From Actinomyces procaprae (GTDB lineage: Bacteria; Actinomycetota; Actinomycetes; Actinomycetales; Actinomycetaceae): 64,000 bases of DNA. Positions 1 through 64,000 of the stretch are shown piece after piece (positions within the stretch are counted from its first letter, which is position 1; each line of letters begins with the position of its first letter). The stretch spans positions 2,418,001 to 2,482,000 of the forward strand of contig NZ_CP039292.1 in NCBI RefSeq assembly GCF_004798665.1. Direction: 5' to 3'. The notes under the pieces are model-generated. The model saw only the letters and a program-made list of their open reading frames with translations, searched no databases and was not told the origin of the DNA. A program made the position numbers and the translations under genes.

Positions 1-946
1 GAGCGAATGCGAGATCATACCAGGTCTTCTTTTCCGTCGGCGCAAGCTGCACGGCTCTACGCAAGTAGCTTATCGCGTCTCCCCAACGGTATTGCCGGGC
101 GTATGCGAATCCCAACGCGTGTATTACTGCCGCCTCGGGCTTAGGCGTCGTTTCAACGACATGGCGGTATTCACGTGCAGCATCCTTCCAGTATCCTTTT
201 TCCTGGAGAAGACGGCCCGCTCCTAGCTCTGTCACAATGGGGCGCTTGTCGCGCTGGACTGCGGTCAACCAATGTGCGCGCGCCTCCGTTATGTTTCCCT
301 GCCTTGAGAGCGCGATTCCAGCGAATAGGGCATCATTGCCTTCGTCTCCGTGGCGCTCACACCATTCATATGCCCGAGCTGCCAACTGCCATTGTTTCAT
401 GGAAAACGCCTGGCTGGCCAGCCTGCGTTGCCAGTCCAACGAGTCAGAGTGTGATTGGGCTCCCGCCTCCAGTATCTTTAGACGCTTCCATCCCGGAATA
501 CCCTTAGATAAGTCAAGAACCAGTTCATGGGGTTCCGGGGCGGATGGGTCGAGTTCAGCCGCAATTTCGGCGCATTCTATTGCGCCCTTCAGGTCGCCTA
601 TTTCTTTCAGGCACAGAGCCCTTCTCATATATCCGTGCGTTTCGCTCGGGCTCAGTTGAATTATGCGCGCATACGTCTCGGCGGCCGCCGTGTAGTTACT
701 TCCGCGCTCTAGGTAATACGCTCGTCGATTCAACAGCTCAGGATCATCCCATGAGGCGCCCAATGAGGCGATGTAGTTCGCCGCTGCTTCCGGCCCGCTG
801 CTCCTATTGATTAGGCGCGCTTTGCGTATCTGTACCTCATGGTCATCGGGAGCCAATGTGGCTAGTCTAGTCGCCGCAGCCGGAGTTTTGCTCTCCAGCC
901 TGCGCATCATGCTTCGTACAACTCGTGTCCGTCGAGGTGCCGCCAT
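1..946 (-). CDS. TPR-repeat protein, 3' end beyond the window
   Basis: The minus strand is open without a stop from an ATG at 946 to the window edge (315 codons). The start has a GGGAG ribosome site about 8 nt upstream. The translation begins MAAPRRTRVVRSMMRRL and consists of helical repeats with TPR spacing, for example NRRAYYLERGSNYTAAAETY and ALGFAYARQYRWGDAISYL. The catalytic role is unknown; such repeats mediate protein contacts. It lies 21 nt downstream of tagD on the same strand, so it probably belongs to the glycopolymer cluster. Its base composition is clearly lower in G+C than the neighbours (about 57% in a line counted by eye) and it uses codons rare here (ATA, TTA, CTA, AGA), which suggests a different origin. 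The missing C-terminal part could hold an enzyme domain. Confidence 0.75.
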   Translation of the reverse strand, partial: MAAPRRTRVVRSMMRRLESKTPAAATRLATLAPDDHEVQIRKARLINRSSGPEAAANYIASLGASWDDPELLNRRAYYLERGSNYTAAAETYARIIQLSPSETHGYMRRALCLKEIGDLKGAIECAEIAAELDPSAPEPHELVLDLSKGIPGWKRLKILEAGAQSHSDSLDWQRRLASQAFSMKQWQLAARAYEWCERHGDEGNDALFAGIALSRQGNITEARAHWLTAVQRDKRPIVTELGAGRLLQEKGYWKDAAREYRHVVETTPKPEAAVIHALGFAYARQYRWGDAISYLRRAVQLAPTEKKTWYDLAFA

Positions 947-967
947 CGTGTTTTCTCCCTTACCCCT

Positions 968-1360
968 TTAGGATGCCTGCATGTCGTTCTTGATCTGCGT
1001 CGTCGAGATCTCCGGCGTGCGCGGGAGATAGACGACCTCACACAAGCCCGCGAGCTGCTCGTCGAACTTGCCCCTCCAGTCATCCCCCATGACGAACACG
1101 TCGATGTCGTACCGCTTGACGTCATCAACCTTCTGCTCCCACGTGTACTCCGGCACCACCAGATCCACGTACCGGATCGCCTCAAGCATCCGCCGACGCT
1201 CATCGTAGGAGAAGTAGGACTTCTTACCCTTCCCGGCATTGAACTCATCCGAGGACAACACCACCACCAGGTAGTCACCAAGCGCCCTCGCACGGCGCAA
1301 CAACTCGATATGCCCGTAGTGCAGCAGGTCGTACGTGCCGTAAGTGATGACGCGCTTCAT
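968..1360 (-). CDS. tagD: Glycerol-3-phosphate cytidylyltransferase
   Basis: Predicted cytoplasmic enzyme that makes CDP-glycerol from CTP and sn-glycerol 3-phosphate, the donor for poly(glycerol phosphate) wall polymers. At 130 residues it has the normal TagD length. The nucleotidyltransferase HxGH motif is visible as DLLHYGHIELL near residue 15, and the second signature as RTPEISTTQIK near the C-terminus (family form RTxGISTTxI). The two CDP-glycerol glycerophosphotransferase-type proteins in this cluster are the expected consumers. About 160 nt separate it from the GT2 gene upstream, so it may have its own promoter; small inverted repeats around 1407-1423 and 1474-1493 lie in that gap. FAD synthetase-like cytidylyltransferases are excluded by length and context. 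Confidence 0.95.
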   Translation of the reverse strand: MKRVITYGTYDLLHYGHIELLRRARALGDYLVVVLSSDEFNAGKGKKSYFSYDERRRMLEAIRYVDLVVPEYTWEQKVDDVKRYDIDVFVMGDDWRGKFDEQLAGLCEVVYLPRTPEISTTQIKNDMQAS

Positions 1361-1518
1361 GGGGCCTCACATGGGTAATGGGTAGTCGTTCTGAGACCGG
1401 ATGCTTGCTAAGCCAGGGCTAGCATGCCGGTCGCGATGTGAGGATCCTATCCAAGGTGCCGCGCCCCGCCTCCCCTGTGAGTGCGCTTACAGGATCACGA
1501 AACGGCGCCAATCCGCGA

Positions 1519-2694
1519 CTACAGGTGCGGCTGCCGCGCCTGCTCCGGCAAACGGACGCAGAGCGCGAGCGGACACTCCCGCTCTGCGCCGTCACCGTGG
1601 TCCACGTAGCCGCAGGCCCGCCCCCAGTACCTCGCCGGGGCAGCCGATTCGGTGACGGCATCCTGCGTGTACAGGCTTGTCACTCGGCCCGAGGCGATGA
1701 TGGCCACCGCCTCCTCACCCTTCCAAAGCAGCATGCGGGCTCGTGCCGCCGCGCTCAGATGCGGCCACGGAGCGCGGCGGATCGACTCAGCGTCGAGCTG
1801 CTCCACCAGTCGACGCACCAATGCCTCGTGCCTGGTGCTCAGGCCCGGGATGTCCGGCGCCTCGCCGCGGTCCACGACGCCGAAGTACCAGCCCAGGTCA
1901 TACAGGACCGTCTGCTGCGCCCAGGGGGCGGCGCCGGTTTCCTCCAGGTAGGGCAGGTAGCGGTCGGTGAACTGCTCGATGTATCGCCCTGGTTTGTCCC
2001 AGGCGGTCTGCACCGCCGAGTCCCCGGCGGCGCGCTTGTTGTAGTAGTAGACGGCGTCGGGGACCACCACGCACAGCGGACTCAGTACGCGGAGCCTGCC
2101 GATGAACATGCCGTCCTCGAAGGTCGGCGCCTCCCGGTCCTCCGGGAAACGGCAGCGTCGTGCCAGTTCGGAGCGGACCAGCACCTCGTGGGTGGACAGC
2201 TGCACCACGTCCGGTGACTGGCGCACGTCGATGGTCCTGACGCCCCGGTGGAACCTGAAGTCCAGCGGGTGGGGGTACACGCGCCCCCGCTGACGGATGA
2301 GGGTGCGTCCGATCACCATGCCCGCGCGTTCGTCGCGGGCACCTATCAGCGTCGAGATGAAGGCGGAGTCCAGTTCGTCGTCGGGATCGGGGAAGCCGAC
2401 CCACTCCCCCGCCGCCTGTTCCAGCCCAGTGTTCCTGGCCCTGCCCTGGCCGCCGTTCTCGATGTGGATCACCTGGGTACGTAGGTCGGTGCGGGCGGCC
2501 CAGTCCTGGCTGATGGCCGGGCTGTCGTCACAGGCGCCATCCAGGACGAGCACCACCTCCAGCCGGTCGTGCGGATAGTCCTGGGCGTCCAGTGAGGTGA
2601 GGAAGGCAGGCAGGTAGTCCGCCACCCCGTACACCGCCACTACCAGCGAGACAGTCGGTCTCCGGTCATCCCGACGACGACGATCCAGTGCCAT
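1519..2694 (-). CDS. Family 2 glycosyltransferase
   Basis: 391-residue GT-A fold glycosyltransferase. The N-terminus has the GT2 pattern PTVSLVVAVYGVADYLPAFL, followed by LEVVLVLDGACDDS and ENGGQGRARNTGLEQAAGEW, with the nucleotide-sugar/metal motif in FPDPDDELD near residue 105. No membrane span is apparent. The start codon overlaps the stop of the upstream glycerophosphotransferase (TGATG at 2692-2696), so the two are probably translationally coupled. The substrate cannot be read from sequence; context suggests it decorates or extends a glycerol-phosphate-containing wall polymer, acting in the cytoplasm or at the inner membrane face. Confidence 0.85.
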   Translation of the reverse strand: MALDRRRRDDRRPTVSLVVAVYGVADYLPAFLTSLDAQDYPHDRLEVVLVLDGACDDSPAISQDWAARTDLRTQVIHIENGGQGRARNTGLEQAAGEWVGFPDPDDELDSAFISTLIGARDERAGMVIGRTLIRQRGRVYPHPLDFRFHRGVRTIDVRQSPDVVQLSTHEVLVRSELARRCRFPEDREAPTFEDGMFIGRLRVLSPLCVVVPDAVYYYNKRAAGDSAVQTAWDKPGRYIEQFTDRYLPYLEETGAAPWAQQTVLYDLGWYFGVVDRGEAPDIPGLSTRHEALVRRLVEQLDAESIRRAPWPHLSAAARARMLLWKGEEAVAIIASGRVTSLYTQDAVTESAAPARYWGRACGYVDHGDGAERECPLALCVRLPEQARQPHL

Positions 2695-5186
2695 CAGATC
2701 CTCTCCTCCAGCAGCCGGGACAGGATCCGCTCGCAGGCACCCGCATCCGGGATGACCAGGCTCGACGGCGGCAGCAGCCCGCCGTCACGCGCGTCCAGCG
2801 CGGCCGCGAGCGCCTGCCCGGGGCTCGCCGCGGAGACCGCGCCGGCCTGAACGTGCATGCGGCGGTAGGCGTCGGCGTCGGCGGTGCCGACCGGGCTCCA
2901 CACGATGGCGACCGCCCCGAGCAGCATCCCATCGTCCAGGATCGAGGAGCGGTCCGAGACCACGGCCCAGGCCCGCGACAGCTGCTCGGGCACATCCGTG
3001 CCCGTGGTGGTGGGCACGCTCAGGCCGTCGAACCACTGCGGCGCCGTCAGGGCGAGCTTGGGGTGGGCGAACATGACCACACCCACACCGGCCTCTCCCA
3101 AGGCCTCGGCGAGCTGGACCCAGGGCGTGTAGAAGGCATCGAGCAGGTCGGTGCGGGCGTGTTCCCGATCCAGTGCCCTGGACAGGGACGGGCTCCAGGT
3201 GGGGGCCAGGACCACTCGATCACGCTGGCGCCCGAGCAGGGCGTGCATGGCGTCGTGGCGTGGGAAGCCGGTCAGCCACACTTCCCGGTCGGTGAGCAGG
3301 TAGGGGCTGTGGTCGGCGGTGATGGCGGTGTACTCGGCGCGGTGTGCGGTGATGAGCACGTCAATGCGGCGGGTGTTGAACCACCGCCACATGTGCCGCA
3401 TGGTCACGCCATGCTGGAGGAAGACCACCCGCTGGTCCCTGCGCGTGCTGCCGCTCATCAGCCTGCCTGCGATGGTGGGGTCGCCGATGTCGGCCAGCAG
3501 CAGGGTGTCGGCCTGCGCCCAGGCGGTCTCGAAGGCGGCGGTCCCCGGGGCGACCAGCTCGAAGCCGTCGGCCTGCAGTCGCCCCCAGTCGGCGCAGCTG
3601 CGGTCGACGGCGAAGACGTGCCTGATGCCGGGGGCGTGCACCCGGGCGTAGCGGTACAGCGGCTCGGCGTTGTCCCCGGCCGAGTCGTGGCGGTCCATGT
3701 AAAACCAGGTGCGGGGCGCGTTGGTCGTTGCGGGAGCAGCGGCCTGCGCGGTTCGCTCCGCGACCTGGGTGCGGGGCGCGGCCGCGGCACCGTTATGCCT
3801 CGCCAGCTTCACCGCGTGGCGTCGCAGCACTCCGAGCCTGTGCGTCAGGGCGCGTCTGGCGCGGGCGGACGGTGGTGGCGGCGGCGCGGGCGGACGCCGC
3901 ATCCCCCGGTAGGGTGCGGGGACCACCTCCCAACCGCCGATGACGGCGCTCACTTCGCCCTGAGGCAGCCACACGAGCCGCTCATGGACGAGCACACGGT
4001 CGAAGTAGCTGTGGTCAACGAGCTTCACGCTGGTCGGCCGGACCGGCGCACCATCTACGAACCACTGCTCTTCCGGCGGGCTCCCGGTGAAGAAGTAGGA
4101 CACCTGACGGTCCGCCCGGAACGGGCGCTGCGACGGAAGCACGGGATCGGGCAGGCGGGCGCCGGTGGCCGCCAGTAGTGCGGCCAGCCGGTTCAGCGCC
4201 ACGGGGGTCGCACAGTACGCCTCCACCTGGGAGGCGGGCACGCGGCCGAGCGCGTCGAGCAGCAGCTCGGCGACGCGTGCCCGCTCCACCCCGCTCATTA
4301 GGCGTGCGGCGAAGCGCAGGCCACGGTCGGCGTCGGTGACCTCCACCAGGCGCGCCAGCACCAGCTGGTGCACCCAGCCGGGAGGCTCGCCCCGCTCCCC
4401 CGCCGCGGCGTACCAGGCGGGAATGTCCCCCTCCAGCACCCGCAGGTACTCGTGCAGTGTGGACAGCGGCGGCGGCTCCTCGGGTCGGGGCCGCTCGATG
4501 ACTCCGGGGCCCGCATGCAGGCGGATCCGCTGACCGGTGGCCGCCAGCAGGCGGATCAGCAGGGTGGCGCCGTCGTCGTCGGCCCGGTCCCAGGCGGGCA
4601 GCCCGCCGGCGGGAACGTTCATGACCGCGCCCGCCAGGCGCAGCGTGAACAGGTGCGGCTCCGCAAGCAGACTGGTGTCTCGCGCCCCGTGGGTGAAGCG
4701 GCCCCGCAGCGGATGCGTGTCTGACACGTGGCCGTCGACCATCCGCTTGAGCGGCACCATGACGACGGCGGCGCGGCGGCTCGTCGGCAGCTCCTCGGCC
4801 AGGCCCGGCTCGGGCACGTCCCCCGCCCGCAGCACCAGCACCCGGCCGCCGCGCATGCCGGCGAGCACCCTACGGGCACCGTCCAGTGCCGTCTCCCCCA
4901 CCGCGGGATCCAGGCCGTAGTCCGCGAGCGCCGCGGCCTCCGCCGGGGTGGGACCGCCGGCGCCCACACACACGACGACGTCGTTGAGCCCCTCATCGGC
5001 CAGGCCGATGAGGGTGGTCTCCAGGTCCCCGCCGCCGTCGACGACGACCACCACGCGCAGACGTGTAGCACCGGCGGGGATCACCGCCCGCTCGCGAAAG
5101 CCAGTGCCGCTTGTCAAAGAAGCCCCTCCCCTGAGGCCCAGCCTCTGAAGCGTCCGCTGACTCCCCCGAGCGCAAGGACCCCACAT
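2694..5186 (-). CDS. CDP-glycerol glycerophosphotransferase-like protein
   Basis: Up to 830 residues. The C-terminal third matches the Glyphos_transf family: VVFLQHGVTMRHMWRWFN, VWLTGFPRHDAM, VVLAPTWSPSL and a late AWAVVSDRSSILDD in place of the usual ITDYSS. The N-terminal third looks like a degenerate GT2 fold (LRVVVVVDGGGDLETTL) and the middle holds a proline-rich linker near residue 430. It probably transfers glycerol phosphate or a related polyol phosphate during wall polymer synthesis at the membrane. The start is uncertain: the ATG at 5186 lies inside the PIN-like gene in another frame and the first ~35 residues look non-homologous, so a GTG near 5084 is an alternative. The 5' end appears to be a junction made by the inserted XRE-ImmA/PIN module. 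Confidence 0.8.
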   Translation of the reverse strand: MWGPCARGSQRTLQRLGLRGGASLTSGTGFRERAVIPAGATRLRVVVVVDGGGDLETTLIGLADEGLNDVVVCVGAGGPTPAEAAALADYGLDPAVGETALDGARRVLAGMRGGRVLVLRAGDVPEPGLAEELPTSRRAAVVMVPLKRMVDGHVSDTHPLRGRFTHGARDTSLLAEPHLFTLRLAGAVMNVPAGGLPAWDRADDDGATLLIRLLAATGQRIRLHAGPGVIERPRPEEPPPLSTLHEYLRVLEGDIPAWYAAAGERGEPPGWVHQLVLARLVEVTDADRGLRFAARLMSGVERARVAELLLDALGRVPASQVEAYCATPVALNRLAALLAATGARLPDPVLPSQRPFRADRQVSYFFTGSPPEEQWFVDGAPVRPTSVKLVDHSYFDRVLVHERLVWLPQGEVSAVIGGWEVVPAPYRGMRRPPAPPPPPSARARRALTHRLGVLRRHAVKLARHNGAAAAPRTQVAERTAQAAAPATTNAPRTWFYMDRHDSAGDNAEPLYRYARVHAPGIRHVFAVDRSCADWGRLQADGFELVAPGTAAFETAWAQADTLLLADIGDPTIAGRLMSGSTRRDQRVVFLQHGVTMRHMWRWFNTRRIDVLITAHRAEYTAITADHSPYLLTDREVWLTGFPRHDAMHALLGRQRDRVVLAPTWSPSLSRALDREHARTDLLDAFYTPWVQLAEALGEAGVGVVMFAHPKLALTAPQWFDGLSVPTTTGTDVPEQLSRAWAVVSDRSSILDDGMLLGAVAIVWSPVGTADADAYRRMHVQAGAVSAASPGQALAAALDARDGGLLPPSSLVIPDAGACERILSRLLEERI

Positions 5187-5473
5187 TCTCCCCTGTTACG
5201 TCCTCGGTTATCGACCAGGAGTTGCCCGAAAGCGGCGAATTGTTGAAGGTAGTCCATATCGTACCGACGCTCGACGTTGATCCAGTCGGCTTTCAGCACC
5301 TGGTCGAGTCCGGGGTCACCGGCGCGCTGTTGCTTAAGCTCCTCCTCAACACTCTCCGGTATAACAACCCGCCCATCCCGGGTGACGAACTTGAGTACAG
5401 CCAGCCACCCCCCGAGAGCAAAGTGACGCAGCGGCCCGGTGTCGAAGGCATAAACCTTCTCCGCATCGCTCAC
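5114..5473 (-). CDS. PIN-like protein, probably C-terminally truncated
   Basis: 119 residues from a GTG at 5473 that overlaps the stop of the XRE-ImmA gene (GTGA), indicating coupled translation. The start of a PIN-type nuclease fold is visible: VYAFDTGPLRHF (first Asp), VVIPESVEEEL (second acidic position) and RNRGECGVLAL (third acidic position). The last conserved Asp region and final helices of PIN domains are absent: the frame ends in a dissimilar tail (GGVSGRFRGWASGEGLL) inside the start of the next gene. PIN-like proteins of the DUF4411 type are commonly paired with XRE-ImmA proteins in putative toxin-antitoxin loci. Inference: a toxin-like RNase, perhaps inactivated by truncation. Confidence 0.6.
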   Translation of the reverse strand: MSDAEKVYAFDTGPLRHFALGGWLAVLKFVTRDGRVVIPESVEEELKQQRAGDPGLDQVLKADWINVERRYDMDYLQQFAAFGQLLVDNRGRNRGECGVLALGGVSGRFRGWASGEGLL

Positions 5474-6582
5474 GAGACGTACTCCCAGATCGCAGTTCGT
5501 TCCCTCGGATGCGGTGCCGGGAGCTCCTCCACATCGAAGAGGCCCCACAGGAGGTCGGCCGCACGCTCCCGGCTGATCTCCTCCTCGCGCACGAGCTCGA
5601 GCACCGCGCGTTGGAAGGCGCGCGGCTGCGTCGTCTCGGCCAACTCCTCGGTGGTATGAAGGTCAAGCTCGATCATGTCTGCCCGGGTTGTCCGAACGGC
5701 GCGGACGTCACCCGCCTCAGATGCAGAGACGACGCCAAGGTCGCTCAGGCGACGCGCGAGAGTCGACATGTCCACCTGATACTCGCTGCCGACGATGACC
5801 GCCGCCGTACGTGTCCCGGACCGCTCTGCGATCTCCGTCCAACGCGCCGTCACCGCCTCTCGCGGAAGCAGAAATGCCCGCGCGAAAGCATCCAGCCGAG
5901 ACTCCATCGGCTCGTCGGCGTCGGCTACCCGCCAGTCCACCGTGTAGGTGTCCTTCACCAGGAAATGGCCAAGCTCGTGCGCCGTCGCGAGGCGCCGACG
6001 CCCCACCTTCTGGGAGGAGTTGATCAGAGAAACGCCAAGGCCACCGACGAGAACCGTCCCGGCGTCCGCGGTGTCGGTACCGAAGGGCCGGGAGAAGACG
6101 AGGAGACCGGCCGCAGCCAGGTGATCCTGAAGCGCACCTACGGGTTCGGCCTGGTCATAGCTGAGCAGTCCCCTCGCCTTCGCGGCCATCGCCTCGGCCT
6201 CGTCCTCGGAGTCTGGCCGCTCCCACGCTTGAGTCTCCGCAGCTATTGTCAGGGGACGTAGCGAGTGGACCAGCCGGACCTCGTCGGCGAGCTCTGCGAG
6301 AAGTGCGTCGATCTGCGAGTCCACAGTGTCAAGCCCCTGGGAGGAACGGTGGGCTGCCACCGCAGCGACCGGCTCCTCGAAAAAGGCGGCCATGCGTACG
6401 CGGAGCGCACGGGCGATGTCGGAGAGTTCAAGAGCGGAGACCTTGCGCGTGCCCGCCTCGATCTTGTTGACCGCCGTCCGTTCAAGTCCCACCTGCTCAC
6501 CCAGATGCTGCTGGCTGATACCTGCACGCGTACGCGCCTCACGGATACGGATGCCGAGGGACTGCGGTGTCATCTCTCCCAT
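5470..6582 (-). CDS. XRE regulator fused to ImmA/IrrE metallopeptidase
   Basis: 370 residues. An N-terminal Cro/C1-type helix-turn-helix (IRIREARTRAGISQQHLGEQ through RTAVNKIEAGTRKVSALEL, residues ~9-60) is followed by an ImmA/IrrE (COG2856) zinc peptidase with RLATAHELGHFLV (HExxH type) and a downstream MESRLDAFARAFLLP carrying the third metal ligand. Such fusions act as protease-controlled repressors or as antitoxin-like partners. It is coupled to the PIN-like gene downstream. The start is set at the ATG at 6582; ATG 6573, directly behind GGGAGAG, is an alternative. The start lies on one arm of an inverted repeat that may be its operator. Its placement inside a wall-polymer operon suggests insertion. 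Confidence 0.85.
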   Translation of the reverse strand: MGEMTPQSLGIRIREARTRAGISQQHLGEQVGLERTAVNKIEAGTRKVSALELSDIARALRVRMAAFFEEPVAAVAAHRSSQGLDTVDSQIDALLAELADEVRLVHSLRPLTIAAETQAWERPDSEDEAEAMAAKARGLLSYDQAEPVGALQDHLAAAGLLVFSRPFGTDTADAGTVLVGGLGVSLINSSQKVGRRRLATAHELGHFLVKDTYTVDWRVADADEPMESRLDAFARAFLLPREAVTARWTEIAERSGTRTAAVIVGSEYQVDMSTLARRLSDLGVVSASEAGDVRAVRTTRADMIELDLHTTEELAETTQPRAFQRAVLELVREEEISRERAADLLWGLFDVEELPAPHPRERTAIWEYVS

Positions 6583-6608
6583 GTGTGCGATTCTGGCACG
6601 TCCACATG
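6580..6608. promoter_or_regulatory. Candidate operator of the XRE-ImmA gene
   Basis: Inverted repeat CATGTG (6580-6585) ... CACATG (6603-6608), with further matching bases GTGC/GCAC inside. It overlaps the start codon of the XRE-ImmA gene, the usual place for autoregulation by such regulators. No binding evidence exists; the arms are short. Confidence 0.35.
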
Positions 6609-6666
6609 TCGCGTGGCATTCCCATCGCCTCACCCGCATTCGCACTTGTCGCTCCCCCCACCCCGG

Positions 6667-8574
6667 TCAGTGCACCTCGCCCGGGATCTCGGCGTCCCCG
6701 GGCTCGCCCCAGTGGGTGATGCGGCCGGTGGCCAGCACCTCGGCGGAGGAGATGCCCCAGGTGTGCGCGGAGCCGGTGCCGCGGCGCTGCACGAACCCGA
6801 AGCGGGAGGCGGAGTACATGCGGGCGCCGGCCTCAGAGGCTCGCTTGAGGAATCCGGAGTCCTCCCCGATGGTGGTGTCGGGGAAGCCCACCGCGCAGGC
6901 AAGCTCCGTCGTAGCCACCAGCGTCGGCCCGGACAGGAACGCCGTGTACCGGTGCTCCCACTCGGGGAAGCGCAGCACCACGACGTTCTCGCTCTCCAGG
7001 TGCACGAAGTGCGCATGCTTGCCCACCACCTCGGCCCGCGCATAGTCGGCGGCCACCAGGGACTCCAGCAGGTAGTAGTCGCCGTAGAGGTCGTCATCGT
7101 CCATCTTGGCGATGAAGTCCGCTTCCACGCGCTCCAGCATCCTGCTGTAGTTGGCGCCGAGCGAGTCCGCAGCATCACCCACGACCCAGTCCACTTCAAG
7201 GCCTAGTTCGTGGGCGCGGGAGCGGGCGGCGTCAGGCGCCTCGAAGCCGTGGGTGAGGATGATAGGACGCTGGCGGACCTCCTGCTGGCGGGCCAGGGTC
7301 TCCAGGACGCCGTCGATGCGCTCGGGGCGGATGGTGGAGATCAGCGGCGCGATGGTGGGGCGGTGGTAGCTCCGCTCCCCCAGGCCGACGGCCTCCAGGA
7401 CCTGGTCCACGCGGGCGGTGTAGGTGTGCCGCAGCCAGATCTCCCGCTGCGCCAAGTAGGTCATGCGCGCACGCAGGTCCGGATTGCCCACCAGGGCCCG
7501 CTCCGCCCAGTAGGCCTCCTTACGGTCCCCGACGACGGCGAGCGTCCCCTCCGGAAGGAACCGGCCCGTGGCCGGCGACGGCATAGTCAGCACCGGGGTG
7601 CCGCAGGCGGTGATCTCGAAGATCCTTCGCGCGAACATGGACGGGCTGGTGACCACGGAGTTGACGTTGAGGAACACCTTGTAGCCCCGGTAGGCGGACA
7701 GCATCTCCGGGTAGCTCAGTGACCCGCGTACGAAGGCGTCGTAGGGGGCGGGGAACTGGTAGTTCGCGTCGGCGCCCAGGTAGCGGGAGAAGATGTCAAG
7801 GCCGTGCTCCAGCCTCGGCGCGGCATCCACGGCGGCACCCAGCAGCGTCTCCATCTGCTCGCGGCGCTCGGGATACTTGTGGGCGAAGTACATGCCGGCG
7901 AAGGCAATGTCTCTCAGCGCGGCGGGCCGGCCGTCGTCGTCGCACAGGCGCACCGGGTTGTGGATGGTCGGCTGGGCGGCGAAGGGCAGGACGCCCACGC
8001 GGTCGTGCCCGAGTTCGGCCCGGTAGCGGTCCAGGAGGGTCTCGTCGGTGGTGAAGACCCAGTCGAACAGGCGGGCGGTCTCGATCGCGTCGTCGTAGTG
8101 GGCGGGGTCCTCCTTGTTCCAGAAGACGGTGGTGACTCCGGCGGCGCGGACCTGTGCCACCAGTTCACGCAGGTGGGCGGAGGGGCCGCCCTTCCCGATC
8201 ACCTGGTAGCGCCAGGCGTCGCCGTTGCCGTGCCAGGCGGACTCGACGAACAGCAGCTCGATCGGGCTGCCGGCTATCTGCTCGCGCCAGTCGGCGGGGG
8301 TCAGGGCCACCGCCCGCCACTCGTACTGGAGGGCGAGGGTGGTGAACTCGTCGGCGATCACACCGACCGTCAGGTCGTGGCGGGGCGGGGCGGCGTCTGG
8401 CTCGGGCACGTCCCAGGCGGGAAAGACGATCTCCGCCCCGACGGCACGGCGGCGCCTGGCGGGGCGCGCCCACGCACTGGCCCGCCGACGCCGGCGGTAC
8501 TCCTTCACGCCGCCGATCCCGCCGTGGCGGGCATGCCACAGGGTTTGTCGGACCGTACGGATCAGATCGCTCAC
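6667..8574 (-). CDS. CgeB-like glycosyltransferase fused to a GT2-like domain
   Basis: 635 residues from a GTG at 8574, 4 nt after the upstream stop. The N-terminal ~400 residues resemble CgeB/DUF3880 GT-B glycosyltransferases: LLFVESAWHGNG, VFWNKEDPAHYD, WVFTTDETLLDRY, IAFAGMYFAHKYPERREQ and the donor-site stretch RRIFEITACGTPVLTMPSP. The C-terminal ~230 residues form a second, GT2-like GT-A region with FIAKMDDDDLYGDYYLLES (DxD-type motif) and FPDTTIGEDSGFLKRA. It may therefore transfer two sugars, or use one domain for binding. In the cluster it likely builds the repeat unit or side chains of the wall glycopolymer. Known CgeB family members act in glycan decoration; the specific substrate is not readable. 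Confidence 0.8.
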   Translation of the reverse strand: MSDLIRTVRQTLWHARHGGIGGVKEYRRRRRASAWARPARRRRAVGAEIVFPAWDVPEPDAAPPRHDLTVGVIADEFTTLALQYEWRAVALTPADWREQIAGSPIELLFVESAWHGNGDAWRYQVIGKGGPSAHLRELVAQVRAAGVTTVFWNKEDPAHYDDAIETARLFDWVFTTDETLLDRYRAELGHDRVGVLPFAAQPTIHNPVRLCDDDGRPAALRDIAFAGMYFAHKYPERREQMETLLGAAVDAAPRLEHGLDIFSRYLGADANYQFPAPYDAFVRGSLSYPEMLSAYRGYKVFLNVNSVVTSPSMFARRIFEITACGTPVLTMPSPATGRFLPEGTLAVVGDRKEAYWAERALVGNPDLRARMTYLAQREIWLRHTYTARVDQVLEAVGLGERSYHRPTIAPLISTIRPERIDGVLETLARQQEVRQRPIILTHGFEAPDAARSRAHELGLEVDWVVGDAADSLGANYSRMLERVEADFIAKMDDDDLYGDYYLLESLVAADYARAEVVGKHAHFVHLESENVVVLRFPEWEHRYTAFLSGPTLVATTELACAVGFPDTTIGEDSGFLKRASEAGARMYSASRFGFVQRRGTGSAHTWGISSAEVLATGRITHWGEPGDAEIPGEVH

Positions 8575-8578
8575 GGGC

Positions 8579-11572
8579 CTAATCCTCACCGCAGCGGGCG
8601 GGCACTGCACCTGTAAGCACCGTATCGATCCAGGCGCAGATCGCGTCCAGGCAGGCACGGACCGGTGCGCCGTCCACCTGCGGAGCAGGCGCACGGGCCG
8701 CCAGCAACGCGACGGCGTGCGCCTCGGCCTCCGCCTGCGTGCGGCTCACCGGCAGGCTCGAGTCCTTCGGCCAGTCCCGGTAGAAGCCCCGTTCCCGGTC
8801 CCGGTAGGCATCCAGGTCCGGCACGTGCAGCACCGCGGGCCGACCGGTCAGCGCCCAGTCGTGAACCACCGAGGAGTAGTCGGTGATGAGCAGATCGGAG
8901 GCGAGCATGAGCCCCTCCAGGCTCTCGTAGCGGCTGACGTCCAGTACCCGGTCGCCGCCGGCGGTCCGGGCGTTCATGTGGTGACTGCGCCACAGCACCA
9001 CGGCACCGGTAGTGCGCGCGAGGGAGGCCGCATCCAGTAGGCCCGGCGCGCCGGAGCCGGGGCGCCGCAGGTCCTCACGCCAGGTGGGTGCGTACAAGAT
9101 GACGGGCTCCCCGGGGGCGATACCGAGCCGGTCGCGTACATGCCGCGCCGTCGCCGCCCCACCGAGCAGGCCGACGTTGCGGGGCTGCTCGCCGACGAGC
9201 ACCTCCCCGCCGTATCCCAGGCCGTGACGCAGGTCCCGCTCGGCGGCCGACGTCTGGGCCAGCAGGAGGTCCCACTGGGGCACCTGGCGGGCCATGAGCC
9301 GCCGGTAGGCCAGGGTTACGGATGCGCGCGGGGCGTCGTTGAGCAGGTGCTTGACGGGGGTGCCGTGCCAGGTCTGCAGGATCACCTGCCCGGGACGCTT
9401 GGAGAACCAGTACGGCAGGTTGTCGTTGACCACCAGCAGGCGTGCGGTGCGCAGTGCCCGGAACCACTCCGGGGTGCCGACGACGACCGGCGCGGCTCCC
9501 GCCGGCACGGGCACGTTCCCGTCCCGCACTGACACCCACAGCGGAACGGACGTGCCCCGGCGCATCAGCTCATCGCGGATGGCGCCAGGATTGTCGCCGG
9601 CAGACTTCCCGCCGAAGGTCTCGAAGAACACTCCAGGCAGGAGCGGCCCCCAGTCCCGCTCAATCAGGGCCCGCCTGCCGTAGCTGGAGCGGTGCTGTGG
9701 CGCGACCGGGGCGATGATGCTCAGGTCCAGGCCGCCGTCCGGCTGGGGCCGCAGGCGCACGTGGCGGACGCGCCCGGACAGCTCGGTCGGGGGCCCATCC
9801 AGGCGAGCACCGGTGTGGCAACGCCCCGCTGCGGCCCCCGCGGACCAGTGCAGGCGGTAGCCGCCCGAGGGGACTTCCGGGTCGGCCAGGTCCAGCACCG
9901 CCGTCCAGCCCGCGGAGTTCGCCGTGGTGCTGAGGCTGACGGTCCGGCCGGAGGACACCGCCGTGATGCTGAGGCCGGCGGGAGCGCACCCGGCGCCCCC
10001 GAGCCGCAGCCGGTCCTCATCCACGCCGGCGTAGTCGACCACGACCCGGGGTGCACCGGGATCCGGTTCGGGGCCGTTGCGCGGGCCCTCCGGTGTGGCA
10101 CCGCCCGCCTGCGCCGCCCGAATGACCAGCGCCTCGCCGTCGGCACCCGCCACCCGTCCCAGGGCCGAGGCGCACGGCCGCCGCGAGCCCATGGGCGGCG
10201 GAACCGCGTCCGTCAGGGTCCTGCCGCCGACCCGGATGCGCAGCTGGGCCCGCAGCGGACCGGCTGGGGCATGCGCCAGATCCAGCACGGCGCGGTAGCC
10301 GGAGCCGATGTAGGTGCGCCCGGCGTCGTCGGCGTCCAGGTCCGCCAAGGGCGCCTCGATGCGCTCAACGTCGGCACGCGCGGCCTCCCGGTCGGTGGCG
10401 TCGGTCAGGATGAGCTCGGGGGCGCCGTGGGACTCAGGGGCCAGTCCGGGAACGTACGCCCAACCCGTCAGCGCCAGCCGCTCGCCGTCCTCCCACGCGC
10501 ACGCGGCAAGCTGCTGCCTGATGCGCAGGTCCGCATCGGTAACGGCGAGCAGTGCGGCGGGCGGGGGCGTGATCCGGTCCAGGACCGGCGGGGCGGCGTG
10601 GATCTGCCCGTGCTCAAGCCGCAGCGCAGGTGTGGGAGTGTCCTCGGTACGGGAGGCCAGGACCTCAAGCAGCTCGTCGGTGCCCGCGTGGGCGAGTACC
10701 CACAGGAGCAGGCGGTCGGGCAGGGCGAGTGCGGACCACACCGGCGCCCCGGCGTGCGCGGTGAGGACCTCGTGTGCCAGCTGCCGCAGCTGCGCGCCCG
10801 CGGCGTCCGACTGGGCGGGCACGTCCACCGCCAGCTCGATCATGGCGCGATGATGCAGGGCAGATATCAGGGCGGGGTCGCGGCCCGCGAGGGCGCGCCG
10901 GTCCGCCGCCACCTCGTCCGCGAGCGCCGCGAGCCGCTCCTCCCAGAGCTGGGGCCCCGCGGCGGCGGTCAGTACCAGGTCCTGGGGCTCGGCCCACACG
11001 GCTTCGGCGTCGGTCAGGAGCGTGAGCGCGGCGGCGCGGGCCGCCCGTTCGGGCGAGCCGCCCTGGACCGCTGCGGTGGCGCGGATCCAGGCGCTCGCGG
11101 GGGCGAGCACGCGGGCCGGGCTGAAGTCCTCCAGCAGTGCGGGATCCGCCGCGATGCCGCGTAGAACTCGCCGCGGTGGCATCCGCCGGCCGGGCCCCTG
11201 CGCCAGCCGGCGGCAGCCGCCGAGGTGGACGGCGTCGTCGACCGGTACCCTCCCATACCCGTCCCGGGCGGCGGCATCCGCCGCGGACATGACCGTCAGC
11301 ATGCTCCCCCGCGCCGTGTCCAGCGCCGCCGCCAGCGTGCCTTCAAGGGTGCGAACATGGCGGTTCCTGGCGGCCAGGGCGTCTAGGACTGCACGCTCAG
11401 GCTCCGGGCATTCGTCCATGACGACGGCCAGGACCTCAACCTCCCCCGGCCGCTGGTTCAGCAGGGAGCGGGCGGCGCGATCGACGTGTGCACCGGCACC
11501 AACCAGTAGGACGGCGCTCAGCGCCGGCCGCCGTCGGCGAGCCGACCTGCTCAGCATGCCCCGAATCCTCAT
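8579..11572 (-). CDS. Large CDP-glycerol glycerophosphotransferase (TagF-like)
   Basis: 997 residues. The C-terminal ~400 residues are a clear Glyphos_transf domain: VFFETFGGKSAGDNPGAI, LVVNDNLPYWFSKRPGQV, QTWHGTPVKHL, ILYAPTWREDL, VLWRSHHMN and LLITDYSSVVHDWALTGRP. The HGTP and ITDYSS elements are the hallmark active-site stretches of TagF/TarF polymerases. The N-terminal ~600 residues combine a weak GT2-like start (LSAVLLVGAGAHVDRAARSL) with beta-rich segments typical of actinobacterial fusions. It probably polymerises glycerol phosphate from CDP-glycerol at the inner membrane face. It is the second polymerase-like protein of the cluster, so one may prime and the other extend. It ends 4 nt before the CgeB-like gene and starts 31 nt after the dehydrogenase gene. 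Confidence 0.88.
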   Translation of the reverse strand: MRIRGMLSRSARRRRPALSAVLLVGAGAHVDRAARSLLNQRPGEVEVLAVVMDECPEPERAVLDALAARNRHVRTLEGTLAAALDTARGSMLTVMSAADAAARDGYGRVPVDDAVHLGGCRRLAQGPGRRMPPRRVLRGIAADPALLEDFSPARVLAPASAWIRATAAVQGGSPERAARAAALTLLTDAEAVWAEPQDLVLTAAAGPQLWEERLAALADEVAADRRALAGRDPALISALHHRAMIELAVDVPAQSDAAGAQLRQLAHEVLTAHAGAPVWSALALPDRLLLWVLAHAGTDELLEVLASRTEDTPTPALRLEHGQIHAAPPVLDRITPPPAALLAVTDADLRIRQQLAACAWEDGERLALTGWAYVPGLAPESHGAPELILTDATDREAARADVERIEAPLADLDADDAGRTYIGSGYRAVLDLAHAPAGPLRAQLRIRVGGRTLTDAVPPPMGSRRPCASALGRVAGADGEALVIRAAQAGGATPEGPRNGPEPDPGAPRVVVDYAGVDEDRLRLGGAGCAPAGLSITAVSSGRTVSLSTTANSAGWTAVLDLADPEVPSGGYRLHWSAGAAAGRCHTGARLDGPPTELSGRVRHVRLRPQPDGGLDLSIIAPVAPQHRSSYGRRALIERDWGPLLPGVFFETFGGKSAGDNPGAIRDELMRRGTSVPLWVSVRDGNVPVPAGAAPVVVGTPEWFRALRTARLLVVNDNLPYWFSKRPGQVILQTWHGTPVKHLLNDAPRASVTLAYRRLMARQVPQWDLLLAQTSAAERDLRHGLGYGGEVLVGEQPRNVGLLGGAATARHVRDRLGIAPGEPVILYAPTWREDLRRPGSGAPGLLDAASLARTTGAVVLWRSHHMNARTAGGDRVLDVSRYESLEGLMLASDLLITDYSSVVHDWALTGRPAVLHVPDLDAYRDRERGFYRDWPKDSSLPVSRTQAEAEAHAVALLAARAPAPQVDGAPVRACLDAICAWIDTVLTGAVPARCGED

Positions 11573-11603
11573 GGCGTCGTAATCCGCTGGTCGCGCGGGC
11601 GGC

Positions 11604-12854
11604 TCAGCGCCAAGTGCCGCGGGTATCGATTACGCGCTTGCCGGCCAGCCGCTCCCGGTCCAGTTCCCTGAACTCCCGGTGGTCCACCAGCAGCACCACT
11701 GCGTCCGCCTCACCGATCGCGGTCCGGTAGTCCACGAAGGCGAGGTTCGGTACTGCGGCGAGTGCCCCGGGCAACTCGGTGATGTTCGGTTCGGCGACCA
11801 GCACCTTCGCGTCCGGGAGCAGCGCCGCCAGGTCCCGGGTGACGGCGAGCGCCGGGGACTCGCGCAGATCATCCACGTCCGGCTTGAATGCCAGGCCCAG
11901 TGCGGCGATCGTCGGGGAGGGCATGTCGGCGACGGCCTCCTGCACGCGTCGGATCACATGCTGGGGCTTGGAGTCGTTGACCTCACGTGCGGTGCGGATA
12001 AGCCTGGCCTCGTCCGGTGCGGCGGAAACAATGAACCACGGGTCCACGGCGATGCAGTGCCCGCCGACGCCGGGGCCGGGCCGGAGGATGTTCACCCGCG
12101 GGTGCAGGTTCGCCAGCTCGATCAGCTCCCACACGTCGATCCCGAGCCTCTCGGCGACGAGCGACAGCTCGTTGGCGAAGGCGATGTTCACATCCCGGAA
12201 GGCGTTCTCCGTCAGCTTCGTCATCTCAGCCGTCCTGGCGTCCGTCAGCCGCAGCTCCCCCTCACAGAAGACGGCGTACAGGTTACGGGCGAGCTCGGCG
12301 GCGCGCGGCGTCAGGCCACCGATAATCCGGGAGTTGCTGACCATCTCACTCATGATGCGCCCCGGCAGTACCCGCTCGGGGCAGTGCGCAAAGTGCACCA
12401 GCGGCCTACCCGCCGAACCGTCCACCGACAGGTCCGGGCGCTGCGCCATGATCACCTCGGCCATGTGCTCGGTGGTTCCGGGGGGCGACGTCGACTCCAG
12501 CACCACCAGCTCGTCCCCGGCCAGCTGCGGCGCGATCGCCCGCGCCGCCGCCTCGATGTAGGACAGGTCCGCCTCGTGGTCACCGGACGCTCCCCGCTTG
12601 AACGGGGTGGGCACGGCCACGATGTACACGTCCGCGGGCGGCGTGTCCTTCTGTGCACGCAGCCTGCCGCCGGCAACCGCGTCCGCCACGGCCTCGGCCA
12701 GTCCGGCCTCCGCGAAAGGAAGCTCGCCCCGGTTGACGGCGTCGACGTGCCGATCCGAGACATCTACCCCGATCACCTCGATTCCCGCGCGCGCCAGCAC
12801 AGCGGCCGTTGGCAAGCCGATGTAGCCGAGTCCAAGCACACAGATTGAGGTCAT
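11604..12854 (-). CDS. UDP-N-acetyl-D-mannosaminuronate-type dehydrogenase
   Basis: 416 residues, starting at ATG 12854 with GGAG about 12 nt upstream; a longer in-frame extension to 12980 is not supported. NAD-binding Rossmann motif VLGLGYIGLPTAAVLA lies at the N-terminus, VLESTSPPGTTEHM and LTENAFRDVNIAFANEL in the middle, and the catalytic cysteine motif GVGGHCIAVDPWF near residue 265, a form typical of WecC/UDP-ManNAc dehydrogenases. The C-terminal UDP-binding domain follows (LGLAFKPDVDDLRESPA). It oxidises a UDP-amino sugar to its uronic acid in two NAD-dependent steps, supplying an acidic sugar for the wall polymer. No UDP-GlcNAc 2-epimerase is seen in the window. UDP-glucose dehydrogenase is the main alternative. 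Confidence 0.85.
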   Translation of the reverse strand: MTSICVLGLGYIGLPTAAVLARAGIEVIGVDVSDRHVDAVNRGELPFAEAGLAEAVADAVAGGRLRAQKDTPPADVYIVAVPTPFKRGASGDHEADLSYIEAAARAIAPQLAGDELVVLESTSPPGTTEHMAEVIMAQRPDLSVDGSAGRPLVHFAHCPERVLPGRIMSEMVSNSRIIGGLTPRAAELARNLYAVFCEGELRLTDARTAEMTKLTENAFRDVNIAFANELSLVAERLGIDVWELIELANLHPRVNILRPGPGVGGHCIAVDPWFIVSAAPDEARLIRTAREVNDSKPQHVIRRVQEAVADMPSPTIAALGLAFKPDVDDLRESPALAVTRDLAALLPDAKVLVAEPNITELPGALAAVPNLAFVDYRTAIGEADAVVLLVDHREFRELDRERLAGKRVIDTRGTWR

Positions 12855-12996
12855 GGGCGGGCATTCTCCTACGGATCGACCGCGGCCAGCGGGGAGCCCT
12901 GACCGATCGGTTGCGTACAGCCTAGATGATTCATTACGAAAGCGGGGCGCTGCCGAGGTCCAGGGATACGGTGCTCTCACCCGCCCTTCCGGGTGT

Positions 12997-13035
12997 CCCC
13001 CACCAGCGGCCGCTGAGAGCGCCCGCTGGTGGGGG
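12997..13035 (-). terminator. Stem-loop downstream of the LCP gene
   Basis: Perfect 13-bp inverted repeat CCCCCACCAGCGG / CCGCTGGTGGGGG with a 13-nt loop, starting 5 nt past the LCP stop codon. There is no clear T-run, as is common in high-GC actinobacteria. It separates the LCP gene from the dehydrogenase gene. Confidence 0.65.
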
Positions 13036-13039
13036 CCGC

Positions 13040-14164
13040 TCAGTTCACCGTGGCCGGGAGCAGGGTGACAGCGTCGGGGTTCTCCTCCAGGAACTCCTCC
13101 ACCGAGTCTTCCTGGAAGGCCTTGAACAGGGGCGCGTCCGCCTCGGCGTCGAGCAGGACGATCGACTGGCCGTCGGCGCTCGTGCCCGTGCCCGCGGTGG
13201 GGACGGTCATGAAGTTGATGTCCGTGGAGTGTATGCCCCGTAGGGCCATGGCCAGCGACTGCATCTCGTCGATCGTGAATCCGTCATCCACCGCCAGAGT
13301 CTCGGTGACCGTGATAAGGAAGGAGTACAGCTTCCCCGGGTTGGACAGGATCCCGTTGTTCAGCACGGCCCCTACCATGGCCCGCATCCAGGCCTGCTGG
13401 CGGTTGACACGGTCGAAATCGCCTCCCGGCAGGCTCTTGCGCTCGCGCGCATAGGCGAGCGCCTGCTCGCCGTTGAGCAGCTGGGCGCCGGTAGCGAACT
13501 CGATGCCGGCCAGCGTCTGCGGAGTCTTGAGGTTGATCGTGACCCCGCCAATGGCGTCCGTGATCTCGCTGAAGGACTCGAAGTCCGCCACCACGAAGTG
13601 GTCGATGCGCACGCCCGTGAGCTGTTCGACGGTTTGGATCGTCAGGCTCGGGCCGCCGTAGGAGAAGGCGGCATTGATCTTGTTCTCCCCGTAGCCGGGG
13701 ATGTCCACCCAGGAGTCGCGCGGGATGGACATGACGGAGACGTCCTCCCGGTCCCCGCTTACTTGCACCAGCATGATGGCGTCGGTGCGCTGGGCTCCGG
13801 CCTCCCACTGGCTGGGGTCGCCGGCACTGATGCGCGAGTCGGAGCCGAGCACGAGGATGTTCGTAGCCGGGTCCTCGGCGTCCTGCTCGGGGGCGCGGTC
13901 GCTGGAGTCGATCGCGGCGAAGGGATCGCCGATCGTCTCGATGTTTCCCGCCAGGCGGCTGCGCAGCCACAGTCCCCCGGCCGCCGTACCGACTACCAGC
14001 ACCAGCACGACGGCTAGCACAGACACCAGCCCTATGCGCCAGCGCCGGCCACTGCGGCTCTTCCCGGAGCGTCCGCTCGCGGAGTCGGTCCGCCCTACGC
14101 CGCCGAGCACATCATCCAGTTTGCCGGAGTCACCGTCGCCCACGTGCTGCTCATTATCGCTCAT
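13040..14164 (-). CDS. LytR-CpsA-Psr (LCP) family ligase
   Basis: 374 residues. A charged cytoplasmic N-terminus (~45 residues) precedes one membrane span (RIGLVSVLAVVLVLVVGTAAGGLWL) and an extracellular LCP domain: NILVLGSDSRI, RTDAIMLVQV, VSVMSIPRDSWVDIPGYG, KINAAFSYGGP, VVADFESFSEITDAIGGV and ALAYARERKSLPGGDFDRV with the conserved arginines. LCP enzymes transfer lipid-linked anionic glycopolymers to peptidoglycan outside the cell. Next to a glycerol-phosphate polymer cluster it is the probable attachment enzyme. It sits 75 nt downstream of ilvE but has its own terminator, so it is likely separately expressed. Confidence 0.92.
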   Translation of the reverse strand: MSDNEQHVGDGDSGKLDDVLGGVGRTDSASGRSGKSRSGRRWRIGLVSVLAVVLVLVVGTAAGGLWLRSRLAGNIETIGDPFAAIDSSDRAPEQDAEDPATNILVLGSDSRISAGDPSQWEAGAQRTDAIMLVQVSGDREDVSVMSIPRDSWVDIPGYGENKINAAFSYGGPSLTIQTVEQLTGVRIDHFVVADFESFSEITDAIGGVTINLKTPQTLAGIEFATGAQLLNGEQALAYARERKSLPGGDFDRVNRQQAWMRAMVGAVLNNGILSNPGKLYSFLITVTETLAVDDGFTIDEMQSLAMALRGIHSTDINFMTVPTAGTGTSADGQSIVLLDAEADAPLFKAFQEDSVEEFLEENPDAVTLLPATVN

Positions 14165-14239
14165 GAGTCAATCTGACCACACCGAGCCGGGCGGGAAGCC
14201 GCGCTGGAGAGGGGAACCGATCACAAGCAAATTGCGACG

Positions 14240-15409
14240 TCAGGCCAGGCGGTACATCCAGTCGTAGGGGTCCTCCAGGCGCCCGTACTGGATCCCGGTC
14301 AGCCGCTCGTAGATCTCGTGGGTGACCTCGCTGCCCTCGAGGGCGACGTCGAAGTCCTTGCCCTTGAGCCGCCCCAGCGGGACGACCACGGCGGCGGTGC
14401 CGCAGGCGAAGACCTCCCGCACCTTGCCCGAGGAGATGTCCTCCAGCAGGCTCGTGAGCGAGATGGTCTCCTCCACCACCTTCCGGCCGGAGTCCGCGAG
14501 CAGGCGGATGATGGCGCTGCGCGTATTGCCCTCCAGGATGGTGCCGGTCAGACGCGGCGTGCGCACGGTGCCGTCGGCGTCCACCACCATCACGTTCATG
14601 CCGCCGAGCTCCTCGAGGTTCTTCTCGGTGACGTCGTCGAGGAAGCACACCTGGTCGCAGCCCTGAGCGGCGGCCTCCTGCTGCGGCAGCAGGGAGGAGG
14701 CGTAGTTGCCGCCGGTCTTGGCGAAGCCGGTGCCGCCACGGCCGGCCCGGTGGTAGTCCTGGGCCACCCAGATGGAGATGGGCTGCAGGCCGTTGGTGAA
14801 GTAGGCACCCGACGGGGAGGCGATGACGTAGTAGTCGATGGTGCTTGCGGCGTGCACGCCGAGGAAGGGTTCTGAGGCGAAGGCGTAGGGGCGCAGGTAC
14901 AGGGACTCCCCCTCACCGGAGGGCACCCACTCGGCGTCGGCCCGTACCAGGTCCACCAGGGAGGCGATGAAGTCCTCCTCCGGGAGCTCCGGGACGGCCA
15001 TGCGCCGGGCGGACAGGTTCATCCGGGCGGCGTTGTAGCGGGGCCGGAAGGTCCAGATCGAGCCGTCGTCGTGCCGGTAGGCCTTGATGCCCTCGAAGAT
15101 CTCCTGCGCGTAGTGCAGGACGGCGGCCGCGGGAGAGAGGGTCAGGTCCCCGAAGGGAACGATGGCGTGGTCCGCCCAGCCGCCCTCGCGGGTCCAGCGG
15201 GCGTGGGCCATGTGGTCTGTGAATACGCGGCCGAAGTGCAGGTCGGTCAGGGCCTGGGCGCGCTCGGCGTCGCTGGCGGGGTGCGGGTGCGGCTGCCGGG
15301 GGTAGCGGCCGGCGAGGGAGTCGGCGGGAGGGACCGGGACAGCGGCGGCGCGAGCCAGAGGCGTGGTGAGGGAATCGGGCGTGGATGCGGCGGCTGGGGT
15401 CACAGACAT
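14240..15409 (-). CDS. ilvE: Branched-chain amino acid aminotransferase
   Basis: 389 residues from ATG 15409. Class IV PLP-dependent transaminase that interconverts 2-keto acids and Leu, Ile and Val with glutamate. Visible family features: HYAQEIFEGIKAYRHDDGSI, RPRYNAARMNLSARRMAVPEL, YLRPYAFASEPFLGVH, the catalytic-lysine region GFAKTGGNYASSLLPQ, and EELGGMNVMVV. The long N-terminal segment before the core is typical of actinobacterial IlvE. It follows leuB on the same strand across a repeat-rich gap and completes the branched-chain pathway whose earlier steps are encoded by ilvBNC at 20.9-24.2 kb. Confidence 0.95.
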   Translation of the reverse strand: MSVTPAAASTPDSLTTPLARAAAVPVPPADSLAGRYPRQPHPHPASDAERAQALTDLHFGRVFTDHMAHARWTREGGWADHAIVPFGDLTLSPAAAVLHYAQEIFEGIKAYRHDDGSIWTFRPRYNAARMNLSARRMAVPELPEEDFIASLVDLVRADAEWVPSGEGESLYLRPYAFASEPFLGVHAASTIDYYVIASPSGAYFTNGLQPISIWVAQDYHRAGRGGTGFAKTGGNYASSLLPQQEAAAQGCDQVCFLDDVTEKNLEELGGMNVMVVDADGTVRTPRLTGTILEGNTRSAIIRLLADSGRKVVEETISLTSLLEDISSGKVREVFACGTAAVVVPLGRLKGKDFDVALEGSEVTHEIYERLTGIQYGRLEDPYDWMYRLA

Positions 15410-15494
15410 ACCGGCACTGTACCGCCGCTCCACCTGCCGGACGGGCGTCTCTCACATGCTGGTTCCGCAAGGCCTCCCGCCCGGCGCGCCTTCG

Positions 15495-15617
15495 GTGCGT
15501 GCCCGGGATGCCGTACAACGACGGCGCCCGCCCGGGCACGCACTCGCGGCTGCGGCCCCATGCCGTCCAGGAGTGAGGTTACGGGGCCGCGCCCGGGCAC
15601 GCACTCGCGGCTGCGGC
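15495..15617. repeat. Direct and inverted repeats between leuB and ilvE
   Basis: A 26-nt sequence beginning CCCGGGCACGCAC occurs at 15531-15556 and again at 15592-15617 (61-nt offset). An inverted copy of its first 13 nt, GTGCGTGCCCGGG, lies at 15495-15507 and can pair with 15531-15543. This may act as a processing or termination structure between the two genes. Confidence 0.7.
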
Positions 15618-15621
15618 TGCG

Positions 15622-16686
15622 TCAGCCGCGCAGGGCGGCGGTGATGGCGTCCCCGATCTCACTGGTGGTGCGCGCCAGCGGGGTGCCGGCCGCCTCGGCC
15701 GCGGCGCGGGCCGCCATGTCGGCGTCGACGGCGGCCTCTACGCGGGCGGCCGCATCCGCCAGGCGAAGGTGCTTCAGGAGCATGGCGACCGCTGAGATGG
15801 TGGCGACCGGGTCGGCCTTGCCCTGGCCGGCGATGTCCGGGGCGGAGCCGTGCACCGGCTCGAACATGGAGGGGAACTCACCGGAGGGGTTGAGGTTGCC
15901 CGACGCCGACAGGCCGATTCCGCCGGTGATGGCGCCGGCCTCGTCGGTGAGGATGTCGCCGAAGAGGTTGTCGGTGACGATGACGTCGAAGCGGCCCGGG
16001 TCGGTGACCAGGTAGATGGTGGCGGCGTCCACGTGGGAGTAGTCGACCTTCACCTCCGGGTACTCGGCGCCGACGGCCTCGACGGTGCGGCGCCACAGGT
16101 GCCCGGCGTTGACCAGCACGTTGTGCTTGTGCACCAGGGTCAGGTGGCGTGCTGGGCGGGACTGGGCGGTCTCGAAGGCGTAGCGCACCACGCGCTCCAC
16201 CCCGTAGGCGGTGTTGACGCTGACCTCGGTGGCGATCTCGTGGGGGGTGCCCACGCGGACGGCGCCGCCGTTTCCGCAGTACAGGCCCTCGGTGCCCTCG
16301 CGCACCACCACGAAGTCGATGTCCCCGGGGTCGGCCAGGGGCGTGGCCACACCCGGGTAGTACTTTGAGGGGCGCAGGTTGACGTAGTGGTCCAGGGCGA
16401 AGCGCAGGCGCAGCAGCAGGCCGCGCTCGAGCACGCCGGAGGGGACCGACGGGTCACCGACGGCGCCCAGCAGGATGGCGTCGTGGGCCTTGATGTCCTC
16501 CAGCTCGGCGTCCGTGATGGTCTCGCCGGTGCGGTGCCAGCGCTCGGCGCCCAGGTCGAAGTCGGTGGTCTCCAGGGTGACGCCGCTGCCTTCAAGGGCC
16601 GCCTCAAGTACCTTCAGACCCTCGGGCACCACCTCCTTGCCGATGCCGTCGCCGGGGATCACTGCAAGCTTGATGGTCTGCGTCAT
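15622..16686 (-). CDS. leuB: 3-isopropylmalate dehydrogenase
   Basis: 354 residues. NAD-dependent oxidative decarboxylation of 3-isopropylmalate in leucine synthesis, in the cytoplasm. Hallmarks: [18 protein letters not shown] at the N-terminus, [15 protein letters not shown] and [17 protein letters not shown] in the substrate loop, [16 protein letters not shown], the metal-binding [18 protein letters not shown], and [18 protein letters not shown] in the NAD loop. The length and the region around residue 85 favour LeuB over isocitrate or tartrate dehydrogenase paralogues. It heads a minus-strand leuB-ilvE unit; the long non-coding stretch upstream carries tandem and inverted arrays rather than an obvious promoter. 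Confidence 0.93.
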
Positions 16687-16788
16687 GGCGCGACCCTAAG
16701 CGGAATGCTCGCAGCCCCGAGCGGGCATCTCAGATACCGGCGCGCGGTTGGCGGGCACTCCAGGAGACGCTGCGCCGCTCCTGCCCAC

Positions 16789-16920
16789 CACCTGCCGCCC
16801 CCCCTGCCACCTGCCGCCCCCCCCTGCCACCTGCCGACCTCCTGCCACCTGCCGCCCCCCCCTGCCACCTGCCGACCTCCTGCCACCTGCCGCCCCCCTG
16901 CAGACCTCCTGCAGACCTCC
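16789..16920. repeat. Short tandem repeat upstream of leuB
   Basis: About six imperfect copies of an 18-20 nt unit, CACCTGCCG followed by CCCCCC or ACCTC and then CTGC, ending in two shorter AGACCTCC copies. The two spacer types alternate, and the C-runs differ by one or two bases, as expected of slippage. The stretch is non-coding; apparent frames here are proline- or glycine-rich artefacts. Confidence 0.85.
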
Positions 16921-16962
16921 ACGGTACTGACCAGTACGCGGCACGCTGTCGCCACGGCGCAG

Positions 16963-17069
16963 TTCCACGACCTTGGTGTGTATTCCACGACCTTGGTGCG
17001 CGTTGCACGACCACCCCGGGGTCGTGGAACGCGCACCAAGGTCGTGGAGTGACGCCCGGGGTCGTGCAA
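16963..17069. repeat. Symmetric 3+3 inverted array, CACGACC class
   Basis: Three forward units at a 20-nt period begin TTCCACGACC at 16963 and 16983 and TTGCACGACC at 17003. Three inverted units at the same period begin GGTCGTGGAA at 17020, GGTCGTGGAG at 17040 and GGTCGTGCAA at 17060. Within this lies a perfect 20-bp inverted repeat, CCACGACCTTGGTGCGCGTT at 16985-17004 against 17028-17047, centred at 17016. The array could fold as a long hairpin or present six protein sites. It shares architecture, not sequence, with the elements at 17395 and 61954. Confidence 0.85.
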
Positions 17070-17162
17070 CACGTATACGCCGCCGCGACCGGGCAAGCGG
17101 TCCCAGTCGGCCACGGCACTGACCATGCCGGCACACAGCCGCCGCGAACCGGGGCACCCGCG

Positions 17163-17315
17163 TTACTCGTTGCGCAGGTACGGCCTCACCCTAATCAGGG
17201 CGTCACTGAGCTCGTCTTCGAGCCTCTTCCAGGCCTCCAGTTGCTTGACGTCACCGTATATCTGGATTTGGCCGACGAGTTGGGAGCGCCTAGAGGCAAA
17301 CTCGGTCGACGTCAT
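17163..17315 (-). pseudogene. 50-codon ORF, possible gene remnant
   Basis: An ATG at 17315 opens a frame of 50 residues ending TAA at 17163. Its composition is protein-like (GDVKQLEAWKRLEDELSD, then ALIRVRPYLRNE) and less GC-biased than the flanking repeats. There is no ribosome site and an in-frame stop lies just upstream. It may be the surviving 3' end of a gene lost when the neighbouring elements accumulated. No family recognised. Confidence 0.3.
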
Positions 17316-17325
17316 GAAGCTAGGT

Positions 17326-17630
17326 CCGGTTGTGTAAGTGCTCGGGCGGGGTGCGCGGTTGGGCGTCTGTGCGCGCGGCCGTGAAGCCCGCCAGTTGGAC
17401 CCCTGTGCCCCCGTTGGACCCCTGTCCCCCCGTTGGACCGCCGTAGACGCTGGTTACAGCGGTCCAACGGGGCGTGAGCGGTCCAACGGGGCGTAAGCGG
17501 TCCAACCAGGGGCGGCGCAAAAGCCACCCGCCCCCTTCGGCTGCCGGCACCCAGGCCCCCGGCACCGCAGAAACGCCGGGGCCCTGGCTGCGCACAACAA
17601 TCCTCACCGAGCACACAGACCCGTCCGACC
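17326..17630 (-). repeat. Dispersed ~300-bp element, copy A (3+3 array core)
   Basis: On the minus strand this region matches 61825-62140 on the plus strand over its whole length, including the flanks GTGCTCGGTGAGGATTGTT at one end and CAACCGCGCACC near the other. The core has three TTGGACC units at 17395, 17414 and 17433 (19-nt period), a hairpin CGCTG-GTTA-CAGCG at 17448-17461, and three inverted GGTCCAAC units at 17461, 17480 and 17499 (19-nt period). No transposase and no convincing coding frame. It abuts the relic behind the ATPase at 17735. Confidence 0.85.
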
Positions 17631-17775
17631 ACAGGTCCGCCGGCACCCAGGCTTCGATCATCGTCACTGGGATCACCGGTACGACGCGCTCGTCGTCCGG
17701 CTTGCGGCACTCCTCGGTCCGAGCCTCAATGTCCTTAGGCTCGGTACTGTCGGCGTCCACCGATGAAGGCGCACC
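17625..17775 (-). pseudogene. Relic of a TOPRIM/DUF4276-like partner gene (tentative)
   Basis: A minus-strand frame overlapping the end of the ATPase gene in a different phase reads DADSTEPKDIEARTEECR and, nine residues later, PVIPVTMIEAWVPAD. The form [V/I]P[V/I]xx[I]EAWxxAD is characteristic of DUF4276/RloB-type TOPRIM-like proteins that accompany such ATPases. The frame then runs into repeat copy A and loses similarity. Neither a start nor a complete domain is present. Interpretation: the effector gene of the ATPase pair was deleted, leaving this fragment. The family match is from memory of motif style, not from a search. Confidence 0.4.
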
Positions 17776-19180
17776 GCCACGCATCGGTCTCCTCCGGCTC
17801 TGACGGGTTGCGCAGGAAGGCGAACAGCTTTGAGCGTGACACCGGTGCCGAGCTCCGTGGGCGGTCATCCGAGCGCTCCCACCGCTTAGACCGCCAGGTT
17901 CCCGGCAGCGGGTTGAAGGTGACGGACTCCGTGATGCGCCCATCGGGTTCCCGACGTCGCCATGGCACCGCGCACAGTACGTCGTCGGCGTGGTCTTGCA
18001 TGACGTCCTGGACCAGGTAGGGCGAGTGCGTGTTGACGAGGACCTGCCCGGCGTGGCCGTCACGGGCTTTGGTCATGGAGCGCAGCAGCTCGACCATGCC
18101 GCCCATCTTGGCGGGGTGGAGACCGTTCTCCGGTTCCTCAATGGCAACCAGGCTGGGACCGTCATCAAGGACCGCGAGGGCGGCGAGCGCAATAAGGCGC
18201 AGGGTGCCGTCGGAGAGGCTGCGCGCGGACAGCTCGGGACCGTCTCCGATCCTGGCGCGCAGCTCCAGGTAGTCGCCGTTGGGGACCACTCGCAGCGTGC
18301 GCATCTCAAGGAACGGGGCCAGGGCATCGATGATGTCCTGGTAGACCCGGCTGTCGTCCCGAGCGGCACGCCGGTAAAGGACCGAGGCCAGGTGCGCTCC
18401 CGACGCGGTGATGTCCGCCTCCTCATCGCGGTCATCCGCGCGCCGCAGCGCGGACGGCTCTAGGGAGAGGAAACGCCACGAACGCATCTGCGCGGCGACC
18501 GCGGCGACGGCCCTGGAACCACCGCCCCCACTTCGAGAATCGCCCAACGTTGTTCTTATGCCGAAGCCGCTGCGATACCACACCGGGTCACTATCTCCGC
18601 CGGGCTCAGATGGAGACGTATCTTGGAGGACAAAGACCACGTCGACATCCTCCACCCACTCCTCCCACTGGCCACCTTCCTCCGTGCCAACAGGCATGCG
18701 CACTTGGCCTGTCCAGATGTACTTCACGTCGTCGTCGAGTGAGACGAGGCGTTCCTCGGACAGGATGAGAGAGGTGTCGCCATCGCTTTCATTGACGCGG
18801 AACTCCACCTCGTAGCGGAATCTCTCGGCACGTGTGGGGACCGATGGCGACTCCGACCGAGGATCGCGCGGTACCACCTGCCCGGGCGGCGTCACGTCGA
18901 CGTCTGCCGTAACCTCCGCAGCAATCCGGACCGTGTGCCCGCCGGCGAGCGACTCGGGCGGGAAGAGCACGCGCAGTGGCGTCTTCTGGCCGCCGTCGGA
19001 ACGCAGGCGCCGGAAGGCCTCGCGGTAGGGGTACTGCACGAGGAGGCTGAGCAGCTCAATGGCGTCGAACAGGTTCGACTTCCCAACGCCGTTTGGCCCT
19101 GCAATCACCGTCATAGGACCGAAGTCAACGGCAACGTCCCGGAGGTTCTTGAACCCCGAGACCTCGATCCTGGTCAGCAC
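17735..19180 (-). CDS. AAA/ABC-type ATPase, tandem paralogue A
   Basis: 481 residues from a GTG at 19180 with AAGGAG 8 nt upstream. SMC/RecF/OLD-like ATPase: N-terminal LTRIEVSGFKNLRDVAVDFG, Walker A AGPNGVGKSN (residues ~28-36), signature-like ARSLSDGTLRLIALAAL, Walker B LVAIEEPENGLHPAK (~345) and QVLVNTHSPYLVQ. It shares with paralogue B the internal line MxSWRFLxLEPSAxRxxDD and a C-terminal pattern PLxGTWxxxxW. Such ATPases often control a nuclease partner in anti-phage modules. Its last residues after NPSEPEE have no counterpart in paralogue B and seem to be out-of-frame reading into the partner relic, so the natural 3' end is probably altered. Confidence 0.85.
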   Translation of the reverse strand: MLTRIEVSGFKNLRDVAVDFGPMTVIAGPNGVGKSNLFDAIELLSLLVQYPYREAFRRLRSDGGQKTPLRVLFPPESLAGGHTVRIAAEVTADVDVTPPGQVVPRDPRSESPSVPTRAERFRYEVEFRVNESDGDTSLILSEERLVSLDDDVKYIWTGQVRMPVGTEEGGQWEEWVEDVDVVFVLQDTSPSEPGGDSDPVWYRSGFGIRTTLGDSRSGGGGSRAVAAVAAQMRSWRFLSLEPSALRRADDRDEEADITASGAHLASVLYRRAARDDSRVYQDIIDALAPFLEMRTLRVVPNGDYLELRARIGDGPELSARSLSDGTLRLIALAALAVLDDGPSLVAIEEPENGLHPAKMGGMVELLRSMTKARDGHAGQVLVNTHSPYLVQDVMQDHADDVLCAVPWRRREPDGRITESVTFNPLPGTWRSKRWERSDDRPRSSAPVSRSKLFAFLRNPSEPEETDAWRCAFIGGRRQYRA

Positions 19181-19280
19181 GACCCCGACTCCTTCCCGCA
19201 ACGTTCGCACCGGTCACCGACCAGGCTAACAGCCGTGCCACTCCAACATGTGGGGGCGAGGGCATCCTCTGCCCCGCTCC

Positions 19281-20642
19281 TCACCCCAATGCCTCGTGCG
19301 GGTTCTTCAGGTAGGCCATGACGGCGCTGCGCGGAACCGGGCGGATGCCATCACCGCCGCGCCAACCGCGGGCGCTCCAAGTCCCGGCCAGGGGACGGAA
19401 GTCCACCACCCGAAGCCGCTCACCATCCTCGAGGCGCACCGTGCGCCCGACGGCGCACAGCAGCTCGGCATCCTCCGCGCACTGGAACAGGAGCGGCGAG
19501 TGCGTGTTCACGATGACCTGCCGCAGATAATGCTCGGTCGGCTCGGCCAGGTCATGCAGCAGGTTGGACAGGTCCGCGATCTTGGCGGGGTGGATGCCGT
19601 TCTCTGGCTCCTCAAGGCACAGCAATCCGGAGTAGTCCGTACTAGCGCCGATAGCGGCGAGGGTGAGCAGGCGCAGCGTCCCGTCCGACAACGCCCGCGC
19701 GGGAAGCTCGGGAGAGTCCCCCACCTGTGCACGCATCTCCAGCGTCTGGCGCACTGGATCCTCCGCGATCACCAGGCTACGGATGTCAATCAACGCCCTG
19801 ACGGCGTCGCACACACGGCGGAGCACCTCGCCGTCCCTGTCAGATGCGAGATCCTGCCGGAACAGCGACGCCGGCACATGGGCTCCGTCAGCGGAAATGG
19901 TGCGCCGCTCCATTAAATCGTCGGGGGCGCGCATGGCACTGGGCTCAAGTGCAAGGAATCTCCAGGACTCCATTTCTGTGCGCGCCGCAAGAATAGTCGG
20001 ATACTCGGCACTGGCGACGGCGGACAGCACGGTCCTCTGGGCGCCGTCGGCAAGAACCTGACGCGACCTGCCAGCAGCCTCGCGGTGCACCACTACTACA
20101 CCGTTGCGGCCAGAGCGCTCATACTCCATGAAACACTCACCGGATTGACCTGTGGCAGAAGTGATGAACCGGCTGTAGGCATCGGCCTCCGGGAAACGGA
20201 GAGGACGCTCTTCCGCGGTCAAGGAGCGCAGCCGCTCGCACGCCAGGCGCAGGCGCAACCCGCCGGGGACAGAGGCGTCGCGCTGCACGGCGACCTCAAC
20301 CTCATAGCGCACGTATCTGCACGATGGCACCACGGTCTGCCCGAACTCGTCCTGCGCGCTCGGCGGCAGGATCATCTCCGCAGCCAACTGCAGCCGACCA
20401 CGCCCGGCCATCACGTCGGCGGAGAGCAGGGACGCGGCGTCGAACTGCTGCCGGGCCGTGGGGCGCACCTGCACACAGGCGTCGTGGAAGGAATTGCGGC
20501 TGAGCAGGGAAAGGAACTCAAGGGCATTGAGCAGATTGGATTTACCCACCGCGTTGGGACCGGCGATGCAGGTAAACGGACCGAAGTCCACGGCCACGCC
20601 TACGAGATTCTTGAACCCTGTCACCTCGAAACGGGTAAGCAC
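19281..20642 (-). CDS. AAA/ABC-type ATPase, tandem paralogue B
   Basis: 453 residues. Same architecture as paralogue A: MLTRFEVTGFKNLVGVAVDF, Walker A AGPNAVGKSN (residues ~28-36), PARALSDGTLRLLTLAAIG, Walker B LCLEEPENGIHPAKI near residue 341, QVIVNTHSPLLFQ and EMESWRFLALEPSAMRAPDD. It ends cleanly at AYLKNPHEALG. It is transcribed first, with 100 nt between its stop and paralogue A. No nuclease or other effector domain is visible within it. The ATPase core predicts DNA-end or nucleic-acid sensing; the biological role (defence or other) is inferred from family behaviour only. Confidence 0.85.
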   Translation of the reverse strand: MLTRFEVTGFKNLVGVAVDFGPFTCIAGPNAVGKSNLLNALEFLSLLSRNSFHDACVQVRPTARQQFDAASLLSADVMAGRGRLQLAAEMILPPSAQDEFGQTVVPSCRYVRYEVEVAVQRDASVPGGLRLRLACERLRSLTAEERPLRFPEADAYSRFITSATGQSGECFMEYERSGRNGVVVVHREAAGRSRQVLADGAQRTVLSAVASAEYPTILAARTEMESWRFLALEPSAMRAPDDLMERRTISADGAHVPASLFRQDLASDRDGEVLRRVCDAVRALIDIRSLVIAEDPVRQTLEMRAQVGDSPELPARALSDGTLRLLTLAAIGASTDYSGLLCLEEPENGIHPAKIADLSNLLHDLAEPTEHYLRQVIVNTHSPLLFQCAEDAELLCAVGRTVRLEDGERLRVVDFRPLAGTWSARGWRGGDGIRPVPRSAVMAYLKNPHEALG

Positions 20643-20776
20643 GCCTCCGCCCCCTCGTCTCCCGCCTATGGTCCTCTCAGTTTATCCTCAGGTATGTAGC
20701 AATATGCGGTTATGCGCCAGCGTGCTCAAAACGCGACATTACCCGCGTTCTGTAACGTTTAAATCCGGGAAAACAT

Positions 20777-20810
20777 GTGGGGGCGGCGGGCCGAAGCCCA
20801 CCGCCCCCAC
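20777..20810 (-). terminator. Intrinsic terminator of ilvC
   Basis: A 34-nt hairpin: GTGGGGGCGG pairs with CCGCCCCCAC, with an inner GGGC-CGAA-GCCC stem and tetraloop. On the minus strand it is followed by ATGTTTTCC, giving a short T-run. It lies about 95 nt past the ilvC stop. The rest of the 20643-20903 gap holds the upstream region of ATPase B and no gene. Confidence 0.8.
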
Positions 20811-20903
20811 CGGGACGCATGCGTCAGATCAGCCGACTACGCGGACGAGGTCAAGCAATAGCCCCCGCGCAGCCCGCCAGGCCGGGTCGCGGCCACCCGC
20901 CGC

Positions 20904-21944
<1,041 letters not shown>

Positions 21945-22457
21945 TCACTTCTCCTTGAGTTGATCGGTGATGGAACGGGGACCGCGCGAAATCGCGACCG
22001 CACCGGATTGGACGATCTCCTTGACCCCGTGCGGGGCCAGGGCGTCCAGGAGGGCCTTGACCTTGGACTCCGAGCCAACGGACTCGATGACGACCGAGGT
22101 CGGGGACACGTCCACGACGTGCGCCCGGAACAGGTCGACGATCTGGAGTACGGCGGTCCGGTTGGAGTCGTCAGCACGGACTTTAATCAGGTACAGCTCG
22201 CGGCCGACCGAGGTGTCCGGATCCAGCTCGACGATCTTGATGACGTTGACCAGCTTGTTCAGCTGCTTGGTCACCTGCTCCATGGCCGGGCCCTCGGCGT
22301 CGGCGATCACCGTGATACGCGAGATGTCCTCGTGCTCGGTGGGACCGACCGCCAGGGAATGAATGTTGAAGCCGCGGCGGGTGAACAGGGCCGACACGCG
22401 GGTGAGCACGCCGGGCTTGTTCTCCACCAGGACGGACAGCGTGTGCTTCTCGCTCAC
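21945..22457 (-). CDS. ilvN: Acetolactate synthase small regulatory subunit
   Basis: 170 residues. An N-terminal ACT domain (KHTLSVLVENKPGVLTRVSA, LFTRRGFNIHSLAVGPTE, ISRITVIADAEG) binds valine for feedback control, and a C-terminal domain (RELYLIKVRADDSNRTAVLQ and GVKEIVQSGAVAISRGPRS) contacts the catalytic subunit. Its start lies 4 nt after the ilvB stop, so both are translated from one message. Length and domains are normal for actinobacterial IlvN. Confidence 0.96.
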   Translation of the reverse strand: MSEKHTLSVLVENKPGVLTRVSALFTRRGFNIHSLAVGPTEHEDISRITVIADAEGPAMEQVTKQLNKLVNVIKIVELDPDTSVGRELYLIKVRADDSNRTAVLQIVDLFRAHVVDVSPTSVVIESVGSESKVKALLDALAPHGVKEIVQSGAVAISRGPRSITDQLKEK

Positions 22458-22461
22458 GGTC

Positions 22462-24247
22462 TCACTCCTCCTCCCACGCCGGGCTCATGCCCCGCGCGTG
22501 CTGGATCTCGTCGTTGGACACGCCCGCGGCGACCATGGGCCACACCTGGGCGTCGGCGGACACGATGAAGTCGATGACGACGGGCCGGTCATTGATGGCA
22601 TTGGCCTGGGCGATGACGTCGTCGACGTCCTCGAGGCGCTCGCAGCGCAGGCCGACGGCGCCGTAGGCCTCGGCCAGCTTGGCGAAGTCAGGAATGCGCT
22701 CGGTGCCGGCACCGGTGTGCAGGTCGGTGTTGGAGTAGCGCTCCCCGTAGAACAGGGTCTGCCACTGGCGCACCATGCCCAGGGACGAGTTGTTGATGAT
22801 GGCCACCTTGATGGGGATGTTGTTGAGCGTGCAGGTGGCCAGCTCCTGGTTGGTCATCTGGAAGCAGCCGTCGCCGTCGATCAGCCACACGGGCCGGTCC
22901 GGGCAGGCCTCCTTCGCGCCCATGGCCGCCGGAACGCCGTAGCCCATGGTGCCGGCGCCGGCGGAGGTGAGCCAGGAGCGGGGCTGGTTGAAGTGCAGGT
23001 AGTGGGCGGCCCACATCTGGTGCTGGCCGACGCCGGTGACCCAGATGGTGTCCTTGTCGGCCGCCTTGTCCAGGTGGGGTGATGACCTCCTGGGGCTGGA
23101 GCAGGCCATCGTCGGTGTCAGTCCAGTCGGTGGGGTAGGTGGCCCGGATGTGGGCGACCTCGGTGAGCCACTGGTCGATCTCGGTGCGCGGCTCGGCGGC
23201 GAACTGCTCGCGGCAGGCCGCGGTCAGTGCGGGGACGACGTCCTTCAGGTCGCCCACGATCGGGATGTCCGCGGTGCGGATCTTGGAGATCTCCGCCGGG
23301 TCGATGTCCACGTGGATGACGGCGGCGTGGCGGGCGAAGGTGTCCGGCTTACCGGTGACGCGGTCGTCGAAGCGGGCCCCGAGGGTGATGATCAGGTCGG
23401 CCCGCTGGAGGGAGCCGACGGCGGCTACGGTGCCGTGCATGCCGGGCATACCCAGGTTGAGCTGGTGGTCGGTGGGCAGCACGTCCAGGGCGGTCAGCGT
23501 CGTCGTGAACGGGGCGCCGACGAGCTCGACCAGCTCCTTGAGCTGCTCGACCGGGACGCCGGCGCGGCTGAGGCCGCCGCCCAGGTAGAAGACCGGCCGC
23601 TCGGCGGAGGCGATGGCCTCGGCGGCCTGGGCGATACGCCGCTGGTTGGGCCGGCCGGGCAGGCTGTAGCCGGGCAGGTCCATGCGCGGGGGCCAGTGGA
23701 ACTCGGTCTCCCCCACCTGGGCGTCCTTGGTGAAGTCGAGCAGGACTGGGCCCGGGCGGCCGGTGGAGGCCAGGTGGAAGGCCTCGGCCACGCGGCTGGG
23801 GATCTCGTCGGGCGAGGTGACCAGGAATGAGTGCTTCACGAACGGCATGGTCGAGCCGACGATGTCCGCCTCCTGGAAGGCGTCGGTGCCGATGGAGGTG
23901 GAGCCGACCTGGCCGGTGATGGCGACCATGGGCACGGAGTCCATGTGGGCGTCCCCGATGGCGGTGACCAGGTTGGTGGCGCCGGGGCCGGAGGTCGCCA
24001 CGCAGACGCCGACTCCCCCGGTGGCCATGGCGTAGCCCTCGGCGGCGTGCCCGGCGCCCTGCTCGTGGCGCACGAGCACGTGGCGGATCTTCTCGCTGGC
24101 CAGCAGCGGATCGTAGAAGGGGAGGATCGCACCCCCGGGCATGCCGAAGATGTCGGTAACGCCGATCTCCTCCAGGGAACGCACGAGCGCCTGGGCACCC
24201 GTCATTACTTGTCGGTCCTGGTCCGAGGAACCTCTGTCACGAACCAT
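22462..24247 (-). pseudogene. ilvB: Acetolactate synthase large subunit, frameshifted as read
   Basis: ThDP-dependent synthase forming acetolactate. Start ATG 24247 has AGGAGG 7 nt upstream; longer upstream frames are spurious. The N-terminal part is intact ([20 protein letters not shown], the ThDP glutamate region [15 protein letters not shown], and [19 protein letters not shown]). The C-terminal part is intact but one frame away ([15 protein letters not shown], the ThDP motif [18 protein letters not shown]). The break is at a G4 run, 23076-23079 on the plus strand; removing one base restores [16 protein letters not shown] and one 594-residue protein. Either a true frameshift mutation or a homopolymer sequencing error. 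All other ilv genes look functional. Confidence 0.9.
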
Positions 24248-24468
24248 CGTCCGCCCTCCTATCCGTGAGATCCGAGTGTTTGCGCGATTGCCGGCCGACG
24301 CGGGGCCGGTTGGGTGGAACCGTATGCCGCCCCGCTGCCCGCCGTCGATTTCGCAGGTCGTGATCTCACATATTGGAATCACGGACGACGGCGGGGGTGC
24401 CGGGGGTGAGTCGGCGAGGCCGACGGCGGGCGGCGCCAGTGGCGGGCGAGGGGCGGCTGCCGCGAATG
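24248..24468 (-). promoter_or_regulatory. ilvB attenuator region
   Basis: About 220 nt between the leader peptide stop and ilvB. Candidate RNA stems on the minus strand: GTCGGC-CTC-GCCGAC, a CCGGCC/GGCCGG hairpin around 24290-24312, and a longer-range pairing of GCCGCCCGCCGTC with a GACGGCGGGC segment nearer ilvB, allowing alternative folds. The arrangement fits translation-coupled attenuation of ilvBNC. No T-run was found, so the mechanism (termination or ribosome-site masking) is open. Confidence 0.45.
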
Positions 24469-24552
24469 TCAGGTGTCTCTCGTACCGGCGCGGTCTTTGG
24501 TCCGCACGACGACGGCGCCGCGGATGCCAGAATGCAGCAGTAAAGCACTCAT
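24469..24552 (-). CDS. ilvBNC leader peptide
   Basis: A 27-codon ORF from ATG 24552 to TGA 24469. The first 18 residues read [18 protein letters not shown], with three consecutive Leu, an Ile and three consecutive Val: the regulatory branched-chain codons expected of an ilv leader. It lies 221 nt upstream of ilvB on the same strand. Actinobacterial ilvB genes are known to carry such leader peptides. A CATAAT -10-like box (24590-24595) lies about 40 nt upstream of the start. Scarcity of charged Leu, Ile or Val tRNA would stall ribosomes here and raise ilvBNC expression. Confidence 0.75.
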
Positions 24553-24613
24553 CGACTCGGCCGCGGCACAGGCAACGCCGTCGGCCCGGCATTATGGAAG
24601 GCGGCACCAGCCC

Positions 24614-26227
24614 TTGGTCATCGGACTGCTCAACGCCCTGGCCGAGAACCCGGTTCTCGTTCTGTTCCTACTGATCGGCATCGGCATGCTGGTCGGCCGC
24701 ATCAAGGCCGGCGGCGTCAGCCTGGGGGCGGCGGCCGTGCTCTTCGCCGGAATCGTCCTGGCGGCCTGGGGCACCGCTGAGGGGATCACCATTGAGATCC
24801 CGCCCCAGATCGGCACGCTCGGGCTGGCGGTGTTCACCTTCGCGATCGGTATCCAGTCCGGGCCGAACTTCTTCCACGTGCTGCGCACTGCGGCCGGCCC
24901 GCTCGCGATCATGCTGGCGGTGCTGGTGGTCGGCGCCGCCGCCGGCCTGGGGGTGGGCCGCTGGCTGGGGATGAGCCCCGCCATGATCGCCGGAGCCTTC
25001 GCCGGCGCCCTGACCAACACTCCCGCCCTGGCCGCCGCCGGCGGTGCGGCCACGGCCGCGGGCAACCCCGACGGCATGGCCATCGCGACGGTCGGCTACG
25101 CCGTCGCCTACCTGTACGGCGTCATCGGCATGCTGTTCTTCTGCCTGCTGGCACTGCGCTACCGCCGCTCGGACAAGGACGCCCCCTCTCCCCTGATCAA
25201 CCGCACCGTGCGCGTGGAGCGTGAGGACGGCCCGCAGCTGGGCGACATCGCCGAGCGCGTGAGCGGGGAGATGAAGTTCTCCCGCCTGCGCCGCGGCGAG
25301 ACCGGCCCCATCACCCGCCCGACCCTGACGGACAAGATCTACAAGGACGACCTGATCACCGTGGTCGGCACTCAGGACGCCGTCAACCAGGTGATTCGCG
25401 AGATCGGCCACTCCTCCTCCCACTCCCTGATCGAGGACCGCCGCTACCTGGACTTCCGCCGCATCACCGTCTCCGACCCGAAGCTGGCCGGGCACGCGGT
25501 GTCCGAGCTCGACGTCGACCAGAAGTTCGGGGCCACCATCTCCCGGGTGCGCCGCGGGGACGTCGACATGGTGGGCACGCCCGACCTGGTGCTGCAGCTG
25601 GGCGACCGCGTGCGCGTGGTCGCGCCGACCGGGCGCATGGCCGAGCTGTCCAAGTTCTTCGGCGACTCCGCCCACGGCCTGTCCTCCATCAACCCGGTGG
25701 CGATGGGGCTGGGCATGGCCGTGGGCATCATGATCGGTGAGTGGGCGATCCCGCTGCCCGGCGGCTCGACCTTCTCCATCGGCTCGGCCGCGGGCACGCT
25801 CATCATCGGCCTGATCTTCGGGCGCATCGGCCGTATCAAGGGGTTCGTGACGGCGATGCCCTTCACGGCGACGGCGGTGCTGTCCGAGCTGGGCCTGCTG
25901 ATCTTCCTGGCGCAGGCCGGTACTCGTGCGGGCGGCCAGATCGCGAACGCCTTCACCGGTGGTGACTGGTGGAAGATCCTGATCACCGGCTTTGTGATCA
26001 CCACGATTGTGGGCCTGGGCATGTACGCGTCCATGCGGTGGGTCGTGAAGATGGGCGGCACCCGCCTGTCCGGCCTGCTCGGCGGCCTGCAGACGCAGCC
26101 GGCGGTGCTGGCCTTCGCCAACGAGCGTACGGGCGCCGACCCGCGCGTGGCCCTGGGCTACGCCATGGTCTACCCCGTGGCCATGATCGTGAAGATCTTC
26201 ATCGCCCAGTTCCTGGGCGGGCTGTAA
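24614..26227 (+). CDS. AspT/YidE/YbjL-type permease with two RCK_C domains
   Basis: 537 residues from a TTG at 24614 (a GGAAGG lies ~10 nt upstream); an upstream extension to 24473 overlaps the ilv leader and is unlikely. N-terminal membrane half ([54 protein letters not shown]), two central TrkA-C/RCK_C regulatory domains (~residues 185-340, with [20 protein letters not shown]), and a C-terminal membrane half repeating the first ([32 protein letters not shown]). This duplicated design is that of the aspartate:alanine exchanger superfamily. The substrate is unknown; amino acid or dicarboxylate is plausible. It diverges from ilvB. Confidence 0.85.
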
Positions 26228-26289
26228 CCCCACTTCTTCGGGAGATACCGGGCTCCTCACAGGTACATCGTCCGCTCGGCAGAGCATCG

Positions 26290-26337
26290 CATCGGTCACC
26301 ATCCGCGTCACCCTCTTGACGCAGATGGTGACCGATG
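26290..26337. terminator. Long hairpin after the permease gene
   Basis: Fourteen-bp arms CATCGGTCACCATC (26290-26303) and GATGGTGACCGATG (26324-26337) enclose a second 6-bp stem GCGTCA/TGACGC with loop CCCTCT. It lies 62 nt past the permease stop and upstream of the sulfur operon operator. Most likely a terminator, although it lacks a T-run. Confidence 0.6.
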
Positions 26338-26360
26338 TCGCATATGCATCCTCGCGCGAG

Positions 26361-26380
26361 CAATACCCCCCGGGGTATTG
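26361..26380. promoter_or_regulatory. CsoR/CstR-type operator
   Basis: CAATACCCCCCGGGGTATTG: 9-bp inverted arms CAATACCCC / GGGGTATTG separated by two bases. It matches the GC-tract operator style (ATACCC...GGGTAT) of CsoR-family repressors. It stands 66 nt upstream of an operon that encodes such a repressor, so autoregulated control of the sulfur operon is likely. Confidence 0.85.
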
Positions 26381-26446
26381 TTCGGGGTGCGCCGCGATGG
26401 CGCCGGGCGACCGACAGCGCCGTAGAGGCACCACCACGCGAAAGGC

Positions 26447-28252
26447 ATGACGATGACCCCAGCCACCACCTCGCCGGATTCCGCTTCTACCCCCGAGGCC
26501 GCATCCCCTTCCGACGACGGCGCCCGCTCGAACCCCGCGAGCACCACCCCTCGCCCCTCCCGCACCGGCTCCGCGCGCCCCCGGCGACTGGTCGTCGTCG
26601 GCGGTGTCGCCGGCGGGATGAGCTGCGCCGCCCGCGCGCGCCGCCTGAGCGAGGAGGCCGAGATCATCGTCCTGGACCGCGGGCGGCACGTCTCCTTCGC
26701 CAACTGCGGCCTGCCCTACTACGTGGGCGGCGAGATCGAGGACCAGGCCGACCTGCTGGTGCAGACCCCCGAGCGGCTGCGCGCCTGGCTGAACCTGGAT
26801 GTGCGCACCGGCCACGACGTGGTCGGCATTGATCCCGTGGCGCAGGAGGTGATCGTGCGAACCGCCGACGGCGTCCAGCGCCTCGGCTACGACGCCCTGG
26901 TCCTCTCCCCCGGCGCGCAGGCCACGCGCCCGCCCGTCGACGGGCTCGACTCGCCGCGCGTGGCCACTCTGCGCAGCGTCGAGGACGCCGTGGCCCTGCG
27001 CGAGTGGGCGGACGCGGGTGCCCGGTCCGCCGTCGTCCTGGGCGCGGGCTTCATCGGCGTTGAGGCGGCCGAGGTGCTGGCCAGGCGCGGTATTGCCACC
27101 ACCATCGTCGAGTACGCGGAGCACGTGCTGCCGCCGTTGGAGCGGGAGCACGCCTACCCGATCACCCAGGAGCTGCGCGGGCTCGGCGTCGACGTCCGCA
27201 CGGGAACCGCCGCCGAGTCCATCACCCACGGCGCCGACGCCGACGAGGTCCACCTGGCCGACGGCACGCGCGTACGGGCCGACCTGATCGTCCTGGCCAC
27301 GGGGGTGCGCCCGGACACCGACGCCTTCGCCTCCTCCGGCCTGGAGCTGGAGCGCGGGGCCATCGTCGTCGACGAGCACGGCCGCACGAACCTACCGAAT
27401 GTCTACGCCGTCGGCGACGCCACCGTTTCCACCGATCCGGTGACCGGGGCCCGCCGCCCCGTCCCCCTGGCGGGACCGGCTAACCGGGCGGGGCGCCTGG
27501 TGGCCGACTTCATCATGGATCCCGAGCACGCCCGCCCGATCCCCGCACCCCTGGGCACGGCCATCGTGCGCGTCGGGGGCATGACGGCGGCGATGACCGG
27601 CGCGAACCGCGCCGCTCTGGACTCCGCCGGGATCGAGTACACGACCATCCACCTGCACCCCAACCAGCACGCCGGCTACTTCCCGGGGGCCTCCCAGCTG
27701 CACCTGTCGGTCAGCTTCGCCCCGGACGGGCGGATTCTCGGCGCCCAGTGCGTGGGGCGTGACGGCGTCGACAAGCGCATCGACGTGCTGGCCACGGCCA
27801 TCCGCGCCGGCCTGGGCGTCGCGGACCTGATCGACCTGGATCTGGCCTACGCCCCGCCCTTCGGCCAGGCGAAGGACCCGGTGAACCTGGTGGGAATGCT
27901 GGGCTCGAACGTGCTGGATGGAAGCGTGGAGGTGTGGGATGTGCGCGACCTGGAGCAGGTCCGCCACACCCACCTGCTGCTGGACGTGCGCACGAGCGCC
28001 GAGGTCGCCCGCGGCATGGTGCCGGGGGCACTCAATATCCCGCACACCGAGCTGCGCACCCGGATCGACGAGGTGCGGCAGGCGGCGGCCGGCCGCCCCA
28101 TCGGCGTGATCTGCCAGGTGGGGGTGCGGGCGAATATCGCCCACCGGATCCTGGCGGGCAATGGCCTGAAGTCCTCGGTCCTCACCGGCGGCATGATCAC
28201 CCTGCGCGCCTGGCTGGGCGACGACGCCGACTCCTACCTGGCCGGGGCGTGA
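26447..28252 (+). CDS. CoA-disulfide reductase fused to rhodanese
   Basis: 601 residues. A disordered N-terminal ~45 residues precedes an FAD/NAD(P)H pyridine nucleotide-disulfide oxidoreductase: LVVVGGVAGGMSCAARARRL, the redox cysteine in HVSFANCGLPYYVGG, VVLGAGFIGVEAAEVL, and NVYAVGDAT. A dimerisation domain follows (HPNQHAGYFPGASQLHLSV, YAPPFGQAKDPVNLVGM) and then a C-terminal rhodanese (LLLDVRTSAEVARGMVPGAL) whose active cysteine is in GVICQVGVRANIAHRIL. CoADR-RHD proteins reduce CoA disulfide or CoA persulfide and handle polysulfide sulfur. It is the first gene behind the CsoR/CstR operator, coupled to the regulator by a GTGA overlap. Confidence 0.93.
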   Translation: MTMTPATTSPDSASTPEAASPSDDGARSNPASTTPRPSRTGSARPRRLVVVGGVAGGMSCAARARRLSEEAEIIVLDRGRHVSFANCGLPYYVGGEIEDQADLLVQTPERLRAWLNLDVRTGHDVVGIDPVAQEVIVRTADGVQRLGYDALVLSPGAQATRPPVDGLDSPRVATLRSVEDAVALREWADAGARSAVVLGAGFIGVEAAEVLARRGIATTIVEYAEHVLPPLEREHAYPITQELRGLGVDVRTGTAAESITHGADADEVHLADGTRVRADLIVLATGVRPDTDAFASSGLELERGAIVVDEHGRTNLPNVYAVGDATVSTDPVTGARRPVPLAGPANRAGRLVADFIMDPEHARPIPAPLGTAIVRVGGMTAAMTGANRAALDSAGIEYTTIHLHPNQHAGYFPGASQLHLSVSFAPDGRILGAQCVGRDGVDKRIDVLATAIRAGLGVADLIDLDLAYAPPFGQAKDPVNLVGMLGSNVLDGSVEVWDVRDLEQVRHTHLLLDVRTSAEVARGMVPGALNIPHTELRTRIDEVRQAAAGRPIGVICQVGVRANIAHRILAGNGLKSSVLTGGMITLRAWLGDDADSYLAGA

Positions 28253-28677
28253 TCGCCGTGGCCAAGACTCAAGGTGCTGTAACTCGAGGTGCCGCCGCGC
28301 CGACGGCAGGCGCTGAGGCGACGGCGGCCCCGGGATTCGAGTGCGATCCGGAGACGAAGCGCCGCATCGTCAACCGGCTCAAGCGGGCGCGCGGCCAGCT
28401 GGACGCCGTCATCGACGCCGCCGAGCGTGAGGCCTCTTGCAAGGAGATCGTCACGCAGCTGTCGGCGGTGACGCACGCGCTGAACCGGGCCGGGTTCGTC
28501 ATCGTCGCCACCGCCATGCAGGCCTGCGCCGACGGCGAGCGTACGGCGGCGGCCGAGCGGGACGGTGGGGACGGCGTCAGCGAGGCCGACGGGACCGGAG
28601 CTTCGTCGGACGGGGCCTCCCGGCCGGGGGCGCTGACCATGGACGAGCTGGAGAAGATCTTCCTGTCCCTGGTCTGA
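28249..28677 (+). CDS. CsoR/CstR-family repressor (DUF156)
   Basis: 142 residues from a GTG at 28249 overlapping the reductase stop; a second GTG at 28258 is possible. The DUF156 helical core is plain: RRIVNRLKRARGQLDAVID, EASCKEIVTQLSAVTHALN and VIVATAMQAC. The two family cysteines are present, but the histidine that completes the copper site of CsoR (four residues before the second Cys) is replaced by Ala. That pattern fits CstR-like persulfide sensing, in line with the rhodanese neighbour. The ~30-residue N-terminus and acidic C-terminal tail are longer than in typical members. Predicted to bind the palindrome at 26361. Confidence 0.88.
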   Translation: MIAVAKTQGAVTRGAAAPTAGAEATAAPGFECDPETKRRIVNRLKRARGQLDAVIDAAEREASCKEIVTQLSAVTHALNRAGFVIVATAMQACADGERTAAAERDGGDGVSEADGTGASSDGASRPGALTMDELEKIFLSLV

Positions 28678-28743
28678 GCGCCACCCGGGCGCGATCTCCC
28701 CTTTTCTTTCATCACCCGATCACCACAACGAGAGGAGAACATC

Positions 28744-28923
28744 ATGTGTCGCAAGGTGACGTGCAAGCAGTGCGGCAAGCCCACCTGGGCCGGCTGCGGG
28801 CAGCACATTGAGCAGGCGCTGGCGGGCGTGCCCAAGTCGCAGCGCTGCCAGGGCCACGACGACGAGCCCGCCTCATCTGCTGCGCCGTCAGGCTTCCTGC
28901 GGGGGCTCTTCGGGAGGAAGTAG
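28744..28923 (+). CDS. Small Cys-rich conserved protein
   Basis: 59 residues from ATG 28744 with AGGAG 7 nt upstream. The N-terminal part, MCRKVTCKQCGKPTWAGCG, has two CxxC-spaced pairs plus further Cys and His (GQHIEQALAG and QRCQGH), a zinc-ribbon-like set of ligands. The short basic/hydrophobic tail FLRGLFGRK may contact a membrane or partner. Similar small proteins beginning MCRxVxCxxCGKxTWxGCG are familiar in actinobacteria, often near rhodanese genes. It lies 66 nt after the CstR-like gene on the same strand and is likely part of the same response. Function unknown; metal binding is inferred. Confidence 0.8.
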   Translation: MCRKVTCKQCGKPTWAGCGQHIEQALAGVPKSQRCQGHDDEPASSAAPSGFLRGLFGRK

Positions 28924-29019
28924 CGCCGCAGCCAGCGCCCTGCCGACGCCTGCGACGCTGTTTCTCAGGCGTGACCTGGGGCGTCTCCGCGGGTTGGTCT
29001 TCCGCCCTACAGTCATGTC

Positions 29020-31950
29020 ATGGCTGAGCTCCCTTCCCTGCTGCCGGTCGCGAAGAGCGCGACCAGCCTGCTGTTGCTAGGTGCCGACTTCGTTTCGGGC
29101 CCGTCCTTTGCGGGTGCGGCAGCGGTTGTCGGCGAGGCCGCGACGTGGTGGGATCGTCTGCACGCGCTCAAGGGCCGGGATCAGGAGCAGGAGGCCCTGA
29201 GCCGGCGGATCGAGGCGCGTCTGCGCTCGCAGCTAGAAGCCATGCAGCCTGCGATCCAGGCACGTGATATCTCCTCGACCGTGCTCGCCAGTGCCGTCAC
29301 CGAGGTTGAAGTTCTCATTAAGGAGTTAGAGGCCGACCCGAGCATCTTTGTGGCTGCGGTACGGAACCCTGAGAGTTTCAAAGCTGGGCTGCGTCAGCGC
29401 GGCGGCGCACGCAGGGCAAACCTTGAGGAGAAGGCTGAGGAGTTCTTCGATCGCCTGGTTGACACCACCGCCGATGAGATCATCGTGTTGGCGCCGTCGT
29501 CTCCCAAGTTCCAACTCGGAGCCTTGCAAAAGCTATTGGACGGGCAGGACAGGATACTTGAAAATCAAAACCTGCTCCTCGCCAACGACCAGAAGATGCA
29601 TGCGAAGATTGATTACCTCATAGCGACTGGGCAAGCATCCTCGGTATCCCAGCGCCAGGAATCGTCTCGCTTCGGCACGCGCCCGACCGTCGCCGACGGG
29701 TTTATAAAACGACCCCAATTCACTCGACTCCTAGAGTCGGTGGTCGCGCAGTCAGCTGAGCGCACGGTTCTGGTGGGTATGCGCGGATGTGGTAAGTCCC
29801 AGCTCGCAGCCGCCCTGGCGCGATACTGCGAGAAGCAGGACTGGCAGCTTGTCGCCTGGATTAATGCCCAGTCTCGCGATTCGGTGTTGGCAGGGCTATC
29901 GGAGTTGGGCCTGGCTCTGGGAGTGCCAACCGGCGAGGATTTGACCCCTGAGGTGCTTGCACAGCGTTGTCTCAACGCGCTCGCCTCAGACAAGGCCTCC
30001 GATCGTCTCGCGGTCCTGGACAATGTTGAGCGCCTTGATGATCTGCGTGACGTGGTGCCACGGGGCCAAGGACTGCGCGTGCTCGCTACCACCACCCGGC
30101 ACTCCGGCTGGGACGGGCAGGGATGGGACCAGATCGACGTCACGGAGTTCGACAGGTCGGAGGCCGTCGACTTCCTGCTGCGCAGGACAGGTCAGGACGA
30201 TGCAACTACTGCTGGCGAAATCGCCGAGAGACTCGGCGATCTGCCGTTGGCAATCGCTCAGGCCGCCGCCTCCATCAAATACGAGAGCTGCACCTTGGGC
30301 GAGTACCTGGTTCGCCTGAGCCAGACCAAGCTTGAGGACGCTGTGCCCAAGCTCGACGGAGACCTCTACCCCGAGGGAGTCGCCTTCGCGTTGTGGATGG
30401 CGATCGAAGGAGTGCTCGAGCGGATCGCTGCCATCTCATTGCCACGGGCAAAGATCGCCCGCGACCAGCTGGGAGCCCTGGCGCTGCTCGCCGCATCGGG
30501 AGTACCCACACGGTGGCTTTCGGCAGCCACAAACGATGCGGGCGAAGCACGCCGGGCGCTGGCCGAACTCCGCAACTCCTCGATCTGCCAAGTCTCGGAT
30601 GACGGTGCCACAATCACAATTCACCGCCTACAGGGGCAGGTATTCAGAGAAACGCGCACTGAAAGCCAAAAGAAGGAGATGACGGCCGCGGCAGTCGGCA
30701 CACTGACCGCAATTGACTTCGACGCGATCCCACAAAACAACACACAGGAACGTCGCCGCGAAGTACTGGACCGCGTCGCACAACTGCGAACCATCGCAGA
30801 GCAAGAGCACTCACGCGAGCTTTTTAGATATTCACGCATCAGCAACTTACTTTCCGATACGCTTAGGCGCGCCTCCGAGCTTGGGGCACCGCAGGATGCG
30901 CTGTTTCTAGAAGCAGCGGTAGACGTCCAGACGACCATCCTGGGCACAAACCACGCCGACTCACTAAGGAGCCGCAACAACCTTGCCTACGCCTACCAGG
31001 CAGCGGGCCGGACGGAGGAGGCCATCGAACTGTGCGAGCAGGTCCTGCAGGACAGCCTGCGCATCCTCGGCCCCGACCACCCCCAAACCCTGACCAGCCG
31101 CCACAACCTCGCAGGCGCCTACCAGGATACGGGCCGGACGGAGGAGGCCATCAACCTGTTCGACCAGGTCCTGCAGGACAGCCTGCGCATCCTCGGCCCC
31201 GACCACCCCCAAACCCTGACCAGCCGCCACAACCTCGCCTACGCCTACCAGGATACGGGCCGGACGGAGGACGCCATCGACCTGTACCAGCAGGTCCTGC
31301 AGGACAGCCTGCGCATCCTCGGCCCCAACCACCCCGACACCCTCACGAGCCGCCACAACCTCGCAGGCGCCTACCATGATACGGGCCGGACGGAGGACGC
31401 CATCGGCATGTTCGATCAGGTCCTGCAGGACAGCCTGCGCATCCTCGGCCCCAACCACCCCGACACCCTGACCACCCGCAACAACCTCGCCTACGCCTAC
31501 CAGACAGCGGGCAAAGTGGAAGAGGCTATCGACCTGTTCGAGCGTGTGTTGGAGGCCAGCCTGCACATCCTCGGCCCCAACCACCCCCACACCCTGACCA
31601 CCCGCAACAACCTCGCCTACGCCTACCAGGCAGCGGGCCGGACAGAGGACGCCATCGGCATGTTCGATCAGGTCCTACAGGACAGCCTGCGCATCCTCGG
31701 CCCCAACCACCCCGACACCCTGACCACCCGCAACAACCTCGCAGGCGCCTACCATGATACGGGCCGGACAGAGGACGCCATCGGCATGTTCGATCAGGTC
31801 CTACAGGACAGCCTGCGCATCCTCGGCCCCAACCACCCCCACACCCTGACCACCCGCAACAACCTCGCAGGCGCCTACCAGGCAGCGGGCCGGACAGAGG
31901 ATGCTGCCAAGCTAACGGGTGCAGCCGATTCCGACCCCAAGGGCTCTTGA
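29020..31950 (+). CDS. STAND (NB-ARC-like) NTPase with TPR array
   Basis: 976 residues. An N-terminal helical region of ~230 residues (EEFFDRLVDTTADEI, FQLGALQKLLDGQDRILE) of unknown activity precedes an NB-ARC/STAND NTPase: Walker A VGMRGCGKSQL (~253-262), Walker B RLAVLDNVE (~329-337), sensor LATTTR, and a GLPL-type LGDLPLAIAQAA (~405-416). A winged-helix-like region leads to eight 42-residue TPRs (633-968). The layout is that of NLR-like signal sensors, many of which act in anti-phage defence: the TPRs would sense, the NTPase would oligomerise, and the N-terminus would be the effector. No ribosome site is evident; a TACAGT box ~10 nt upstream suggests a leaderless message. Not one of the named Avs types as far as can be seen. 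Confidence 0.88.
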   Translation: MAELPSLLPVAKSATSLLLLGADFVSGPSFAGAAAVVGEAATWWDRLHALKGRDQEQEALSRRIEARLRSQLEAMQPAIQARDISSTVLASAVTEVEVLIKELEADPSIFVAAVRNPESFKAGLRQRGGARRANLEEKAEEFFDRLVDTTADEIIVLAPSSPKFQLGALQKLLDGQDRILENQNLLLANDQKMHAKIDYLIATGQASSVSQRQESSRFGTRPTVADGFIKRPQFTRLLESVVAQSAERTVLVGMRGCGKSQLAAALARYCEKQDWQLVAWINAQSRDSVLAGLSELGLALGVPTGEDLTPEVLAQRCLNALASDKASDRLAVLDNVERLDDLRDVVPRGQGLRVLATTTRHSGWDGQGWDQIDVTEFDRSEAVDFLLRRTGQDDATTAGEIAERLGDLPLAIAQAAASIKYESCTLGEYLVRLSQTKLEDAVPKLDGDLYPEGVAFALWMAIEGVLERIAAISLPRAKIARDQLGALALLAASGVPTRWLSAATNDAGEARRALAELRNSSICQVSDDGATITIHRLQGQVFRETRTESQKKEMTAAAVGTLTAIDFDAIPQNNTQERRREVLDRVAQLRTIAEQEHSRELFRYSRISNLLSDTLRRASELGAPQDALFLEAAVDVQTTILGTNHADSLRSRNNLAYAYQAAGRTEEAIELCEQVLQDSLRILGPDHPQTLTSRHNLAGAYQDTGRTEEAINLFDQVLQDSLRILGPDHPQTLTSRHNLAYAYQDTGRTEDAIDLYQQVLQDSLRILGPNHPDTLTSRHNLAGAYHDTGRTEDAIGMFDQVLQDSLRILGPNHPDTLTTRNNLAYAYQTAGKVEEAIDLFERVLEASLHILGPNHPHTLTTRNNLAYAYQAAGRTEDAIGMFDQVLQDSLRILGPNHPDTLTTRNNLAGAYHDTGRTEDAIGMFDQVLQDSLRILGPNHPHTLTTRNNLAGAYQAAGRTEDAAKLTGAADSDPKGS
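30916..31923 (+). repeat. Eight 126-bp coding repeats (TPR array)
   Basis: Eight in-frame 126-nt units begin at 30916, 31042, 31168, 31294, 31420, 31546, 31672 and 31798. The first is diverged; units 2-8 are almost identical in DNA, for example GTCCTGCAGGACAGCCTGCG recurs in units 2-5. Units 4 and 7 encode practically the same 42 residues. Near-identity at silent sites indicates recent expansion or gene conversion, and copy number may vary between strains. Confidence 0.92.
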
Positions 31951-32392
31951 ACCTCTGAGGCACCGCACAGCGCAGTGAAGTGATCGCTCCCCTGGCATGT
32001 GGAGCCTTCCAGCGGACTGGATGCACAGATCCCGTCATGCTCCATCCCTCGGTTACCTGCACGCCCATCAGGCATCGCTGGCTGCGGAGCTCCCGCTAAG
32101 CCTGCCCAACGCCCTGCCTCAGTGTGATGGCGAGGTCGCCGCCCTCGCCGTCGGGATTGGCAATAGCCCCGCTGTCGGGGTCGGGCACACGCGGCCCCTC
32201 GGAGTCGTGCACCGAGGTCATAGCCGCACCGACGCCTATCCGCCGGTCTAGGACGGTCCTCGACAGCCCCACCCTCGGTACCCCGACTACGCCGCGCGCG
32301 GGAGCCCCCAGGGATCGAGGACGATCACCTGACTCAGAGCGCCTTGTCTGCTCAGGACGCCACCTGAGGCAGTTACGCTGTAGCCTGGTGGC
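31951..32392. other. Intergenic region with no supported gene
   Basis: 442 nt between the STAND gene and the ATPase-DUF4276 pair. A minus-strand 41-codon frame (32096-32221, starting MTSVHDSEGPRVPDPDSG) has no ribosome site and no recognised family. A short TACGCT box about 25 nt before 32393 could be the -10 of the following operon. Nothing else stands out. Confidence 0.6.
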
Positions 32393-33535
32393 ATGGCCGC
32401 CCAGGAGTCGCTCGGACGAATCGTCATCCAGGGGTACCGCTCGATTCGCGACCTCGACCTGGAGCTGACAAGTGACGTCACCGTCCTCATCGGCGCCAAC
32501 GGGTCCGGCAAGTCCAACCTGGTCAGCGCCCTTGAGCTCATCTCCCGCGTCTGGGATGACACGTTCCAGAACTACCTCACGGACCGCGGCGGGCTCGCGC
32601 CCTCCCTCCGCGACGAGGACGGCGCCGCGCGCATCTCAATCTTCGGCGCAGCCACCCCGGGGCGTCCCATCAACGGCTACCGCGTAGCGCTCGCGCTTGA
32701 CGACGACGACGCTCCCCGCGTCACAGAGGATCTCCTGTTCCAACAGCCATGGGAGCACAATCGCCCGTTCGAGGAGAGGATATCCCGACGCGACCTGCAT
32801 GGAAGGGGCAAGACCGTCCCTCACGAGAGGCAGGGTAAACGTGCTATTGCCTATTACGTCGCGCCTATCGTCTCCGGATGTCGCGTATTCCACTTCGACG
32901 ACGTCTCCCCCAACGCCCCTGTACGGCAGTACAGCAACACCGCAGACGATATTGCGCTTCACTCCGACGCCTCAAACATTGGCCCATTCCTGCTCAAGAC
33001 TCGCGAAAATCACCCCCACCGCTACGAGCAGATCGTCTCGACCGTACGCTCCGCGGCGCCATTCTTTGAGGACTTCGTGCTGGAGCCGAACCAGAACGAG
33101 CGGCTCCGACTACGCTGGCGACAGCGTGGGCTCGACCGCGTCTTCTCCTCCCGCGAGATGAGCGACGGCACCTTGCGGTTCGTGTGCCTGGCGACTCTAC
33201 TGCTGGGCCCAGATCTTCCCTCGACCGTAGTTCTGGACGAGCCCGAGCTCGGCCTGCACCCAGCAGCGATCACGCTGCTCGCGGAGATGATCCACGCCGC
33301 AGGCAGGATGGGGCATCGCGTCCTGGTAGCCACCCAGTCGGTGCCCTTGCTGTCGCACTTCGAAATCGGTGAAGTACTGGTGCTGAACCGGGTCGACGGC
33401 ACCACGGTCGCCACGCGCCCCGACCCTGAACACCTCACAGGTTTTCTCGAGGAGTACTCGGTAGGAGCCCTGTGGGAGATGAACCTGCTCACAGGCCATC
33501 CGTCCTTCCACGAGCAGCCGATCGAGGTTATCTGA
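32393..33535 (+). CDS. AAA_21/RecF-like ATPase of a two-gene module
   Basis: 380 residues. N-terminal GRIVIQGYRSIRDLDLELTS, Walker A IGANGSGKSNLVSALELIS (~33-41), the ABC-like signature EMSDGTLRFVCLATLL, Walker B STVVLDEPELGLHPAAI and the switch histidine region VLVATQSVPLLS. The stop codon shares a base with the start of the DUF4276 gene (TGATG), so the pair is translationally coupled. It resembles, but is clearly distinct from, the tandem ATPases at 17.7-20.6 kb. Two-gene ATPase plus TOPRIM-like modules such as PARIS act in phage defence by sensing through the ATPase and releasing a nuclease; this role is inferred here. Confidence 0.88.
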   Translation: MAAQESLGRIVIQGYRSIRDLDLELTSDVTVLIGANGSGKSNLVSALELISRVWDDTFQNYLTDRGGLAPSLRDEDGAARISIFGAATPGRPINGYRVALALDDDDAPRVTEDLLFQQPWEHNRPFEERISRRDLHGRGKTVPHERQGKRAIAYYVAPIVSGCRVFHFDDVSPNAPVRQYSNTADDIALHSDASNIGPFLLKTRENHPHRYEQIVSTVRSAAPFFEDFVLEPNQNERLRLRWRQRGLDRVFSSREMSDGTLRFVCLATLLLGPDLPSTVVLDEPELGLHPAAITLLAEMIHAAGRMGHRVLVATQSVPLLSHFEIGEVLVLNRVDGTTVATRPDPEHLTGFLEEYSVGALWEMNLLTGHPSFHEQPIEVI

Positions 33536-34200
33536 TGACAGCTCCCAGACAAGTCATGGTGCTCGTTGAAGGACAAACCGAGAAAGACATCTTGGAGAGC
33601 GTTTTCGCCCCCATGGCGAAGTCTCGCTCGGTGTACGTTTACCCGATTCCCGTCACTACATCCCAAACGCCCAAAGGACCCAACCGGGGCGGCGGCACCT
33701 GGGGAAACTATGATCACAGCCTGCGTAACCTGCTTAAAGGCACCCACCTGAGCAGTGTCGGCCTGCTGATAGACTTCTACGGCTACCCGCGCAATGCACC
33801 CGGCTACGTTTCCAACGGCAAAGGGGAGTCGTACCGGCTGTCCTTGGAACAGGCGCTTCGAGACCACTTCGAGGACCCCAGGTTCCACCCACTCGTCGTC
33901 AAGCATGAGATCGAGGCACTGGCGCTCGCATCCATCTCCGCCGGTCATTCGACGGGAGCCTTCTCAGCAAAGGCGCTGAAGCAACTCATCAAAGACGTCG
34001 AGGCAAGCGGAGGCCCAGAGGAGGTCAACAACGGGCCGGACACGAGCCCGTCCAAGCGTATTCTCCGGGTCTGTCCCGAATACCGCAAAGTGCAACATGG
34101 CCGGGAGCTTGCAGAGTTGGCGGGTGCGGAAGAGCTTCTGAGGCAGTGCCCCACGTTCGCGGCCTGGTGGAAGAGCCTTCTCGAGGACGCGCCGTCCTGA
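33535..34200 (+). CDS. DUF4276 (TOPRIM-like) protein
   Basis: 221 residues from ATG 33535. The DUF4276 hallmarks are present: VMVLVEGQTEKDILESVF at the N-terminus, where the Glu of VEGxTE corresponds to the TOPRIM catalytic Glu, then GTWGNYDHSLRNLL, GLLIDFYGYPRN (acidic DxxG position) and LVVKHEIEALALAS. The C-terminal half continues with KRILRVCPEYRKVQHG. TOPRIM-like proteins cut or nick nucleic acids with Mg. It is coupled to the ATPase and likely acts as its effector. The base composition is lower in G+C than the sbc genes that follow, consistent with acquisition as a module. Confidence 0.85.
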   Translation: MTAPRQVMVLVEGQTEKDILESVFAPMAKSRSVYVYPIPVTTSQTPKGPNRGGGTWGNYDHSLRNLLKGTHLSSVGLLIDFYGYPRNAPGYVSNGKGESYRLSLEQALRDHFEDPRFHPLVVKHEIEALALASISAGHSTGAFSAKALKQLIKDVEASGGPEEVNNGPDTSPSKRILRVCPEYRKVQHGRELAELAGAEELLRQCPTFAAWWKSLLEDAPS

Positions 34201-34310
34201 GCCGTCGACGGTGCGCGCCGCGCACTCGCTAACCACATGCCGTACGTCCGCTGCACGCCACCCGCTAAGCACCTCGAATTCGTGTCGGAGGTCTGTGAGA
34301 GGCTGCGGGC

Positions 34311-35708
34311 ATGCGGATCCTCCACACCTCCGACTGGCACCTCGGGCGCACCTTCCACGGCCGGGTGCTCGACGACGCCCAGGCAACCTTCGCCGACCAC
34401 CTGATCGAACTGGTCGACTCCGCGCAGGTGGACGCCGTCGTCATCTCCGGAGACGTGTACGACCGCGCCATCCCGCCCACCGCCGCCGTCCGCCTGCTCG
34501 ATGACACCCTGTGCCGCCTGGCCGACCGCACCCGCGTGGTGCTCACCCCCGGCAACCACGACTCCGCCCAGCGGCTCGGCTTCGCCGCCTCCCTGCTGCG
34601 CGAGGGACTGGACCTGCGTGTGCGCGTAGCGGACGTAGACCGCCCCGTCATCATCCCCGACGCCGCCGGCCGCCCCGGCCTGTACGTCTACGCCCTGCCC
34701 TACCTCGACCCGGACGCCGCCCGCGAGACCCTGCCCGGGCTGCTCTCCGAGCGCCTCGGGGAACGCACAGGCGCCCCCGCCGCTCCGCCCGAGCCCCCCT
34801 CCCCCGCCGACGCCGACTCCCTCGCCGACGCCGCAGCTTCCACCGAGCAGTCCGGCCCGACCGCGCCCACCACAGCCGACGGCCACCCGCTCCTGCCCCG
34901 CAGCCACGAGGCAGTGGTCTCCGGGGCACTGCGGCTGGTGGCCCGGGACCTGGCCTCCCGCCGCGCCGACGACGGCGAGCGGGTGCCCGCGCTGACCATG
35001 GCGCACGCCTTCGTCGTCGGCGGGCAGGCAAGCCCAGACTCCGAGCGGGACATCCGCGTCGGCGGAGTCGACTCGATCCCGGCGGGAGTGTTCGCCACGC
35101 TCGGCGGCTCGCCGCTGGCCGGAGCCTCCGGCGGGCTCGACTACGTTGCCCTCGGCCACCTCCACCGCCCCCAGGAACTGCACGCGCCCACCGCCGAAGC
35201 ACACCCGTCGGGCGCGGGCACCCCCACCAACCCGCGCCTGGCCTACTCCGGCAGCCCACTGCCCTTCTCCTTCCCGGAGGCCGACGCCGCCAAGTCCTCC
35301 ATACTGCTGGAACTGGGACCCAGCGGCGTCACCAGCCTGGAGCGGATCCCCACGCCCACCCCCTACCGGGCCACCACGCTACGCGGCACGCTCGAGGAGC
35401 TCCTCACCCCCGCGAACACGATCCACTGCCGCGACTGGGTGCGCGTGGAACTCACCGGCCCCATGCTCCCGGACACCATGGTGCAGCTGAAGAAACACTT
35501 CCCCAACCTGCTGGCCTTCTCCCACACCCGCCCCGAGCAGTCCGAGCGCGAAACCATCACCGTCACCCGCGCCTCGGACCCGGTGGACGTCGCCGACCGC
35601 TTCCTTGCCGAAATGCTCGGGCGCAACCCGACTCCCGCCCAGCACGCGGTCATGTCCGAGGCCTACGACGCCGCCCGCGCCCACGCCCAGTCCAAGGAGG
35701 AACGCTGA
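34311..35708 (+). CDS. sbcD: Exonuclease subunit SbcD
   Basis: 465 residues. Mre11-type Mn-dependent nuclease of the SbcCD complex, which opens hairpins and processes DNA ends. Phosphoesterase motifs in order: MRILHTSDWHLGR, AVVISGDVYDRAIPP, VVLTPGNHDSAQRLGF, LTMAHAFVVGG and DYVALGHLHRPQ. A low-complexity Pro/Ala/Asp insertion near residues 155-185 lengthens it compared with short homologues. GAGAGG lies about 10 nt before the ATG. The stop overlaps the sbcC start (TGATG at 35706-35710). It begins 110 nt after the DUF4276 gene and is probably a resident gene pair. Confidence 0.95.
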   Translation: MRILHTSDWHLGRTFHGRVLDDAQATFADHLIELVDSAQVDAVVISGDVYDRAIPPTAAVRLLDDTLCRLADRTRVVLTPGNHDSAQRLGFAASLLREGLDLRVRVADVDRPVIIPDAAGRPGLYVYALPYLDPDAARETLPGLLSERLGERTGAPAAPPEPPSPADADSLADAAASTEQSGPTAPTTADGHPLLPRSHEAVVSGALRLVARDLASRRADDGERVPALTMAHAFVVGGQASPDSERDIRVGGVDSIPAGVFATLGGSPLAGASGGLDYVALGHLHRPQELHAPTAEAHPSGAGTPTNPRLAYSGSPLPFSFPEADAAKSSILLELGPSGVTSLERIPTPTPYRATTLRGTLEELLTPANTIHCRDWVRVELTGPMLPDTMVQLKKHFPNLLAFSHTRPEQSERETITVTRASDPVDVADRFLAEMLGRNPTPAQHAVMSEAYDAARAHAQSKEER

Positions 35709-38700
35709 TGCGACTACACCGCCTGACCATCACCGGGGTGGGTCCCTTCGCCGGCACCCAGACCATCGACTTCGACCGCTTCGCCGACTCCGGCCGCTTC
35801 CTACTGACCGGCCCCACCGGATCGGGCAAGACCACCATCATCGACGCCATCGTCTTCGCCCTCTACGGGGAGGTGGCGGACTCGGACGGCTCCTCCAAGC
35901 AGCGGATCCGCTCCACCCTGGTGGCCGGCACCGACCCCAGCGAAGTCGAGCTCGTCTTCTCCACCTCCGCCGGCGTCTACCGCATCCTGCGCACCCCCGA
36001 GTACATGCGCCCCAAACTGCGCGGAGACGGCACCACCAGGCAGAACGCATCCGTGAAGCTGTGGCGGCTGTCCGCCCCCGACGGCGCACCCGCCACCGAG
36101 CCGATCACCCGCATCGACGAGGCCGGCCAGGAGATCCGGCGAATCGTCGGCCTTGACCGCGAGCAGTTCACCCAGACCGTCATCCTGCCCCAGGGGAAGT
36201 TCGCCCAGTTCCTGCGGGCCGAGTCCAAGCAGCGCCGCCGACTACTGCGCGACGTATTCGGCACCCGCATCTTCGACGACATGCAGGAGGCGCTGCGCGT
36301 GCGCGGCCGCGCCCTGGAGCAGCAAGTGGAATCCGCCCGCCAGGCGCTGCGCGCCCGCGCCGACATCCTGGCGCCACTGCTTACCGACGCCGAGCCCGCA
36401 GCACAGCTGGAGGCCCTCGTGGCCGCCCACATGCCCGACGCCGAAGCCATCACCGCCATCGGGGCCGCTGCCGTGCGGGCCGCCACCGCGGCGGTCGAAC
36501 CCGCCCAGCAGGCTCTGGACGCCGCCGCCACCGCCCACCAGGCGGCGACCGACGCCGTCAACGCCGCCACCTCCCTGCAAGAACGACTGGACCGGCGCGC
36601 CCGCCTGGTGGCCGAGCACCAGCAGCTCGAAGCCTGCGCCGCCCAGGACGCCGCCGACGCCGCCCGTGCAGAGGCCGCCCGCAGGGCCGCCACCGTCATC
36701 CCCGTGCTGGCCCGCGCGCAGGACGCCACCCGCACCGCCCACGACGCCCACCAGGACGCCGTCAAGCTCCTGGCGGACAACCGCCCCCTCGACACCGGCA
36801 CCGAGGCCGACCCAGGCACCGCGGCCCCGCTCACCATCGCCGAGTACGAGCCCACCCGGGCATCGCTGGAAGGGCTCACCACCCTGATCCCGGCCACCGA
36901 CGCGCCCACGCCGACCGCCCCGGACTGCCCACATGCGCGCCCCGCCCTGGACGCCCTCACCGAGGCCGCCCATGCCATCACCACCCGCAGCCATTCCCTG
37001 CGCACCCGGGCGGGGAGCCTCAGCGCCGTCGTCGAACTCGAAGACGGTATGGACGCCCGCACCCTGGAAATGGAGGCGGCACGGCAGCGCCTCGCCACCG
37101 GCCAGGCGGACACCGACGCCGCCGCCACCCAGCTGGCACAGCGACCAGCTCGGCAGGCCGAGCTGGAGGCGGCGCTCACCGCGGCGCGCGCCGCCCAGGG
37201 AAGAGTGCCCGAGCTGCGCGTGGAGCGGGCCGAGCATGCCGAACGCCTTGAGGCCGCCCGGCGCGCAGATGCGCTGACCGGCCGGATCGCCGCCGCACAG
37301 GTCGGCGTCGAGTCCGCCACCGCCGCAGCACGCGAGGCCGGCGCCCTCGTGTCGCAGCGGCGCGAGGCGTGGATCAGTGCCACGGCCGGCTCAATCGTCA
37401 CCGAGCTGGCCCCTGGCCGCCCCTGCCCGGTGTGCGGCTCAACCGAGCACCCCGCACCCGCCGTCCCCGGCCAGGAGACCATCTCCCGCGCGGAGGTTCA
37501 GGCCGCCGAGGCCGCCCAGCGCCAGGCAGACACCGACCTCGCGGAGCAGGTCAAGAACCACGAGGCGCTCGTCGCCGAGCAGGCAACCGCCCGCGCCACC
37601 GCCGGGCCGGCCCCCACCACGGAACTCGACCAGGCACTGGAGGACGCGCGCCGTGAGCTCGACGCCGCACAGCAGGCCGCCGCGCCCGCAGCGGAGCTGG
37701 AGTCCCAGCTAGCCGACTTCACCCGCACCACCGAGCAGCTGCGCACCCGGCTCGAACAGCGGCGGACCGAGCTCGCCCAGGAAGGCGCCCGACTCGACTC
37801 GCAGGCAGAAGCACTCACCCGCGACCGGGAGCGCTGCCGCACCGCGCAGGGCGGCTACGAGTCCGTCGCCGCACACATGCACGCCCTGAGCGCCGCCGCC
37901 GACACCGCCGGGCGGCTAGCGGACCTACTCACCCGGGCAGCCGAGGCCACCAAGCGGGCCATGCACGCCCACACCGAGCTGGCCGAAGCCATCACGCAGG
38001 GCGGCTTCGCCTCCGCGGCCCAGGCCCAGGCCGCCTCCCTGAGCGGCCCCGAGCTCGCCGCCCTGGAGCAGAAGGTCGCCGAGGTCACCCTCCGGCGCGA
38101 ACGCGTCCGGCACGGCCTGACCCAGGATGAGACCATCGCCTCCCTCACAGGCGAGGAGACCGCCGACGTGGCCGGCGCCCGCGCGCGCCTGGCCACCGCC
38201 GACTCCGCCTACCGCACCGCAATGGAGGCGCTGGAACAGGCCGGATCCCGCCGGGACCGCATCCAGGAGGCCGCCGACGGCGTCGAGCACGCCGCCACCG
38301 CCCTGGCCGCCACCGCCCAGGACTCCGCCGCGCTGTGGGAGGTGGTCGCCATCGCCTCCGGGCACAACGACGCCGCCACCCCGCTGGCCACCTGGGTGCT
38401 GCTGGAGCGCTTCAAGGAGGTGCTGGTATTCGCCAACCAGCGCCTGTCCCAGATGTCCGCGGGCCGCTACGAGCTCGTGCACGTAGACGATGAGGCCGGC
38501 ACCAGGAGCCGCACCGATCGCGGGCTCGGCCTCGGCATCATCGACCACTTCTCCGGCTCCGGGATACGCGGACCCAAGACGCTGTCCGGCGGGGAGACCT
38601 TTTACGTGTCCCTGTCCCTCGCCCTGGCCCTGGCCGACGTCGTCACGGCCGAATCCGGCGGCGTGACCATGGACACGCTGTTCATCGACGAGGGCTTCGG

Positions 38701-38875
38701 CTCCCTGGACCCCGAGACCCTGCAGAACGTACTGGCGGAGCTGGGCCGCCTGCAGGCCGGCGGCCGCACGGTCGGCATCGTCTCCCACGTGGAGGAGCTG
38801 CGCCGGCAGGTGGCCGACCGCATCGAAGTCACCCACTCCCCCACGGGCTCCAGGCTGCGCGTCATCGCCTCCTGA
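35708..38875 (+). CDS. sbcC: Exonuclease ATPase subunit SbcC
   Basis: 1055 residues from ATG 35708; the frame is open far upstream, but the TGATG overlap with sbcD fixes the start. Rad50-type ATPase: Walker A LLTGPTGSGKTTIIDAI (~33-47), long alanine- and glutamate-rich coiled-coil arms, the zinc-hook CPVCGS with Cys 573 and 576, the signature KTLSGGETFYVSLSLALA and Walker B TLFIDEGFGSLD near the C-terminus. It drives SbcD nuclease action on hairpins and blocked ends. Length and all motifs are complete. Confidence 0.96.
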   Translation: MRLHRLTITGVGPFAGTQTIDFDRFADSGRFLLTGPTGSGKTTIIDAIVFALYGEVADSDGSSKQRIRSTLVAGTDPSEVELVFSTSAGVYRILRTPEYMRPKLRGDGTTRQNASVKLWRLSAPDGAPATEPITRIDEAGQEIRRIVGLDREQFTQTVILPQGKFAQFLRAESKQRRRLLRDVFGTRIFDDMQEALRVRGRALEQQVESARQALRARADILAPLLTDAEPAAQLEALVAAHMPDAEAITAIGAAAVRAATAAVEPAQQALDAAATAHQAATDAVNAATSLQERLDRRARLVAEHQQLEACAAQDAADAARAEAARRAATVIPVLARAQDATRTAHDAHQDAVKLLADNRPLDTGTEADPGTAAPLTIAEYEPTRASLEGLTTLIPATDAPTPTAPDCPHARPALDALTEAAHAITTRSHSLRTRAGSLSAVVELEDGMDARTLEMEAARQRLATGQADTDAAATQLAQRPARQAELEAALTAARAAQGRVPELRVERAEHAERLEAARRADALTGRIAAAQVGVESATAAAREAGALVSQRREAWISATAGSIVTELAPGRPCPVCGSTEHPAPAVPGQETISRAEVQAAEAAQRQADTDLAEQVKNHEALVAEQATARATAGPAPTTELDQALEDARRELDAAQQAAAPAAELESQLADFTRTTEQLRTRLEQRRTELAQEGARLDSQAEALTRDRERCRTAQGGYESVAAHMHALSAAADTAGRLADLLTRAAEATKRAMHAHTELAEAITQGGFASAAQAQAASLSGPELAALEQKVAEVTLRRERVRHGLTQDETIASLTGEETADVAGARARLATADSAYRTAMEALEQAGSRRDRIQEAADGVEHAATALAATAQDSAALWEVVAIASGHNDAATPLATWVLLERFKEVLVFANQRLSQMSAGRYELVHVDDEAGTRSRTDRGLGLGIIDHFSGSGIRGPKTLSGGETFYVSLSLALALADVVTAESGGVTMDTLFIDEGFGSLDPETLQNVLAELGRLQAGGRTVGIVSHVEELRRQVADRIEVTHSPTGSRLRVIAS

Positions 38876-38928
38876 CCGCACCGCCGCCCGGCACCCTCCT
38901 ACGTCATCAGTGCCGGCCTCGCCGTGTC

Positions 38929-39003
38929 GCGAGCGCCGCGCGCTCGGAGACGTCAGGGGGTGGCGGCCAGTTCCTGTGCGAGCGCCGCGCGCTCGGAGAC
39001 GTC
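38929..39003. repeat. 26-bp direct repeat at the 3' end of the DUF6912-like gene
   Basis: The 26-nt sequence starting GCGAGCGCCGCGCGCTCGGA occurs at 38929-38954 and 38978-39003. The second copy encodes the DVSERAAL segment near the C-terminus of the minus-strand gene; the first lies across and beyond its stop codon. It looks like a small local duplication that left a copy just outside the coding region. Confidence 0.8.
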
Positions 39004-39429
39004 GTACCACAGCAGGTCCGCATCGGCGGCACGCTCGAAGGCGGCCTCGTCCCCGGTGCGGGCGGCGCGCACATCGGCCTCCGCATCCGCCTCATCCACC
39101 AGCAGGGCCGCCACCGACTCCCACTCGACGGCTGCGGTCACCTGAACCGTGCCGGGCAGGACGTCACCCTCCACCGGCACCTCCCGGACCAGCTCGTCAT
39201 CAACATCCGCAGCGATCACCACGCGCCTGTCGGCCTGGTCCCGGGCACCGGGCTCAGCCAGCAACAGCACCGAGGCATCGGCGGCGCACAGGCTCGCCGA
39301 CACCTCCAGGCCCTCCTGGTCCTCCTCCGGGAACACCGCGGCCAGCGTGGGCGTGGCGGCGTGGGCGGTGCGGGCACTGATTCGGGCGGCGGCCAGATCG
39401 GAGGCCGTGGCGGGAAGGTAAACGCGCAT
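38953..39429 (-). CDS. Conserved actinobacterial protein (DUF6912-like)
   Basis: 158 residues from ATG 39429 (an extension to 39477 is unlikely). It begins MRVYLPATASDLAAARIS, the start typical of a small actinobacterial family. The middle contains RVVIAADVDDELVREVPVEG and TVQVTAAVEWESVAALLVDE, and acidic positions are abundant. No signal peptide, membrane span or catalytic motif is visible. Function unknown. It stands convergent to sbcC and divergent from the next hypothetical gene, with about 95 nt between the starts. The family name is given from recall and should be treated as tentative. Confidence 0.75.
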   Translation of the reverse strand: MRVYLPATASDLAAARISARTAHAATPTLAAVFPEEDQEGLEVSASLCAADASVLLLAEPGARDQADRRVVIAADVDDELVREVPVEGDVLPGTVQVTAAVEWESVAALLVDEADAEADVRAARTGDEAAFERAADADLLWYDVSERAALAQELAATP

Positions 39430-39524
39430 GGGCCAAGTGTGCCCCCAAACCAGCGCGCACGCGGGCCACCCGACCACCCCGCCTTCGCCTTGGCGTGGCG
39501 CCGCCGATGTGGTGTGCTGCGGGC

Positions 39525-40049
39525 ATGAACTGGGACAACCTCCTGGCCGACCTGGAAAGCCGCTTCGATGCGGAGCGCCGCGCCGACCTCGCCGCCGAGG
39601 CCGCCGAACTCGCCGAGGCGGAAATCGCCGGCCTGCACCTGGCGGACCGCCTGCGCGGCGCCGTCGGCCGCACCGTGCACCTGCGCACCCGTGGTGGGAC
39701 AGGAGTCGACGGCGTCGTCAGCCGCGCCGAGCAGACCTTCGTGCTGCTGGACGAGGGTGACGGGCTGCAGTCGCTCGTGCCGCTGCAGGCAATCGCCCTG
39801 GCCTCACCACTGCCCGGCCCGGCGCCGGCCACCACCGGGCGCCGCCCCAGCATTCAGGCGCTGCTAAGGCAGCTGGCACGCGCAGGCACACAGGTACGCG
39901 TGGTCTTCGCCGCAGGCGAGGTCACCGGGCGGCTCGCCCGCGTAGGCGCCGACTACATCGACGTCGTCCGCGACGGCGCCGCCTCGGTGCGCGCGCCCGG
40001 AGCAGTCACCATCGCACTGTCAACGATCGAGGTGGTGCGCAGCCGCTGA
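39525..40049 (+). CDS. Conserved hypothetical protein
   Basis: 174 residues from ATG 39525, beginning MNWDNLLADLESRFDAERR. An N-terminal charged helix (EAAELAEAEIAGLHLADRLR) is followed by a beta-rich part with two similar segments: VGRTVHLRTRGGTGVDGVVS, with EQTFVLLDEGDGLQSLVPL, and TQVRVVFAAGEVTGRLARVG with ADYIDVVRDG. This hints at two small barrel-like, Sm- or SH3-like repeats. Proteins of this style are common in actinobacteria, but no function is established from the sequence. No membrane span. Probably monocistronic. Confidence 0.7.
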   Translation: MNWDNLLADLESRFDAERRADLAAEAAELAEAEIAGLHLADRLRGAVGRTVHLRTRGGTGVDGVVSRAEQTFVLLDEGDGLQSLVPLQAIALASPLPGPAPATTGRRPSIQALLRQLARAGTQVRVVFAAGEVTGRLARVGADYIDVVRDGAASVRAPGAVTIALSTIEVVRSR

Positions 40050-40077
40050 GCCGGCCAACACGCCACCCGCCCGGCAC

Positions 40078-40317
40078 CTACTCCTCCGCGCCCCTGGGCG
40101 TCTTCCCGGCTCCGGCTCCGGCCGCCACCATCTCACGAGTGGCGGCCAGCTGCCGCTCCACATACCCGTCGAACGCGCTCTCCGGCACGCGCCACAGGTG
40201 ACGCGCCCCCACCTGGATCGCCGGGAGCTCCCCCGACTGAATCAGGGCACGCACCCCCTGGGCGGACAGCTGCAGGTGCTCGGCTACTTCGGCAATGGTC
40301 AGAAAGTTCTCCGGCAT
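40078..40317 (-). CDS. Excisionase-family HTH DNA-binding protein
   Basis: 79 residues. A single MerR/excisionase-type winged helix (HTH_17): LTIAEVAEHLQLSAQGVRAL, then IQSGELPAIQVGARHLWRVP and ESAFDGYVERQLAATREM. Despite the family name, no integrase or phage gene is nearby, and the small single-domain form resembles chromosomal regulators of the BldC type. It diverges from the SAF gene across a 113-nt gap that carries a DnaA-box-like sequence, so it may control itself and the envelope cluster. The target is unknown. Confidence 0.85.
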   Translation of the reverse strand: MPENFLTIAEVAEHLQLSAQGVRALIQSGELPAIQVGARHLWRVPESAFDGYVERQLAATREMVAAGAGAGKTPRGAEE

Positions 40318-40430
40318 GGCACTATGCTCTCACCATCTTGCCGTTCGCGCCATAGTTGAACATACTTGTGGATAACCAACCACTCACTTAAAGCACTTAA
40401 CGGCAGCGCACACGATCAAGGAGGATCCCC
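40318..40430. promoter_or_regulatory. Divergent promoter region of the HTH and SAF genes
   Basis: Contains TTGTGGATAA at 40366-40375, whose complement TTATCCACAA matches the DnaA-box consensus. Nearby TTGAAC at 40356 could be a -35 box for the SAF gene, which has a strong AAGGAGG ribosome site at 40419-40425. A single box does not indicate an origin. Confidence 0.45.
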
Positions 40431-41111
40431 ATGAGTCCCGCTCGACGACGCGCCACCGACTCCGCCAATACCACCGAGCCCACGCGCCTCAGCCCGCGAG
40501 GCCGCGTGCGCCGTCCCACCTGGCGGGACCCCCGCCTGGCCGGCGGGGTCGCCCTGATCGGGGCCGCGGTCGCCTTGGGCGCCTGGGCCGTGAACGCCGC
40601 CGCGGACACCGAGCAGATCTACGTGCTCGCTCACGACGTCGCCCCCGGCACCGACCTGGCTGCGGACGGCGTGCTCGCGCTGGTCGACTCCCACCCCGGC
40701 ACCGACGCGTATGTGGCGGCGGGCGAGCTGCCACAGGACGCCGTCGCCACCCGCTCCCTGCAGGCGGGTGAGCTGCTGCCGTCCGGCGCGGTCGGTCGGG
40801 CCGCGGACGTGAACCTGCGCTCGGTGATGCTCACCCTCGCCTCCGGCCTGCCCACGGGCACGGGAGCGGGAGACATCGTGGACCTGTGGGCTCTGCCCGC
40901 CACACAGGCCACCGCCCAGGAGCCGGGTACCGCCGACGTCGTCGCCAGGGGGCTGCTGATCGCCTCCGTGGGTGAGACCGGCAGCAGCCTCATGGGCGGC
41001 ACCAGCGTGCAGGTGGAGGTACTTGTTCCTGAGGATGCGGTCGCCGACGTGCTCACCGCCGTGGGCGCGGCCGGCCCGCTCGTGCTGGTCCCGACCGGGC
41101 AGGGGCAGTGA
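40431..41111 (+). CDS. SAF-domain membrane protein (CpaB/RcpC-like)
   Basis: 226 residues. A basic cytoplasmic N-terminus leads into one membrane span (LAGGVALIGAAVALGAWAVN) and an extracytoplasmic SAF domain starting IYVLAHDVAPGTDLAADGVL and continuing ATRSLQAGELLPSGAV. SAF proteins occur in Flp/tad pilus assembly (CpaB) and as periplasmic chaperone-like factors. Here it is translationally coupled (TGATG) to a ParA/CpaE-like ATPase, but no pilus ATPase, pilin or TadB/C gene is in the window. Possible role: an envelope or septum-associated complex unique to this group. Confidence 0.8.
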   Translation: MSPARRRATDSANTTEPTRLSPRGRVRRPTWRDPRLAGGVALIGAAVALGAWAVNAAADTEQIYVLAHDVAPGTDLAADGVLALVDSHPGTDAYVAAGELPQDAVATRSLQAGELLPSGAVGRAADVNLRSVMLTLASGLPTGTGAGDIVDLWALPATQATAQEPGTADVVARGLLIASVGETGSSLMGGTSVQVEVLVPEDAVADVLTAVGAAGPLVLVPTGQGQ

Positions 41112-42847
41112 TGGCCGACCGGCACGCCACCGCACCGACCGCCCCCCATGGAGTACTCCTCGCGCTCTCCGGCGACGACGCCGAGGTGCTGCGCGCCCTG
41201 GACGCGCCCGGCTCGGGACTGAAGGTGGTTCGCCGCTGCGCGGACACCAGCGAACTGCTCAGCGCCGCCATGGCCGGGCTGGCGGTTCTCGTAGTCGTAG
41301 ACACCGGCTTCGACGAGCTCGACCGCACGGTCCTGGACCGGCTCGGCCGCGCCGGCGCGTCGGGACTGCTACTGGCACCGATTGCCGAGCACGAGCGCTG
41401 GGCGGGAACGGGCTGGCCCCTGGAATCAACCACCGCCACGCCCGCAGACATATGCTCCAGGCTGCAGGCCATCGCCCGCAGCCTGGAGGAGAGCCCCCGG
41501 GATGTGCCGCGCGCGGCGGCACCACCGCCCCCGGACCCGACGCCGGCAGCGACCGGCACCGACCTGTGGGACGACTTCGAGTCGGCGGCCCCGCCCGGAC
41601 CGCCGCCGTCCTGGGCGCCGCAGCCGCTCATCCCGGGCACCGGTGGCTCGGAGCACGCGCACGGCCGCCTGGTGGTCGTGTGGGGATCACAAGGAGCGCC
41701 GGGGCGCTCAACCGTCGCCGCGTCCCTGGCCTGCGGGCTCGCCCCCGACACCATCCTGGTGGACGCCGACACCCAGGCCCCCTGCCTGACACAGCTGCTC
41801 GGCACGCCGGAGGACTCCTCCGCCCTGGCTACCGCCGCACGGCTCGCCTCCCGCGGACGCCTGGACGCCGAGGCACTGGGCCGCATCCTCTTCCCACTCG
41901 GTGACGGCCGTAGCCTGCTGACCGGCCTGGGCCGCCCCGGCCGCTGGCGCGAGCTTCCGGCGGCCGCGATGCCGGAGGTGTGGGAGCAGTGCCGCGCAAG
42001 CGCCGCGTGGACCGTGGTCGACGTGGCCGGCGGCCAGGTCGACGACGCCGTCGACGACTTCACCCTGGAGCCGGGTCCCGGCGCCGTCACCGCGAATCTC
42101 CTGAAGGAGGCCGACGTGGTGGTGATCGTCGGCGCCGGGGATCCGATCGGGGTACGCAGGCTGCTGCAGCTGATCGACGACATGGAGGGGCAGCCCCGGC
42201 CAGCGGGACGCATCGAGGTAGTGGTCAATCGGGTGCGCGCCTCCGCCGCCGGCCCGTCCCCGCAACGGGCGGTGCGGGAGGCGCTCGCGCGCTTCGGCGG
42301 CATTGAGGAGGTCACGCTCCTGCCCGACGACGCGCCCACCGCAGACCGCTGCCTGATGGAGGGGCGAAGTGTGCTCGAGGCCGCCCCGGCCTCGCCGTTG
42401 GGGCGGGCACTGGCCGAGCTCGTTGACCGCATCGACCCGCGCTCCGGGGCGTCCGCCCGGGCCTCACGCGCCGGCCGAGGCGCCCGCCTGCGCCGGGTGG
42501 CGACGCTACTCGGGCCACGCCGCCAAGAGCGGCCAAGCGGGCGGGGGCACGCCGACCGGGCCGCCGCGGAAGCAGGCTCCGCTGCCCCGGGCAACCCTGG
42601 GGCAACCTCCACGGTCACGCCGGCGGCGGTTGGAGCCGCCACCCCCGCACCCCCCCGCCGCCGGAGCCCGGCGCCGACGCATCCCCTCGCGGCCGCCACC
42701 GCGCCTGATCGGCGCGCAGCCGGCGCGACCACGGCAACCTGCCCGAGGACGGCCTCCCACACCCGCGCACGCCGCCGCACCCGCGCACGCCACCACATCC
42801 TCGAACCAGAAGACCCATCAAACCGCTTGACACCCCCAGCGCCATAG
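41111..42847 (+). CDS. ParA/MinD-like ATPase (CpaE type)
   Basis: 578 residues from ATG 41111. An N-terminal receiver-like domain without obvious phosphorylation triad (VLLALSGDDAEVLRALDAPG) is followed by a Pro-rich linker and a deviant P-loop ATPase: VVVWGSQGAPGRSTVAASLA (~196-215), ILVDADTQAPCLTQLLG, and TVVDVAGGQVDDAV. The expected lysine positions of the ParA Walker A (KGGxGKS/T) are replaced: the sequence reads SQGAPGRST, with Arg at the P-loop lysine, so ATP hydrolysis is doubtful. The last ~130 residues are Arg/Ala/Pro-rich and probably disordered. CpaE proteins position secretion machines at poles. Confidence 0.78.
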   Translation: MADRHATAPTAPHGVLLALSGDDAEVLRALDAPGSGLKVVRRCADTSELLSAAMAGLAVLVVVDTGFDELDRTVLDRLGRAGASGLLLAPIAEHERWAGTGWPLESTTATPADICSRLQAIARSLEESPRDVPRAAAPPPPDPTPAATGTDLWDDFESAAPPGPPPSWAPQPLIPGTGGSEHAHGRLVVVWGSQGAPGRSTVAASLACGLAPDTILVDADTQAPCLTQLLGTPEDSSALATAARLASRGRLDAEALGRILFPLGDGRSLLTGLGRPGRWRELPAAAMPEVWEQCRASAAWTVVDVAGGQVDDAVDDFTLEPGPGAVTANLLKEADVVVIVGAGDPIGVRRLLQLIDDMEGQPRPAGRIEVVVNRVRASAAGPSPQRAVREALARFGGIEEVTLLPDDAPTADRCLMEGRSVLEAAPASPLGRALAELVDRIDPRSGASARASRAGRGARLRRVATLLGPRRQERPSGRGHADRAAAEAGSAAPGNPGATSTVTPAAVGAATPAPPRRRSPAPTHPLAAATAPDRRAAGATTATCPRTASHTRARRRTRARHHILEPEDPSNRLTPPAP

Positions 42848-42895
42848 ACCATGATCTAACATCATCAAACATCATCAATACAGATGGAGTAGGAC

Positions 42896-43648
42896 ATGAG
42901 CGCGTCAACACGGATCATTCAGTCCGTGAAGGGACTCAGCGGGCGAGCCGCACTCGGCCTGGTCGGACTGGTTTCCTTCGCCCTGGTCCCGGTACTGCTG
43001 AGCGCTGCGACCACAAGCGCCCGGTCCCTGCTGGAACTGCCCCTGGCCTGGTGGGGCCCCGCCCAGTTCTCCGCAGCCATCACCGCCGTCGCCTGCGGCG
43101 CCGGAGCCGCAGGGGCGCTCTGGCACCTGCTGTCAGTCATCCTGGCCCTGCTCGCCTGTTCCGACGGCCGTCGCGGATCCCTGAGGGCTCCCGGCCGCGG
43201 AGCCCGTGCGGCCGCCCGGATACTGCGCCGCTGGGGCGCTCCCGTGGTGCGGCGGATCGCCGCCGGAGCGCTTATCGCCGGCATGTCCTCAAGCCCGGCC
43301 CTCGCCGCCACCACCGCCGCCGCTCCCGGCAGCGACGACCTGGGCTGGCAGCCCACCCAGACGGCGCCCACTGACCCCGGGGACTCAGGCACCGGCTCCT
43401 CCCCCACCGATCCGGGGCAGCCGCAGGAGAGTCCCGCCCCCACCCCCGGGCACACGGTGACGGCCGGCGAGTCCCTGTGGTCCATCACCGAAGACCTGAT
43501 CGGCCCCGAGGCCTCGCCGGCGCAGGTAGCCGAGGCATGGCCACAGCTGTACCGGGCCAACACGGACGTGATCGGCTCAGACCCCGAGCTGATCCTCCCC
43601 GGAACACCCTTGTCCGTTCCCGGCTTCACCGACGAAGCCGAGTCCTGA
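42896..43648 (+). CDS. LysM-domain membrane protein
   Basis: 250 residues. Two or three hydrophobic segments (GLVGLVSFALVPVLLSAA, AITAVACGAGAAGALWHL, LLSVILALLAC) and a later signal-like stretch ending SSSPALAA precede a Pro/Thr/Asp-rich spacer and a C-terminal LysM domain: TVTAGESLWSITEDLIGPEA with WPQLYRANTDVIGSDPELIL and PGTPLSVP. LysM binds peptidoglycan glycan. It follows the ParA-like gene after 48 nt that contain the direct repeat ACATCATCA. Likely a membrane protein tethering the SAF/ParA-like complex to the wall. Confidence 0.85.
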   Translation: MSASTRIIQSVKGLSGRAALGLVGLVSFALVPVLLSAATTSARSLLELPLAWWGPAQFSAAITAVACGAGAAGALWHLLSVILALLACSDGRRGSLRAPGRGARAAARILRRWGAPVVRRIAAGALIAGMSSSPALAATTAAAPGSDDLGWQPTQTAPTDPGDSGTGSSPTDPGQPQESPAPTPGHTVTAGESLWSITEDLIGPEASPAQVAEAWPQLYRANTDVIGSDPELILPGTPLSVPGFTDEAES

Positions 43649-43708
43649 GCCATCCAGCCGAACACCGCGAGCGCCGCCTCCCACCACCACAGCCCCAGGA
43701 GAAGCATC

Positions 43709-44365
43709 ATGTCCGCCCTCACCGCCGCCGCCCCGGCATATCCCCAGTCCGCCCCGTCACCGCAGTCGCCCGCCACCAACGACAAGCCGCAGTTGCGTGC
43801 AGTCCCGGCACCGGAGACGATCGAGCGTCCCGGCACACCTCCCCGCAGCCGCACCCGCCCGGCCCCGGCCGCACGCACCGCCCCCGGCCTGCGCCTCTCA
43901 GCGAGCACGCCCGCCGGCACCCTCGTGCCCCGCCCGGTCCTGGACGGCGCCCAGCAGCCCAAGGACTGGGACCGCCTACGCTTCCGCCCCGTCTTGAAGC
44001 AAGGCGGCGATGACGCGAAACAGCCGAACGCCGAGGCCGAGATGCCCGATCCGGCGCGCTTCGCCGCCGTGGTCGTGACCGCCGCCGCCGAAGTGCTGTC
44101 CGGGCACCGCCGGGCGGACAACCTCGCACGCTGGACCACGCCGGAGCTGTTCGAGGCGCTCACCCGGCGGGCGGGACTGGCGTGCAGACTGCTCGGGCAG
44201 GCGCCGACGCGACTACGCCCGCGCTCGGCGCACGCCCAGCCACCCAAGCACGGCAGCTGCGAGGTGACGGTCCTGCTGGACGACGGCACCCGCGTTCGCG
44301 CGGCGGCCGCCCGCCTGGAGACCTTCAGGGGACGGTGGCTGCTGGCCGCGCTCGAAATCGCCTGA
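43709..44365 (+). CDS. Rv3235-family protein
   Basis: 218 residues. The first ~110 residues are Pro/Ala/Arg-rich and probably disordered. The C-terminal ~100 form a small conserved domain: RFAAVVVTAAAEVLSGHRRA, LARWTTPELFEALTRRAGLA and GRWLLAALEIA, with the pattern of the actinobacterial Rv3235 (DUF6459) family that is regularly found next to secA. The stop lies 2 nt from the stop of secA (convergent). Function unknown; a link to secretion or division is suggested only by the conserved neighbourhood. Confidence 0.8.
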   Translation: MSALTAAAPAYPQSAPSPQSPATNDKPQLRAVPAPETIERPGTPPRSRTRPAPAARTAPGLRLSASTPAGTLVPRPVLDGAQQPKDWDRLRFRPVLKQGGDDAKQPNAEAEMPDPARFAAVVVTAAAEVLSGHRRADNLARWTTPELFEALTRRAGLACRLLGQAPTRLRPRSAHAQPPKHGSCEVTVLLDDGTRVRAAAARLETFRGRWLLAALEIA

Positions 44366-44367
44366 GG

Positions 44368-47247
<2,880 letters not shown>

Positions 47248-47514
47248 GCTGCTTTCTCCCCTGGTAGCTGATGGGAGCCCGCCGGCATGCGGCGCCTAGG
47301 AGGGCGGGCCCCGTGCCCGGGTGGACCGGGCGCGGACGCCGCCATGGTATGCCATTGCACGGCTGGGTCCCGGGCAGGGGGCGGGCTATCGCTCACCGCT
47401 GAGCGCATCCGCCGTCGTCCACAGCCGCCCTCGAAGACGGCCCGCCCGCGGCGCCTGTGGATAACCCGCGTCCGCGGCGGGCGCCCCGCCGCGGACGGGA
47501 CGCACACTGTGCGC

Positions 47515-48342
47515 ATGCTCCGTCACCTGCCGGGCGCGCTCGCCGACGCCGTGCACGTCGCCCTGCCGCTCAGTTGCGCCGGCTGCGGCCGGTGGGACGT
47601 CTCCCTGTGCGAGGACTGCGCGGCACTGCTCGAGGCGGCGCCGCACCGGGTCGAGCACGCCGACGCCGCCGCCGGACTGGCCGTGTGGGCGCTGGCTGCC
47701 TACGCCGGTCCGGTCAGGTCCCTGGTGCTGAGCTGGAAGAACGGCGCCCGGGAGGAGCTTGACCGTGTCATGTCCCGGGCGGGCCGACGGGCGGGCCGCC
47801 AAGTGGCGGAGGGCCTGTCCGCCCGGACGGTGGCGGCAGTGTCCGCGGCCGACGGCCTGCTGGTGGTTCCGGCACCGTCCGGCCTGCAGCGGCGGGCGCG
47901 CGGCAGGCTGGTGGCGGCACGGCTCGCCGACGCCATCGCACTCGGCATGGCCGAAGGCCTGCGGGAGGTGTCCCGGGACGTGTCGCGGCGGCCGGTGACG
48001 GTGGCCAGCGCGGACGTGCTGCGGCGTCGGGCCGGTGCGGGCGGCGTGCGGCAGGCGGGCCGGTCTGCGGCCCAGCGGCGCGCCAACCGCTCGACGCCGC
48101 CGCGGGTGGTGGCCCCGGTCGCAGGGATGGCGGTGGTACTGGTCGATGACGTGGTTACCACCGGGGCCACGCTGGGGGCCTGCGCCCGAGCACTGCGCCT
48201 GGCGGGCGCAGTGGTTGAGGAGGCCCTGGTGGTGGCCGCGGCCCCGCCGCCGGCCCGGGGGCGTCCGGTGGTGGTCCCCGGCGGCCCGGTGCTCCCCGCA
48301 GACGGCGGCGGGATGGCCATGAGCGCCCCAAAAATGGTGTAG
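47515..48342 (+). CDS. ComF-family phosphoribosyltransferase-like protein
   Basis: 275 residues from ATG 47515. A zinc-finger-like N-terminus with paired cysteines (LSCAGCGRWDVSLCEDCAAL) precedes a PRTase fold: VRSLVLSWKNGAREELDRV, LLVVPAPSGLQRRARGR and the PRPP loop AVVLVDDVVTTGATLGACAR. ComF proteins support DNA uptake in competent bacteria; in actinobacteria the role is unclear. It is slightly longer than usual through an insertion around residue 165-190. It precedes hpf by 184 nt on the same strand, an arrangement common in the phylum. A TGTGGATAA at 47455 resembles a DnaA box. Confidence 0.88.
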   Translation: MLRHLPGALADAVHVALPLSCAGCGRWDVSLCEDCAALLEAAPHRVEHADAAAGLAVWALAAYAGPVRSLVLSWKNGAREELDRVMSRAGRRAGRQVAEGLSARTVAAVSAADGLLVVPAPSGLQRRARGRLVAARLADAIALGMAEGLREVSRDVSRRPVTVASADVLRRRAGAGGVRQAGRSAAQRRANRSTPPRVVAPVAGMAVVLVDDVVTTGATLGACARALRLAGAVVEEALVVAAAPPPARGRPVVVPGGPVLPADGGGMAMSAPKMV

Positions 48343-48526
48343 GTTATGTGTCGTAACGCACACACTAGTGCGCGGCGGCCGAGGTCGGCGCCGCGCCCCG
48401 GTTCTCCGCCGGCAGCACACGAGGAGGTGGCCAACCACTCCGAAGCCGCCGCGAGGTGCGGCGGCTGTCTCCCCCCCAGCCCGATCCCCTCACAAGGATC
48501 ACTTGGACTCAGAAAGAGGTTCCACC

Positions 48527-49177
48527 ATGGACATCACCGTCGTCGGTCGCAATGCGGAGATCAGCTCTCGCCTGCGGGACTACGTCGAGGAGAAGGCCGC
48601 CAAGGTCGAGCAGTTCGACCCGCGCGTCCAACGAGTCGAGGTCGAGGTCACCCACGAGCGCAACCCGCGTCAGGCGGACACCGCCGAGCGCGCAGAGATC
48701 ACCGTCATCTCCAAGGGCCCGGTGATCCGGGCCGAGGCCAGCTCCTCCGACCGCTTCGCCGCCTTCGACATCGCCATGGGGAAGCTGACCGAGCGCTTGC
48801 GCCGGGCACGCGACCGGAAGAAGAACCACCGCCGCCACATCGTCGAGCTCCCCGACCAGGTCGCGTCCGCCCCCGCCGAGGAGCCGGAGCTGCCGGACAC
48901 CGACGACCTGCCCATCGAGGACTCGCCCTCGGCGCCCACCCAGCCGGGTGTGGCGGTGGAGTCCCAGCTGGGAGACTCCCCCGTGGTGGTACGGCAGAAG
49001 CTCCACGACGCAGTGCCGATGACGGTGGATGAGGCCCTGTACCAGATGGAGCTGGTGGGCCACCCCTTCTACCTCTTCATTGAGAAGTCCACGATGCAGC
49101 CCTGCGCCGTCTACCACCGGCACGGCTGGACCTACGGCGTCATCCGCCTGAACGCGCAAGTCACCACCGGCGACTGA
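48527..49177 (+). CDS. hpf: Long-form ribosome hibernation promoting factor
   Basis: 216 residues from ATG 48527 (AGAGG 5-9 nt upstream); the longer upstream frame is not supported. N-terminal S30AE/YfiA domain (MDITVVGRNAEISSRLRDYV, EKAAKVEQFDPRVQRVEVEV, SDRFAAFDIAMGKLTERLRR), a charged linker, and the C-terminal dimerisation domain (PMTVDEALYQMELVGHPFYL, VYHRHGWTYGVIRL). It binds the ribosome and joins two 70S into 100S dimers in stationary phase. Its upstream gap contains small dyads (CGCAC/GTGCG at 48356-48371), which might reflect stress-dependent control. Confidence 0.94.
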   Translation: MDITVVGRNAEISSRLRDYVEEKAAKVEQFDPRVQRVEVEVTHERNPRQADTAERAEITVISKGPVIRAEASSSDRFAAFDIAMGKLTERLRRARDRKKNHRRHIVELPDQVASAPAEEPELPDTDDLPIEDSPSAPTQPGVAVESQLGDSPVVVRQKLHDAVPMTVDEALYQMELVGHPFYLFIEKSTMQPCAVYHRHGWTYGVIRLNAQVTTGD

Positions 49178-49199
49178 GCCACCCGCCACGATCGTGGCA

Positions 49200-49233
49200 G
49201 CGCCCCGCATGCAACCTCCGGCATGCGGGGCGC
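49200..49233. terminator. Perfect hairpin between hpf and lpqB
   Basis: GCGCCCCGCATGC (49200-49212) and GCATGCGGGGCGC (49221-49233) form a perfect 13-bp stem with an 8-nt loop. It lies 22 nt past the hpf stop and 70 nt before the lpqB stop on the other strand, so it can end both convergent transcripts. Confidence 0.8.
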
Positions 49234-49302
49234 CCCGCATGCTCGCCGCTGCCGGGCCCGTCCGCCGCGGCGCGGCGGGCAGTCCCGCCGCGGCGCGCTC
49301 CC

Positions 49303-51132
49303 TCAGGGAAGCGGGTAGGCGATGTCGGTGATGCCGGTGGCGCTCACACGCCAGGCCGCGCCCGTGTGCTGCCAGATGCGCCCTTCGGCGTCGGTCAGCT
49401 GGACCGCTCCGGTAGCCCGGTCCGCAGTGACGGCGACCGCAGCCGGGGACGTGATGGCGGCGGTCAGCGGCCCGCCGACGGGAACGCGCAAAACACCCGA
49501 CGCCACCTGGCCGTCCTCGGAGGCGGGCAGCACGGCCACGCTCAGCGGGTCATACCAGACGACGGCGTCGGTGCGGGCCGCGGCTGCGGCGGGCAGCTCC
49601 AGGGGATCTCCCAGGCCGGTCGGGGTGCCGTCGTTACGGACGATCACAGCCACGCTCACACGGTCATCACCGTGCTCGCCGCTCCCCCGGTGGCGCACCA
49701 CAATGCGAGCCGACTCGGCGGCCAGGTCGAAGGCCACAACCGTCCGGCTGCTCAGCCACGGGGCGTCTATCGACGCCCGCCGGCCCCGGCCGTCAACGGC
49801 GATGATCCGCCCCTCCGCCCCTGTCCACACCCACTGGTGGCGGTCCACGATCGGGGGCAGCAGCCCCTGGGTCGCGGCCTCGGCGCCGTCCGCCTCTCCG
49901 GCCCCGTCCGGGTCCGGGGCGGCACCGGGCTCGGCCTCGGTGTCAGAGTCGGCGCGGGAATCGGCCTCCCCCACAGACATGATGACGTCGGCCGCGCCCT
50001 GCCCCGGTGACACGCGCAGCAGGCTGGAACGGGTCAGGGCGTACACGGTGCCGTCCTGGGCGAGCGTGGGGTGAGAGGCGACGTCGGCGCCCATGGTCTG
50101 GGCCGCCACCAGGGTGGTACGGGTGGAACTCGTGCCCTGGACGACGGCTCCCGCCCACATCCCGACCACTTGCCCCGGCGGCGTGTCGACGGCGGGCAGC
50201 GCCGTCGGCGCCCCGAGCTCGTCGCCATCGGCCCGCACGGCGACGTCCCGCACCTGCGTGAGGTCGGATGCACCCAGAAGCGTGGCGCGAATCTGCGCCA
50301 CCAGGAGCCGTGCCTGCGCCTCATCTAGGTCACCCGGACCGCCCAGGCCGATCAGGTCGACGCTGGCGATCCCGCCCTCGACTACGACGCCGTCGTCCCC
50401 GATGGTGACGCCGGCGGGAATCGCGGTGGACACCCCCGCGGCCATCCAGGTCGAGGGCCCCTCCAGCAGCGCCTCGACCAGTCGCCGGGACAGCTCGTGG
50501 CGGGGCAGCCAGCGCAGCTCCGGAACCAGGCGGGTGTGGTCAGGGGTCAGGAAGAACAGCGGCGCGGAGCCGAAGCCGGCCATCAGGTCACCGTCGGACA
50601 GGAGCATCCCGTCGGGCAGCTCGGCTATGCGCCACTGGCCCGACGCATTGGTGGTCAGCGCGTAGCGGTAGGAGTGATCGGGATCGGCAGCTCCGGTGAA
50701 CACGCCGACCGGGTCGACGACGCCTATCAGGTCGACCGTGACGGTCACCTCGTGCTCGACCAGGGCGACCACCGGCGTGGTCGAGCCCTCGTAGACGCCC
50801 ACCGCGGCGGTGGGCTGCCAGGAGGCGGAGGCCGCGTCGGTAAGGAAGGCCCGCGCGGTGGCGAAGTCGTCGAACAGCCCGGCGGCGCAGGCACGCAGGA
50901 ACCCCGTGACGATCTCATCCGGGGTGGCGCCGTCCGCGGGGCCCGCCGCGGTCTGGACGAGCTGTTCGTCACCCGCCCCCAGGACGTCGGACTCGGCCAC
51001 GCCCCCGGACGTGGGCAGGGCGGTGCAGGCGGCGAGCGAGCCGCCACCGAGCAGCAGCGCGGCGAGCACCGCGCGACGAGGCACGTCCCGGGCGGGGCGG
51101 CGCTCGGGCAGGGCGGATGCGGGACCCGTCAC
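49303..51132 (-). CDS. lpqB: MtrAB-associated lipoprotein LpqB
   Basis: 609 residues from a GTG at 51132 that overlaps the mtrB stop (GTGA). Signal peptide with lipobox: RRAVLAALLLGGGSLAAC, giving a lipid-anchored Cys. It is followed by a GerMN domain (LVPELRWLPRHELSRRLVEA, LLEGPSTWMAAGVSTAIPAG) and a beta-propeller-like C-terminal half (WVWTGAEGRIIAVDGRGRR). LpqB interacts with the extracellular part of MtrB and modulates MtrA phosphorylation and wall homeostasis. A low-complexity Asp/Glu/Ala segment near residue 390-415 is an insertion specific to this protein. Confidence 0.93.
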   Translation of the reverse strand: MTGPASALPERRPARDVPRRAVLAALLLGGGSLAACTALPTSGGVAESDVLGAGDEQLVQTAAGPADGATPDEIVTGFLRACAAGLFDDFATARAFLTDAASASWQPTAAVGVYEGSTTPVVALVEHEVTVTVDLIGVVDPVGVFTGAADPDHSYRYALTTNASGQWRIAELPDGMLLSDGDLMAGFGSAPLFFLTPDHTRLVPELRWLPRHELSRRLVEALLEGPSTWMAAGVSTAIPAGVTIGDDGVVVEGGIASVDLIGLGGPGDLDEAQARLLVAQIRATLLGASDLTQVRDVAVRADGDELGAPTALPAVDTPPGQVVGMWAGAVVQGTSSTRTTLVAAQTMGADVASHPTLAQDGTVYALTRSSLLRVSPGQGAADVIMSVGEADSRADSDTEAEPGAAPDPDGAGEADGAEAATQGLLPPIVDRHQWVWTGAEGRIIAVDGRGRRASIDAPWLSSRTVVAFDLAAESARIVVRHRGSGEHGDDRVSVAVIVRNDGTPTGLGDPLELPAAAAARTDAVVWYDPLSVAVLPASEDGQVASGVLRVPVGGPLTAAITSPAAVAVTADRATGAVQLTDAEGRIWQHTGAAWRVSATGITDIAYPLP

Positions 51133-53000
51133 CGGCGGCCCCCCTCCTGCTTCCTGCGGGAGTCGGTGTCCTCGGGCGTACGCGCCGTCGGGCCCTCCCC
51201 CGGGGCGATGACGGTCACGCGCACCTGCGCGTCGGCCTCATCGGCCTCGGTGGGCGTGGCGACCTCCTCCTGCTCGGAGTCGCGATCGACGTCCGAGCGG
51301 CGGGAGGCAGGCGAGGGCGTGAGCGCCGGGACGGCCGGAACGGTGACGTCGACGTCCTTGGTGCGGGCGCCGACCCGGGAGACGGGCGGGGCGTCGTCGG
51401 GAACCACGTCCAGGGGGCCGGGCTTGGTAAAGGTGCCGGGGGTCGCATCGGGACCGAGGCGGCGCGGCAGGGTCAGCACGAAGGAGGCGCCGTCCGCGGG
51501 CCAGCCCCAGGCGGTCAGGGTGCCGCCGTGCAGCACGGCGTCCTCCAGGGAGATGGACAGGCCCAGCCCGGTGCCGCCCAGGGTGCGCTTGCGGGACGGG
51601 TCGGCGCGGTAGAAGCGGTCGAAGACCTTCTTGACCACGTCCGGGCTCATGCCCACCCCGTGATCGCGCACGCGTACGGCGACTGCGTCACCGTTGGCGG
51701 CGACGGTGATGTCAATGGGGGATCCCTCGGCGTGCTCAAGCGCGTTGACGATCAGGTTGCGCAGGATGCGCTCGACCCGGGCTACATCGACCTCGGCGAC
51801 GCAGGGCTCCTCGGGCAGGTGCAGGCGGATCGGCGAGCCGGAGGCCTCAACGTGGACGGCGACCAGGTCGAGTACGCCGTGCAGGACGGCCCCGATATCC
51901 GCCTCCGCGGCGCGCAGCTGCACGCGGCCGGAGTCGATGCGGGAGATCTCCAGCAGGTCTGAGAGCATCTGCTCAAAGCGGTCTATCTCGCGCATGAGGA
52001 TCTTCAGGCTGCGCGTGGCGAACGGGTCCTGAATCTCATCGCGGGCCTGCCAGATCTGCTCCGCGGCCAGCCGGATGGACGCCAGGGGCGTGCGCAGCTC
52101 GTGGGATACGTCGGACACGAACAGCTTCTCCACCTTCGACAGGCTCTCCCAGGCCTGGATCTGCGCCTCGAGGGAGTCGGCCATATTGTTGAAGGAGCGC
52201 GACAGCGTGGCGATCTCATTCTCCCCCGACACCGGCAGCCGCTCCTGGAGGTGGCCGGCCGCCAGGCGCTCGGCCGCCAAGGAGGCCCGCCGGATGGGGA
52301 TCAGCACCCGGGAGGTGAGGGCCCACAGCCCGACGATGAGCAGCAGCAGGAAGCCGGCGCCGGCGATGATGATGGCCCGCGTGGCCAGGTCGATGACGTG
52401 CTGCTCGGGCGCCAGCGTGTACACGAGGAACAGGTTGTACCCGCCGGCCAGCGGCAGGTTGACGCGAGAGCCGACCATGAGTCCCGGGGCGGTTCCGTCG
52501 CCGTCGGGTATGCCCACGGACTGGAAGTACTGGGTGCCGGTTTGGCCCGCGTCGATCTGGGAGACCAGGTTGTCGGTGATCAGCGCGGCCAGGTCCGCAT
52601 CGGTGGCCAGGTCGTTGATGATGATCGTTGAGGTCTCGCCACCGGCGCGGCGCAGCACCACGCCCACACCGCCCGCCCCGACGAAGGAGTCGTTGATGGA
52701 GGCGAGCTGCGCCTGCGCCGTCGCGGTCAGGTCATCGGCAGTGTCGACCTGGGCGACGTCGAAGGCGGACTGGGCTGCGGCCGTGCGCTGGCGAGCATCG
52801 GTGAGGATGGCGGCGCGACGCTCGGCGAACACGTCGTTGCGAATGGTGATCGTGACCGCCACCAGCAGCACGGCGATGAGGACCACGCCGGCCACCGTGG
52901 CGAACAGCACCATGGAGGTGCCAAGAGAGCGGCGTGCCGCCCCCAGCGGAGTCGGCACGCCGCGACGCCCTGTACGCCGACCCCGGAGTCGAGCTTCCAC
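51129..53000 (-). CDS. mtrB: Sensor histidine kinase MtrB
   Basis: 623 residues from a GTG at 53000. Two membrane spans (SMVLFATVAGVVLIAVLLVA near residue 30 and AIIIAGAGFLLLLIVGLWAL near 215) flank an extracellular sensor of ~150 residues. Then come HAMP (SRVLIPIRRASLAAERLAAG), HisKA with the phosphoacceptor His in VSDVSHELRTPLASIRLA, and HATPase (NLIVNALEHA, VRDHGVGMSPDVV, TLGGTGLGLSISLEDAV). A Thr/Pro/acidic C-terminal tail of ~115 residues is probably disordered. It phosphorylates MtrA in control of wall metabolism and division. Confidence 0.95.
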   Translation of the reverse strand: MEARLRGRRTGRRGVPTPLGAARRSLGTSMVLFATVAGVVLIAVLLVAVTITIRNDVFAERRAAILTDARQRTAAAQSAFDVAQVDTADDLTATAQAQLASINDSFVGAGGVGVVLRRAGGETSTIIINDLATDADLAALITDNLVSQIDAGQTGTQYFQSVGIPDGDGTAPGLMVGSRVNLPLAGGYNLFLVYTLAPEQHVIDLATRAIIIAGAGFLLLLIVGLWALTSRVLIPIRRASLAAERLAAGHLQERLPVSGENEIATLSRSFNNMADSLEAQIQAWESLSKVEKLFVSDVSHELRTPLASIRLAAEQIWQARDEIQDPFATRSLKILMREIDRFEQMLSDLLEISRIDSGRVQLRAAEADIGAVLHGVLDLVAVHVEASGSPIRLHLPEEPCVAEVDVARVERILRNLIVNALEHAEGSPIDITVAANGDAVAVRVRDHGVGMSPDVVKKVFDRFYRADPSRKRTLGGTGLGLSISLEDAVLHGGTLTAWGWPADGASFVLTLPRRLGPDATPGTFTKPGPLDVVPDDAPPVSRVGARTKDVDVTVPAVPALTPSPASRRSDVDRDSEQEEVATPTEADEADAQVRVTVIAPGEGPTARTPEDTDSRRKQEGGRR

Positions 53001-53064
53001 GGTCAGCGAGCCACGGGACTCGGGTGGCGAGGCGGGCGGGACTCAGGCGTCACCGCGCCCGCAG

Positions 53065-53748
53065 TCACTTGCCGTCGCCGGCACGGTAGCCGACGCCGCG
53101 CACCGTCACCACGATGCTGGGATGCTCGGGGTCCTTCTCGATCTTGGCGCGCAGGCGCTGCACGTGCACGTTGACCAGGCGGGTGTCGGCGGCGTGCTGG
53201 TAGCCCCACACCTGCTCCAGCAGCTCCTCACGCGTGAACACCTTCCACGGGGTGCGGGCGAGGGTGACCAGCAGGTCGAACTCCAGCGGCGTGAGGTTGA
53301 TGACGGTGTCACCGCGGTGGACCTGGTGGCCGGAGACGTCGATGTCCAGGTCGCCGGCGCGCACGTGCTCAGCGCCATTGGCGTCGATGTTGCGGCGCAG
53401 GCGAGTGCGGACGCGAGCCAGCAGCTCCTTGGACTTGAAGGGCTTGGTGACGTAGTCGTCAGCGCCGGCCTCGAGCCCGGCCACCACGTCCTGGGTGTCG
53501 GTGCGCGCGGTGAGCATGATGATCGGCACGTCGGACTCGGAGCGGATGAGCTTGCAGATCTCCACGCCGTCGAGCCCCGGCAGCATCAGGTCCAGCAGGA
53601 CCAGATCCGGATCAGTCTCGCGGAAGGCCTCGAGGGCCTTCGCGCCGTCGGCGCAGAAGGACGGAGTGTAGTCCTCCGCCTCCAGCATGATGCCGATCAT
53701 CTCGGCCAGGGCAGTATCATCGTCAACGACCAGAATGCGAGTGCGCAT
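53065..53748 (-). CDS. mtrA: Response regulator MtrA
   Basis: 227 residues from ATG 53748. OmpR/PhoB type: receiver domain with RILVVDDDTALAEMIGIMLE, phospho-Asp in LVLLDLMLPGLDGVEI, LTARTDTQDVVAGLEAGADD and KPFKSKELLARVRT, then a winged helix (INLTPLEFDLLVTLARTPWK, VFTREELLEQVWGYQHAADT, RLVNVHVQRLRAKIEKDPE). The TPLEFDLL to RGVGYRAG span is nearly invariant in MtrA orthologues. It is the first gene of mtrA-mtrB-lpqB. The gap before mtrB is 64 nt. Confidence 0.97.
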   Translation of the reverse strand: MRTRILVVDDDTALAEMIGIMLEAEDYTPSFCADGAKALEAFRETDPDLVLLDLMLPGLDGVEICKLIRSESDVPIIMLTARTDTQDVVAGLEAGADDYVTKPFKSKELLARVRTRLRRNIDANGAEHVRAGDLDIDVSGHQVHRGDTVINLTPLEFDLLVTLARTPWKVFTREELLEQVWGYQHAADTRLVNVHVQRLRAKIEKDPEHPSIVVTVRGVGYRAGDGK

Positions 53749-54127
53749 GGCGCCTATCTTGACACGTACATAAGGCACGAATGGCGCCTACATGCCACAC
53801 CGCGACGTTCCTCACATGCAATTGAGGTTGACTTAAGCCCTTCGATCGGAGGGACTTTCGGCCCCCTGCTTAGGTTTCGCGCCTGTCCCGCTCCCCGCAC
53901 CCGCCCCCGCGGACCGTGCGAAAAACACTTCGCAGGAACATGCAACCCGGGCGTGTCCGCACCCCAGGAGCACCGGCAGCCACGCCACGAAGCAGCACCG
54001 GCAACTGCACCTCGACCCTCACCGCGGCCGACGCCGCGCCTCAAGAGCCCGCCCGCCCCGGCCCGGCCCCGGCTGGCGCTTCTCCTCCTCGAGGGGGAGA
54101 GCACCGGCGCCAACACCGTGAAACAGT
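53749..54127. other. Divergent upstream region of mtrA and the membrane-protein gene
   Basis: 379 nt without a supported gene. On the minus strand, TATGTACGTGTCAAGAT just upstream of mtrA could include a -10 box. A partial dyad CCCTTCGATCGGAGGG lies at 53838-53853 and TTGACTT just before it. The stretch 53900-54110 is proline/alanine-coding-like on paper but has no ribosome site. Confidence 0.5.
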
Positions 54128-55360
54128 ATGCACATGAGCAGCGACAACACCGGATGGCAGTCCCCCTCCGGCGGCGACCCCGCGGGGTCGTCCCCCGCCC
54201 CCGGGCAGTACCCGCAGTCGTCCTCCGGCTACGGCACCGACTCCCCCCAGCCCGAGCCGCCCGCCTACGGCCAGTACCAGCAGGCCGCCCCGGGGCAGGC
54301 CGCCGGCACCGAGGGCCAGTACGCCCAACAGGCGGGCGCCTACCCCGCGGGAGCAACCGGCTTCTTCGTCGCCCCCAAGCCCGGAATCATTCCGCTGCGC
54401 CCGCTGAGCATCGGCGAGATCATCGGCGGTGCCTTCGAGTCCCTGCGCGCCAACCCCCGGGCGATGTTCCTGCCCGCCCTGCTGGTGATGGGAGCCGCAG
54501 GCCTGGTCTCCGCACTGCTGATCTACGTCTCCACACGCTCCTTCTTCACTGACCTGACCTCCGCCGACTACTACAACGAGTACGACCCCACCGTCTCCGA
54601 GGCGGAGGTATTCCGCAGCTCTCTTTCCATACTGGGCGGCAGCTTCACCACCAATGTCGTCACCCTGGTGATCACGTCGCTGGCCACCGCCGTGCTGACC
54701 GGCCTGCTGATCGTGACCGTGTCCCGCTCGGTCCTGGGGCGCATCGCCACCCCCACGGAGGTTTGGGAGCGCACCAGGCCGCGCATCTGGGCCCTGATCG
54801 GCCAGGCCGCGCTGACCGAGCTGTTCACCTTCATCGCCGCCGCACTGCTCGTGACGGGGCTGGCGCTGCTGATGGCCGCGATGCTCCTGGCACTGGCCGA
54901 CTACGAGGGCGCCGGAGGCGCCCTGCTGATCCTCATGGGATTCCTGCTCACGATCCTGGGCCTGCTCGCCGCCGCGTTCCTGTGGGTGCGCCTGTCGCTC
55001 GCCAGCGCAGCACTGATTCTTGAGAATGTCGGAGTCTGGGAGGGCATCCGCCGTTCCTGGCAGCTGACCCGCACCGGCTTCTGGCGGATCCTGGGCACTT
55101 TGCTGCTGGTCGAGCTGCTGGTCACTGCGGTAACCATGGTCATAGCAGTACCGCTCGGCTTCATCTCCGGCGCCGGCTCCGTCCTGGTCACCAGCGCGGC
55201 CACCTCCGCGCTGCTGTCGGCTTTCGCCACTTTCGCCTCATCGCTGCTCAGCGCCGTGATCCTGCCGTTCTCCGCGGCCTCCCGCGCCCTGATCTACATC
55301 GACCTGCGCATGCGCCAGGAGGGCCTGGACGTTGAGCTGCGCCGCTCGGCGGGAGTCTGA
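54128..55360 (+). CDS. Polytopic membrane protein with Pro/Gln-rich N-terminus
   Basis: 410 residues (ATG 54134 is an alternative start). The first ~80 residues are a disordered Gly/Pro/Gln/Tyr segment (PPAYGQYQQAAPGQAAGTEG). The rest has about six membrane segments, including LPALLVMGAAGLVSALLIYV, TLVITSLATAVLTGLLIVTV, LLMAAMLLALADYEGAGGAL and LILMGFLLTILGLLAAAFLW, with the conserved LRPLSIGEIIGGAFESLRAN before the first span and ENVGVWEGIRRSWQLTRTGF in a loop. The family is widespread in actinobacteria next to DUF4129 genes (glycerophosphodiesterase membrane-domain-like). Function unknown; 24 nt precede the next gene. Confidence 0.8.
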   Translation: MHMSSDNTGWQSPSGGDPAGSSPAPGQYPQSSSGYGTDSPQPEPPAYGQYQQAAPGQAAGTEGQYAQQAGAYPAGATGFFVAPKPGIIPLRPLSIGEIIGGAFESLRANPRAMFLPALLVMGAAGLVSALLIYVSTRSFFTDLTSADYYNEYDPTVSEAEVFRSSLSILGGSFTTNVVTLVITSLATAVLTGLLIVTVSRSVLGRIATPTEVWERTRPRIWALIGQAALTELFTFIAAALLVTGLALLMAAMLLALADYEGAGGALLILMGFLLTILGLLAAAFLWVRLSLASAALILENVGVWEGIRRSWQLTRTGFWRILGTLLLVELLVTAVTMVIAVPLGFISGAGSVLVTSAATSALLSAFATFASSLLSAVILPFSAASRALIYIDLRMRQEGLDVELRRSAGV

Positions 55361-55384
55361 GAGCACCCGCGCCGCCACACCGTC

Positions 55385-56089
55385 ATGATCTCGATGCCAC
55401 CCGTCACCGCAGCCGCTCGCGCCCTCGGCGCCGGCGGACTGCACGTGCTCGTCCCCCGGGACGTGCCGGCCACCCCCGACGCCGACGCCGCCCGCCGCGC
55501 CGCCGAGGAGGAGCTCGCCAAACCCGTATACCGCGAGACCGAGAGCCTGCGGATGCGCATCTGGCAGTGGCTGGCCGAGCACCTGGACCCCCGCGGGGCC
55601 GTGCCCGGGGTGCCGGCGTGGCTGTCGGTCCTGATCGTGGTGCTGCTGGTGACCGCACTGGTAGTCGTGCTGGTGGTGCTGTTCACCCGTATCACCTGGG
55701 CGCGCCGCGTCACCCGCCCCGGCGACCCGCTGTTCGACGACGATCGCGACGCCGCCGCACTGGCCCGTGCCGCCGACACCGCCGCCGGGCGGGGCGACTG
55801 GACCACCGCCGTCGTCGAGCGGTTCCGTGCGATCGTCCGCACGCTCGATGAACGCGGCGCCCTTGAGGACTATCCGGGAATGACCGCGCATGAGGCGGCG
55901 GTGCTGGCGTCCCGGCCGCTGGGCGGGATGGCCCCCCAGATGCACGAGGCCGCCCGCCTGTTCGACGCCGTCCGCTACGGCCGGGTCGTGTCCACCTCAG
56001 AGCAGGACGCATGGATGCGGGCCTTCGCCGAGCAGGTTGCCCGCACTCCCCTAGTCCCGGCAATGCCGGCCGGGCAGGTGACGCCATGA
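55385..56089 (+). CDS. DUF4129 domain protein
   Basis: 234 residues. One central membrane span (WLSVLIVVLLVTALVVVLVV) and the cytoplasmic DUF4129 helical domain: WTTAVVERFRAIVRTLDERG, YPGMTAHEAAVLASRPLGG and AARLFDAVRYGRVVSTSEQD, where the FDAVRYG pattern is the family signature. Often found as the C-terminal part of transglutaminase-like proteins and, in actinobacteria, as a free-standing gene before DUF4350 and MoxR. It overlaps the DUF4350 gene by 4 nt (ATGA). Role unknown; expected to assemble with MoxR/DUF58 products at the membrane. Confidence 0.85.
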   Translation: MISMPPVTAAARALGAGGLHVLVPRDVPATPDADAARRAAEEELAKPVYRETESLRMRIWQWLAEHLDPRGAVPGVPAWLSVLIVVLLVTALVVVLVVLFTRITWARRVTRPGDPLFDDDRDAAALARAADTAAGRGDWTTAVVERFRAIVRTLDERGALEDYPGMTAHEAAVLASRPLGGMAPQMHEAARLFDAVRYGRVVSTSEQDAWMRAFAEQVARTPLVPAMPAGQVTP

Positions 56090-57281
56090 GCGCATCCGCT
56101 ACCACGTCCCCCAAAGGCGACGGCACAGCACCCGCGGGCTCCGCCGACCAGGTGGTCGGAGCCCGCCCGGGCGAGCGCCTGCAGCGGTGGCGTCCCTTCC
56201 TGGCCGCCGGGGCGCTGCTGCTGCTTGTCGCCCTGGCGACCTTCTGGACGAGCCCGCAGTCCTCCAAGGTCCCCTACGCGATCAACAACCCCCACCCAGA
56301 AGGCACCCAGGCGCTGGCGGAGCTGCTGCGCGACCAGGGCGTGGACGTCTCCGCCGTCACCTCGGCCGACGCCGCCGTCACCTCGGCCGCGGACGGCGCC
56401 ACCGTGGTCGTGCTCAACGTCGGGGACCTCAGCAGCTTCGACCGCCACCAGCTCGCCCAAACGGGCCAGGAAGTCGTGGTCCTCGGCTCCCTGTACGAGG
56501 ACCTTGCGCAACTCACCGACATGACTCCGACCGGGGTCTCCGCGAGCACCAACACCACGCTGGAGCCCGAGTGCACCGACCCCGACGCGGTGGCCGCCGC
56601 CGCACTCGCAGGCTCGACCGGCTCCGTCGACCTGGGGGACGTGGAGGGCGCCGTCGGCTGCTTCCCCGTGGGCGACGGCACCTACGCCTACGCCACCGCT
56701 CCCCTTGCGGGCGGCGGGACCCTGCGAGTGATCGCCGACCCGCGCATCGCCACCAATGAGAACCTCACCACCCAAGGCAACGCGGCGCTGGCGATCCGTG
56801 CCATGGGCCGCAGTGACCGCCTGGTCTGGTTCGACGCCTCCCAGACGCTCGCGCTCAACGTGTGGGACACGCCCCTGCTGCCGCCGTGGCTGCCGGCGCT
56901 GATGCTCCTGGGCGGGGTCGCCGTCACTGCGCTGGCGCTGGTGCGCGGGCGCCGCTTCGGACGGCTCGTTTCGGAGGACCTGCCGGTGGTTGTGCACGCC
57001 ACCGAGACCGCCGTCGGCAGGGGCAGGCTGTACCGCCGGGCCGGGGACCGCGATCGCGCCGCCCAGGCACTGCGCGCCGGAACGGCCCTGCGGCTCGGCC
57101 GCTCACTAGGCCTGCCGGCGTCGGCCGGCCGCGGCGAGCTGCTCCAGGCCGCCGCCCGCGCCAGCGGCTGGCCCGCTGCCGCCATCGACCATGCCCTGTA
57201 CGGGCCCACCCCCGCGGACGACCATGCCCTGGCGGACCTGGCCGTACGCCTGGAACAACTCGAGAGCGAGGTCCATCCAAG

Positions 57282-57285
<4 letters not shown>
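56086..57285 (+). CDS. DUF4350 domain membrane protein
   Basis: 399 residues from ATG 56086. The first membrane span (FLAAGALLLLVALATFWTSP) is followed by an extracytoplasmic DUF4350 domain: VPYAINNPHPEGTQALAELL, RDQGVDVSAVTSADAAVTSA and TVVVLNVGDLSSFDRHQLAQ. A second span (WLPALMLLGGVAVTALALVR) leads to a cytoplasmic helical tail (RGELLQAAARASGWPAAAID). DUF4350 is related to GATase-like folds but shows no catalytic triad here. Overlaps by ATGA at both ends, so it is tightly coupled to DUF4129 and moxR. Confidence 0.85.
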
Positions 57286-58364
<1,079 letters not shown>

Positions 58365-58387
58365 TCGGCTGCTGAGAGGAGGCGCCC

Positions 58388-59680
58388 GTGTACCTGACCA
58401 TGCGTACCGTCTGGCTGCTCGTCGTCGGGGCGGTGCCCGTGTTCCTCGTGCCCCGTCCGGCCACGGTCCTGGCCTGGACGGCGCTGGTGACCGCGCTGGT
58501 GGTGGTCGACGTGGCAGCGGCGCCCTCGCCCCGGGGCCTGCGCGCAACCAGGTCGGTGCCCCGGTCGGTGCGCCTGGGCGAGACGGTCACGGAGACGCTG
58601 ACCCTGTTCAACACCACTGGGCGCAGCATGTCCGCGGTGGTACGCGATGCCTGGCCGCCCTCGGCCGGCGCCCCGCAACAGCGGCGGGCGCTTGTGGTCC
58701 CGGCCGGGCGGCAGCGGCGGATGCGCACCACGCTGACCCCCACGCGCCGCGGTGACCGAGTGGCCGACCTGGTCACGGTGCGGTTGCGCGGCCCGCTCGG
58801 CCTGGCCGGACGCCAGGCGTCGCTGGCCGTGCCCGCGCGACTGCGCGTACTCCCGCGGTTCGCCTCGCGCCGCCACCTGCCGAGCCGGCTGGCCCGCCTG
58901 CGGGAGATGGACGGGCGCAGCGCCGTGATGGTGCACGGAGCGGGCACCGAGTTCGACTCCCTGCGCGAGTACGTCGTCGGCGATGACGTGCGTTCAATCG
59001 ACTGGCGCTCCACGGCACGGCGCGGAGAGGTCGTGGTCCGTACCTGGCGGCCGGAGCGGGACCGGCGCGTACTCATTGTGGTGGACACCGGCCGGATGGC
59101 GGCGGCACGGCTCGACGACGCGCCTCGGCTCGACGCCCAGATCGAGGCGATGCTGCTGCTGGCGGCGCTGGCCTCCCGTGCGGGCGATCGGGTGGATGCG
59201 GTCGCCATGGATGTGGAGACGCGTGCGCAGGTGCGGGGCGTGTCCGGCTCCGCGCTGCTGGGGGCGCTGGCGGACGCCTTCGCACCGCTCAGACCCGCTC
59301 TCGCGGCCACGGACTGGGCGCTGGTGGCGGCCACGGTGGAGGCCGCCCTCTCCCAGCACGCGCTGGTGGTCGTGCTCACCGGCCTGGACGGTTCGGGGGC
59401 GGATGCCGCCATGCTGCGCGCCCTGGCAACCATTGCCCGCAAGCACACGGTGGTCGTGGGCTCAGCGACCGACCCGGGCCTGGAGCGGCTGCGCTCTCGG
59501 CGCGACGACGCCGAGAGCGCCTACACGGCCGCGGCGGCCGAACGCGACCTGGTGGAGCTTGACGCCGTGCGCACCCGGCTGCGGCGCGCCGGCGTGGAAG
59601 TGGTGGAGGCCCAGCCGGGGGCGCTGGCACCGGAACTGGCCGACACCTACCTGGCGCTCAAGGCCGCGGGGAGGCTGTGA
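58388..59680 (+). CDS. DUF58 domain protein
   Basis: 430 residues from a GTG with GAGGAGG ideally placed. Two short membrane segments at the N-terminus (MRTVWLLVVGAVPVFLVPRP, VLAWTALVTALVVVDVAA) precede a beta-rich part and the DUF58 core FDSLREYVVGDDVRSIDWRS followed by RRGEVVVRTWRPERDRRVLI and VVD, which begins a VWA-like fold (MDVETRAQVRGVSGSALLGA). The FxxLRxYxxGDDxRxIDWxxTAR signature is complete. It is the likely substrate or partner of the MoxR ATPase. Confidence 0.92.
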   Translation: MYLTMRTVWLLVVGAVPVFLVPRPATVLAWTALVTALVVVDVAAAPSPRGLRATRSVPRSVRLGETVTETLTLFNTTGRSMSAVVRDAWPPSAGAPQQRRALVVPAGRQRRMRTTLTPTRRGDRVADLVTVRLRGPLGLAGRQASLAVPARLRVLPRFASRRHLPSRLARLREMDGRSAVMVHGAGTEFDSLREYVVGDDVRSIDWRSTARRGEVVVRTWRPERDRRVLIVVDTGRMAAARLDDAPRLDAQIEAMLLLAALASRAGDRVDAVAMDVETRAQVRGVSGSALLGALADAFAPLRPALAATDWALVAATVEAALSQHALVVVLTGLDGSGADAAMLRALATIARKHTVVVGSATDPGLERLRSRRDDAESAYTAAAAERDLVELDAVRTRLRRAGVEVVEAQPGALAPELADTYLALKAAGRL

Positions 59681-59712
59681 TGCGGAGGCTCGCCGTCGTG
59701 CCCGCGCAGGAG

Positions 59713-60708
59713 TCAGCCGACCTCGGCCTGGACGGCGCCGGCCTCGTCGGCCTCAAGGTCGCCGGTGTGCCCGGCCAGCACGGCCCGGCGGCCCGGCAGC
59801 AGCGTGTAGACCCAGAACACCACCAGTGCCAGCAGGCCGATCAGCCCCTTGACCGGCCACGGCAGCGGCGCCGGGGTCACGAATGCCTCAATGAATCCGC
59901 TGACTGCCAGTGCCGCCGTCAGCCCGGCCGCCACGGTGACCAGGGAGCGCCCCTCGGCAGCGAGCGCCACGCCTCGCGACCGGCCGCCGGGGGCGAGCAT
60001 GGTCCAGAACAGCTTCAGACCAGCGGCGCCGGCTACGAACACGCAGGTGAGCTCCAGCAGCCCGTGCGGGGTGATGAGCGCGAAGAACTGCCCGAGCAGG
60101 CCGTGATCGGCCATGATTGCTCCCGCCTGCCCGACGTTGACGGCGTTGGCGTACAGCATGTAGGCGGGCAGCAGCCCGGTGATGCCGCCGGCCACGCACA
60201 GCGCGGCGATGCGCGCGTTGTTCGTCCACACCAGGCCGGCGAACTCGGGGGCGGCGTAAGCGGAGTAGTAGGCCTCGAAGGACTCCTGGGCGTAGGTGTC
60301 GAGTGTGCTGGGAGAGCCGAGCGCCGCCATGGCATCGGGACTGCGCAGTGTCCACACGCCCACGACCACGGCGATCACCACCTCCACCGCGGTCACCACC
60401 ACCGTCCACCAGCGCAGGCGATACAGTGCCGCCGGCACGCTGGCGAGCCAGAAGCGCCTCACATCGCTCATGCGCGCCTCCCGCGTGCCGGTGATGCGGC
60501 CGCGTGCCGCAGCCACACGAGTGGACAGCTGGGCCAGCAGCGTCGGGTCCGGGGCTCCGGTGCGGATGCGCGAGAGGTGGCCGGCCGCAGCCCGGTAGAG
60601 GGTTACCAGCTCGTCCGCCTCGGCGCCGGTGAGTCGGCGCCGGGACGTGAGCTCATCCAGCCGGTCCCACTGGTCGCGGTGGGCGGCGGCGTAGGCGTCA
60701 ATATCCAC
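59713..60708 (-). CDS. SpoIIM-family membrane protein
   Basis: 331 residues from a GTG at 60708. A cytoplasmic helical N-terminus (DQWDRLDELTSRRRLTGAEA, LVTLYRAAAGHLSRIRTG) is followed by the SpoIIM membrane domain (TVVVTAVEVVIAVVVGVWTL, NARIAALCVAGGITGLLPAY, FALITPHGLLELTCVFVAGA, GLIGLLALVVFWVYTLLPGR). In non-sporulating actinobacteria these proteins accompany RDD and MoxR/DUF58 genes and are of unknown role. It is divergent from the RDD gene, with only 14 nt between start codons, so promoter and ribosome sites must overlap or messages be leaderless. Confidence 0.9.
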   Translation of the reverse strand: MDIDAYAAAHRDQWDRLDELTSRRRLTGAEADELVTLYRAAAGHLSRIRTGAPDPTLLAQLSTRVAAARGRITGTREARMSDVRRFWLASVPAALYRLRWWTVVVTAVEVVIAVVVGVWTLRSPDAMAALGSPSTLDTYAQESFEAYYSAYAAPEFAGLVWTNNARIAALCVAGGITGLLPAYMLYANAVNVGQAGAIMADHGLLGQFFALITPHGLLELTCVFVAGAAGLKLFWTMLAPGGRSRGVALAAEGRSLVTVAAGLTAALAVSGFIEAFVTPAPLPWPVKGLIGLLALVVFWVYTLLPGRRAVLAGHTGDLEADEAGAVQAEVG

Positions 60709-60722
60709 GAGGGGAGTCTGTC

Positions 60723-61598
60723 ATGGTGAATGAGGTTGCCGCCTCGTCCGAGCGGATGATGACGCCGGAGTTGATGGTCACCGGGGAGGCCGTGGCCCTG
60801 GAGGTGCTGCCCGCATCCCCCGGGGCCCGCATCCTGTCGGGGCTGATCGACTACGCGCTGTACGGCGCGGGCCTGGTGGTCACGGTGCTGACGGGTGTCC
60901 CCATAGGCGGCCGCATCTTCCCGAACGCCTCCGACGCCCTGGTGGTGGCAATGCTGTCCCTGGTGTTCCTGGGGTGGCTGGTGGGGATGCCACTGGCGGT
61001 GGAGGTGCTGTCCCGCGGACGCTCCGCCGGCCGCCTGGTGACCGGTTCCCGCATTGTTCGCGACGACGGCGGCGCGGTGCGACTGCGCCACAGCCTGGTT
61101 CGGGCCCTGGTGGGGGTTGTCGAGGTCTGGCTGCTCGGCGGGATCCCGGCGATCGCCACCAGTGTGGTGACCCGCCGCGGTAAGCGCCTGGGAGACCTCT
61201 TGGCGGGAACCTACGCGGTGCGGATCCGCAACGGGGGTGTTGATGCTCCGCCGATCCTCATGCCGCCGGAGCTGTCCGCATGGGCCCGGGACGCCGACCT
61301 GCGCTCCCTGCCAGGCCACTTGGCGCTCGTCGTGCGGACCTTCTTGCAGCGGGCCTCCTCCATGCAGCCGCAGGCGCGCATGCGGCTGGCTACGCAGCTG
61401 GCCGCGCAGGCGGAGCCCTACGTGGCGCCGCCGCCACCGCCGCACACTCACCCCGAGCGCTTCCTGGCGGCGCTGCTGGCGGCCCGCCGCGACCGCGAGT
61501 TCATGCTGGAGCTGCGGGATCGGCGCCTGGAGGACAACGCGCTCACCACCATGCAGAACCCGCCGCATGAGGTGGCCGCGCCCGCCGCACAGGCGTAA
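60723..61598 (+). CDS. RDD-family membrane protein
   Basis: 291 residues from ATG 60723 (GAGGGGAG about 8 nt upstream). The RDD domain spans ~residues 35-170: ARILSGLIDYALYGAGLVVT (the Arg and Asp of RDD), VVAMLSLVFLGWLVGMPLAV, RGRSAGRLVTGSRIVRDDGG, RLRHSLVRALVGVVEVWLLG and RRGKRLGDLLAGTYAVRIRN. The rest is a soluble helical tail. RDD proteins are proposed ion transporters or membrane scaffolds; no specific role is evident. Divergent from the SpoIIM gene; the repeat-rich region follows. Confidence 0.9.
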   Translation: MVNEVAASSERMMTPELMVTGEAVALEVLPASPGARILSGLIDYALYGAGLVVTVLTGVPIGGRIFPNASDALVVAMLSLVFLGWLVGMPLAVEVLSRGRSAGRLVTGSRIVRDDGGAVRLRHSLVRALVGVVEVWLLGGIPAIATSVVTRRGKRLGDLLAGTYAVRIRNGGVDAPPILMPPELSAWARDADLRSLPGHLALVVRTFLQRASSMQPQARMRLATQLAAQAEPYVAPPPPPHTHPERFLAALLAARRDREFMLELRDRRLEDNALTTMQNPPHEVAAPAAQA

Positions 61599-61712
61599 CC
61601 GGGCGGCACCGGGCAGCCCGGAGACTACGGGCGCCGCGCCGGGGTGTAGAGCCCCGGGGTTTGTGGGGGTGCACCCCGGGGGCGAGCAAAAAAACCCGGG
61701 GGCGTGCAGCAA

Positions 61713-61800
61713 CACCGCCCCCGCACGCCGCCGGGCAAAAGTGCACTGAGCACCGAGGACCCCGGAGCGGTGGCACCGCCCCCGCACGCCGCCGGGCAAA
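61713..61800. repeat. 27-bp direct repeat downstream of the RDD gene
   Basis: A 27-nt sequence starting CACCGCCCCCGCACGCCGCC occurs at 61713-61739 and 61774-61800 (61-nt offset). Just before it (61635-61710) are CCCCGGGG-type dyads and a short A-run that may end RDD transcription. No gene. Confidence 0.8.
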
Positions 61801-61824
61801 TGCGGCTGTTCCGGTTGGGGTGTG

Positions 61825-62140
61825 CTCATGGGCGGTTCGGCTGCGTGCTCGGTGAGGATTGTTTGGTGCAGTCAGGCGCCCACGACGTTCCCGTGGTGTT
61901 GGGCGCCTGGTTGCCGACAGTCGAGGGGCGGGTGGGTCCTACGCCGCCCTGGTTGGACCGCTCACGCCCCGATGGACCGCTCACGCCCCGATGGACCGCT
62001 GTAACCAGCGGCTACGGCGGTCCAACGGGGGCACAGCGGTCCAACGGGGGAACAGGGGTCCAACGGGCAGGCTCAACGGCCACGCGCATCGCCCCCAACC
62101 GCGCACCGCCACCCAAGCACTCTCGCAACCGGGCCAAGTG
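61825..62140 (+). repeat. Dispersed ~300-bp element, copy B (3+3 array core)
   Basis: Matches 17326-17630 in opposite orientation. Forward units TGGACCGCTCACGCCCC begin at 61954 and 61973, and a third TGGACCGCTG at 61992 (19-nt period). A hairpin CCGCTG-TAAC-CAGCGG occupies 61996-62011. Inverted GGTCCAACGGG units begin at 62019, 62038 and 62057 (19-nt period). Conserved flanks include GTGCTCGGTGAGGATTGTT at the left and CAACCGCGCACCGCC at the right. No transposase, target duplication or convincing coding frame. It occupies the gap between the RDD and DUF3499 genes. Confidence 0.85.
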
Positions 62141-62168
62141 GCGCTTTAGTGGGTGACCTGTAGGTCGA

Positions 62169-62606
62169 TCAGTCCTCGGTCTTCTCCCCGCGCAGCACGC
62201 GCAAGTGACCGCGGCGGGTGATCTCGCCGTCGCCCAGACCGGTCAGGTGGTCCGGCAGCGGGGCGGTCAGCGATGCGGGCAGCAGGCCGGTGGGCCGCCC
62301 CGCGTGCTCGGCCGGCTGGGGCTTGGGGCGCGGGGCCCTGGAGGCCTCCCGGACGGCGTCGGCCAGGGCGGTCAGGTCGTCCTCCGACGGCGGGGCGGGC
62401 TGAAAGTCGGTGGCGAGTCGGATCACTTGCCAGCCGCGCGGCGCGGTGAATGACTCCACGTGCTTGGCGCACAGGTCGTAGGCCTCGGGCTGCGCCTGCG
62501 TGGCCAGCGGGCCGAGCACGATCGTGGAGTCGGCGTACACGCTCGTCAAAGTGGCTACGGCCGGGTTCTCGCATCCGGGCCTGCGGCAGTGTCGGACTCT
62601 TCTCAC
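62169..62606 (-). CDS. DUF3499 family protein
   Basis: 145 residues. The N-terminal half shows the family pattern: CRRPGCENPAVATLTSVYAD, STIVLGPLATQAQPEAYDLC and AKHVESFTAPRGWQVIRL, with two Cys in CRRPGC and a later CxxH pair (LCAKH), which together look like a zinc site. The C-terminal half is Pro/Ala-rich and variable. The family is actinobacterial and regularly follows the metallopeptidase-family gene that lies 82 nt upstream here. Function unknown. Confidence 0.88.
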   Translation of the reverse strand: MRRVRHCRRPGCENPAVATLTSVYADSTIVLGPLATQAQPEAYDLCAKHVESFTAPRGWQVIRLATDFQPAPPSEDDLTALADAVREASRAPRPKPQPAEHAGRPTGLLPASLTAPLPDHLTGLGDGEITRRGHLRVLRGEKTED

Positions 62607-62688
62607 ACCCGCAGGCTACCGCGGGCCGGCCGACAGGTGCGGGAGCCACGGGCCCGCGGCGCCGTGATAAGAGCGAAGCGCGTGGGGC

Positions 62689-63174
62689 TCACAGTCCCGG
62701 GTCGATCTCCTCAGGCCGACGGCCCAGCATGAGGGCCACCTGCTCCAGCACGACGCGCCGCACCAGCTCCGCCAGTTCGGCGTCATCGGCGGCACGGGAG
62801 GTGATGGGGCGCCGGTACAGGACGATCCGGGCGGGGAGCCCGGCCCGCGGCTCGGCGGCGAATCCGCGGCCGAGCACGACGCCGTGCTCCCACGGGGCCG
62901 GATCCGACGGCGGCACCTCCTCCACGGCGAACTGCATCACGGAGACCTGCGGGTTCCGTCGGGTCAGCGCCGCGGCGGCCTCAATGACCATCGCGTCGAA
63001 GCGCTCGGCGCGGGTGCGCCAGGCGGGCAGTCCGGGCGGCAGCAGCGGTCCACGCAGCCCGCGCCCGTGACGGTCACGGCGGCGCGGGGATGCGGGAATA
63101 CGCACCGGATACCGACGAGATGACCTGGGCACGTGTCCCACCCTAGAGGATTGCCGACGCCGCGTCCCATCCAT
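62689..63174 (-). CDS. Metallopeptidase-family protein lacking HExxH
   Basis: 161 residues from ATG 63174, sharing a base with the stop of the upstream gene (TGATG). An Arg/Ser-rich N-terminus of ~55 residues precedes the DUF1025/zincin-like domain: RAERFDAMVIEAAAALTRRN, VMQFAVEEVPPSDPAPWEHG, GLPARIVLYRRPITSRAADD and ELAELVRRVVLEQVALMLGR. Where true members have HExxH, this has LEQVA, so the zinc site is lost. The same loss is usual in the actinobacterial DUF3499-linked subfamily, so it is an inherited trait and not a local mutation. Probably a non-catalytic protein. Confidence 0.85.
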   Translation of the reverse strand: MDGTRRRQSSRVGHVPRSSRRYPVRIPASPRRRDRHGRGLRGPLLPPGLPAWRTRAERFDAMVIEAAAALTRRNPQVSVMQFAVEEVPPSDPAPWEHGVVLGRGFAAEPRAGLPARIVLYRRPITSRAADDAELAELVRRVVLEQVALMLGRRPEEIDPGL

Positions 63175-64000
63175 CAGTACAGCAGGAGGCTGCGGGACCC
63201 CTGGGCGGCGGCGTCGGGCACCGTGGGCACCACCGCGATGAGGGTTCCCGGCACGTCCCCCTCGACCTCGGTGGTGACCACCGCCGCGGCGAGGACCGTC
63301 CCCCCGCCCGTCCCCGCGATCACCAGGGCGGACACGTCCTGCGGAACCTCGGGGGTGAGCGTGGTGGCGGCGGGGACCTCGACATCCTGAGTCCACTGCC
63401 CGTCGGCGGAGGCCAAGGTGAGGGACGCCGCGGTCTGCGCGGTGTTGGTCAGCACCAGGGACGTCTCCAGCCCCGCGCCCCGGGGCAGGGCCAGGGCGGC
63501 GCCCTCCGCTGCGTCGACGGCGGCCTGCACCCAGGCGATGTCATGGGCCAGGGCGCCGGAGCGGTCGGGATACTCCCCCGCGCTGCGCACAAGCCTGACG
63601 GCGGCACCGACGGGTGCGTCGGCGGACACGCGCACGGCGTAGGCGCCCGGACTCACCCCCGCCAGGGAGAAGTCGAAGACCGCTCCCGGGTCGACGGTCG
63701 CAGCGGTGGCGCCCGGCAGCTCCTCCTCGTCGTCGGCGCCGATCAGTGAGATGGACACGGTAGCGGGCGCCGCCCCGGGGTTGACCACGCGCACGGCGGG
63801 CCCCTCCGAGGAGACCGCCCCGGACTCGGCCTCGGTCTCCCCCTGTGCGGCGGCGTCGACGAGCACCACGCCCGGGATCGCCTGCTCGGTGGCGGGGGCG
63901 GCGCCGGCGGTGAGCGTGTCGACCCCGGCGGGCGTCTCACCGTCCAAGGACTCGGTGACCAGCACCGGAATCAGTGAGCCGCCTTCCGCCTCCACGCTGA
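63174..64000 (-). CDS. DUF5719-like secreted protein, 5' end beyond the window
   Basis: The frame is open to the right edge, so at least 274 C-terminal residues are present and the start is missing; the GTG at 63995 is probably internal. The sequence is Ala/Val/Gly/Thr-rich and beta-strand-like with repeated themes: VRVVNPGAAPATVSISLIGA, TAATVDPGAVFDFSLAGVSP, LETSLVLTNTAQTAASLTLA and PVGAAVRLVRSAGEYPD. This matches the DUF5719 style of actinobacterial exported proteins encoded beside glycosyltransferase and DUF3499 genes. Its last codon overlaps the next gene. Role unknown; likely extracytoplasmic. Confidence 0.75.
   Translation of the reverse strand, partial: SVEAEGGSLIPVLVTESLDGETPAGVDTLTAGAAPATEQAIPGVVLVDAAAQGETEAESGAVSSEGPAVRVVNPGAAPATVSISLIGADDEEELPGATAATVDPGAVFDFSLAGVSPGAYAVRVSADAPVGAAVRLVRSAGEYPDRSGALAHDIAWVQAAVDAAEGAALALPRGAGLETSLVLTNTAQTAASLTLASADGQWTQDVEVPAATTLTPEVPQDVSALVIAGTGGGTVLAAAVVTTEVEGDVPGTLIAVVPTVPDAAAQGSRSLLLY

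Follow-up and report, generated by a model that had tools for sequence, protein, structure and literature searches.

The ends of Tn7, Mu and Tn5053 each carry several transposase sites of 19-22 bp in direct repeat, and the two ends mirror each other. The arrays analysed here, the first of which lies at positions 16963 to 17069 of the window (the whole 64,000-nucleotide stretch of DNA that was analysed), likewise have several direct-repeat sites per arm and mirrored arms; unlike these transposon ends, they could be tied to no such transposase and no target-site duplication. Integron attC sites carry the motifs GTTRRRY/RYYYAAC, and the 19-nt arrays (class B, see below) show some attC likeness, with the opposite polarity. 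ERIC and RU elements contain, to our knowledge, no phased repeated unit.

BIMEs are clusters of REP units, and in E. coli the REPs at the ends of genes have been reported to be targets of gyrase (PMC3733652). The arrays resemble REP/BIME and REPIN sequences in being intergenic, palindromic and multicopy, and differ from them, as far as these are described in the two accounts, in that the units are phased at 19-20 bp, face the same way within each arm and are mirrored across a fixed centre (PMC3733652, PMC3116915). Where a REPIN has two mirrored palindromic REP units, these multicopy, intergenic and mirrored arrays have in each arm a series of direct repeats in phase. The REPIN/RAYT system was ruled out, and the arrays do not qualify as REPINs, because the RAYT-type Y1_Tnp transposase (PF01797) was found in 0 of 20 genomes in a search whose control was positive in 5 of 14 named genomes. 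The BrickBuilt MITE of Porphyromonas gingivalis, of limited host range, is an intergenic 23-nt tandem repeat with 19 copies in one strain (PMC4596501). The arrays share with it the nature of intergenic miniature-type repeats with a short period; it is described as tandem repeats with a leader and a tail, and mirrored arms, a fixed centre and site conservation do not figure in the description available (PMC4596501). Correia elements of Neisseria, small repeats of mobile type, have been reported to invert, as is seen for some of the arrays; the same report gives them promoters and a position upstream of genes, and phased internal sites are not part of that report as we have it (PMC10969869). ERIC and RU sequences (RU-1, 127 bp; RU-3, 103 bp), which have been likened to MITEs, are small and intergenic, as are the arrays (PMC2759123, PMC2229807). 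The arrays belong with this intergenic palindromic-repeat or MITE kind and are unusually constrained for it. No description of such mirrored arrays was found in the literature searched at title and abstract level, and the titles listed for three array sequence words were unrelated.

Layout of the arrays in the window

An earlier note on this DNA had described three units mirrored by three at an exact period of 20 nt, and the analysis confirmed this mirrored array at 16963-17069 (class A). The heptamer CACGACC stands on the + strand at 16966-16972 (L3), 16986-16992 (L2) and 17006-17012 (L1), and GGTCGTG, on the - strand, at 17020-17026 (R1), 17040-17046 (R2) and 17060-17066 (R3), with steps of 20, 20, 14, 20 and 20. 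Between the arms lies an asymmetric 7-nt centre, ACCCCGG (reverse complement CCGGGGT; 17013-17019), which is present in either orientation in 67 of the 102 class A arrays collected. The perfect inverted repeat that the note had placed inside the array, at 20 bp, measured 21 bp (16984-17048, arms 16984-17004 and 17028-17048). The array, its centre and this repeat, like the class B arrays, were assigned to neither strand. Direct heptamer pairs in the window numbered 4 against 0.01 expected from dinucleotide shuffles, and four or more occurred in 0 of 100 shuffles, which excludes chance.

Arrays of the same plan with a 19-nt period had been noted about 330 bp away and at 62 kb, and both were found, at 17396-17504 and 61954-62062. 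They are 3+3 arrays of class B, the nearer one made of TGGACC units with a 19-nt period around a 21-nt centre at 17440-17460. A leuB-like gene (Pfam Iso_dh; 15622-16686, - strand) starts 280 bp from the class A array, which lies upstream of it, and an AAA_21 ATPase open reading frame (17735-19210, - strand) lies on the far side of the arrays at 16966 and 17396, both of which stand between these co-directional genes; the array at 61954 lies between convergent genes. As a further observation, a C-rich tandem array with a 19-20-nt (38-nt) period adjoins the class A array at 16788-16898 and is largely missing at the orthologous locus of the relative G199.

Site conservation and array geometry

In 26 independent, orthologous and non-flipped pairs of class A arrays, heptamers had changed at 8 of 966 sites (0.8%) and spacers at 112 of 949 (11.8%), a divergence more than tenfold lower for the heptamers; the pairs share ancestry, and units with more than two mismatches were not counted here and are covered by the survey of third-unit places below. 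The aligned flanks diverged by 8.7%. The arrays were found by exact heptamer patterns, and the inner heptamers, as part of the search pattern, are biased towards conservation; free of this bias are the outermost heptamers, which the pattern did not require (2 changes in 245), and the GG at spacer bases 3 and 4 (changed in 4.1% and 0% of cases in the 26 pairs, and in 1.8% and 0% in all 56). Heptamer positions 2, 3, 4 and 6 showed no change across the 56 pairs, wobble changes included. Units were gained and lost whole: of 71 homologous places for a third unit, a number in which most loci count twice because each pair was read either way, 60 had an exact heptamer, 4 one with a single mismatch and 4 one shifted by 1 bp, 3 lacked it, and no heptamer was half-decayed. 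In class B, about 3% of positions differed from GGTCCA in 147 right-arm units of 39 arrays, the spacers of these arrays departed from the type consensus at 11.7%, and the seventh base of the motif was variable (20%), all measured on paralogous copies within the own genome.

The spacing across the centre was just as regular. In the own genome (G000), it was 14 in 24/24 class A and 27 in 42/42 class B arrays, in a scan that joined heptamers up to 42 bp apart and would miss wider centres. Class B centres, with lengths of 20-22 nt admitted, were 21 nt long in 74 of the 75 distinct arrays, and their sequence varied by species. Steps in the own genome were 20 (n=65) or 19 (n=9) in class A, and 19 (n=187), 20 (n=16) or 21, 18 and 17 (n=4) in class B, while 7 further steps of 38-40 in the two classes bridged an imperfect unit. 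Unit number behaved differently. The earlier note had taken it as fixed, and all three window arrays are indeed 3+3; elsewhere this arrangement, although the commonest in class A, was found in 45 of 102 class A arrays (24 being 2+2 and 33 other) and 16 of 75 distinct class B arrays, and unit counts were unequal at 14 of 25 orthologous loci (71 arrays, 76 pairs). Since unit number varies and the centre spacing is constant, the fixed number is wrong beyond the window and the geometry is not incidental. The functional architecture proposed in the note therefore loses its fixed count and keeps its constraint: the constant centre, the conserved heptamers and the all-or-none units suggest a multi-site protein target.

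Frozen heptamers beside drifting spacers match what is expected of sequence-specific recognition, and because the heptamers stay nearly constant where the intervening stretches accumulate changes, the arrays look like rows of protein docking sites. With about even confidence, we read the array as a dyad-symmetric row, in phase with the DNA helix, of putative sites for a sequence-specific DNA-binding protein. The class A site would be CACGACC followed, after two free bases, by GG (CACGACCnnGG), once per 20 bp, with most often three sites facing three across a rigid 7-bp centre; 20 bp being about two helical turns, these sites would lie roughly on one face of the DNA. The class B site would be a TTGGACC-like sequence recurring at 19-bp intervals on either side of a rigid centre of 21 bp. 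The predicted protein would bind these sites and may bring both arms into one complex.

RNA folding and in-place inversion

The folded RNA that the earlier note had suggested for checking proved possible in principle, the array at 16963-17069 having folding energies of -88.0 kcal/mol (+ strand) and -75.0 kcal/mol (opposite strand). A long hairpin serving as a bidirectional terminator, an RNase III site or an mRNA stabiliser would agree with this stable fold, with the preference of the arrays for gaps between convergent genes and with an excess of G-U over A-C apposed bases on the ACCCCGG strand (307 vs 158 in 93 distinct arrays). This excess looks inherited, since recent one-sided arm changes in the 26 pairs led from Watson-Crick to G-U in 36 cases and to A-C in 32, and only 2 double changes kept Watson-Crick pairs. 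The invariance of heptamer positions 2, 3, 4 and 6, to wobble changes as well, argues in the same direction. A T-rich tract (at least 6 T in 10) followed the array at 0 of 204 ends, a count that gives no sign of intrinsic terminators; 16 of 95 class A arrays lie between divergent genes; and no match to a known RNA family was found in the window at the Rfam gathering score. An RNA hairpin under current selection for pairing was therefore rejected, the recent substitutions showing no pairing preference despite the folding energy and the G-U excess, and an RNA element of any of these kinds is quite improbable. The lack of pairing preference in recent changes and of T tracts favours recognition at the DNA level.

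Covariation between the arms was slight in class A (0.695 vs 0.659 ± 0.013 in shuffles, the largest shuffle reaching 0.702), not seen over all 71 class B arrays (0.612 vs 0.596 ± 0.017) and clear in a subset of 14 class B arrays that have other centres (0.668 vs 0.467 ± 0.042). The class A value and that of the 14 class B arrays could also fit hairpin-directed mutation or template switching.

Comparison of the 25 orthologous loci revealed arrays that had been inverted in place. The threshold for whole-array inversion was passed at two loci, and two others showed a flip of the centre only. The clean whole-array case sets G199 (L238) against G149 (L198), G000 (L073) and G201 (L277); flipped, L238 differs from L198 by 2 mismatches in 106 bp, with flanks 92 and 98% identical. 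In the second case, L246 against L285, the evidence is weak, with scores of 0.49 and 0.64. At the locus of the 16963-17069 array, the G199 array aligns better when flipped (142 vs 116) and that of G201 slightly so (132 vs 126), which points to a likely inversion in these relatives. Template switching has been reported to homogenise the arms of inverted repeats and to invert their spacers, and on that account it would be a sufficient mechanism for the inversion of the arrays (PMC8604942). The inversions most likely arose by exchange or by polymerase template switching between the mirrored arms.

Mutation might also be the whole explanation, with slippage multiplying blocks of about 20 nt, template switching homogenising or flipping the arms, and no recognition involved. 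The whole-unit copy changes at 14 of 25 loci, the centre-only flips at two loci, the whole-array flips at two (one clear, one weak), the second 19-20-nt tandem array adjoining at 16788-16898 and the reported effects of template switching (PMC8604942) all fit such a process. It leaves unexplained why heptamers are frozen beside drifting spacers, why the centre spacing is constant and why class B centres of different sequence have equal length in several species, and we regard it as very improbable.

Carriers, distribution and genomic placement

The recurrence of one plan in two unrelated sequence classes, which the earlier note had stressed, is partly explained by the finding that the nearer class B array, 330 bp from the class A array, lies within a miniature element of IS5 type (17320-17626, - strand), which has a terminal repeat CTAGGTCCGGTTGTGT at 17320-17335 and is truncated, with the other end unrecognisable. 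The terminal repeat starts at CTAG, and the orthologous G199 locus, without the element, has a single CTAG at this point. The flanks of the array at 61954-62062 resemble the same element, with terminal repeats decayed or unrecognised. Three complete copies of the carrier were found (L087, L105 and L074; 417, 411 and 334 bp), of the form CTAGG...CCTAG with matching ends; like a MITE, the carrier thus has terminal inverted repeats and a target duplication, as seen in these three copies and the single CTAG of the relative. In most of the other copies, among them the two of the window, one end or both could not be recognised. Of 33 class B arrays tested, 17 had a left flank that aligned to the end of the resident IS of L106, or 16, because the L106 match is the adjacent IS itself; the transposase of this IS matches NF033580 (IS5 family), so the carrier also resembles a MITE in having ends derived from a resident autonomous IS. 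By these tests, the remaining class B arrays, the one at 62 kb among them, have decayed ends, ends of another kind or no ends of this type.

Several side observations concern the surroundings of class B arrays. Region 17134-17731 consists of two blocks that match one G199 region by the AAA_21 ATPase and are split by the class B element; about 120 bp of G199 sequence is missing there, and by eye it has the appearance of a broken small gene. Three class B arrays in G187 and G197 (L181, L182 and L183) have conserved flanks of another kind in common (GCATGTCGTGACGC side), which suggests that they may be spread by a different carrier in these genomes. At L114:2986-3075 and L114:5437-5526, two class B arrays that are identical to each other, near flanks included, are separated by 2.45 kb of DNA that holds a transposase gene of the IS1634 family.

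For class A, no consistent target-site duplication was found at the array ends. Flank words common to both sides were in slight excess, 5-mers in 30 of 91 arrays against 21.5 ± 3.9 shuffled and 7-mers in 5 against 1.9 ± 1.4, and by eye an 8-bp TGAGCGGC repeat flanks the G201 insert at one locus. Several class A arrays sit within larger dispersed repeats. The L191 locus has arrays in G178, G149, G200 and G201 and none in G000 and G199, in which the stop codons of the convergent genes are almost adjacent; the L066 locus has arrays in G000, G149 and G199, none in G200 and G201 and a deletion remnant in G178; the absences at both loci come with other length changes. Mobile or dispersed repeats probably carried the copies along as cargo, the IS5-type miniature element doing so for class B in this species group.

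These data bear on the idea that the arrays are selfish, non-autonomous mobile elements, in which the heptamers would be transposase or recombinase sites without host function and the inversions and unit changes would be by-products. Multicopy dispersal, presence and absence among relatives, the deletion remnant, the residence of class B in a miniature element that is IS5-derived and, where complete, bounded by CTAG on either side, that of several class A arrays in larger repeats, the excess of flank words and the terminal look of the common outer class A ends (TTGCACGACC...GGTCGTGCAA) are all in keeping with it. It is harder to reconcile with the lack of a consistent target-site duplication in class A, with the search for Y1_Tnp that found none in 20 genomes and, in the comparison of orthologous copies, with a site conservation unexpected of dead copies. 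A search for a Mu/Tn7-type transposase (Mu-transpos_C, PF09299) gave no match and excludes nothing, because its control was silent too. A purely selfish element is possible and, to our mind, rather unlikely.

The collection comprised 102 class A arrays from five Actinomyces genomes, at least 24 of them from the own genome, and 75 distinct class B arrays, numbers that represent loci returned by pattern searches and not whole-genome censuses. In the own genome, which measures 3.6 Mb and belongs to an Actinomyces with rumen species among its relatives, the heptamer-pair pattern gave 37+56 pairs, some of which are class C (see below), against 3+5 for the reversed pattern, and the class B pattern gave 162+149 against 20+22. 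The full class A core was found in 4 of 200 family genomes, namely 4 of 37 within the genus (own included) and 0 of 163 outside it, and also in the relatives G200 and G201 (3 of the 19 genomes of a second set, the own genome counted). A scan of a species-genome collection returned 86 class A stretches; among the 80 matches listed, 77 lay in four species from the rumen (A. ruminis, A. succiniciruminis, A. ruminicola and A. glycerinitolerans) and the remaining 3 were single one-sided matches in other species. Class B was found in 8 of the 200 family genomes, G000, G149, G178, G199, G145, G187, G197 and one of another genus, whose isolated one-strand match is probably due to chance. Viral contigs gave 0 stretches with the class A pattern, and thus no sign of phage-borne arrays, and 3 with the class B pattern, none of which on inspection had mirrored 19-nt arms.

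Two further kinds of phased array were noticed. Class C consists of GGTCGTGTTCGGGCG units in 20-nt steps, mostly direct (L080:2468-2743, L118-L120 and the right end of the L063 array), and in L080, L119 and L120 surrounds a hairpin AAACCCTCC...GGAGGGTTT (by eye). Class D consists of direct GAGGTCGGT arrays in 22-23-nt steps (e.g. L082:3245-3320, L075:8181-8280 and L120:2779-2851), with 129+139 unit pairs in G000 against 0 in the reversed control, 82 in G149, 57 in G200, 27 in G199, 8 in G201, 6 in G145 and at most one in each of the 14 remaining genomes of the 20 searched.

The arrays are intergenic, with 0 of 99 class A and 0 of 53 class B arrays inside predicted genes. Where both neighbours were called, 37 of 95 class A and 28 of 52 class B arrays lay between convergent genes, compared with 11% of array-free intergenic bases at the same loci; this background leaves out array-bearing gaps, with which convergent gaps make up 61/276 by count and 28% by length, and the gene calls come from a codon-usage script at orthologous loci that are not independent. 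Within 1.5 kb of the arrays of G000, no recurrent partner gene was found beyond common families, the recurrent groups by eye being ABC ATPases, LacI-type regulators, ROK-type proteins and an IS5 transposase, besides some pairs. Five genomes share a locus (L068:2940-4531) at which two oppositely oriented class A arrays are separated by about 1.4 kb; the two in G178 belong to the TTGGGGTAC subtype. A small gene that lies between the two arrays in G000, AbiEi/DUF559-like by eye, was dropped as a candidate for the binding protein; its predicted product matched RAP and, below the cut-off, a REase model. DUF559 was likewise rejected as a partner, being found in 15 of 16 genomes, including 6 of 7 array-free ones, with none of the 5 G000 matches at this locus.

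For the putative binding sites, this placement might mean a role in chromosome topology or in insulation at gene boundaries, preferably convergent ones, in the manner of BIMEs; a topological role akin to that proposed for REP/BIME is our guess from array placement and that proposal (PMC3733652). Beyond this, classes A to D might form one family of phased arrays on a GGTC/GACC core with 19-23-bp steps, mirrored around a rigid centre in A and B, each with its own predicted binder from one family of DNA-binding proteins and each a two-armed, flippable complex that would mark or insulate boundaries, an extension we consider unlikely.

Intergenic palindromic repeats are usually regarded as selfish debris. 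The base-by-base comparison of orthologous arrays parts frozen sites from free spacers and points to a putative protein that reads them, and the frozen sites offer a direct route to fishing out this putative array-binding protein. It is unusual for a two-armed, helically phased geometry with a fixed centre to recur in two sequence classes, and the in-place inversion between species presents a natural assay of the rearrangement of short palindromic arrays.
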